Shown: positions 1-32,256 of the stretch, one piece after another | Layout: every line of letters begins with the position of its first letter | Numbering within the stretch: position 1 is the first letter of the stretch | NCBI GenBank assembly: GCA_029258735.1 | Contig: JAPDKD010000118.1 | Coordinates: 1-32,256, forward strand | DNA length: 32,256 nucleotides | From: an archaeon | GTDB taxonomy: Archaea > Thermoproteota > Thermoprotei > Thermofilales > JAPDKD01 | Direction of reading: 5' to 3' | Notes under the pieces: model-generated | Told to the model about the DNA's origin: nothing | What the model saw: only the letters and a program-made list of their open reading frames with translations | The model's database searches: none | Program-made: the position numbers and the translations under genes

Positions 1-90
1 GGGCTGGGGGATGCGATAAGCAACGTCAGTAGGCTGGGTATAGGCGGCCAGGCTCCGCCGCCGCCACCCCCACCGCCTCCCAGCTACTAA
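1..90 (+). CDS. C-terminal end of an unidentified protein with a polyproline tail (partial)
   Basis: The first 90 bases read in frame 1 as 29 residues and a TAA stop, with no start, so this is the 3' end of a gene that begins left of the window. The visible residues are a Gly-rich stretch (GLGDAISNVSRLGIGGQA) followed by nine consecutive prolines and a final Ser-Tyr. Pro-rich tails of this kind are flexible linkers; some archaeal and bacterial SPFH or zinc-ribbon proteins end in Gly/Pro-rich tails, but nothing here is enough to assign a family. Its stop overlaps the stop of the convergent 146-aa gene by two bases. Confidence 0.6.
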   Translation, partial: GLGDAISNVSRLGIGGQAPPPPPPPPPSY

Positions 91-527
91 ATCTTATATG
101 GTTTTAATTTTTTTATTTCTTGAAGGGTTTTTTCTATAAATTGGTCAACTCTCTTATCCTCTATTCCCTTCTCCCTCAGCTCTTCCTTTATATAGGCTTC
201 AACCAGCCTGTAACTCTTGAATTTCTCGTTCAGCCTGCGCCATGGAAGCCCCTTTAAAGCTTCTGCGAGTTCCTTGTCAAAGGGAAGTATTCCCTTAAGC
301 ATTAGGAATGCTATGCTCGGGTATCCGAGGTAGCCCCTGTACACGCTTCCGTTGTCGTTAGAGGTTATACCTAACTTGCCGTCCCACTTTACCGTGTACA
401 CTCTGTCGCCTTCCGAGCTTGTGACGCGCGCCTCGTTTTCACTTATCATTTCTATTCGGCCGTCAGCGATCGAGCCTAGGGCCTCTAGAACCTTTATTCT
501 TGGCGGCATTTTCCATCTTGCAGGCAT
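87..527 (-). CDS. Conserved-looking hypothetical protein, 146 aa
   Basis: I do not recognise this protein. It has no signal peptide, membrane helix or Cys cluster, so it should be cytosolic. Residues 1-60 look like a small beta-rich unit (RIEMISENEARVTSSEGD, then RVYTVKWDGKLG), residues 60-95 contain a hydrophobic stretch (YPSIAFLMLKGILPFD), and the C-terminus is a charged helix (EDKRVDQFIEKTLQEIKKL). The ATG at 525-527 is preceded by only a weak purine stretch (AAAAGG). The gene is convergent with the gene at 1-90 and divergent from the acylphosphatase, with 66 bp between the starts. The coding call rests on ORF length and a sensible amino-acid composition. Confidence 0.7.
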   Translation of the reverse strand: MPARWKMPPRIKVLEALGSIADGRIEMISENEARVTSSEGDRVYTVKWDGKLGITSNDNGSVYRGYLGYPSIAFLMLKGILPFDKELAEALKGLPWRRLNEKFKSYRLVEAYIKEELREKGIEDKRVDQFIEKTLQEIKKLKPYKI

Positions 528-560
528 ACCTTTTCACTCTATATTTGATTTTGACAGAGT

Positions 561-570
561 AAAATTATAA
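561..570 (+). promoter_or_regulatory. TATA box of the acylphosphatase gene
   Basis: The AT-rich decamer AAAATTATAA is centred about 28 bp upstream of the ATG at 594, the usual spacing from an archaeal TATA box to a transcription start. This predicts a leaderless or nearly leaderless mRNA and favours ATG 594 over the TTG at 591. Confidence 0.45.
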
Positions 571-593
571 CCTTACTCGCCAGCTTATTTTTG

Positions 594-869
594 ATGATTG
601 TAAGAGCACATGTCTATATTTCGGGTAAAGTTCAGGGAGTATTTTTCAGGGCAAGCACGAGGGAGGTGGCAAAGCGCCTGGGTCTGCGGGGATATGTGCG
701 CAATCTTCCTGACGGTCGTGTCGAGGCCGTTTTCGAGGGAGACGAGAAAAAGGTAAGAAAGGCTATTGAATGGTGTTGCCACGGACCATCCCTGGCAATC
801 GTTGAGAAGGTAGAAGTAGAATGGGAAGAGCCGAAAGGAGACTTTGATGATTTTGTTATTCTTTATTAA
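594..869 (+). CDS. acyP: Acylphosphatase
   Basis: This small cytosolic enzyme hydrolyses acyl phosphates such as acetyl phosphate and carbamoyl phosphate to the carboxylate and inorganic phosphate. The product is 91 aa, the normal family length. The signature [12 protein letters not shown] near the N-terminus carries the phosphate-binding loop and the catalytic Arg. The second signature [17 protein letters not shown] carries the catalytic Asn. Both key residues are present. An in-frame TTG lies one codon upstream at 591, but the ATG at 594 sits about 28 bp after a TATA-like box and is preferred. The gene stands alone and converges on the operon that ends at 882. Family assignment is near certain. 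Confidence 0.95.
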
Positions 870-881
870 AAATTTCTTTGG

Positions 882-2957
882 TTACTGTCTTCTTAATCTT
901 TTCTCTAGGTCTTCTAACTCTTTCTCGATTTCAGCTAAGTCCCTGTCTTCAACGCGTTTACGAGGTCTCCAACGTATAGCAAGGGCAACTAATGCTGCAG
1001 CTATTATTGCAGCTATCAGATATTCGGCAAGTGGTCTTTTAGTCTTCTTTTCTTCCTCAAAGGATGGTATTTCAATCTGAACTTTACGCGATAATGTGGG
1101 GACTTTAAGTGAAATGCTGTAGGTAACCTTCTGATTCTCTACATTTATATACTTGTCTCCGCATGTGGCTAGCGCATATACTTCTATGTCTTCAGAGGAG
1201 CCAGCCCTTATTTTTACTGAAAATTTTCCCAGTATTGGATGTTCTAGTTCACCGTTATCTGTGGAAAATATAGGGATTGCTATGGCGGAACTATTATCTA
1301 AAAGTTTTACAAATACAGATGTTAAGTTTTCTGGCTGATTTTTAAATTTGATGCCTAAAACTCTTCCACTGCGAGACCTAATTACCAGCCATAATATGGT
1401 GCATTTCTTCTCGTTCTTAACTTCTATTTTCGAAATCTTCCATTTGTTGCTGTGATTAACTAGCTTATATCCTATGGGAAGCTTTTCTATAGATCCTTTA
1501 AATGTGCCCCACGCTCTAGAAGTAGTATAATATCGATGCTGAAAAGTCAGCAGAGACCTTTGGCTTACGAGTAGAGCCTCCTTACTCGAATACACATTTG
1601 ACAATGCGGTTAACGTTGTTTTTAAAGCATTTACGCCTTTTCCCACTAAAGATGATTGCTCAGCGAGATCTCCAAGTTTATCTGAAAGAACATTTAATTG
1701 ATTAGCCATCTGCGTTAATCTTTTCGAAAGATCCGTTGTCGCATTTTCAAGTGCTTCCACACCTGTCGATAATTCCCTAAGCCCAACGCTTGCAGCCGAT
1801 AATTGCGCTGAGACTATTTTTAGCTGAACTGATAACATTGTTAGCTGCATCATAAGCTGTTGAAGCTCAGGAGTAGGATTAGTGATTAGACTGGGATCCG
1901 CAGTTAAAATTATGTCTGTAAGCAGATTTAGGCTGTTTTTCGCCTCGCCTGACATGGCGGCCAGGCTACTAGCGGCCTTAGATAAAGCTTTAGAGTATTG
2001 TTCGAGAACTTGGCTGAGTTCATATTCCGTCTCTCTGTTAGCGTTTTCTGGTAAAGGAGTTTTTAACGCTTTGGACATGGCTGAAAGCGCGCTGGAGATG
2101 CCCTGAATGCCCGCTCCTAAAGAGTTCGCGGTTGAAGCTAGCGCTGAAAGGGTTTCAGATAGCTGGTGGCTTTCGGATATTTGCTGGTCTAAAGCTGGAT
2201 TGGCTTGCTGTATTATTGAGTAGGATATGGATATAGGGTCTAGGTTTACCTCGCCCCAAGCGCCTAGGCTTTTTACTTTAAATGTTGCGTTCAACCAAGT
2301 CTCATCGTACACCGTTAATATCCAGCTATTAGCCATTAACTGTGATTGAGGTACGTTAGCTTCCTCAAGTTCTAATATATCGTCTGGGAAAGGCATAGAC
2401 ACCAGCACATTTATCGGACTTTTTTCGTACATTGGGCCGTCAAAGAGTCTGGGAAGATTGTTTTCGAATTTTAAGCAGAGGGTTATCCTGTCGCCTTTAT
2501 TTACTTTAAGTTTCAGCATCTTTCCTTCTTTTACTGGTTTGATTTCTTTGCCGTTAACTATATAAAATATTTTTACAAGGAGTGGTAGTTCCTCCTTTGG
2601 GATTGAATCTACTTGGATTTCCTTCGTTTCGAACGGGTCTACCTTAACTTTCCAAGTTATTAGGTACAAAGATTCCGCCAGTTTCTCAACAGCTACTGGA
2701 GGGTCCGAGCACTCGGAAATTTTTACATCCGTCTCTATATCGTGGACGTACAGCGTCAACGGATATGAAAAATTGTTTCGCACGGAAATTGTAGTAGTCT
2801 CAGAGATGGATTTTATCTGTGAGAGAGGATTTACTGTAACCTTAATAGAGACATTACGAGAAACTGTCGCAATTGAACTGAACGGCAAAGCGTGGGAACA
2901 GGCGGACGCGCTGATTACAAATATAAGTAATATAACAATAGTGGCTTTCGCCTTCAT
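882..2957 (-). CDS. Extracytoplasmic coiled-coil protein with C-terminal membrane anchor (ABC exporter locus A)
   Basis: This 691-aa protein is the last gene of the locus A operon. Residues 1-23 are a signal peptide (Lys-rich start, then a hydrophobic core) with a Cys at residue 20 that only weakly fits a lipobox. Residues 30-250 are beta-rich. Residues 255-475 form a long, Ala/Leu/Ser/Gln-rich heptad region (for example LGAGIQGISSALSAMSKAL and LSTGVEALENATTDLSKRL), resembling the heptad stretches of YhgE/Pip-type proteins. A second beta-rich region follows. One membrane helix lies near residues 645-668, and the short cytosolic tail is a charged coiled coil (DLAEIEKELEDLEKRLRRQ). Its ATG overlaps the ATPase stop as ATGA, with a strong AGGAGGGGG site about 10 bp upstream, so the two are translationally coupled. 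A periplasm-like adaptor role, comparable to MacA, is inferred only from context. Confidence 0.85.
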   Translation of the reverse strand: MKAKATIVILLIFVISASACSHALPFSSIATVSRNVSIKVTVNPLSQIKSISETTTISVRNNFSYPLTLYVHDIETDVKISECSDPPVAVEKLAESLYLITWKVKVDPFETKEIQVDSIPKEELPLLVKIFYIVNGKEIKPVKEGKMLKLKVNKGDRITLCLKFENNLPRLFDGPMYEKSPINVLVSMPFPDDILELEEANVPQSQLMANSWILTVYDETWLNATFKVKSLGAWGEVNLDPISISYSIIQQANPALDQQISESHQLSETLSALASTANSLGAGIQGISSALSAMSKALKTPLPENANRETEYELSQVLEQYSKALSKAASSLAAMSGEAKNSLNLLTDIILTADPSLITNPTPELQQLMMQLTMLSVQLKIVSAQLSAASVGLRELSTGVEALENATTDLSKRLTQMANQLNVLSDKLGDLAEQSSLVGKGVNALKTTLTALSNVYSSKEALLVSQRSLLTFQHRYYTTSRAWGTFKGSIEKLPIGYKLVNHSNKWKISKIEVKNEKKCTILWLVIRSRSGRVLGIKFKNQPENLTSVFVKLLDNSSAIAIPIFSTDNGELEHPILGKFSVKIRAGSSEDIEVYALATCGDKYINVENQKVTYSISLKVPTLSRKVQIEIPSFEEEKKTKRPLAEYLIAAIIAAALVALAIRWRPRKRVEDRDLAEIEKELEDLEKRLRRQ

Positions 2958-3847
2958 TTTTCTATCCCCCTCCTTATGAGCTCCAAGTCCTGCAAGATTC
3001 GTTGCTTTATCATGCGATATTCCGCGTCTGAAATTTGCCCTGAAGTTAGTCTTCTTTTAAGCGAATTTAGCTCTTGACGCAGGATTCGAATGTAAACTCG
3101 CATTATCTCGTTTTTCTCTCCGACGCTTGGAGTCCAAGTATACTTCATTAAGTCTTCTGGGGGCGTTTTGTAGAGCTTCCCGTCCCTTATATGATATATT
3201 TTCTTTGCAGCTTTTGCAACACCTGGATTGTGAGTAACCACTATAAATGTTTGGCCAAATTTTTCGTTCAGCACCCGGCAGAGGGACATTATGCGGCTAC
3301 CTGTAACCGTATCCAGAGAACCAGTCGGCTCATCCATTAAGACAAAGGTGGGGTGATTAGCTAACGCACGGGCTATTGCTACTCTTTGCTGCTCGCCGCC
3401 ACTAAGCTCTCGAGGCTTATGGTTAGCTCTCTCTCTTAATCTCACTAGAGTGAGGAGGTCTAAAGCTTTTTCTCTCGCTTCTTTTTCGCTGTACTTGCCT
3501 GTTAGTAACATTGGCAGCGTTACGTTTTCGAGCGCGGTTAGGGTTGATATTAGATTAAAGAATTGGAATACGAAGCCTATTTTTTCTCGGCGTATGTGCG
3601 CTAGCCGTGCCTCTGAATAGTCTGTGACATCCTCGCCATCAATTATGACGCGGCCTCTTGTCGGTTTGTCCATCGTGCCTATGATGTTTAGTAGGGTTGT
3701 TTTTCCGCTGCCACTAGGACCCATAATGGCTATAAACTCGCCCTTATTTACGACTAAGTCTATCCCTCGCAGCGCATGAACTTCGGCTGGCGTTCCTTCC
3801 TCATAGACCTTTTCTACGTTAATTAGCTCTATTGCGGCTCTACTCAT
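2954..3847 (-). CDS. MacB/LolD-type ABC transporter ATPase with SHOCT-like C-terminal tail
   Basis: This is the cytosolic ATPase that powers the FtsX/MacB-like permease encoded just upstream. All motifs are intact: Walker A GPSGSGKT (43-50), LSGGEQQRV signature (148-156), Walker B FVLMDEP (168-174) with D-loop SLD, and H-loop His205. The first 230 residues are the usual size of this subfamily. About 65 further residues follow, ending in a helical segment (residues 250-290) with the pattern LTSGQISDAEYRMIKQRI. This resembles SHOCT short C-terminal domains, which often sit at the ends of proteins and are thought to aid oligomerisation. The gene overlaps the permease stop by 8 bp and the next gene start by 4 bp. 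Substrate is unknown; this subfamily usually works on lipoproteins, peptides or the envelope. Confidence 0.93.
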   Translation of the reverse strand: MSRAAIELINVEKVYEEGTPAEVHALRGIDLVVNKGEFIAIMGPSGSGKTTLLNIIGTMDKPTRGRVIIDGEDVTDYSEARLAHIRREKIGFVFQFFNLISTLTALENVTLPMLLTGKYSEKEAREKALDLLTLVRLRERANHKPRELSGGEQQRVAIARALANHPTFVLMDEPTGSLDTVTGSRIMSLCRVLNEKFGQTFIVVTHNPGVAKAAKKIYHIRDGKLYKTPPEDLMKYTWTPSVGEKNEIMRVYIRILRQELNSLKRRLTSGQISDAEYRMIKQRILQDLELIRRGIEK

Positions 3848-5000
3848 ATCTCAGCGCCTCTATCGGCCTAATATTTGCCCCCTTCCAAGCTGGCTGGAAA
3901 CCAGCAACAACTCCCACTGCCGATGCGATTATTAGCCCTTCTAGCAATACTACAGGGTCTATCACAGGCGTCAGTTGCATTCCCATAAACTTTATGAGCC
4001 CACTTGTTACTATGTGGGCGCCAGCTAAGCCTATGGCTATGCCTACGAGCCCGCCAATGAAGCTTAAGAGAAAGGCTTCTGAAAGGAAAATGGCGAGTAT
4101 GTGTAGTCGTTGCGCTCCAATAGCTTTGAGTATGCCTATTTCTCTGACTCTTTCTCTCACTACCATAGCTATTGTGTTCATAACGCTGAGTGCTGCTACG
4201 ATAAGGCTTATTGAGCCTATTGAGAGCAAAGTAGCGTTGACGACGTCCATTATTCTATTTATCTGCCTCGCTATTTGCTCTGGCTCTATGATGCGCGCTT
4301 CAGGGAACATTTTCTTCAAAGCTTCTGCTAAGGGGTGAATAAGATCTCTGGATGCGACTTTAATTACTATTGAAGACGCGTAGCCTGGACGGTTATAAAG
4401 TTCCTGAGCTTGTGATAAAGGCATTACTATGAACCCCATTTCTCCGAAAGAAAGGCCTATGTCGATTATTCCCACAACTCGGAATCTCTTGGATGTAGCG
4501 CCTGTTGAGCGAGGGGAGATTTCTATCGTGTCTCCAATATCTACGCCGAGTCGATCCGCGAGATTAGGCGTGATCAAAACGCCTTCCTCGTCCTCGTAGA
4601 ACAGCCTTCCCTCCTTAAGCTCCATATTTGGGAACGCATCCTTCAAGTTTTTCAGCTCAATTCCTTCTAGTATCGCAGGTTGCAAGGCTGAGCCCACAAG
4701 TGCTGTTTGTTCAATCACTGGGTAAGCATTAACCACTCCGTGTATTTTCATTATGGCGGGTATTAAGCCTACAGGTACTTCGACCCCTGTTTTTCCTGAG
4801 AGAGTTACCGCTAAGCCGAGCGTCTCTGAAAGCATATTTTCTATCTGTGTTCGCATTCCGAGGGTAATTGACATTAAGGCTACTAGCGCAGCGATGCCGA
4901 CAGCAATGCCTAAAATTGTTAGACCAGCTCTAACCTTTCTGCTGGTCATGTCATTCCATGCAAATTTAACCGCGTACTTGTACACACTTAGAGCGGACAT
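3840..5000 (-). CDS. MacB/FtsX-type ABC transporter permease
   Basis: This is the membrane subunit of exporter A, 386 aa. The architecture is that of the MacB family: one N-terminal membrane helix (about 25-46), a large extracytoplasmic MacB_PCD-type domain (about 50-250), and three C-terminal helices (about 257-279, 305-330 and 350-370) forming the FtsX domain. The cytosolic loop RERVREIGILKAIGA is the typical ATPase coupling segment, and the C-terminus PIEALRYE is a family hallmark. Such permeases generally work by mechanotransmission rather than by forming a classical transmembrane channel. Its ATG at 4998-5000 lies 35 bp inside the end of the upstream gene and is preceded by GGTGAGGT, which supports that start despite the long overlap. 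It pairs with the ATPase at 2954-3847. Confidence 0.93.
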   Translation of the reverse strand: MSALSVYKYAVKFAWNDMTSRKVRAGLTILGIAVGIAALVALMSITLGMRTQIENMLSETLGLAVTLSGKTGVEVPVGLIPAIMKIHGVVNAYPVIEQTALVGSALQPAILEGIELKNLKDAFPNMELKEGRLFYEDEEGVLITPNLADRLGVDIGDTIEISPRSTGATSKRFRVVGIIDIGLSFGEMGFIVMPLSQAQELYNRPGYASSIVIKVASRDLIHPLAEALKKMFPEARIIEPEQIARQINRIMDVVNATLLSIGSISLIVAALSVMNTIAMVVRERVREIGILKAIGAQRLHILAIFLSEAFLLSFIGGLVGIAIGLAGAHIVTSGLIKFMGMQLTPVIDPVVLLEGLIIASAVGVVAGFQPAWKGANIRPIEALRYE

Positions 5001-6465
5001 ACCTCACCACCAGCCATCCAATTACGAGCACTGCGACACCGCCTACAACCCAGGCTGCAACGTTCGCCCACAGAATACCCGCTTTCTCTATCTTAATTTC
5101 TACAATGTTTGATTCGCTTCCGAGCGTATTTGCATTCCCTAGCCACGCTGCCTTAATCTTACATGTAGAGCCCGGTGGCGCGTTAATAGTTATTGAAGCG
5201 GAAAACGTTCCGTTGCTTGCTTCAGCGTATCCCGGCGATGTCCATCCATCGCCGCAATCCACGAAAATGTGAACTGTGGCTGAGATAGGAGGATTGATGC
5301 TGCCTTTAAGTTCTACACGGCCTCCATTAGAAATACTAGTGGTTGATGCTGATATCATAATAGTGCTTGGAACCTTATCAACGTATACGCTTATGCTCCG
5401 AGACTGAACTGGAGCGTACTTTTCGTCTCCAGCCCATACCGCTCTATAAACGTGCTCGCCTAGTTTGAGGTTCTTAATAATATATTCAAAGTACCCTGTC
5501 GTATCGATTGAAACTGATGCTATCGAAGTCCATCCGGCTTCTCTTTTTTCTTGAATTGTTAAAGAGGCATAGGGACGGGATGGCGAAACCCATCCATATA
5601 GTTTCAATCGACCATTTGATTCATTAGCGTAAAACTCTATTTTCAGCTTCCCTTTAACGTTGACTGTTATGCTTCCCCTAGCAGTGGAATTGTATTCCGC
5701 GGCGTTCAGTGCCCATGCATCGACTGAAATTATAATCTTGTCTTTTTTGCTCGAAGTTACAGTAAACGTGGCTTTCTTTTCTTCTTTTGGAGAAATGACA
5801 CCAAGAACGGCCTTATCGGATCCATAAACGTCTATTGGTCCATATAATGCGAGTCCACTATTGATAATACTGTAATTGCCAAGGTTCCTTACAATCACTG
5901 TTACAGTGAAATTTTCATTTTCAACGGCTTCCGAGGGTCCAAGAACATCTACATCTAAGTATAAAGGAGGCGAGTAGACGTACACTGGAAGCTCAACAGA
6001 GTATTCAACTTTAGATTCCCGATCCTCGTCATTTTCTGAATATATTTTCACCAATATTTTTAGGTTAAAGCTGGCTTTCTCGCCCCCTTTTATTTTGCTG
6101 AAAGTAGGATCAACGATTTTTAGCGGCACTATAAGTTCAAGGCTGTCACTTGTTGATGCTAGCTTTTCTATCATGGCGCGGGAAAATCCTATCGATGTGC
6201 CTTCAAGCTCCACGGAAAGATATCTAATTTCAATATACTTTTCTTCTCCAAGACTTTGCGCCTGAATTGAAACAGTAATGTTATAGCTGTTTCCTGCAGT
6301 AAAAACCTGAGGATAAAAGACTTCAAGCTTTACTACTGCTGTGCCAACATCGATAGAGAATTGCCTTTCAATAACGTAAGGCTCCGCATATAGTAAATTC
6401 GACTGCAAAGCGAAAGCTACTACTAGCAGCACCATTAAACTAATATATCGGATTCGATACATCAT
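4966..6465 (-). CDS. Surface-exposed Ig-like/CARDB-type protein with C-terminal membrane anchor (first gene of ABC locus A)
   Basis: This 499-aa protein has an N-terminal signal peptide (about residues 1-27). Residues 30-160 form a beta-rich domain. Residues about 165-265 resemble a CARDB/NEW3-type adhesion module (for example GPSEAVENENFTVTVIVRN). Two further Ig-like domains follow (about 270-360 and 365-460), with the AGDEKYAP and AWLGN patterns seen in bacterial Big-type Ig repeats. One membrane helix near 468-490 is followed by a short basic tail, so almost the whole protein faces outside. It heads the operon, and the tandem ATG ATG at 6460-6465 gives two possible starts. A role in binding exported substrate or in envelope attachment is inferred from linkage with the exporter; no catalytic motif is visible. 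Confidence 0.85.
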   Translation of the reverse strand: MMYRIRYISLMVLLVVAFALQSNLLYAEPYVIERQFSIDVGTAVVKLEVFYPQVFTAGNSYNITVSIQAQSLGEEKYIEIRYLSVELEGTSIGFSRAMIEKLASTSDSLELIVPLKIVDPTFSKIKGGEKASFNLKILVKIYSENDEDRESKVEYSVELPVYVYSPPLYLDVDVLGPSEAVENENFTVTVIVRNLGNYSIINSGLALYGPIDVYGSDKAVLGVISPKEEKKATFTVTSSKKDKIIISVDAWALNAAEYNSTARGSITVNVKGKLKIEFYANESNGRLKLYGWVSPSRPYASLTIQEKREAGWTSIASVSIDTTGYFEYIIKNLKLGEHVYRAVWAGDEKYAPVQSRSISVYVDKVPSTIMISASTTSISNGGRVELKGSINPPISATVHIFVDCGDGWTSPGYAEASNGTFSASITINAPPGSTCKIKAAWLGNANTLGSESNIVEIKIEKAGILWANVAAWVVGGVAVLVIGWLVVRYVRSKCVQVRG

Positions 6466-6500
6466 TATCGATATATTGAGAATGCGGATGCTAATAAACT
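6442..6500. promoter_or_regulatory. Divergent promoter and candidate PadR operator of ABC locus A
   Basis: The 50-bp gap between the divergent starts (6465 minus, 6516 plus) must hold both promoters. A TTTATTAG-like box on the minus strand at about 6491-6498 would start the exporter transcript near 6470. GATATATTG at 6470-6478 could be the TATA box of the PadR gene. A perfect 9-bp inverted repeat, AATATATCG at 6442-6450 and CGATATATT at 6469-6477, spans this region with an 18-bp spacer. Its right arm overlaps the PadR TATA box and the exporter start site. That is where an autoregulating PadR repressor would be expected to bind, but the assignment is inferred. Confidence 0.35.
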
Positions 6501-6515
6501 TAACCGTGATGATAG

Positions 6516-6863
6516 ATGCGTAGGCGCAAGTTTAGGGAAACCCTGGTAGTCATCATATTATCCGTAATGGCACAGGGAGAAACCCATGGCTATGACATTA
6601 TACGGACAATTGAACGAATTACCCTTGGAAACGTAAAGCTGTCTCCTGGCACCCTTTACCCTTTACTATTCATTATGCGCAGAGAGGGACTGATAAAAGT
6701 AGTAAAAATAGACGAGGAGGGACGAAAAAAGAAGGTTTACTGTTTAACGCCTAAGGGAAGAGAATATTTGATTAAGCACATACCTTCTACTATTAAATAT
6801 CTTAAATCTCTGGTAAATTTTCTAGAAGATATATCTAACATTTTAACTGCTGAACAAAGTTAA
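6516..6863 (+). CDS. PadR-family transcriptional regulator
   Basis: This is a 115-aa winged-helix repressor of the PadR family. The diagnostic pattern is present: HGYDIIRTIE in helix 2, LSPGTLYPLLFIMRREGLI across the recognition helix and start of the wing, and KVYCLTPKGREYL at the end of the wing. A C-terminal helix of about 30 residues is a short version of the PadR dimerisation helix. PadR proteins usually repress neighbouring transporter or detoxification genes and respond to small ligands. Here the gene is divergent from ABC exporter operon A with a 50-bp gap, so control of that operon and of itself is likely. The ATG at 6516 is the only start in frame, because the upstream GTG/ATG at 6506/6509 runs into a stop. 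Confidence 0.93.
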   Translation: MRRRKFRETLVVIILSVMAQGETHGYDIIRTIERITLGNVKLSPGTLYPLLFIMRREGLIKVVKIDEEGRKKKVYCLTPKGREYLIKHIPSTIKYLKSLVNFLEDISNILTAEQS

Positions 6864-6867
6864 AGAT

Positions 6868-6880
6868 AAAAATATTTTTA
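6868..6880 (+). promoter_or_regulatory. Candidate TATA box for a plus-strand transcript of the inverted-repeat element
   Basis: AAAAATATTTTTA is centred about 25 bp before the G-run at 6899, where the inverted-repeat element begins. This spacing fits an archaeal promoter driving a short RNA. The motif is nearly symmetric and sits in AT-rich intergenic DNA, so it could also be chance. Confidence 0.3.
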
Positions 6881-6898
6881 CTAAGGCTTAAAATATTT

Positions 6899-6988
6899 GG
6901 GGGTTCAGCCCCCTGTGTTGAGGTAGCCTACCGCCGCCCGCGGAGAGGGCAAAACTGGTAGAGGCTACCCGGAGGGGGCTGAACCCCT
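6899..6988 (+). ncRNA. Candidate structured RNA or nested inverted-repeat element
   Basis: About 90 bases fold into a long nested hairpin. The outer stem is a perfect 15-bp pairing of 6900-6914 with 6973-6987. After an asymmetric internal loop (7 bases left, 3 right), a second perfect 8-bp stem pairs 6922-6929 with 6962-6969. Inside it, ACC (6930-6932) can pair with GGT (6957-6959) and GCCC (6936-6939) with GGGC (6947-6950). It lies between the 3' ends of the PadR gene and the Lhr helicase gene, its last bases touching the helicase stop. Being an inverted repeat, either strand could form it; the TATA-like box at 6868-6880 favours plus. I do not recognise the family. Alternatives are a bidirectional 3'-end structure or a small palindromic repeat. 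Confidence 0.4.
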
Positions 6989-9623
6989 ATTTGCTCCTTA
7001 ATATTTTAATGCGTTTTAAAAGCATTTTGTGAAATTGCTCGATTAGGGCTCGGCGATCCTCCATTAGAACTACGTCGCTTAGGCCCACAAGTACTATGTT
7101 ATAGGCGAATGATGAAGGTATGTTTTGTAGTGGGAGCTCTACTACGTGGATTTTTCCTTTTTCTATTTTTCTCAAGACTTCCTTGGCGTGCTCTATATCC
7201 ATGTAGTCTTCAAGAATTTCTCTATAGGTTTCTTCAAGCAGGGGAAAGTTGGGGAATTTAGAAACGACTTTTAATAGTGTTGTGGCGTTTATTTGTTGCT
7301 TATTTAGGCTGATCTCGTGTCCCTTATAATTTTTCAGTATCATTAATCCGCGATTGGCGACATGTCTAAATCTTCTTTTCATTAGTTCTGTGTTTTTAAT
7401 TGATTTTTTCAGGATTTCCTCTATTTGTGTGCTTTTGACTTCGGATAGGTGGACAAAGGTTGGTGTGTCCGGCGGATATATTAGTGCGAATCCGTTGTCA
7501 TGAAGGGATATTCCTATATTTCTTCTTACTTTTTTTGAGGCTATGTATGCGAGTGCATGGGAGAGGGCATCGTTAGTCTTTCTTCCGTAGAGTGCATGGA
7601 ATATTTGCCATATCCTCTTACAGTCGTGGTAGTATTCTACTAGGATAACGTTGTGTGAGGGGAACGCTGGAGCATTAATGGTCTTTAAGAACTGGTATTG
7701 CTCTTTAAAGTAGTTTATAATTGCTTTTGCGGAGTTTTCATCCGTCCTGCATTCTCTCCTAAGGTATTCGGCTATTTTGTCGTCAGAACGTTTCTCCTCT
7801 ATCCACTTGAACATCTTTCCCCTGAATTCCCCTATTTTTAGGGCTAGATCATAGCTTAAGGGCAGCATTTCGCTGAACCAGCTGGGCACCGTAGGCTTAG
7901 AATCAAATGCTGGTCGCACCGTAGCCCTGAATCCTCTGCTGCTTAAGTATTCGTATACTTTTCCACCTAGTACAAAGCGGTCTCCCGGGACGAGCCTAGA
8001 AAGGAATTCTTCCTCGATATTGCCGACATATTTCCCCTTATCTGTGTAAACTTTTACTTTTACTTCCTCTGGTATTGTTCCGACGTTGAGCGTGTAAATT
8101 ACCCTAGCGTATTTTCCCCGCCTTCCAAAGACTCCATCCTCCTCGTCTAGCCAAATCTTGCCGTAGACCTTGTAGTGCTCAAGGTCTGAGTATTTTCCCG
8201 CCAAGTATCTAAGAACGTTAAGGAACGTTGACTTGGGTAGGTTGTGATAGCAGTAGCTGCGCCTAACAACCCTGTAAGCCTCGTCTATACTCCATTTTTT
8301 CTCCACGGCCATGCCCGCAATATGCTGAGCCAAGACGTCGAGCGCATTTTTAGGTATCCTTATCCTGTCTAGGTGCCCCCTATATGCTTCCCTAGTCATT
8401 ATAGCGACTTCAACTAAGTCGTCCCTGTCTACGCATACCATTATTCCCTTGCTTGCTTCGTGCAGCCTATGTCCACTTCTGCCTATTCTCTGCAGGCACC
8501 TAGTGACCGACTTAGGAGAGCCTATCTGAACTACGACGTCAATATAGCCTATATCTATGCCGAGTTCTAGGCTAGTGCTGCTCACTATACATTTAAGCTC
8601 GCCTCGCTTTAGCCTTTCCTCCACGTCATGCCTTACCTGCCTTGAAAGAGAGCCATGATGAGCCATTATTTGGTCCTCTCTGATATCTCCCCGAGCTCGC
8701 GCCAGCTTCTTCAGGTGGAAAACTACCCTCTCGGTACCGCTTCTCGTATTGGTAAAGACCAAAGTAGTTCGATGTTTTTTAACTATCTCGTATATTGTCT
8801 CGTACAATTTATTTGACAAAACGTCAGTAGGCGTGTAGATAAGATCAGCCACAGGAGAAACAACTCGTATGCGTTTTTTCTTTACATAACGGGCATCGAC
8901 TATTACGCATGGCCTAAGGTTTCCGTAATCGTCATAGCCTACAAGAAACTTGGCTACTTCTTCAAGCGGATTAATAGTTGCTGATAGACCTATCCTAATA
9001 AATTCTCTGTCAGCTAGTTCTCTGAGACGCTCTAGGGATAGGGATAGATGAACTCCCCGCTTATTTTCTGCTAAACTGTGTATCTCGTCAACTATTACCC
9101 ATCTAACAGTTCTAAGCTTTTCGCGAAACTTGGGAGCAACCAGAATAACTGCTAGAGTTTCAGGCGTAGTTATTAGAATGTGAGGGGTCATACGGAGCAT
9201 TTTCTGCCTTACGCTGGAAGGCGTATCACCGGTACGAACTTGATGCCTTATCTCTGGGAGCTTAACGCTCTTACTTTCAGCCAATCCGTATATACCCTGC
9301 ATTGTTTCCTCTAAGTTTCTATGAATATCGTTATTAAGAGCTCGTAAAGGTGAAACATAAACAGCATACACTGTGTTCTCTAGCTCGCCTCTCTCCCCCA
9401 TTTCGAGAAGCTCGTTAATTATCATGAGGAACGCGGTTAGAGTCTTACCGGTGCCTGTAGGGCTGGAAATTAACACGTTTTTTCCTTCCTTAATAGGTAT
9501 TAGCCCGTACTTCTGCGGCGGCGTCAAGTCCTCAAATGTGGAGTCAAACCACTCAGCAACCAGGGGGTGAAGCCTCTTTAATACCTCCCTTTTTGTATAT
9601 TCCCTTCCATACTCGAACGCCAT
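6987..9623 (-). CDS. lhr: Lhr-type superfamily 2 DNA/RNA helicase
   Basis: This 878-aa protein is an ATP-dependent helicase of the archaeal Lhr family, implicated in DNA repair and replication-linked processes. Visible motifs are a Q-like motif LTPPQKYGL (33-41), motif I SPTGTGKT (54-61), motif Ib TTPETL, motif II DEIH (179-182), motif III SATI (214-217), motif IV TNTRSGTERV, motif V SSTSLELGIDIG and motif VI QRIGRSGHR (378-386). The C-terminal half (about 420-878) is the Lhr-specific winged-helix and extension region. Length matches archaeal homologues, which lack the long bacterial extension. The ATG at 9623 gives the natural N-terminus. It lies 49 bp downstream of the Orc1/Cdc6 gene on the same strand and may be co-transcribed. 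Which Lhr subgroup it belongs to cannot be decided by eye. Confidence 0.95.
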   Translation of the reverse strand: MAFEYGREYTKREVLKRLHPLVAEWFDSTFEDLTPPQKYGLIPIKEGKNVLISSPTGTGKTLTAFLMIINELLEMGERGELENTVYAVYVSPLRALNNDIHRNLEETMQGIYGLAESKSVKLPEIRHQVRTGDTPSSVRQKMLRMTPHILITTPETLAVILVAPKFREKLRTVRWVIVDEIHSLAENKRGVHLSLSLERLRELADREFIRIGLSATINPLEEVAKFLVGYDDYGNLRPCVIVDARYVKKKRIRVVSPVADLIYTPTDVLSNKLYETIYEIVKKHRTTLVFTNTRSGTERVVFHLKKLARARGDIREDQIMAHHGSLSRQVRHDVEERLKRGELKCIVSSTSLELGIDIGYIDVVVQIGSPKSVTRCLQRIGRSGHRLHEASKGIMVCVDRDDLVEVAIMTREAYRGHLDRIRIPKNALDVLAQHIAGMAVEKKWSIDEAYRVVRRSYCYHNLPKSTFLNVLRYLAGKYSDLEHYKVYGKIWLDEEDGVFGRRGKYARVIYTLNVGTIPEEVKVKVYTDKGKYVGNIEEEFLSRLVPGDRFVLGGKVYEYLSSRGFRATVRPAFDSKPTVPSWFSEMLPLSYDLALKIGEFRGKMFKWIEEKRSDDKIAEYLRRECRTDENSAKAIINYFKEQYQFLKTINAPAFPSHNVILVEYYHDCKRIWQIFHALYGRKTNDALSHALAYIASKKVRRNIGISLHDNGFALIYPPDTPTFVHLSEVKSTQIEEILKKSIKNTELMKRRFRHVANRGLMILKNYKGHEISLNKQQINATTLLKVVSKFPNFPLLEETYREILEDYMDIEHAKEVLRKIEKGKIHVVELPLQNIPSSFAYNIVLVGLSDVVLMEDRRALIEQFHKMLLKRIKILRSK

Positions 9624-9672
9624 CTACGCCTCTTTTTTCTTACCTCCTTCTTAATAAAATCTTTAGGCGGCG

Positions 9673-10758
9673 CTAGTGGCTTGTTAACTGCTTCTCTAAG
9701 AATCTAATTAACTTTTCAACGGGAACGTCAACCGTAATTTTCTTGGGGCCTTTATCTATAATATACCCTAGATCAACGAGAACCTGAAGAGCATTTTCAA
9801 GGCTCCTGATATTCGGTCTAACATTAAACCTCTCAGCAAGCTCCTTGTAGGAATTGTATACTTCTGTGAACGATGCAAATCCTCCTTCATTCCTTTGCAC
9901 AGCATAGGCAACAGAGAGCAACGCTATTTTTTCGATCTTCTGAAGCGCTGCTAAGTCCTCACTAGTCATCTGAGGCACAAGCTGCGAAACAATTTCTCGA
10001 ACATCGTCCAGCTCTATTCTGTCATGCCCCCTATTTTCCGCTAGAACAGCCGAGAAATACAAGATATCTAACGCATACCTGGCGTCACCATTAAATTCCC
10101 TATCCACAACTTGTGCTATATACTGCATCGTATAGTCGGGTAAAGCCCCTGGCTTTAAAGCCTCCTCGCCCCTATACTTAATAATGTCCACGAGCTGCTC
10201 TTGCGTATACCTTTCAAGCTTTACAAGCAAGGCTCCCAGGCTGCTCTTCTCCGCGCTGTCGAGCTTTTTTCTCCACTCCGGATTTCTGTAAATAAATATA
10301 ACCCCCCTTATTTTGCATTCTGCTTCGAGCTCGACAAGCCTTGTCAGGTCATATACTAGGGTCGTATCATTTGTCGAAAGCAAGTAATAGTCTACTTCGT
10401 CTACTACTATAATCTTCTCCTGTGGAGTTTTTACAAAAAGCCTGAGCATCTCGCCAGGGGATAAGCTGCGCGAAACGTTTCCCTCTATTGTTTGCTCTAG
10501 CATAGACATGTATGCAGTATATTGTGACCTAAGTATCTTCATATTTAAGTAGATGGTTTTTACTGGTAGTCTTCTGGTTGCATGTATTACGCTGCTTGTT
10601 TTTCCGCTGCCTGCAGGACCCTGTACCTGTAATTTAACATAATAAGCATCCCCTATCATAAGTCTCTTAATGCTTTCAATGATCTTTTCTCTATGAGGCA
10701 GCTTATCTGGAATATAATTTGAAGAGAGTTTTTTAGGCTGAGCTAGGAGCTTCGGCAT
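9673..10758 (-). CDS. Orc1/Cdc6-type replication initiator-like AAA+ ATPase, atypical
   Basis: This 361-aa protein matches the archaeal Orc1/Cdc6 layout: an AAA+ domain followed by a C-terminal winged helix. Walker A GPAGSGKT is at 47-54, Walker B IIVVDEVD around 116-123, and the sensor-2 motif GDARYALD (224-231, Arg227) is intact. The winged helix begins near residue 275 (FTEVYNSYKELAERF through LEKQL). An oddity is the segment LDSAEKSSLG (166-175). It lies where family members usually have LDPRVKSSLG or similar, so the usual Arg of that box is absent. This may mark a divergent paralogue that binds DNA without typical ATP-coupled assembly, but that is inference. A TATA-like box near 10791-10803 and a 12-bp palindrome precede the start. 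It is divergent from the CBS-domain gene. Confidence 0.9.
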   Translation of the reverse strand: MPKLLAQPKKLSSNYIPDKLPHREKIIESIKRLMIGDAYYVKLQVQGPAGSGKTSSVIHATRRLPVKTIYLNMKILRSQYTAYMSMLEQTIEGNVSRSLSPGEMLRLFVKTPQEKIIVVDEVDYYLLSTNDTTLVYDLTRLVELEAECKIRGVIFIYRNPEWRKKLDSAEKSSLGALLVKLERYTQEQLVDIIKYRGEEALKPGALPDYTMQYIAQVVDREFNGDARYALDILYFSAVLAENRGHDRIELDDVREIVSQLVPQMTSEDLAALQKIEKIALLSVAYAVQRNEGGFASFTEVYNSYKELAERFNVRPNIRSLENALQVLVDLGYIIDKGPKKITVDVPVEKLIRFLEKQLTSH

Positions 10759-10883
10759 TCGAGGCGCGCCTCTGATATCTTTGTTGCTAAACTTTATAAA
10801 AATGTTAAAGTAAAGTTATTGAATATAAACGATATATAAACTTTGCTAACGAAGCTTAAATATCAATTTAGGAAAAATTATAC
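10759..10883. other. AT-rich intergenic region beside the Orc1/Cdc6 gene, possible origin or regulatory region
   Basis: This 125-bp divergent spacer has a perfect 12-bp palindrome GAGGCGCGCCTC at 10761-10772, two bases from the Orc1/Cdc6 start codon, followed by about 100 bp of AT-rich DNA. TAAACTTT occurs twice in direct orientation (10788-10795 and 10837-10844), and a related inverted form AAAGTAAAGTTA lies between them. Archaeal origins often lie next to orc1/cdc6 genes, but I cannot find a clear ORB motif here, so an origin is only a possibility. The region certainly carries the two divergent promoters. Confidence 0.3.
10855..10864 (+). promoter_or_regulatory. TATA box of the CBS-domain gene
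   Basis: CTTAAATATC is centred about 25 bp upstream of the ATG at 10884, predicting a leaderless transcript. No ribosome binding site precedes that ATG, in keeping with leaderless initiation. Confidence 0.45.
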
Positions 10884-12017
10884 ATGATGGAAAAAGCACT
10901 TACCCTATCTGGCGTTTTAACGCCTGTCTCTGTCTTTTTGACCTCTGATCCTCTTTCTAAAGTTGCTTCTTATATGGTTGAAGAGGAGCAGATAGCTGTT
11001 CCTGTTGTTTCGCCTTCCGGGAAATATGCAGGGATCCTTTCTTTTGTAGAGATCATAAGCTCTAGGCTTCATCCTCATACTAAACTTAAAAGCCTTATAG
11101 TTAAAGTTCCGCCACTTTCAGCGGAACGCACGTTAAATGACGCAATAAAAACGTTACTAAAAACAGGGGTTCCAGCTGTAGCGTGTGTTAACAGCGATCG
11201 AAAGCCTCTTGGAATAATTACCCCATACACTATCTTAGATTACGCCTTTAACGGGGATAGTAAAGTTTTGTCACGTGAGGTTATGCTTAAACTACTAGCT
11301 CCCCTGTTTACGGATGATCCGGTGGATAAAGCGCGGAAGTTTATGGCTAAAAGAACAGTGGAATACCTTCCAGTTTTATCTAAGAAAAAGGTTGAAGGTG
11401 TCATCGGCATTTGGGATATTATAGCATTAATGTACACTATACCTTTCAAGAAAAGTAAAAGAGGAGAAATAGGGGGCGAATTAGAATCCCTACTTTCCTC
11501 CCCTATCGGAAAATATCCGCTTCACAAACTACTCTTAGAAAAAGCGGACTCTCAAATCTCGCTTAGAGAAATAAGAAATGGAGTAATAGTGGTCTCTAGA
11601 GATGAAACATGGCCCGTGGGAATAATTACGCCTATAACTTTCTTTAAAAAATTCATAGCCGCCTTAGAAGAAGAGCGACTACCAGTAATAATAGAGGGAA
11701 TGGATAGGCTAACCGTATTTGAAAGAAGCCTAATAATGAAAAAGGCTATAGAAATAGCAAAGCGAGTAAATAAGAGAGGAAGACTGCTAGAGCTCTCTTT
11801 AGTAATTAAAGCACGCGAAAAACCCGGCGTAAAGCTTCTCTACGAGTCTACTGCAAGCATAAAACTCGACAGGGGAGTGCATTCAGGGCACTCCATAAAC
11901 TGGGACCCTGTGACGTCCGCGCATACGGCTCTAAAAGAAGCTTACTATAGCTTTACTAAATTTAAGGCAAGAAGAAGGGAAGTAAAAATTTCAAGAGCAC
12001 GTTCAAGAAAGAAATAA
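10884..12017 (+). CDS. Four-CBS-domain protein with HPF/S30AE-like C-terminal domain
   Basis: The 377-aa product has about four CBS motifs in two Bateman modules: roughly residues 8-60, 66-125, 130-190 and 205-255, with repeated GI(L/I/I)xxxxI-type strands such as YAGILSFVEII, PLGIITPYTIL, VEGVIGIWDII and PVGIITPITFF. CBS pairs usually bind adenine nucleotides as energy sensors. The last 110 residues follow a beta-alpha-beta-beta-beta-alpha order: LPVIIEGMD, a helix ERSLIMKKAIEIAKRVNKRG, then LLELSLVIKARE, YESTASIKLD, GHSINWD and a helix HTALKEAYYSFTKF, ending in a basic tail. This is the topology of ribosome hibernation factors of the HPF/RaiA type. I infer a nucleotide-sensing ribosome hibernation protein; no homology search was possible. 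ATG 10884 (or 10887) follows a TATA box and has no RBS. Confidence 0.85.
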   Translation: MMEKALTLSGVLTPVSVFLTSDPLSKVASYMVEEEQIAVPVVSPSGKYAGILSFVEIISSRLHPHTKLKSLIVKVPPLSAERTLNDAIKTLLKTGVPAVACVNSDRKPLGIITPYTILDYAFNGDSKVLSREVMLKLLAPLFTDDPVDKARKFMAKRTVEYLPVLSKKKVEGVIGIWDIIALMYTIPFKKSKRGEIGGELESLLSSPIGKYPLHKLLLEKADSQISLREIRNGVIVVSRDETWPVGIITPITFFKKFIAALEEERLPVIIEGMDRLTVFERSLIMKKAIEIAKRVNKRGRLLELSLVIKAREKPGVKLLYESTASIKLDRGVHSGHSINWDPVTSAHTALKEAYYSFTKFKARRREVKISRARSRKK

Positions 12018-12042
12018 ACTTCAATTCAATTTTATTTAAGCA

Positions 12043-13464
12043 GTGAGAAAAATGCGAAATAACGTTCTCTTTTTTATGACAGAACCCTTACCACCAGAAA
12101 TAGACCAACTAATATATGTCGGTCGCTTCAAAGAAGCAGAAAGAGAACTCAAAAAATTTATAGAAAAAGCATTAGCATCCCAAAAAGGCAGGCTAATCTT
12201 CGAGCTAGACCGCCTAAAGCGTTGGCAAAAAGAATATCCATACAGCTTCAACGAAGCATTCAACTTACTAAAAGAAGAATTAACGGGACTAACGTCTCAT
12301 GAACTTATGGAACTCGTTAAACACGGATGCATAGATCACAAAATAATCGAAGGCGAGATACGAGTACTCCGAAGATTTATACCCAACCTCTTCTGGCTAT
12401 GCCCTGAGCTAGAAGCCAGAAGAATAAAAAAGAGCGACCCGAAAAGAGAGAAAAGCAGGAAGCTGCTACGTGAACGCGCCCAAAAAATAATTAAGAAAGC
12501 CTCGGGGGATGGAGACGGCTACCTACTACCCGTAAAATATAGAGTAAAAATGGAAATAAAAATAAAGCCCGAAGCAGCGCCCATAGGAGAGAAAGTCAAA
12601 ATATGGATCCCCGTACCGCAGCAATGCGATCTACACCCAAAAGTAGAAATAATCGCATACAGCTCAGGACTTAAGAAAATATCGCCGGCAGACCACTCTC
12701 AACGCACAGCCTACTTCGAGGCTACAATGGAAGAAAACGGCGTAAACGAGTGGATACAATACGAATTCGTAGCGCAGGGTTTCTACCGAAAAATAGACCC
12801 AGCCAAAATAGAACACTACGATGAAGAAAACGAAGTTTATAGGAAATACGTGGTCGAACGTCCACCACACATAGTATTCACGCCCTATCTGAAAACCCTA
12901 ACCAAGAAGGTTGTGGGAAACGAGGAAAATCCTTACCTCAAGGCTAAGCGAATATGGAAATGGATCACCCACAACATCAGATACACATACGCGCACGACT
13001 ACGCCTTATACGATAACATCCCAGAATACGTGGCGAGGAAAAAGAGGGGGGACTGCGGCATGCAAGCACTCCTCTTCATAACCATGTGCAGAATAGCAGG
13101 CGTACCAGCCAGGTGGCAATCAAGCTGGTACATGAACCCAATAAGCCACGGCATGCACGACTGGGCCCAGTTCTACGTCGAGCCATACGGCTGGCTCTAC
13201 GCAGACCCCAGCTTCGGCGGCATACAGCGTCACGGAGAAACATGGCGCAACGAGTTCTACTTCGGAAACATAGAAGGATATAGACTAGCCGCCAATACAG
13301 AGATATCTTATCAATTCACGCCGCCCAAAAAATATGTGCGTTCGGATCCCGTCGACAGCCAGAGAGGAGAAGTCGAATGGGCCGGCGGAAACTTGTACTA
13401 CGACAAGTGGGACTACAAGTTCACAATCGAAGAATTCCAGGAACTTAGCAACGTGCAACAATGA
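12043..13464 (+). CDS. Cytosolic transglutaminase-like cysteine peptidase-fold protein
   Basis: This 473-aa protein belongs to the transglutaminase-like superfamily. The catalytic triad is visible: Cys338 in KRGDCGMQALLF, His372 in GMHDWAQFYVEPYGW and Asp388 in YADPSFG. Downstream of Cys, the ITMCRIAGVPARW stretch is typical of the family. Residues 1-150 are helical and charged, residues 160-260 are a beta domain, and the core spans about 285-400. There is no signal peptide or membrane helix, so it should be cytosolic. The family includes proteases, amidases and cross-linking enzymes; substrate cannot be told. Start choice is open: GTG 12043, ATG 12052 (with GTGAG a few bases upstream) and ATG 12076 are all in frame, and ATG 12052 is perhaps best. 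It follows the CBS gene by 25 bp. Confidence 0.9.
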   Translation: MRKMRNNVLFFMTEPLPPEIDQLIYVGRFKEAERELKKFIEKALASQKGRLIFELDRLKRWQKEYPYSFNEAFNLLKEELTGLTSHELMELVKHGCIDHKIIEGEIRVLRRFIPNLFWLCPELEARRIKKSDPKREKSRKLLRERAQKIIKKASGDGDGYLLPVKYRVKMEIKIKPEAAPIGEKVKIWIPVPQQCDLHPKVEIIAYSSGLKKISPADHSQRTAYFEATMEENGVNEWIQYEFVAQGFYRKIDPAKIEHYDEENEVYRKYVVERPPHIVFTPYLKTLTKKVVGNEENPYLKAKRIWKWITHNIRYTYAHDYALYDNIPEYVARKKRGDCGMQALLFITMCRIAGVPARWQSSWYMNPISHGMHDWAQFYVEPYGWLYADPSFGGIQRHGETWRNEFYFGNIEGYRLAANTEISYQFTPPKKYVRSDPVDSQRGEVEWAGGNLYYDKWDYKFTIEEFQELSNVQQ

Positions 13465-13511
13465 TTAAAACATAACTCGGTTAATTATTTAACGTAGAAT
13501 TGGTGAAAGCT

Positions 13512-14495
13512 ATGACTATGTATGGAGTGGGTGTCGATTTAGGAGCCACCTACGTTAGAACGGCGCTAGCCGACCGCGAGGGAGTAATAATAGACAAGCT
13601 TGTTGAGCGTACCCCAAAGCAAGGCGACAACATGGCGATACCTCGCCTAATAGCATCTATGATAAAAAAGCTGCTCGACAAAACAGGCGTGAAAACAGAT
13701 GAGCTACGCGGTATCGGGATAGGAAGCATAGGACCTCTAAACATCGAAACAGGGGTGCTTATAAATCCACCCAATATTCCTTTCAAAAATGTCCCTCTAA
13801 CTGAGCCACTACATCGGGAATTCCACGTTCCAGTGTTTCTCTTAAACGACTGCACAGCAGCAGTAGTGGGAGAAAAACACTTTGGCGCTGGAAAAGACGT
13901 CGAAAACCTAGTCTACGTTACAATAAGCACTGGCATAGGCGGCGGAGCATACGTCGATGGTCACCTATTGTTGGGAAAAGAAGGAAACGCAGTTGAAATA
14001 GGACATACAGTCGTGGATGCGGAAGGCAAGCTCATATGCGGATGCGGAAAGCCAGGACACTGGGAAGCCTATTCGTCAGGCACGGGCGTACCGAAGCTTG
14101 CAAGACTGGTATTCGAGGAAAACCGCGAAAAATACGCAGAGTCCATGCTAGTTAAACGCTTTGGCTGTAGTCTTAAAGGCTTAACTTCTAAGGACGTGTA
14201 TAACGCCGCTAAAGAAGGCGACGAATTCGCCAGTCGAGTAGTAGAACGAGCCAACTTCTACAACTCTATAGGAATGGCAAATATTATTCAAGCATACGAT
14301 CCAGAAATAATAACGATAGGGGGATCTGTGGCACTAAATAACGTAGAACTCGTAATCAATCCTCTCCCCTCACTTGTTGAGCGATTCGCTATAAACAACA
14401 TTCCTAAAATAATTCCAACACCTCTAGGAGGAGACGTAGTACTATATGGAGCTGTAGCGCTGTCGCTTGGACTAGAACCAATAAAATACATATAG
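13512..14495 (+). CDS. ROK-family sugar kinase (glucokinase/hexokinase-like)
   Basis: This cytosolic ATP-dependent kinase phosphorylates a hexose, probably glucose or a related sugar. The phosphate-binding loop is VDLGATYVRTALAD at the N-terminus. The catalytic base is Asp113 in LLNDCTAA, and STGIGGGAYVDG is the ROK glycine loop. The zinc-binding region has His165 (EIGHT), Cys176, Cys178 and then His183 (CGCGKPGHWEAY), where most ROK proteins have a third Cys. The length of 328 aa is normal. In-frame TTG 13500 and GTG 13503 lie upstream, but GGTGA at 13502-13506 is correctly spaced as a ribosome binding site for ATG 13512, which decides the start. It is convergent with cysS, nine bases from it. 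Confidence 0.93.
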   Translation: MTMYGVGVDLGATYVRTALADREGVIIDKLVERTPKQGDNMAIPRLIASMIKKLLDKTGVKTDELRGIGIGSIGPLNIETGVLINPPNIPFKNVPLTEPLHREFHVPVFLLNDCTAAVVGEKHFGAGKDVENLVYVTISTGIGGGAYVDGHLLLGKEGNAVEIGHTVVDAEGKLICGCGKPGHWEAYSSGTGVPKLARLVFEENREKYAESMLVKRFGCSLKGLTSKDVYNAAKEGDEFASRVVERANFYNSIGMANIIQAYDPEIITIGGSVALNNVELVINPLPSLVERFAINNIPKIIPTPLGGDVVLYGAVALSLGLEPIKYI

Positions 14496-14503
14496 TTTTG
14501 ACG

Positions 14504-15925
14504 TTATTTTTTAAGTACCCACCTAGTCTTGTCTCCCTCGTCTAGAAGTTGTATCCCTAATTCAAGAAGCCTATTCCTAATCTCATCGGCAATAGAATAT
14601 TCTTTAGACTTTCTAAGTAGGTTTCTAACATCAATTAATATTTGTAAAACACTTTCAACTCCAAGCTGGGCGTATGCCCCTTCCAGATGCTCGTCCAATA
14701 CGCCCAAAACAGCGTTAAACTCTCTAAACAAGTTAAGCGCCTTTAAAGCTATAGTATACTCGCCCCGCGGCTCAAGATACTTAAACACCAGCGAAGTAGT
14801 CTTATACACAGCGCTAAAAGCCCTACTAGTGTTAAAGTCATCATCCATCGCATCATAAAACTCGCTGCGAAGCCTGTTAAGCTCCTCCAAAGCCTTCAAC
14901 CCCTCATCACTTAACCTAAAAGTAGGTTCAGCCTCCCTAAGAACCTGCTTCACAACGCTAACCGCATTAACCAGCCTCTCTAAATTAGCCCTTGCCTGCC
15001 TTAAAACATCCTCACTAAAGACCAAGATGCTCCGATAATGCACCGTTGCAAGCCAAAGCCTAATAACAAGCGGATCCCACTCTTTAAAAAGATCCTTCAA
15101 AGGAACAATGTTGCCAAGCGACTTACTCATCTTCTCTCCGCCTACATTCAGCATGCCTGTATGCATCCAATACTTGACCCAAGGTTTTACGCCCAAAGCA
15201 GCCTCGCTCTGAGCCCGCTCGTTCTCGTGATGCGGAAATATAAGGTCAGAGCCGCCGCCGTGGATCTCAAATCTCTCGCCAAAATACTTGCTAGACATAA
15301 CAGAGCACTCAATGTGCCAGCCCGGCCTGCCCCGCCCCCAAGGAGATTCCCACCATGGTTCACCGGGCTTAGCGGCCTTCCACAAAGCGAAATCATAGGG
15401 ATGACGCTTTTCCCTTGCGAACTCGCTTTCCTGCATCCATGTTTCCTTGTCTTTCCGATTGCTAAGTCTCCCATAGTCATCGTAGCTATCCACGTCAAAG
15501 TACACGCTGCCGCTCGGGGCAACGTATGCATGACCCTTATCAATCAACAACTGAATAAACTCTATTATCTCATTTATATGCTCTGAAACCCTAGGGTGAA
15601 GGTCCACGTTTATCCTAAGCTTGAAGAGGGCGTCCAGATAATCCTTCGTATACGTATCGGCAATTTCCCTCCAGCTTACGCCTTCCTTAGCCGCCCGATT
15701 TATTATCTTATCGTCGATGTCAGTAATGTTCTGCACGTGAAACACGTTGTAGCCGCGCAGCCTAAGATACCTCTTAATAACGTCAAAGGCCACGTAAGTT
15801 CTGGCATGGCCGACGTGCGAGTAATCGTAGACTGTCGGTCCGCATACGTACATTCTAACATAACCAGGGCTAAATGGCTCAAAGTGCTCCAGCCTTCTAC
15901 TCAGAGTATTATATACCCGCAACAC
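14504..15925 (-). CDS. cysS: Cysteinyl-tRNA synthetase
   Basis: This class I aminoacyl-tRNA synthetase charges tRNA-Cys with cysteine. Length (473 aa) is typical. The zinc site is complete: Cys28 in YVCGPTVYD, Cys207 in WHIECSVMS, and the His/Glu cluster in IFPHHENE (232-236). The HIGH-type motif is HVGH (37-40) and the KMSKS motif is at 265-269 in [11 protein letters not shown]. The C-terminal anticodon-binding helical region runs from about 320 to the end. The start is GTG at 15925; GGAGGT lies a little over 10 bp upstream, so GTG 15925 or TTG 15922 are both possible. The upstream M20 peptidase gene ends 59 bp before it on the same strand. Confidence 0.97.
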
Positions 15926-15984
15926 AATAGGAATCTAACCTCCAAGCGACTTAATAAAAAATCGGAGTATATATTAACTTTATT

Positions 15985-17205
15985 TCAGGTTAAGAGGTTA
16001 ATTACGAAATTCTTCAGCATCTCTAAGTCCTGAATATATACGAATTCGTTGGGAGCGTGAATATTATTGTCTTGGCGGATTGCTCCAAAAGCCACTACGG
16101 GAATGCCCTTATTGAAGAAGTAGCTTCCATCGTTTCCACCTAACTCGGCTGCCACCTTAACGGGATCCTGAATACCGACACTCTCGTATGCTCGGCGTAC
16201 AGCGTCCTTTGCTTTTTCAACTAGGTTTTCGTCAGTTGAATACCACCCGCGCTGCGCTCCCACGACTTCAATTTCAGCATTGCCTATGCCCAGCCTAGCA
16301 GCGGCCTCATTAAAGGCTGAGTAAAGCTCGTTTACGGCTTCGTCCACATCTTCCTCCGGTATTAATCTAACATCGATACCAGCAATCGCTTCGCTTGGAA
16401 TTCTGTTATGTTTCTCTGCGTCATTTTTACCGAGCTTAAATATGGTGAAGCTTGCTCTTCCCCAAAGCCTAGGAACGGGAGAATTTGGCGGAGAAGGCAA
16501 TTTCGAGAGCTTAGAATACCTTAAAGGCTTATAGGTTCTCGTCAACTCGGCTATAAGTCTAGCCAGCTTTTCCACGGGATTATCTGCTAAGTGAGGATAG
16601 CCAGCGTGTCCCGCTCTTCCTTTTACACGCAGCCATGCGTGAACAACTCCGCTAGCACCGATAGTCAAGTAGTCGGCTCCAGCGTCAACTATCACCGCTT
16701 TATCCCATCTATAGCCAGAATTGAGGAGAGACCTTATCCCGATGCCGCCAACTTCTTCGTCCCCTGTCACGACGATATATGGCTTGTATCGTAGTTTAGC
16801 ACCAGTAATTCTCAGCTCAGAGAGCGCAGATATAGTAGCCACTATAGCGGATTTATCATCGGCAGCACCTCGCCCATACAGCTTTCCGTCAATAAGCAGT
16901 GGGGAATAGGGGTCTATTTTCTTTCCATCTACAATCCAAGGTCCACTGGCTGGCACAACATCGTAATGGCTCACTAGAGCCAGCGATTCTTCACCGTCCG
17001 GTATAGTCGCAATTACGGATGGTATTACATCACCATCATCTGTCTTCACTTCTTCTACAGTAACATCTAACCCGGCCCGCTCAGCCAGATTGGCAACAGC
17101 TGAGGCGGCCTTATCGTAGTTTAGCCTTATAATAACGTCTTCTTCTATGCGAACCTCGGACTTTATGGATACTAGGGTTTTAAGTTCTTCAACCATGTTG
17201 ATCAT
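15985..17205 (-). CDS. M20-family metallopeptidase (ArgE/DapE/carboxypeptidase type)
   Basis: This is a dizinc hydrolase of the ArgE/DapE/ACY1/CPG2 group, which cleaves amide bonds in N-acyl amino acids or small peptides. Zinc ligands visible from the ATG at 17205 are His80 in VSHYDVVP, Asp116 in GRGAADDK (bridging), the catalytic Glu150/151 in GDEEVGG, an Asp in IVDAGADY, and a His in NIHAPNE near the C-terminus. The lid or dimerisation domain is at about 185-300. No signal peptide is seen, so it is cytosolic. In frame, GTG 17214, ATG 17205 and ATG 17196 are possible; the GGTGAT site four bases before ATG 17205 points to that start. Exact substrate cannot be assigned; no biosynthetic partner genes lie nearby. 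Confidence 0.93.
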   Translation of the reverse strand: MINMVEELKTLVSIKSEVRIEEDVIIRLNYDKAASAVANLAERAGLDVTVEEVKTDDGDVIPSVIATIPDGEESLALVSHYDVVPASGPWIVDGKKIDPYSPLLIDGKLYGRGAADDKSAIVATISALSELRITGAKLRYKPYIVVTGDEEVGGIGIRSLLNSGYRWDKAVIVDAGADYLTIGASGVVHAWLRVKGRAGHAGYPHLADNPVEKLARLIAELTRTYKPLRYSKLSKLPSPPNSPVPRLWGRASFTIFKLGKNDAEKHNRIPSEAIAGIDVRLIPEEDVDEAVNELYSAFNEAAARLGIGNAEIEVVGAQRGWYSTDENLVEKAKDAVRRAYESVGIQDPVKVAAELGGNDGSYFFNKGIPVVAFGAIRQDNNIHAPNEFVYIQDLEMLKNFVINLLT

Positions 17206-17341
17206 TGCTATCACCTAATACTTCTATAGGTCTGTGATATTACTTTAATGATAATAACTAAATGCTAAAAGTTGTAGGGTCGCCTTTGCCGGGTGTCATC
17301 ACGGCTTCGTGCTCAGACCACTGAAGGGCGCTCCTCCCCTA

Positions 17342-18616
17342 TTAAACACTAGAGCCAAGTTTTATAATTTCATAGCCTGCCTTTCGAAGCTCCTTAACAG
17401 TAGTTATTCCTCTCGCATCCACTACAACTTGGGCATAAGCTAATCCGTCTTCTCGTCTTTTTAGAAGTTCTAAAATTTCATAGTACTCTGTTACTATAAC
17501 CACGGCGTCTACATTTTCGCCACGCCAGCAGCGATAGCCCATGCGTTCAAGCTCTTCGCAGTTATAAGCGGGATCATAGACGTAGATTTCTCCTCCCAGC
17601 TCTTTGAGGCTCCTAATAATCTTTATAGACGGAGAAAATCGATGTTCACGGACTCCGGGTCTGTAGGCGAGGCCAACTATCAAGATGGAAGAACCGTTAA
17701 CAGGCTTTCTCACCTTATTCAGACCTTTTATAACTAAATTGACGACATGGTACGGCATTGTTTCATTCCTCTCCCTGGCTTTGCGGATAAGATCAAAGCG
17801 CACTCCAAACCTATGCTCGCTATTAAGGATAAAGTAAGGATAAACGGGAATGCAGTGTCCCCCAACGCCAGCACCTGGCCTATGAATATGGCAGTAAGGC
17901 TGCGAGTTGGCCGCGTTTATAACCTCCCACACGTCGATGCCGAGCTTCTCAGCATAGATTGCTAGCTCATTCGCTAGCGCGATATTCACATCCCTATAAA
18001 TACCCTCAAAAACCTTGACTGCCTCAGCAGCCGTAAGGCTGGATACAGTTATAACTCCACGCTTGTTTATAGTTTCATATATGCCCTTTACGACTTCGAG
18101 GGTTTCTGGGTCACTAGCCCCTACTATTTTCGGGTAGCTTTTAGTTATATCCTTAATCACTCTGCCGCTCATCGTTCGCTCCGGCGCATGTGCAACGCCG
18201 AAATCTTTTCCAACACGTAATCCGCTCTCCTTTTCAATCAGCTTTATAATCTTCTCGCACGTGCCAGGAGGAACGGTCGACTCCACTATGAAGATCCCGT
18301 CTTCCTTCTCCTTGAGCGTCTCGGCGAAGATGCGTGCCCAGGAAAATACGCCTTCAAGCCTGGGAACTTTGTTTTCGTCTACGAGCGTGGGAACGAGAAC
18401 CACAGTTAAATCGCTATGCTTTAATGCTTCCATGCCATTAATAGTAGCTTCGAAATTTCCATTATTAAGTACTCGAGATAAAAGTTCATCCACTCCTGGC
18501 TCTTCAGGAAGAACGTTTATTCCTTTATTTATCAGCCTAACCTTTTCCTCGTCGATATCCACTCCGATAACCTTTGCTCCGGCGTGCGCAAAAACAAGCG
18601 CCAAGGGAAGCCCCAT
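17342..18616 (-). CDS. WecC-type nucleotide-sugar dehydrogenase (UDP-N-acetylmannosamine dehydrogenase-like); true start probably upstream
   Basis: This enzyme oxidises the C6 hydroxyl of a UDP-sugar to a carboxylate with two NAD+, making uronic acids for glycans and surface polysaccharides. From the first ATG, motifs are ESTVPPGT (112-119), AHAPERTMSGR, the Lys and Asn in AEAVKVFEGIYRDVNIALANE, and the catalytic Cys255 in GAGVGGHCIPVYPYF, a pattern typical of UDP-ManNAc dehydrogenases. The C-terminal UDP-binding domain has ILIVGLAYRPGVREHRFSPS. At this ATG, however, the protein starts within the Rossmann glycine motif and lacks the first beta strand. In-frame sequence upstream (KIRIAVIGLGK directly before MGLP) restores it, but with no ATG, GTG or TTG before the stop at 18710-18712; see the next entry. 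Confidence 0.9.
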   Translation of the reverse strand: MGLPLALVFAHAGAKVIGVDIDEEKVRLINKGINVLPEEPGVDELLSRVLNNGNFEATINGMEALKHSDLTVVLVPTLVDENKVPRLEGVFSWARIFAETLKEKEDGIFIVESTVPPGTCEKIIKLIEKESGLRVGKDFGVAHAPERTMSGRVIKDITKSYPKIVGASDPETLEVVKGIYETINKRGVITVSSLTAAEAVKVFEGIYRDVNIALANELAIYAEKLGIDVWEVINAANSQPYCHIHRPGAGVGGHCIPVYPYFILNSEHRFGVRFDLIRKARERNETMPYHVVNLVIKGLNKVRKPVNGSSILIVGLAYRPGVREHRFSPSIKIIRSLKELGGEIYVYDPAYNCEELERMGYRCWRGENVDAVVIVTEYYEILELLKRREDGLAYAQVVVDARGITTVKELRKAGYEIIKLGSSV

Positions 18617-18717
18617 CTTACCAAGCCCTATAACTGCTATCCTTATCTTACCATCTTTTAGCGCTCTGCCGGCGCCTTCTCTTCCGAGCTTTCTAATTCT
18701 CGTAGAATTTCACCTAA
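18617..18717 (-). other. In-frame 5' extension of the nucleotide-sugar dehydrogenase with a non-canonical start or frameshift
   Basis: Reading upstream from 18616 in frame gives about 29 sensible residues, ending in DGKIRIAVIGLGK, the NAD-binding strand and glycine loop. The frame stops at 18710-18712 without a standard start. A GGTGA ribosome binding site at 18710-18714 is six bases from an in-frame ACG (18701-18703), and an in-frame ATT follows at 18695-18697. A TATA-like box (ATAAATTT on the minus strand, 18741-18748) predicts transcription from about 18718. Either initiation is at ACG/ATT, or a single-base deletion hides an ATG a few codons before KIRIAVIG (ATG occurs there in the neighbouring frame). 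Confidence 0.6.
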
Positions 18718-18854
18718 ATGGCTATTCTGCGAGGAATGTTAAATTTATGTTTCAAGGTTTCTTCGCAACATAGAAAATCGTTACGGCGTTAAATTTTAGA
18801 GAAACTTCGTATACTAGAGAATAAATTTATCAGCTTAAGGAACAATAAGATTTA

Positions 18855-20045
18855 GTGATTGTTTTGGAAAGTGAAATAGCTGCTCAAACGACAGTGTCAG
18901 TTTCTACGCGCGATGGCAGGATAGTATACATCTCGGCTACAGCGTATGGAACGCCGCAGCCAAATCTAACGGATACATTGACGAGAATAATAAGCGATAT
19001 TGGAAGCAGGCTTGATTATTGGCAACTCTATGGCGACAAATTCAGACTCCAAGTTCTCAGCGAACTCTCAAAATACGGATACAAGGTTGAAAACGTCGAA
19101 GTGGCTGTTTCATACCGTTGCCCAAACTGTGGAGCAGCCATTGAATTAAACCCCGAAGCGATAATATATGTGTGCAAATACTGTGGGTGGAGTGGCGACA
19201 TATTCGGCAAAAACCTCAAAATCTACGTGTGGCCAACGCTTCCACGCCAATCCGTAGAACAACTTGTAAAACGGTTTACTGGAGGAGCAAAAATAGTCGA
19301 AGCGGACTTAAAATACGTTCCATACTGGATATTTAAAGCATCAATAACAGTGAACTATGCCGCAAAAGTGGTTTATAAAGTAAAAAGAGGGAAAAAATAC
19401 GTTAGGCGTGAAGCCAACGTAGGAGAAAAATTCGAAAAAGAGATAGTATACCCATTAGTTGCTAGGCTGAACGCCGAGTTCTACGGAGACCTGGAAATGC
19501 AGGGAAACGTGGAATACAATTTCAGGAAAAAGCCGCCGAAGGAAGTAACAAGCGAAGAGGCAAGAAGCATCGCCCCCTACGTTTTATCTCCAGAAATCTC
19601 CAGAGACGAAGCTAAAGAAATAATAGTTGACGAGCTGGAAGATGTCGGGCTAAATATTGCGAAGGATAGAGCAAAGTCTAGGTTTTCTAACGTCGAATCC
19701 GTTCACGTATATTACTATGAGCCCGAAATCAGGGTATCTGACCCAATTTTAGTAATGGCGCCTTACTGGTTCATAATATACAAAAGTAAGGGAGGAATAT
19801 ACTCTGGAGCTTTTAGCGGAATTGATGGAGACCTACTTAAGCTCGAAGTGCCTATAACGCCTGTAGAGAGGCTCGTAAGGCTCCTAGGGGCTTGGCTTGT
19901 TGCAGCTCTTACAGGGCTGGGAGTAGAATTTTTCCTAAACACTTCGTCGTCGGGTAAAGAATCCATAGTAATAGCGGTAATAGGGCTAGGTTCGGCATTA
20001 GCGTTGACAAAGTCTGCTTTCTCGGAGGCAAAAGTAAGGAGGTGA
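18855..20045 (+). CDS. Zinc-ribbon membrane protein, 396 aa
   Basis: I cannot assign a function. After an N-terminal 85-residue domain, a treble-Cys zinc ribbon is visible: CPNC (Cys89, Cys92) and CKYC (Cys107, Cys110) in the pattern CPNCG-x14-CKYCG. A long soluble region follows with the motif KYVPYWIF, and two membrane helices lie near the C-terminus (about 337-358 and 366-384). The soluble part should be cytosolic if the tail is inside. The start is GTG 18855, about 26 bp after an AT-rich box (AATAAATTTA at 18820-18829), consistent with leaderless initiation. The next gene shares its design (zinc ribbon, FYPYWVYRV motif, two C-terminal helices), so the two are probably old duplicates and act together. 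Their stop and start are only five bases apart. Confidence 0.87.
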   Translation: MIVLESEIAAQTTVSVSTRDGRIVYISATAYGTPQPNLTDTLTRIISDIGSRLDYWQLYGDKFRLQVLSELSKYGYKVENVEVAVSYRCPNCGAAIELNPEAIIYVCKYCGWSGDIFGKNLKIYVWPTLPRQSVEQLVKRFTGGAKIVEADLKYVPYWIFKASITVNYAAKVVYKVKRGKKYVRREANVGEKFEKEIVYPLVARLNAEFYGDLEMQGNVEYNFRKKPPKEVTSEEARSIAPYVLSPEISRDEAKEIIVDELEDVGLNIAKDRAKSRFSNVESVHVYYYEPEIRVSDPILVMAPYWFIIYKSKGGIYSGAFSGIDGDLLKLEVPITPVERLVRLLGAWLVAALTGLGVEFFLNTSSSGKESIVIAVIGLGSALALTKSAFSEAKVRR

Positions 20046-20050
20046 CAGGC

Positions 20051-20962
20051 TTGCCCATTGTTAAGTGTCCTTATTGTGGGGCAGACGTCGAATACGCGTC
20101 GGGCGAAGTAGTTCTAACGTGCCCCTACTGTGGCACGTCCTTCGCGATAGGCGGAGAAGAAATAGAAAGACATTTAATGGGGCGGGTAAATTTCTCAATA
20201 AACGAAATATATAGCATCTTTAAATCTTGGGCTCTAAGGAAGCCTGAAACGCCAAATGATCTACCGCTAAAAGCCCGAATAAAAAACTACCAGCTAAACT
20301 TCTACCCGTACTGGGTTTATCGCGTGAACGTCACATTTACTTATGAGGGCTATGCCAGAAATATACTTGTAAAAGGGCGAGAAAACGAGACGTTCGTGAT
20401 TTCAATTCCTGCTAACAAGAAAATGTACGGCACCCCGCTACAAAATTACGAGTTTAGCTTAAAGGGAAAAGTCTTCTTCAGCTCACATTACGCGAGAAAA
20501 ACAGGGGGAACAATACTAAACGCCGACATTTCGGAAAAAGATGCATGGGCCAACGCGTGGAAAACGATTTTAAACCGAGCTAAGGCTAAAATAAAAATGC
20601 GAGGAGTAACTGGTCTAACTCTCGAAATACAGAACTACAACATAAAGGACAAGTCTTTTGTTCACATTCCAATTTACCAAGTAACATACACTTACAATGG
20701 CGGAGAATACCCGTTCCTTGCCGACGCCTCAGATGCGCGCATAATGTATGCTGAAATACCTGTGGGAACAGGCTTTCGTATGTTGGCGCTAGGAGGGGCT
20801 GTCGCCTCGCTGGTTGCTGGAATAATTATCTCAATAATCGGAATACAAGCAGACCTACCAGTTTTCGCAATAACTTCTTTCATAGGTTTTCTAGCAATAG
20901 CAGCCTATAGTGCATACAAAGGTCTTTTACGAAAATTAGTATCTAAAAAATTCTACGTCTAA
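20051..20962 (+). CDS. Zinc-ribbon membrane protein, 303 aa (partner of the preceding gene)
   Basis: This protein begins with a zinc ribbon (CPYC and CPYC pairs in KCPYCGADV and TCPYCGTSF), followed by a soluble domain with YQLNFYPYWVYRVNV, the same PYW motif as in the preceding protein, and two C-terminal membrane helices (about 240-262 and 265-288). In the soluble domain HIPIYQVTYTYNGGEYPFLADA resembles the corresponding segment APYWFIIYKSKGGIYSGAFSG of the partner. The full anti-SD complement GGAGGTGA (20038-20045) overlaps the previous stop and lies five bases before TTG 20051, so I choose TTG over the GTG at 20042 that lies within the site itself. Function is unknown; a metal-dependent membrane complex of two related subunits is my inference. 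Confidence 0.85.
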   Translation: MPIVKCPYCGADVEYASGEVVLTCPYCGTSFAIGGEEIERHLMGRVNFSINEIYSIFKSWALRKPETPNDLPLKARIKNYQLNFYPYWVYRVNVTFTYEGYARNILVKGRENETFVISIPANKKMYGTPLQNYEFSLKGKVFFSSHYARKTGGTILNADISEKDAWANAWKTILNRAKAKIKMRGVTGLTLEIQNYNIKDKSFVHIPIYQVTYTYNGGEYPFLADASDARIMYAEIPVGTGFRMLALGGAVASLVAGIIISIIGIQADLPVFAITSFIGFLAIAAYSAYKGLLRKLVSKKFYV

Positions 20963-20990
20963 TTTTCCATTTTTAATTTCTTAAAATGCT
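20963..20990 (+). terminator. T-rich transcription terminator after the zinc-ribbon gene pair
   Basis: Immediately after the stop are several T-runs (ATTTTCC, ATTTTTAATTTC), the typical archaeal intrinsic termination signal. There is no hairpin. Confidence 0.35.
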
Positions 20991-21080
20991 TAAACTGAAT
21001 AGTTGTTAGAAAGCAGTATAGCTATCAACTTCAATGCCAAGATGGGGAAGAGGATTTACAGCATTAAAATAATACAAAAG

Positions 21081-21106
21081 GTATTAATACGCATGGTCAA
21101 ATATGA
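21081..21106 (+). promoter_or_regulatory. Promoter and candidate operator of ABC exporter locus B
   Basis: TCAAATATGA (21097-21106) is centred about 24 bp before the ATG at 21125 and fits an archaeal TATA box for leaderless initiation. Directly upstream is a perfect 10-bp palindrome GTATTAATAC (21081-21090), a candidate operator for the small winged-helix-like protein encoded first in the operon. Confidence 0.35.
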
Positions 21107-21124
21107 GAGCGTAGGTGCCATTCT

Positions 21125-21454
21125 ATGGAGTCTCTAGGGTTGGTGGAAAAGTTCATAATCGGATACATACAGCATGAGAATTTCGGAAGAATATACATAA
21201 TGACCAGCACGGGTGAATCTCCCGAAAAAACGGTGGCAAAATTAATAGCCGATGAAATAGCAGCTGATGACAAAGTAAAAATAAAAATTGCACCTAAAAT
21301 CGAGGCGGCTTTAAAGAAACTCCAAGAGTACTGGATGATACAGGTAAGCGGATACGAGGTAAAGTTCACAAGCTATGGACAACAAGTAGCTAAAGAACTT
21401 GACAAACAAACTTACCTCAAAATTAAACAGCAAGTCTCCCAAGGAAAACTCTAA
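21125..21454 (+). CDS. Small winged-helix-like protein, probable regulator of ABC locus B
   Basis: This 109-aa protein has no recognisable family signature. The C-terminal two-thirds look like a winged helix: helix PEKTVAKLIADEI, a second helical stretch IAPKIEAALKKLQEYWMI, and a wing pattern VSGYEVKFTSYGQQVAKEL. The last resembles the usual strand-turn-helix ending of archaeal winged-helix regulators (GYxLTxxGxxxAKEL). It has no membrane helix. It is the first gene before the ABC ATPase, 16 bp ahead, mirroring PadR at locus A, so a repressor or sensor for the exporter operon is likely by context. The ATG at 21125 lies about 24 bp after a TATA-like box. Confidence is good that it is a gene, moderate for the role. 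Confidence 0.75.
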   Translation: MESLGLVEKFIIGYIQHENFGRIYIMTSTGESPEKTVAKLIADEIAADDKVKIKIAPKIEAALKKLQEYWMIQVSGYEVKFTSYGQQVAKELDKQTYLKIKQQVSQGKL

Positions 21455-21470
21455 AAATAAGAGCTGGAGA

Positions 21471-22415
21471 ATGAGTCTAGAGTACGCTGTCGAAACAGTT
21501 AATTTAACGAAAGTTTTCGGAAACTTTAAGGCAGTAGACAATCTTAACCTAAAAATAAGGAAGGGAGAAATCTTCGGGCTACTCGGTCCTAATGGCGCAG
21601 GTAAAACAACCACAATACGCATGATACTAGGGTTAATAAAACCCACAAAAGGAGTTGTCCGAGTATTCGGGATACAGGTTGAAAAAGAGCGAAGAAAAGT
21701 GCTAAAAATGACTGGCTACATGCCGCAAAGATTCAGCCTTTATGAAGATTTAACAGTCGAAGAAAACTTAATGCTCTACGCCCTACTCTACGGGTACAAC
21801 AGGAGAGAAGCAAGGGAAAGAGTTAAGGAGCTTTTAGAAGAACTTTTTCTAGAGGAGTTTAAAGATAGGCTAGCTGGCAACCTTAGCGGCGGAATGAAAC
21901 AAAGACTAGCCCTAGCAGTAGCTCTAGTTCACAAGCCAAAACTAGTAATAGTAGATGAACCAACGGCAGGTGTTGACCCGCCGCTCCGTAGATATTTCTG
22001 GAAATACTTTAAAGACCTGAATAAGCGCGGAGTAACAATAATAGTCACAACGCACTACATGGACGAAGCCGAAAACTGCGACAGGCTGGCACTAATATTC
22101 AGAGGAAGAAAAATAGCTGAGGGAACCCCGCTAGAAATAAAAAGGCTAGCCTTCGGTGGCGATATCATAGAAATACTTCTGGAAGCACCTTCCCCTCCCA
22201 AACTAGAAGGTATAGAAGGAGTAAAGAAAATACTAGAAAGCGAAAGATACAATGGAACTGTATCAATAAAAGTACTTGTAGATGATGCATCATCACGACT
22301 AATTTCAATAGTAAAAAGGTTAGAGTCCAATGGAGTAAAGGTAGTACGTGGATCTCAAGTTTACGTTGGACTTGAAGACGCATTTATTAAACTAATAGGG
22401 GAGCAAGCCCAATGA
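21471..22415 (+). CDS. ABC-2-type exporter ATPase
   Basis: This 314-aa cytosolic ATPase drives the ABC-2 permease encoded next. The N-terminal nucleotide-binding domain has Walker A GPNGAGKTT, Q-loop YMPQRFS, signature LSGGMKQR, Walker B LVIVDEP with the D-loop GVD, and the H-loop His in VTTHYMDEAE. The last 70 residues form a small C-terminal domain with ferredoxin-like spacing. The family is that of CcmA/DrrA/NatA-type exporters of drugs, lipids or polysaccharides; substrate unknown. The reading frame continues upstream to 21399, overlapping the previous gene, but that stretch is a low-complexity Lys/Ser/Asn sequence and GGAG stands just before ATG 21471, so I take ATG 21471. The stop overlaps the permease start (ATGA). 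Confidence 0.93.
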   Translation: MSLEYAVETVNLTKVFGNFKAVDNLNLKIRKGEIFGLLGPNGAGKTTTIRMILGLIKPTKGVVRVFGIQVEKERRKVLKMTGYMPQRFSLYEDLTVEENLMLYALLYGYNRREARERVKELLEELFLEEFKDRLAGNLSGGMKQRLALAVALVHKPKLVIVDEPTAGVDPPLRRYFWKYFKDLNKRGVTIIVTTHYMDEAENCDRLALIFRGRKIAEGTPLEIKRLAFGGDIIEILLEAPSPPKLEGIEGVKKILESERYNGTVSIKVLVDDASSRLISIVKRLESNGVKVVRGSQVYVGLEDAFIKLIGEQAQ

Positions 22416-23524
22416 TACTTACAGCACTAATATACAAGGATATCAAGCAGCTTCTACGAGATCCCAAAACGTTAGTAATGGTGCTCTTAATGCCAGTAAT
22501 AGTTCTAGTAATGTTTGTTGCAGGCTACGGTGGGCCAGGAGGCAACATACCCATAGCTGTAGCCAATCTAGATGGTGGCACTATCTCATGGCGACTAATA
22601 AGTGAGCTTAAAAGAGCAAGCGCTATGGGTCTGGGAAGCTTCGAAGTAGTTAAAACAGCCTACACGTTCGAGGAAGCCTACGACTCCGTAAGGAAGGGAG
22701 AAGTCTATGCAGCAATAATAATACCAAAAGGATTCACCGAAGAAGTTTTTCTAGGAAAGGAAACTCAGGTAGGCATAATCTTAGACGCAAGCTATGCGGA
22801 CATCTCCGAAAGAGTTTACAGAGTGCTCGTACTAACAATGCAGGGATTCCAGCAAAAAGTCACGGAAAAATACGGGGGTTTTACCTTTAACATATACAGA
22901 GTAACCATCTATGGGCCAGAAGTATCGAAAATCGACGCCTTTCTAGGCGTGGTCATGAGTGTCCTCTTACACTTAGTGCCTATGAGCCTCATAGCCGTAT
23001 CTATAAGCAGGGAACGCGAACGCAGAACATTTGAGCAGCTCATAATGACTCCCATATCAAGCTACGACATTATTATGGGAAAGCTCCTGGCATACATGAT
23101 AGTAACTATGGCCGACACTTTCCTCACGCTCGGCCTCGCAGTCTACGTCTTCAAGGTTCGTGTAGTAGGCTCTTTTCTCGATTTAATGGTAATATCCTTT
23201 CTAATCCTAATATGCTCCCTAAGCATGGGTTTGCTCATCTCAGTTCTATCAAAAAACCAGCTACAAGCTTATCAGATGGCCATATTCGCCTTTATACCAT
23301 CAATGCTATTCTCAGGCTTCATTATGCCAGCAGAACTCCTATCCCCTAAGGTAAAAATAATCAGCAAGCTTTTACCTCTATACTACTTCCTTAAAGCATT
23401 CAGAAACATACAGATAAGAGGCTGGACACTGTACGACAATATCTTCGACGCCTTAATGCTTATAGGAGAAACAATAGTCTTTCTTTTAACGGCCATAAAG
23501 CTCCTAAAACTAAGGGTTGAATAA
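22412..23524 (+). CDS. ABC-2-type transporter permease
   Basis: This 370-aa membrane protein is the partner of the preceding ATPase. It has an N-terminal helix (about 20-42), a large extracytoplasmic loop (about 45-175), and five further helices (about 180-202, 225-247, 253-277, 287-305 and 342-365). The segment SRERERRTFEQLIMTPISSYDIIMGKLLAY is the classic ABC-2 motif with the ExxxGT-like turn and RERxxxTxExLxxTP pattern. Two copies would form the pore. The start overlaps the ATPase stop by four bases and the stop is separated by one base from the next gene's ATG, so all three are co-translated. Confidence 0.93.
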   Translation: MILTALIYKDIKQLLRDPKTLVMVLLMPVIVLVMFVAGYGGPGGNIPIAVANLDGGTISWRLISELKRASAMGLGSFEVVKTAYTFEEAYDSVRKGEVYAAIIIPKGFTEEVFLGKETQVGIILDASYADISERVYRVLVLTMQGFQQKVTEKYGGFTFNIYRVTIYGPEVSKIDAFLGVVMSVLLHLVPMSLIAVSISRERERRTFEQLIMTPISSYDIIMGKLLAYMIVTMADTFLTLGLAVYVFKVRVVGSFLDLMVISFLILICSLSMGLLISVLSKNQLQAYQMAIFAFIPSMLFSGFIMPAELLSPKVKIISKLLPLYYFLKAFRNIQIRGWTLYDNIFDALMLIGETIVFLLTAIKLLKLRVE

Positions 23525-23525
23525 C

Positions 23526-26072
23526 ATGAAAACCAAGATAATTGCATTAATGCTCATAACAACATTTCTAATAACCCTCAGTACCGCGCTACCTAAGGCA
23601 ACTCCAGAAGATTTCGAGCTAACAGACGCTTACTGGTCAACACCGCTAACGCTCGGAGGCACCAACGAACTAGTAGTAAAGGTAAGATGCAATATCGCAG
23701 GCTCAGAAAACCTTCAAGCAGAACTAACGCTATACAACGTGGCAGGAAGCAACCTGATCAATACTTCCTCTTACCCTTATAGCATTGACAAGGGAGCAGT
23801 AATAACGCTCCGCTTTTCCTATGACATACCGAGCGATGCCACGCAATCCTTCTATAAGGCATCTCTACATTTATCTTATCTCGTAAACGGTTCGCCGCGC
23901 ACGGAAACCATAGACTTTAATGTGGGATTTCAAGGAAAGCCCCAATTTGACGTTTCATCCTCTACATCGACGCTAGCCAGAGGAAAGACCACAAGTGTAA
24001 CTATAACAGTAAGCGTGCAGGAATCACCAGCGCGTAACGTAGAAATATCAGTCTCTTCCCTAAGCCCACTCGTAACAGTTATAGGTGGAAACGCTGAGAG
24101 ACAAGGAATCATAGACATAGGCGAAGAAATTAAGCTACCCGTCAACGTATTAGTTGATAGCGCGGCAGGAGACACAGCAACTCTAACGGTTACAATAAAC
24201 TACGAAGACTTCGACAGACAACACTATACAGAAACCCTAAACATAGGATTCAGAGTCCAAAGAGGAGGAGAACCCCACATCTCGGCTTCAGTGTCGCCGA
24301 ACTCCGTAATTTCAGGCTCACTAACCACAATATGGATAACGCTGAGAAACACGGGAAGCGGGACAGCCAGAGACGTCCACGTAGAACTCTCATCTAACGA
24401 CCCGCGTCTAACGGTGATTTCAGGCACATCCGTATCTCTAGGCGACATTTCATCTGGAGCATCGGCACGCTTCGCAGCCAGACTACAGGTTGATACTACC
24501 GCCTCGGGAGTAGCGTCCTTAACCCTTAGAATAACCTTCTTTGATCAATACGGCGATTCCCAGCTCGAAGTAATAAACGCGGGGTTAAGAATTCTCAAAG
24601 GTGAGAAACCGATAATTGCAATCTCGTCAAACAACCTAACTGCGCCGCCGAGCAAGATGGTGAAGATCTTTCTCACTGTAACAAATATTGGCGGGGCCCA
24701 AGCCGAAGACATAGTGCTCGATATAGTATCTGGTCAAGGCGTATTTGTAGTAAACACTAGTAGAATACTTATAAAAAGGCTATCCTCAAAAGCAAACACA
24801 ACAGTAAATTTTGACGCGGTTTTCCAAGATGTAGATTCGGCTGTGCTGAACGTAAAGGCTAGGTGGACCGACATGTACGGTCACGAATATTTTGACACCT
24901 TCAACCTAGCAATACAGGTAAAAGCTCCACAAAAACCAGTACTAGATATTGAGACAAAAACAAAGATACTGAATCCTAACAAAGTAAATGTAATTGAACT
25001 AATGATAAAAAACACGGGCAATGCAGCCGCATATAATGTTTCCCTGAATTTAGCATCCCCGAGTCCCGAGATAGGTTCCCTCATCGGAACGTCGCATAGA
25101 AAAATACCAGAACTCCTACCCGGCAAAAATATAACTATAACCTATAAAGTATTCGTGCAGCCGCGAGTTTACGGTGCATTGCAACTCCCCTTGCAAACAT
25201 CGTATAAAGACGAGTGGGATAAAAAATACTCCAATCTCATGGTGCTGGGATTCGAGATAAAAGGCGACTGGGAAATTACCGTTGTATACGTTGAAACCTA
25301 TCCATATACAATCTTTCCTGGGGATAAGTTAGTGCAATTAAAGCTTACACTAACAAACTCCGGGGACTACCTAGCCAAAAACATAGACATATGGTTCATG
25401 GGTAGTAAAGACGGAAAAATAAGGCCAGCAAGTACTGAAGGAGCGCACGTCTTCCTTCCCTACCTCCCTGTAGGCAACACGGCTAAAGTAATTTTTCTGG
25501 CAGACTTTTCCAGCGAACTTAGGCCTGGAAACTACGACCTCTACCTCAACGCTTCAGGAAAACCTGTGAAATTCACAGTTACAGTTGTTGAAAAAGCATC
25601 ATTTAATGTTTACAACAATTCTCCACTCACTTTCTATCAAGGGCAAAAAGGCGTCAAAATAGTCTTAACTATTGAAAATGCTGGACATGTTAAGGTAGAC
25701 AATGTAAGAATAGAACTTTACTCTCCCTTCATTTCAGGCATGACAAGCACATACGTTGGCACCATGGATGCGGGCGAAAAAAGAAGACTTGTCTTCGAAA
25801 TAGATGTGGATGAGCTAGCCCCGCTAGATGATATGCCCATAGAAGTAAAAATAACGTGGACCCAAGAGAAGAGAGAAACATATCAGACCCTAAAAATGCA
25901 CGCGCTAATTAAACATCCTCGTCTGCCTTTGCTAGCGTATGTAGCAATTATCGTATTTGTGATGTCGCTCACAGTTTTAGTGTTAAAGTCGCATCCTTCA
26001 GCAGTGCAACTAAAAGAAAAAGCTAAACAATTGATGGGTAAACTACGTAGGCCTAAAAAGGAGAGCAGCTAG
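23526..26072 (+). CDS. Membrane-anchored surface protein with about seven Ig-like (CARDB/NEW3-like) repeats
   Basis: This 848-aa secreted protein starts with a signal peptide (MKTKIIALMLITTFLITLSTALP) and ends with one membrane helix (about residues 800-822) and a Lys-rich cytosolic tail. Between them are about seven repeats of 100-115 residues, each with a core like VKIVLTIENAGHVKVDNVRIELYS and a later strand pair. Examples are TIWITLRNTGSGTARDVHVEL, VKIFLTVTNIGGAQAEDIVLDI, VIELMIKNTGNAAAYNVSLNL and VQLKLTLTNSGDYLAKNIDI. This is the pattern of CARDB/NEW3-type Ig-like modules (COG1361-like). The in-frame TTG 23517 lies upstream, but ATG 23526 gives the clean signal peptide and follows the permease stop by one base. 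It is the last gene of ABC locus B. It may dock or receive exported material; no catalytic site is visible. Confidence 0.88.
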   Translation: MKTKIIALMLITTFLITLSTALPKATPEDFELTDAYWSTPLTLGGTNELVVKVRCNIAGSENLQAELTLYNVAGSNLINTSSYPYSIDKGAVITLRFSYDIPSDATQSFYKASLHLSYLVNGSPRTETIDFNVGFQGKPQFDVSSSTSTLARGKTTSVTITVSVQESPARNVEISVSSLSPLVTVIGGNAERQGIIDIGEEIKLPVNVLVDSAAGDTATLTVTINYEDFDRQHYTETLNIGFRVQRGGEPHISASVSPNSVISGSLTTIWITLRNTGSGTARDVHVELSSNDPRLTVISGTSVSLGDISSGASARFAARLQVDTTASGVASLTLRITFFDQYGDSQLEVINAGLRILKGEKPIIAISSNNLTAPPSKMVKIFLTVTNIGGAQAEDIVLDIVSGQGVFVVNTSRILIKRLSSKANTTVNFDAVFQDVDSAVLNVKARWTDMYGHEYFDTFNLAIQVKAPQKPVLDIETKTKILNPNKVNVIELMIKNTGNAAAYNVSLNLASPSPEIGSLIGTSHRKIPELLPGKNITITYKVFVQPRVYGALQLPLQTSYKDEWDKKYSNLMVLGFEIKGDWEITVVYVETYPYTIFPGDKLVQLKLTLTNSGDYLAKNIDIWFMGSKDGKIRPASTEGAHVFLPYLPVGNTAKVIFLADFSSELRPGNYDLYLNASGKPVKFTVTVVEKASFNVYNNSPLTFYQGQKGVKIVLTIENAGHVKVDNVRIELYSPFISGMTSTYVGTMDAGEKRRLVFEIDVDELAPLDDMPIEVKITWTQEKRETYQTLKMHALIKHPRLPLLAYVAIIVFVMSLTVLVLKSHPSAVQLKEKAKQLMGKLRRPKKESS

Positions 26073-26075
26073 TTT

Positions 26076-26219
26076 TTACTCGTAATTACGTTTTCTGGAA
26101 GGCGTCAAGGCTGCAGATAGAAAAGCCAGTAAAGCTACTATAAATACATCCGTTAAACCCGAAGCTATGGCAAAGACCGCAAGTGACAAGAGTGATATAG
26201 CGGCTAACGTTTTTGTCAT
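26076..26219 (-). CDS. Small two-helix membrane protein, 47 aa
   Basis: The ORF continues upstream to 26264, but the ATG at 26219 is the better start: a TATA-like box (TTTTATTAAT on the minus strand, 26241-26250) is centred 26-27 bp upstream, as for leaderless mRNA. The 47 residues form two hydrophobic helices, KTLAAISLLSLAVFAIASGL and TDVFIVALLAFLSAALT, joined by a two- to three-residue turn, with a basic C-terminus (PSRKRNYE). I recognise no family. It converges with the Ig-repeat gene, three bases from its stop, and is tandem with the SPFH gene behind it. It may be a real small membrane protein, but this is based only on composition and promoter fit. Confidence 0.5.
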   Translation of the reverse strand: MTKTLAAISLLSLAVFAIASGLTDVFIVALLAFLSAALTPSRKRNYE

Positions 26220-26240
26220 CACTAATTTTTTGTAAAAAAG

Positions 26241-26250
26241 ATTAATAAAA
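26241..26250 (-). promoter_or_regulatory. TATA box for the small membrane protein gene
   Basis: TTTTATTAAT on the minus strand is centred about 27 bp upstream of the ATG at 26219, the expected distance for a leaderless archaeal transcript. Confidence 0.35.
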
Positions 26251-26294
26251 ATTGCCGTGTCCATTTACGACAATCAACGAAAAAGCAAGAAGAT

Positions 26295-27302
26295 CTATTC
26301 TTTAGAAGATGATGTAGAAGTAGTAGTTACTGGTATAGGTATAATAGGTGCAACGTTTCCTGAGGGCGAAAGCACAACGATAACAGGTCCTTCGATGTCC
26401 TTTAAAGCTTCTTTGAGAGCTAGAAGATAAGCGACTTGGCTCTGGTTGCCGCCAAGAGACATTATAATGAGCTTATATGCCTGCGCTGTTGCGTTCGCCT
26501 TTATAAGGATAGCCTGTGCTTCACCTTTGGCCTTTTCGATACTCGCTAAAGCGGCTCCTCGTGCCTGCAGAATCTGGGAGGTAGCAGTTGCATTAGCTTC
26601 TATAAGTAACCTTTCTTTCTTAAATTCGGCGGCTAGCTTCTGCTGTTCTTCTGCCAACTTCTGCTCTACCGCACGCTTAAAATCGGAGGGAAGCTCGATA
26701 TTACGTAAATCAACACCTTCAATTATTATTGCTTTAGCCAAGTTCGACTCTGAAGCAATAGCTTCCTTAAAAGTATCAACTATCTTTCTCGAAATTTCGG
26801 ACCGCTTCTCTATGGTCTCCACAGCCGTGTAGCGCGATATAACATCCCTGACAGATTCTCTGAGCAGGCTAGCAAGAGTAGTGTCTTCCCAGTCCAGCCT
26901 TGGATAAGCCTCGTAGAGTTCTAGAACGTGATTCGGATCTACGCGCCACCGCACCGAAATATCCACTTTAACCTCTAGTCCATCTTTTGTTAAACACGTT
27001 ATAGCAGGCCAGTCGCCAGTTCTGCCAGTCACTTCTGTCCACATGCTCAGAGACTCTATGCCTAAGTAAATCTTAACGTAGTATTCCCAAGGAAGTTTGA
27101 AAAACATCTTAGGGCCAATAACTACTCTCTTACCGCCACCTAGAGGGTCAACAACAATTGCGGCTTCGCTGACACTAACATTGCCAACTACAGTGCCAGC
27201 AAAAACGAGGGCAATAACTATCGCAACCATTAGAATAGCAAAACCAATACCAGCACGCCAATTAATCCGCCTACCGCTAACCTGAATCCGCACATCTTCC
27301 AT
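26295..27302 (-). CDS. SPFH/prohibitin-like membrane protein (stomatin/HflK type)
   Basis: This 335-aa protein has a single N-terminal membrane helix (about residues 14-36, GFAILMVAIVIALVFAG), then an SPFH/band-7 domain. In the domain, VDISVRWRVDP and the region around LLRESVRDVISRYTAVE are typical of stomatin, prohibitin and HflK/HflC proteins. A long charged helix follows (LAEEQQKLAAEFKKERLLIEANATATSQI). A hydrophobic segment and a Thr/Ser-rich tail end the protein. SPFH proteins form membrane-bound oligomeric cages that organise lipids or regulate proteases. The ATG at 27302 is preceded by GGTGA (27308-27312), and a TATA-like box at about 27336-27344 would start transcription just ahead of that site, so the longer frame to 27350 is rejected. 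There is no nfeD-type partner gene beside it. Confidence 0.9.
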   Translation of the reverse strand: MEDVRIQVSGRRINWRAGIGFAILMVAIVIALVFAGTVVGNVSVSEAAIVVDPLGGGKRVVIGPKMFFKLPWEYYVKIYLGIESLSMWTEVTGRTGDWPAITCLTKDGLEVKVDISVRWRVDPNHVLELYEAYPRLDWEDTTLASLLRESVRDVISRYTAVETIEKRSEISRKIVDTFKEAIASESNLAKAIIIEGVDLRNIELPSDFKRAVEQKLAEEQQKLAAEFKKERLLIEANATATSQILQARGAALASIEKAKGEAQAILIKANATAQAYKLIIMSLGGNQSQVAYLLALKEALKDIEGPVIVVLSPSGNVAPIIPIPVTTTSTSSSKE

Positions 27303-27335
27303 TTCATTCACCAACGTAAAAATATAGAGAGGAGA

Positions 27336-27344
27336 CTTATAAGG
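27336..27344 (-). promoter_or_regulatory. TATA box of the SPFH gene
   Basis: CCTTATAAG on the minus strand, about 26 bp before a predicted start near 27313, immediately followed by the GGTGA site and ATG 27302. Confidence 0.35.
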
Positions 27345-27484
27345 GGTCACTAGCGGCTGGCCTCGTCACCAATCAGGCAGCTCTTTCTGATCATCCCACA
27401 AGTAATGTGAAGATTATGCCTTAAATGCTTCTCCGTCAAAGAGCAAATATTACTGAGTAAGAAATAGTTATATCGTGATGAAAA

Positions 27485-28630
27485 ATGAAGTTCGCAGCAT
27501 GGAATCCGGGCAGGATAGTCTTCGGTACAGGTTCTCTTGAAACCCTTGGCGATGAGGCATCCAAACTTGGTTCAAAAGCACTATTAGTTACAGGAAAACA
27601 CTTCGCGCGAAAATACGGCTACATAGACCGCATCTCCAAGATAATGGAGGAATCTGGGCTTAAGGTAGACGTTTTCGACAAGGTAGAACCAAATCCATCC
27701 ACCGATACTGTGGATAAAGGATCTGATTATGCTCGAGAAAAAGGCATAGACTTAGTTGTGGCGTTTGGAGGTGGTAGCGCTATGGACGCTGCAAAAGGAA
27801 TAGCAGTGGTAGCTGCATTGGGCGGCAAAACTGTCGACTATTTATTCCCCAACAAAGTTGAGGGAGAAGTTTATCCGGTAATCGCTATACCAACCACAGC
27901 AGGCACAGGCAGCGAAGTCACAAAATACGCAGTAATCACCGACACTCAGCAAGAAATGAAACGGGTAATAGTCAGCGAAAAAATAATACCCAAAGTAGCA
28001 GTACTCGACCCCACTGTACTAAAGCACCTATCGCCCGAACTAACCTCGTGGACAGGCTTCGACGCGCTAAGTCATGCTGTGGAAGCATACATGCACAAGC
28101 TTGCAACGCCAATGTCAGACCTCTACGCCGAGAAAGCCGTAGAAATAATCTTCGAAAACCTTGTTGACGCCATCAAGGGGGACATGAACGCAAGGGAAAA
28201 AATGCACTTCGCAAGCCTCTTAGCGGGTTACGCTATAAACTTAGCCGGAACAGTAGCAGTACACGGGCTAGGATACTATCTAACAACGGGCTATGGGCTT
28301 CACCACGGCCTAGCAAACGCGTTCCTACTACCGTATGTAGTAAAGTATAATATACCGGCAATAGAGGAAAAGCTGGCGCAGCTAGCCGTAAAAGCTGGAG
28401 CAGGCTCAAAAGATCCCACCCTCTTCTTGGAAAAATTGGTAAAACTGGAAGATGAGGCTGGAATACCCGACTCGCTTAGGAATGTAGGCATAAAAGAAAG
28501 CGACATAGACATTCTAGTCAAAAAAGCCTTAAGACAAGACCGCACAATAGCCAGAAACCCGAGAGAGATGGGAGAAAAAGAAATCAGAGAAATATTCCTC
28601 CAAGCCTATCGCGGACGTAGAAACTTGTAG
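27485..28630 (+). CDS. Iron-containing (type III) alcohol dehydrogenase
   Basis: This 381-aa enzyme reversibly interconverts alcohols and aldehydes or ketones with NAD(P). Conserved motifs are the coenzyme-binding GGGSAMDAAKGIA, PTTAGTGSE, and GFDALSHAVEAY. The four metal ligands match: Asp193 and His197 in DALSH, His260 in AVHGL and His274 in HHGLAN, with the usual 14-residue spacing of the last two. In the segment between them, where E. coli FucO has a conserved His four residues after the third ligand, this protein has Tyr264. That may affect substrate or coenzyme handling. ATG 27485 is preceded by GTGATG. The stop is followed after 14 bases by the spermidine synthase gene, so the two are likely co-transcribed. 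Natural substrate unknown. Confidence 0.95.
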   Translation: MKFAAWNPGRIVFGTGSLETLGDEASKLGSKALLVTGKHFARKYGYIDRISKIMEESGLKVDVFDKVEPNPSTDTVDKGSDYAREKGIDLVVAFGGGSAMDAAKGIAVVAALGGKTVDYLFPNKVEGEVYPVIAIPTTAGTGSEVTKYAVITDTQQEMKRVIVSEKIIPKVAVLDPTVLKHLSPELTSWTGFDALSHAVEAYMHKLATPMSDLYAEKAVEIIFENLVDAIKGDMNAREKMHFASLLAGYAINLAGTVAVHGLGYYLTTGYGLHHGLANAFLLPYVVKYNIPAIEEKLAQLAVKAGAGSKDPTLFLEKLVKLEDEAGIPDSLRNVGIKESDIDILVKKALRQDRTIARNPREMGEKEIREIFLQAYRGRRNL

Positions 28631-28644
28631 TGGGTGACTTGAAA

Positions 28645-29517
28645 ATGGACGTGGTTGACATCTCCGGGCTTTACTCCACCGAACACGTTTCCGAGCATAC
28701 ATTAATGTCTTCCGAGATTGAAAGAGTAGTGCTATGGAGGAAGACTAAGTACCAGGAAGTTGCGATTGTGGTGTTCAATGATTTCGGTCTTTCCTTAATT
28801 CTTGACGGCTATACGCAGTCAAGCGTGTATGACGAATACATTTACCACGAGTCTCTGGTGCATCCTGTAATGATTGGAGTAGAGAATCCGGAGAGAGTGC
28901 TCATAATTGGAGGCGGAGAGGGAGCAACGTTAAGAGAAGCGTTAAAACACTCAACAGTGCGGGAAGCAGTAATGGTGGACATTGATGGTGAACTCGTGGA
29001 AATTGCGAAGAAATACCTCGTGGAGATGCATCAAGGAGCATTTGAAGACCCGCGAGCCAAGGTAGTAATAGCAGACGGAGCAGAATACATAAGAAAGGCT
29101 CCTGACAAGTCATTCGACGTTGTAATCCTAGACCTAACAGACCCCTACAGTTCTGAGATAGCCAGAAACCTGTACTCAGAGCAGTTCTACAAGGAAGTAT
29201 ACAGAGTGCTCTCGGAGAAAGGCGCCATGGTGACGCAGGCAGGTTCCTCCTTCTTCTTCGAGAAAGACTACAACTGGGTTCTAGAAAACGTCAGAAAAGT
29301 GTTTCCAAAAGTATTGGAATATAATGTCTGGATACCCACCTTTGGATATGCCTGCAATTTCATTATAGGGGCAAAAAACAGCTTTAAAGCAGACCTAAAT
29401 GCGAAAAAAGTAGATGAAATCTTAAAAGCGCGAAAATTAAAAGACAAGCTGAAATTCTACTCCGGAAAAACGCATATAGCGATATTAAATATGCCAATAT
29501 ACCGGGTAAAAAAGTAA
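28645..29517 (+). CDS. speE: Spermidine synthase-like aminopropyltransferase
   Basis: This enzyme transfers an aminopropyl group from decarboxylated S-adenosylmethionine to a diamine or agmatine, giving spermidine or N1-aminopropylagmatine, a polyamine route common in thermophilic archaea. Motifs are LDGYTQSSVYDEYIYHESLVHP (substrate loop), the cofactor glycine loop VLIIGGGEGATLREAL, the acidic VDID, ADGAEYI, and LDLTDPY with the catalytic Asp. The N-terminal beta domain and seven-strand methyltransferase-like fold are complete. In-frame GTG 28630 and TTG 28639 precede ATG 28645; GGTGA at 28633-28637 fits ATG 28645, giving 290 aa. It follows the alcohol dehydrogenase as a two-gene operon. Which amine acceptor it uses cannot be read from the sequence. 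Confidence 0.93.
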   Translation: MDVVDISGLYSTEHVSEHTLMSSEIERVVLWRKTKYQEVAIVVFNDFGLSLILDGYTQSSVYDEYIYHESLVHPVMIGVENPERVLIIGGGEGATLREALKHSTVREAVMVDIDGELVEIAKKYLVEMHQGAFEDPRAKVVIADGAEYIRKAPDKSFDVVILDLTDPYSSEIARNLYSEQFYKEVYRVLSEKGAMVTQAGSSFFFEKDYNWVLENVRKVFPKVLEYNVWIPTFGYACNFIIGAKNSFKADLNAKKVDEILKARKLKDKLKFYSGKTHIAILNMPIYRVKK

Positions 29518-29524
29518 TGATTTT

Positions 29525-29944
29525 TTAGGACAATATTTCTACAAGTTTCTTTGCTAGTTCTCGGGCCTCCTCGAGCTTTTTCTTCAGCTCTTCGGTTTCT
29601 TCGGCTCCAGGTAATGGGACCTCGACTTTCACGCCTTCTTTTGCGAACCGTTCATATGTTTCGAAAACTAATTTCGCGGCTTCTGTCTTCTTCTGAAGGT
29701 GTCTTCTAATGGTGGCTTCGGAGCGCCCTAGATCGTCGGCTATTTCTGAAACAGTCATGCCTGCCTTGCTTCTAGCAAGAGCTCCCGCAGCAACGGCTAA
29801 ACTGTCGATCCACGTGAGCCGTTCAGTGCTCTCTCTAATTTTCTCTAGAACGTCTTTTCTCAGTAAGGTAGCTATTACTAAAGCAGTTTCCAGTTTATGT
29901 ATATCTTGCCTTCCTAGAGGTTTAAGAGGAATCTCTTCCGACAT
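29525..29944 (-). CDS. Helix-turn-helix protein paired with a KaiC-like ATPase
   Basis: This 139-aa cytosolic protein has an N-terminal helical domain and a helix-turn-helix near residues 60-85 (MTVSEIADDLGRSEATIRRHLQ). The C-terminus is a charged coiled coil (ETEELKKKLEEARELAKKLVE). It may be a DNA-binding regulator working with the KaiC-like ATPase encoded just upstream on the same strand. The ATG at 29950 touches the GGAGGTGA site (29951-29958), while ATG 29944 has six-base spacing, so the latter is chosen. The KaiC stop lies two bases before it. It converges with speE, seven bases apart. The DNA target and function are unknown. Confidence 0.85.
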   Translation of the reverse strand: MSEEIPLKPLGRQDIHKLETALVIATLLRKDVLEKIRESTERLTWIDSLAVAAGALARSKAGMTVSEIADDLGRSEATIRRHLQKKTEAAKLVFETYERFAKEGVKVEVPLPGAEETEELKKKLEEARELAKKLVEILS

Positions 29945-29946
29945 TT

Positions 29947-30705
29947 TCATTCACCTCCAATATATACTTTAGGGCCTCTAAACTTTAAAACCTTATTTGG
30001 ATAAACAACCAAGCCTTTATCAGTAATATCGAACGGATGACGCCTCATGCTGTGGCTTGTGCCCCTCATCTTCCACACTATAAGGCTTCTCCTAAGCTCG
30101 CCTTCAATTTCATCGAGGTCCAGCCTAATTATACCGTCCGCTGCGTGTTCAACACCTGGGCCGCCGAAGCCTCTCTCGCCAACGCTTATTTGAGAAACCA
30201 GAATAGACGTGCATCCTAGTCCTGAGAGGACGCGCTTGAGCTGCATAACGACGCTTCTAGCCACTACTGGCTTAGTAAGGTATAGCGTGGTAACAGAGTC
30301 GATGACTACTCTCTGGGCTCCTAGATCTTTGATGGCTTCGCGGACTATGTCTATGAATGAAGGAAAGTCATCGATGCTCCTCACTACGTACCGTTCTCTT
30401 TTTGCAGCTTCTCCTATGCCGCCCGTAAACGCGTCAACTATTGCAAAAAGACCTTTCTCTTCGTAGGGTCTAACATCCCAGCCGAACTGAGACATATTTA
30501 TGCGTACCTGCACGGGATGCTCCTCCAGGGTTACGAGCACGCCAGGCTCCTCTCTTTTAAGCCCATGGAAGAGGAATTGCTGGCCAAATATCGACTTTCC
30601 TGTTCCAGGACCTCCCGAAAGTAGCACTATGTTTCGGTAGGGTATGCCACCGTGCAGTATTTCATCTAAGCCAGGTATTCCAGATTCAACTCTCTTAATT
30701 GCCAT
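29947..30705 (-). CDS. Single-domain KaiC/RadA-like ATPase
   Basis: This 252-aa RecA-superfamily protein has one KaiC domain: the N-terminal [15 protein letters not shown], Walker A GGPGTGKS (31-38), the VTLEEHP acidic strand, Walker B RVVIDSV, and a C-terminal [20 protein letters not shown] motif characteristic of archaeal KaiC-like proteins. Such proteins are widespread in archaea and often pair with a signalling or DNA-binding partner; here that is the helix-turn-helix gene immediately downstream. The frame opens with GTG 30714, but ATG 30705 is at the right distance from the GAGGTGG site (30711-30717) and starts the usual N-terminus. A TATA-like box (ATATATATTA on minus, 30742-30750) lies upstream. 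Cytosolic. Confidence 0.9.
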
Positions 30706-30741
30706 AATAACCACCTCTACTTAATTTTTTATCCTATTTTT

Positions 30742-30750
30742 AATATATAT
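30742..30750 (-). promoter_or_regulatory. TATA box of the KaiC-like/HTH operon
   Basis: AATATATAT-type sequence on the minus strand, about 26 bp upstream of a predicted start near 30720, just before the GAGGTGG ribosome binding site and ATG 30705. Confidence 0.35.
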
Positions 30751-30859
30751 CTGCTTAAAATTTAAAATTTATTATTAAAGAATTTAAGAGCTGTTTTCTC
30801 GCAACTTTGAAGGAAGGAATAAATTATTCAGCGCTGAATAAGAAGCGGTGAAGAAAAAA

Positions 30860-31219
30860 ATGTTTGTGCCTAAATCTCTCCTAAGACGGCTTTATCGCAA
30901 AGGCAGCCTAAAAGCAACCGACGAAGGCTTCGAATTCATACTAACAAATAATATCGCGACAGGCACGCTCACCTCGCCGCTCTCGCTTAAGGTTGACGGC
31001 GAACAAGTGGACCCCACGGCGGTAACCATAGTTAAGGATGGCGAAGAAGTTCCAAACGCAGAGATATCCTCCTCTAATCCCATCAAATTTTCGGCCGGAA
31101 CCTCTGTTACCGTAAGAGTGAAAAAGAAGCTGGAGAAAGGAAAACACACAATAGAAATATCAGCCAATACCCGGGAATACGGCCCCATATCATTTGACAT
31201 CGAAGATGAACTGGAGTAA
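30860..31219 (+). CDS. C-glycoside deglycosidase beta-subunit-like (DUF6379-like) small beta protein
   Basis: This 119-aa cytosolic protein has the pattern of the small beta-sandwich family known from C-glycoside deglycosidase beta subunits: an opening MFVPKSLLRRLYRKGSL, a strand pair ending in PLSLKVDGEQVDP, a middle IVKDGEEVPNAEISS, and the closing KLEKGKHTIEISANTREYGPISFDI. The assignment is by eye and could be wrong; an unrelated Ig-like fold is the alternative. No partner alpha subunit (TIM-barrel sugar isomerase-like) lies beside it. GTG 30848 is in frame, but GGTGA at 30847-30851 sits about eight bases before ATG 30860, favouring the ATG. The phosphodiesterase gene starts two bases after its stop, so they form an operon. 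Confidence 0.7.
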   Translation: MFVPKSLLRRLYRKGSLKATDEGFEFILTNNIATGTLTSPLSLKVDGEQVDPTAVTIVKDGEEVPNAEISSSNPIKFSAGTSVTVRVKKKLEKGKHTIEISANTREYGPISFDIEDELE

Positions 31220-31221
31220 AA

Positions 31222-31941
31222 ATGGACCCATTATTTAAATTAACGGGCCATAGAGGAGCAGCAGCCTTAGCCCCAGAAAACACGCTAAAAAGCTTTAAGA
31301 AAGCCTACGACTGTGGAGCCACCGCAATAGAATTCGACGTCAGACTAACAAAGGACGGCGTTCCCATCATAGTTCATGACGAAAACCTAAGGCGTCTAGC
31401 AGGCATAGACGCCGAAGTATCAAACCTAACATTAAATGAAATCAAAAAAATCAAAATAATGAGCGAAGAACCCATTCCCACTCTAGAAGAGGTACTAGAA
31501 TACGCCTCCGATAGATTAGCCGTAGACATAGAGCTGAAAACCATCGGCGCAGAAAAACAAGTAGTAAAACTCCTAGAAAAATACGGGCTTGAAGAAAGAT
31601 CAATAGTAACGTCCTTCATACCTCTAGCACTGCACAACGTAAAGCAGGAATGCGGAAAGCTAAGGATCGGAATAATATGTGGCGAGTGGGATGAGGAATA
31701 CCTAGACATAGCTAAAAAGCTAGGGGCAGATACAATAATTCCAAACTATAAGTCAATAACACCTTCAATAATAAAGCAAATAAAAAATCGAGGGCTGAAG
31801 ATTTTTCCGTGGACAGTTAATACTGTAGAAGATGCATTAAAACTCGTCAAGGCAGGAGTTGACGGCATAATTACGGATGACCCATGCACTCTATCTCCAC
31901 TCCTGTCACTCAGCTCCAGGAGCCAAAAGCAAACCTATTAA
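31222..31941 (+). CDS. ugpQ: Glycerophosphodiester phosphodiesterase family protein
   Basis: This 239-aa enzyme hydrolyses glycerophosphodiesters such as glycerophosphocholine or glycerophosphoglycerol to glycerol phosphate and an alcohol. The GDPD hallmarks are GHRGAAALAPENT with the catalytic His10 and Arg11, the metal-binding acids in IEFDVRLTKDGVPIIVHDENL, the second catalytic His in HDE, the metal Glu in DIELK, and SIVTSF. It lacks a signal peptide, so it acts inside the cell. ATG 31222 follows the upstream stop by two bases. Its last 36 bases overlap the 3' end of the convergent membrane-protein gene, so the C-terminal Ser/Gln-rich tail (SSRSQKQTY) is unusual and not conserved-looking. 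Archaeal lipids are glycerol-1-phosphate ethers, so it may act in lipid headgroup turnover. Confidence 0.92.
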   Translation: MDPLFKLTGHRGAAALAPENTLKSFKKAYDCGATAIEFDVRLTKDGVPIIVHDENLRRLAGIDAEVSNLTLNEIKKIKIMSEEPIPTLEEVLEYASDRLAVDIELKTIGAEKQVVKLLEKYGLEERSIVTSFIPLALHNVKQECGKLRIGIICGEWDEEYLDIAKKLGADTIIPNYKSITPSIIKQIKNRGLKIFPWTVNTVEDALKLVKAGVDGIITDDPCTLSPLLSLSSRSQKQTY

Positions 31942-32256
31942 CGCCAAAGTCGTACCAATCGCCGATAAAATTGCACCCACAATAATAGACGCGGCGAGGT
32001 CAACCGCCAAAGCTTTCATCCACTTTTTCTTTGTAGCTGAAGATAAGTTTCCTTTTTCTATTCTTTCCCCAAGCTTATACATCTTTAACCCAAAAATTAT
32101 AACAGAAACTATCGTAACTACGGCAGCAGCAAAAACTATGGCCGCCAAGCCGACCCCAACCAAAAAAACGCTACTATTAACTAGCTGCAAAACATTTTTA
32201 ACTCCTTGAAGAGTGATCCCAACTACTCCAGCCGCGACCAAAACTCTAAGCAAGTC
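31906..32256 (-). CDS. Small integral membrane protein (partial at right edge)
   Basis: At least 116 codons are open on the minus strand to the edge of the window. The frame is still open there; a TTG at 32253 could start it, but the gene may well begin beyond the edge. The product has about three hydrophobic segments (VFLVGVGLAAIVFAAAVVTIVSVIIFGLKM, a second near VDLAASIIVGAILSAIG, and TTLALIGLLLAPG), joined by a basic loop EKGNLSSATKKKWMKA. It is probably a real membrane protein; function is unknown. It overlaps the phosphodiesterase 3' end by 36 bp. Confidence 0.65.
   Translation of the reverse strand, partial: DLLRVLVAAGVVGITLQGVKNVLQLVNSSVFLVGVGLAAIVFAAAVVTIVSVIIFGLKMYKLGERIEKGNLSSATKKKWMKALAVDLAASIIVGAILSAIGTTLALIGLLLAPGAE

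Follow-up and report, generated by a model that had tools for sequence, protein, structure and literature searches.

Type VII ABC transporters work by mechanotransmission, and several of them have dedicated extracytoplasmic partners (PMC5985334; PMC7668044; PMC12646458). In bacteria, these transporters act through partners such as MacA, EnvC, LolA, and TesA. MacA stimulates the ATPase of MacB, and this stimulation requires both the membrane helix and the cytoplasmic region of MacA, an earlier example of a tethered partner that influences the ATPase (PMC5985334). MacB-type systems are also present in Gram-positives, which lack an outer membrane (PMC5985334). Many MacB-type permeases are encoded in archaea of the phylum studied here. 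A search of open-access full text returned no published description of the gene set reported below. We also found no paper on what the MacB-type permeases of this phylum push against, and the main MacB review (PMC5985334) does not contain the word ‘archaea’.

The locus lies in a window of 32,256 nucleotides, the whole stretch of DNA that was analysed. The original prediction described five genes in an archaeal host, four of them overlapping in one direction and a PadR gene facing away. The organism is indeed an archaeon, of the same order as Thermofilum, and all five open reading frames are found where they had been called:

882..2957, minus strand: coiled-coil tethered protein, 691 aa
2954..3847, minus strand: ABC ATPase, 297 aa
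3840..5000, minus strand: MacB/FtsX-type permease, 386 aa
4966..6465, minus strand: Ig-like/CARDB tethered surface protein, 499 aa
6466..6515, no strand: divergent intergenic region, 50 bases between the PadR and Ig-like start codons
6469-6476, no strand: CGATATAT, candidate operator half-site in the intergenic region
within 6466..6515, no strand: GGTTAAGTTTATTAGCATCC, A/T-rich block, possible TATA region
6516..6863, plus strand: PadR-family winged-helix regulator, 115 aa, divergent

The minus-strand genes overlap by 35 bases (Ig-like and permease), 8 bases (permease and ATPase), and 4 bases (ATPase and coiled-coil), and the start codons of the PadR and Ig-like genes point in opposite directions. 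The complete order, with divergent PadR, is found in genome G035, and the order Ig-like, permease, ATPase, and coiled-coil is kept in G034, G155, and G264, so the set is no chance string of genes. The four-gene order, for which the original prediction proposed a search in other archaea, is present in these four genomes, but the Ig-like gene is missing from most loci. The three-gene core of permease, ATPase, and coiled-coil protein is found again in heat-loving archaea of many families within the phylum.

In the permease, the MacB_PCD domain of Pfam covers residues 26–230 and profile positions 2–206 of 207 (E=6.3e-24, above the gathering cut-off), and the FtsX domain is also matched above its gathering cut-off (E=7.4e-19). 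Four membrane helices are expected, with the full MacB_PCD ectodomain between helices 1 and 2. Because this domain is complete, we group the permease with the type VII (MacB-like) transporters, which it resembles in combining an FtsX-fold C-terminal half with a MacB-type ectodomain. Its phmmer matches include structures of MacB, LolC/LolE, YtrF, and YbbP. The ATPase contains an ABC_tran domain (E=1.5e-36) and an additional C-terminal extension of 71 residues (about 227–297). In the coiled-coil class this extension has 52–81 residues, in most f14 members 31–33, and in the other class at most 22.

Assignment to the MacB equivalog, LolCDE, or FtsEX was rejected on the curated cut-offs. The MacB equivalog NF007826 gave 218 and 79 bits against a cut-off of 966, ATPase and permease being separate genes here. 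For the ATPase, LolD scored 239.4 bits and FtsE 201.5 bits (curated cut-offs 307.75 and 264.85). LolCE, the best NCBIfam score of the permease, reached 119 bits against 362.45, and the FtsX model 41.3 bits against 255; with its full-length MacB_PCD, the permease is not Sabre-less.

The Ig-like protein has a hydrophobic signal-like N-terminus, a CARDB domain (173–248), Big_3_5 Ig-like domains (best match 311–362), and one C-terminal membrane segment near residue 469. All five near-full-length homologues, including those of G034, G035, G155, and G264, are encoded directly upstream of a permease. The protein is confined to one permease clade and absent from most loci; it is a clade-specific extra. 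The original prediction had treated the two tethered proteins as equivalent counterparts. This does not survive the comparison, since a coiled-coil protein accompanies nearly all of these transporters and the Ig-like protein belongs to one permease clade only. We notice that an ABC-2 exporter in the same window also has tethered CARDB/NEW3-type proteins, as do other exporters here.

The coiled-coil protein begins with a hydrophobic signal-like N-terminus and ends with a hydrophobic segment near residue 643, the single membrane helix (~642–662), and a cytosolic tail of ~30 residues. Between them lies a beta domain (about 30–248), followed in the AlphaFold model by two long helical stretches (254–352 and 363–478) and a low-confidence second beta region (about 483–599). 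The ‘200-residue coiled-coil’ of the original prediction corresponds to a helical stretch of ~225 residues (254–478) in the model. The models of two homologues, which are ~18% identical, share one layout: the beta domain is followed by a pair of long helices, interrupted by a break, and by the C-terminal membrane helix. Both models are of modest confidence (mean pLDDT 61 and 66). In this organism, a beta region comes between the helices and the membrane helix, and antiparallel packing of the helices is not directly visible in the models. We define the family by a beta domain with a G-x-W-G...P motif, then a coiled coil, then a YxxSLPxxxxK-like segment and a C-terminal membrane helix, with the gene next to a type-A permease and/or ATPase; the protein studied here belongs to it. 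The cytosolic tail is short or absent in families f13, f14, and f20. We had expected the ATPase extension to track this tail, and it does not; a contact between tail and extension is not a general rule, because the f13 and f20 ATPases retain the extension.

The coiled-coil family has no Pfam model, and no enzymatic domain was recognised in the protein with Pfam. HlyD/MFP is absent from its Pfam and NCBIfam matches, and the 50 fold matches listed for the two modest-confidence models include neither this fold nor another adaptor-type fold. No kinship with MacA/HlyD, EnvC, LolA, or SlaB could be demonstrated. For both models, the fold matches point to mu-homology domains from AP/COPI coats (target TM-scores at most 0.47), which we read as a similar two-sandwich shape and not as kinship; the agreement carries the caveat that both models rest on one common sequence set. 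PDB profile matches of the family were dismissed as coiled-coil cross-talk. N-glycosylation sequons in the Ig-like and coiled-coil proteins show no excess over shuffled expectation.

Within the class, a single-sequence search had found only six relatives of the coiled-coil protein, of which four were weak. This apparent rarity was a limit of sensitivity and was overturned by synteny and profiles. An early iterative profile drew in two cytosolic coiled coils (L082, L083); these were removed, and the homology test was repeated with the beta domain only and with negative controls. Profiles of the beta domain alone, without the coiled coil, are enough to join the subfamilies; unrelated tethers remain unmatched. 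The f13 protein matches the family at E=1.9e-25, with the beta domain included.

Among 300 genomes of the phylum, 46 contain a strong match to the coiled-coil family, one per genome. The original prediction would have been undermined if homologues usually lay away from the transporter; for the coiled-coil protein, a permease match is found within 1.8 kb in 36 of the 46, usually across a gap of 0.76–0.98 kb, the size of an ATPase gene. Three further loci at contig ends (L153/L192, L193, L054/L196) are consistent with linkage. The remaining seven all belong to family f13, where the ATPase and coiled-coil genes have relocated together, apart from the permease: the ATPase gene adjoins the coiled-coil gene in six, and the seventh lies at the edge of its contig. 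A 100/99 branch of the permease tree sets the type-A and f13 permeases apart from the other MacB-type permeases of the phylum, and the ATPase tree gives the same separation (100/99). Despite its split genes, f13 is placed beside f14 in both trees. Against this, the permease-ATPase pair of G001 is separate from a coiled-coil homologue that adjoins neither gene, the f13 genus g24 has the permease and no recognisable coiled-coil protein, and in G072 the permease and coiled-coil matches are only 15 bases apart, leaving no ATPase gene between them. The linkage in genomes and the position of f13 in the same clade of both transporter trees make it very probable that the coiled-coil protein is a dedicated subunit of the transporter.

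The PadR protein scores 63.8 bits against a gathering score of 27 (E=1.5e-17), as a PadR winged-helix protein. The intergenic region with CGATATAT and GGTTAAGTTTATTAGCATCC is near-identical in G035. In L045, L046, and L151, too, the Ig-like gene is preceded within ~35 bases by the 8-mer CGATATAT. A large hairpin, traced to the level of the class, lies next to PadR. PadR genes recur beside coiled-coil-type loci and a second class of MacB-type loci.

One alternative is signalling as in FtsEX, in which the ABC pair moves no substrate and switches a coiled-coil protein whose target is the envelope, be it in assembling the S-layer, in division, or in remodelling the surface. A type VII transporter drives EnvC, which forms a coiled-coil hairpin (PMC7668044), the partner here also has two long helices, and no constant cargo or biosynthesis gene stands beside loci of different families. 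However, the FtsX ectodomain lacks the Sabre, and EnvC can bind only without it (PMC7668044), whereas MacB_PCD is complete here; the FtsX score (41 of 255 bits) is far under its cut-off, and the coiled-coil protein has no recognised enzymatic domain. We consider this alternative unlikely.

Two others appear less probable still. The coiled-coil protein might be an S-layer stalk merely co-expressed with an unrelated exporter, as its general plan of signal sequence, beta-sandwich domains, coiled coil, and C-terminal membrane helix is that of SlaB (PMC10903991; PMC6911244). The family profile does touch SlaB chain 8qox_B, but only in the coiled coil (E=2.5e-6), where SMC, chemotaxis-receptor, and designed coiled coils score at least as well. 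SlaB runs to the membrane as one 132-residue helix, unlike the two helices with a break and, in this organism, the beta region before the membrane helix, and a stalk would not account for a gene that stays linked to the transporter and is inherited with it. Equally improbable is ordinary peptide or drug efflux under PadR, with the tethered proteins as substrate traps or receptors, comparable to solute-binding or sensor proteins, that transmit no force. The recurrent PadR genes and the tethered proteins of other exporters, the ABC-2 exporter included, fit such efflux, yet a coiled coil of ~200 residues is unusual for a receptor, PadR is missing from most coiled-coil-type loci examined, and the loci of f13/f14 usually have an MMPL transporter gene beside them.

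We favour, with somewhat better than even confidence, an archaeal type VII (mechanotransmission) ABC transporter with a new partner family that works like MacA or EnvC and belongs to neither. The adaptor or force-transmission role of the coiled-coil protein is, in our judgement, slightly favoured. The ‘archaeal counterparts’ of a MacB adaptor in the original prediction find partial support in that this protein is a near-universal partner; with no MacA/HlyD relationship by sequence or fold, ‘counterpart’ can mean analogue only. In such a mechanism, the ATPase would drive the FtsX-fold permease, whose ectodomain would hand the movement on to the coiled-coil protein as a dedicated extracytoplasmic subunit. 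The signal sequence would direct the latter to secretion, the C-terminal membrane helix would keep it next to the permease, and two ~100-residue helices on the beta domain would reach outwards. It may either guide an extracted hydrophobic substrate off the membrane or transmit force to a target under the S-layer. The Ig-like protein would be a second tethered protein gained in one clade including this organism, and PadR probably represses the operon. The gene order, its recurrence, the homology, and the co-inheritance are established by the data above; the physical complex, the force transmission, the substrate, and the regulation are inferred.

More tentatively, and with somewhat less than even confidence, we speculate that this is an undescribed, phylum-specific tripartite type VII machine. 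The beta domain of its anchored partner would resemble a pair of joined beta sandwiches; with helices of ~15–17 nm, this partner would bridge the gap from the membrane to the S-layer and convert the stroke of MacB to export or to work on the envelope. The machine would have evolved independently of MacA, EnvC, LolA, and TesA, and the tail of the ATPase would be a further adaptation in archaea. The conserved coiled-coil partner is a concrete candidate for what the MacB-type permeases of this phylum push against. If the adaptor reading is true, the same engine came to work with unrelated partners on at least one further occasion, in one-membrane cells with an S-layer, which would help to tell the general function of the mechanotransmission engine from that of an outer-membrane duct.

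Compared with MacAB(-TolC) and the Gram-positive YknXYZ/SpMacAB, the locus shares a MacB-type permease with full PCD and an adjoining gene for a tethered long-helix partner. In contrast to these HlyD/MFP adaptor systems, the ATPase here is a separate protein, the membrane helix of the partner is C-terminal instead of N-terminal, and the partner is of a beta-domain and coiled-coil family with no HlyD/MFP match in sequence or fold. The split ATPase and permease and the coiled-coil extracytoplasmic partner recall FtsEX-EnvC and FtsEX-CwlO. Unlike these, with their Sabre-less FtsX, the locus has a complete MacB_PCD, and the partner is self-anchored, with neither a hydrolase nor a LytM domain recognised in it. 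In archaea, moreover, peptidoglycan is not an expected target.

LolCDE and LolDF are similar in their split ATPase, which is near LolD (239 bits), and in the best NCBIfam score of the permease, LolCE (119 bits), but these scores are below cut-off, there is a single permease gene, and no LolA-like partner is present. YbbAP-TesA is likewise a type VII system in which the gene of a dedicated extracytoplasmic partner adjoins those of the transporter (PMC12646458), whereas YbbP is a permease of double length and TesA a hydrolase, two features that are absent here. SlaB, the S-layer stalk of Sulfolobales, shares the signal sequence, beta-sandwich domains, coiled coil, and C-terminal membrane helix, and differs in having no match beyond the coiled coil and another helix layout; the partner described here is linked to a transporter.

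The MacB-type locus lies on one contig of a 1.41-Mb draft genome, whose source organism shares its order with Thermofilum, and the best permease matches include named Thermoprotei and Thermofilum relatives. Four minus-strand genes run from 6465 to 882, with successive overlaps of 35, 8 and 4 bases. The original prediction described the locus correctly in all structural details that could be tested.

Genes of the MacB-type locus and their Pfam domains
6465-4966, minus strand: Ig-like/CARDB tethered protein, 499 aa, Big_3_5 and CARDB
minus strand: permease, 386 aa, MacB_PCD and FtsX
minus strand: ATPase, 297 aa, ABC_tran
2957-882, minus strand: coiled-coil tethered protein, 691 aa, no Pfam family scoring over its cut-off
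opposite strand, start 50 bases away: PadR regulator, 115 aa, PadR

By inspecting the neighbourhoods of permease or coiled-coil genes in about 90 stretches, we distinguish two classes of loci. In type A, the permease is followed by an ATPase with a C-terminal extension and then by a tethered protein of 580-870 aa, which has a signal-like segment, a coiled coil and a single C-terminal membrane segment. In type B, a tethered CARDB/NEW3-type protein adjoins the permease, and the ATPase has no such extension. The extension measures 52-81 residues in type A outside most of family f14, 31-33 residues in most f14 members and 0-22 residues in type B. The window locus is type A plus an additional Ig-like gene upstream. 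Its four-gene order is present in genomes G034, G035, G155 and G264, and G035 shares the identical five-gene arrangement, divergent PadR included.

The coiled-coil family was searched with a 19-sequence profile against 300 genomes of the phylum, giving 46 strong matches in 46 genomes (E <= 1.8e-17); matches weaker than 1e-13, which cover the coiled coil only except for a split gene in G012, were disregarded. A permease lies within 1.8 kb on the same contig in 36 of the 46, and in nearly all of these the spacing roughly equals the length of an ATPase gene; in one, G072, it is 15 bases. Matches in G012, G142 and G289 sit at contig ends, compatible with linkage. The other seven genomes belong to family f13, where the permease is located elsewhere; there the ATPase directly adjoins the coiled-coil gene in six, and the seventh ends at a contig boundary. 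The permease and ATPase trees agree: in each, a branch with 100/99 support parts type A plus f13 from type B, and f13 neighbours f14. The linkage counts and the placement of f13 in both trees thus indicate that permease, ATPase and coiled-coil protein are inherited as a set, also in the lineage with a split operon. Two exceptions are G001, whose coiled-coil gene is not linked, and genus g24, seemingly without this gene.

Because coiled coils match one another trivially, homology was tested on the beta domain alone. In profile comparison, this domain ties most subfamilies together, pairwise or via intermediates, and it has no match to Ig-like or type-B tethers. The E-values come from pairwise comparisons (among them own-f55, 4e-26; own-f41, 6e-20; own-f20, 5e-12; own-f3, 1.5e-7), in some rows of which the automatic domain cut is over-generous. 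The match between the family profile and the full f13 protein starts at the N-terminus of the protein (E=1.9e-25).

AlphaFold models were compared for the window protein and for a Thermofilum homologue of about 18% identity; both show a beta domain, helices and a C-terminal membrane helix. The beta domain spans about 210 residues with block pLDDT mostly 60-90. The helices cover residues 254-352, interrupted briefly, and 363-478 in the window protein, and 241-352 and 377-469 in the homologue; at 1.5 Angstrom per residue, a helix of 112 or 116 residues extends about 17 nm. The two long helices probably form a hairpin. The window protein has an additional, poorly predicted beta region ahead of the membrane helix. 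For the beta part (residues 30-248), the best PDB fold matches of both models are the mu-homology domains of AP-1/2/4 and COPI coats, with target TM-scores of at most 0.47 from two models that are not independent. This likeness probably reflects a common two-sandwich shape. No bacterial adaptor fold is among the matches listed for both models.

The Ig-like profile has near-full-length matches in only three genomes of the class, where they adjoin the permease; the remaining matches are isolated Ig-like or CARDB stretches. The five permeases accompanied by an Ig-like gene form one clade (support 98/96). Given these few matches and the single clade, the Ig-like protein is a clade-specific addition outside the core. 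Related sequence occurs for its Ig-like part in a 650-aa Big_3_5 tether near an f13 type-A permease (E=5e-9), and for its CARDB part in type-B tethers (E=1.7e-8). The proposal that both tethered proteins could be counterparts of the MacB adaptor is partly supported: the coiled-coil protein is very probably a dedicated partner, but the Ig-like protein is not its equivalent.

Between the Ig-like and PadR genes, a 50-base divergent region holds CGATATAT, adjacent to the start codon of the Ig-like gene, as well as an A/T-rich block near-identical in G035. ATATATCG occurs upstream of the Ig-like gene, near its start codon, in the window and in loci L045, L046 and L151 (within about 35 bases in the latter two). 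It is a candidate PadR operator; the element was first spotted by eye, so its count is no clean test. The 9-mer ATATATCGA has one copy in the window, not unusual by itself. A long near-perfect hairpin (6896-6987) lies between PadR and an Lhr-type helicase gene. Its minus strand folds at -58.8 kcal/mol (z-score -6.5), and it is single-copy in the genome and has no Rfam family; a search of 80 further genomes of the class gave no genuine match. It might act as a bidirectional terminator or be a small structured RNA.

Other exporter loci show further associations. Type-B loci (L078-L082, L160-L168, L175, L182-L184) often carry a CARDB/NEW3 tether of 500-900 aa adjoining the permease, and a short ATPase, with PadR in several; they have their own recurrent tethered partner, likewise apparently uncharacterised. 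In the window, overlapping plus-strand genes at 21399-26072 encode a DrrA-like ATPase, an ABC-2 permease and a secreted CARDB/NEW3 protein of 851 aa that carries a single C-terminal membrane helix, following the same logic as the MacB-type locus. Exporters of these archaea may generally come with tethered partners. In f14 and f13, a divergent MMPL (RND-type) gene adjoins the type-A permease or the ATPase-coiled-coil pair (L064:3288-5861, L187:1316-4141 and equivalents). It is apparently the sole MMPL gene in most such genomes, and a functional link with the type-A exporter is likely there; the arrangement is absent from the window's lineage. In family f20 (L155, L156, L158, L169, L197), the type-A permease gene is preceded on the same strand by conserved genes for a DUF92 membrane protein and a helix-turn-helix protein; the former may be a hint of lipid or dolichol-type metabolism.

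These loci encode a system of three conserved parts, to which one clade adds a fourth. A less likely reading makes the coiled-coil protein an S-layer stalk: it has an outline in common with SlaB (PMC10903991, PMC6911244), but homology to SlaB was not found outside the coil and this reading leaves the transporter linkage unexplained. On our analysis, the simplest account is that the coiled-coil protein is the extracytoplasmic partner of the MacB-type transporter in this archaeal branch. This partner family appears undescribed within the open literature searched.

Sequence comparison places the system in the type VII superfamily; membership tests ruled out identity with MacAB, LolCDE and FtsEX. 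In bacterial relatives, the substrate is not moved through the membrane helices, and ATP-driven movement is transmitted outside (PMC5985334). Among the well-studied E. coli systems, each works with a partner of its own: MacA, LolA, EnvC or TesA (PMC7668044, PMC12646458). EnvC binding requires the Sabre part to be absent (PMC7668044), and the permease here carries a full MacB ectodomain with a complete MacB_PCD domain, which disfavours the exact EnvC binding mode. The coiled-coil protein might either guide the substrate, as MacA does, or relay force to a target in the manner of EnvC.
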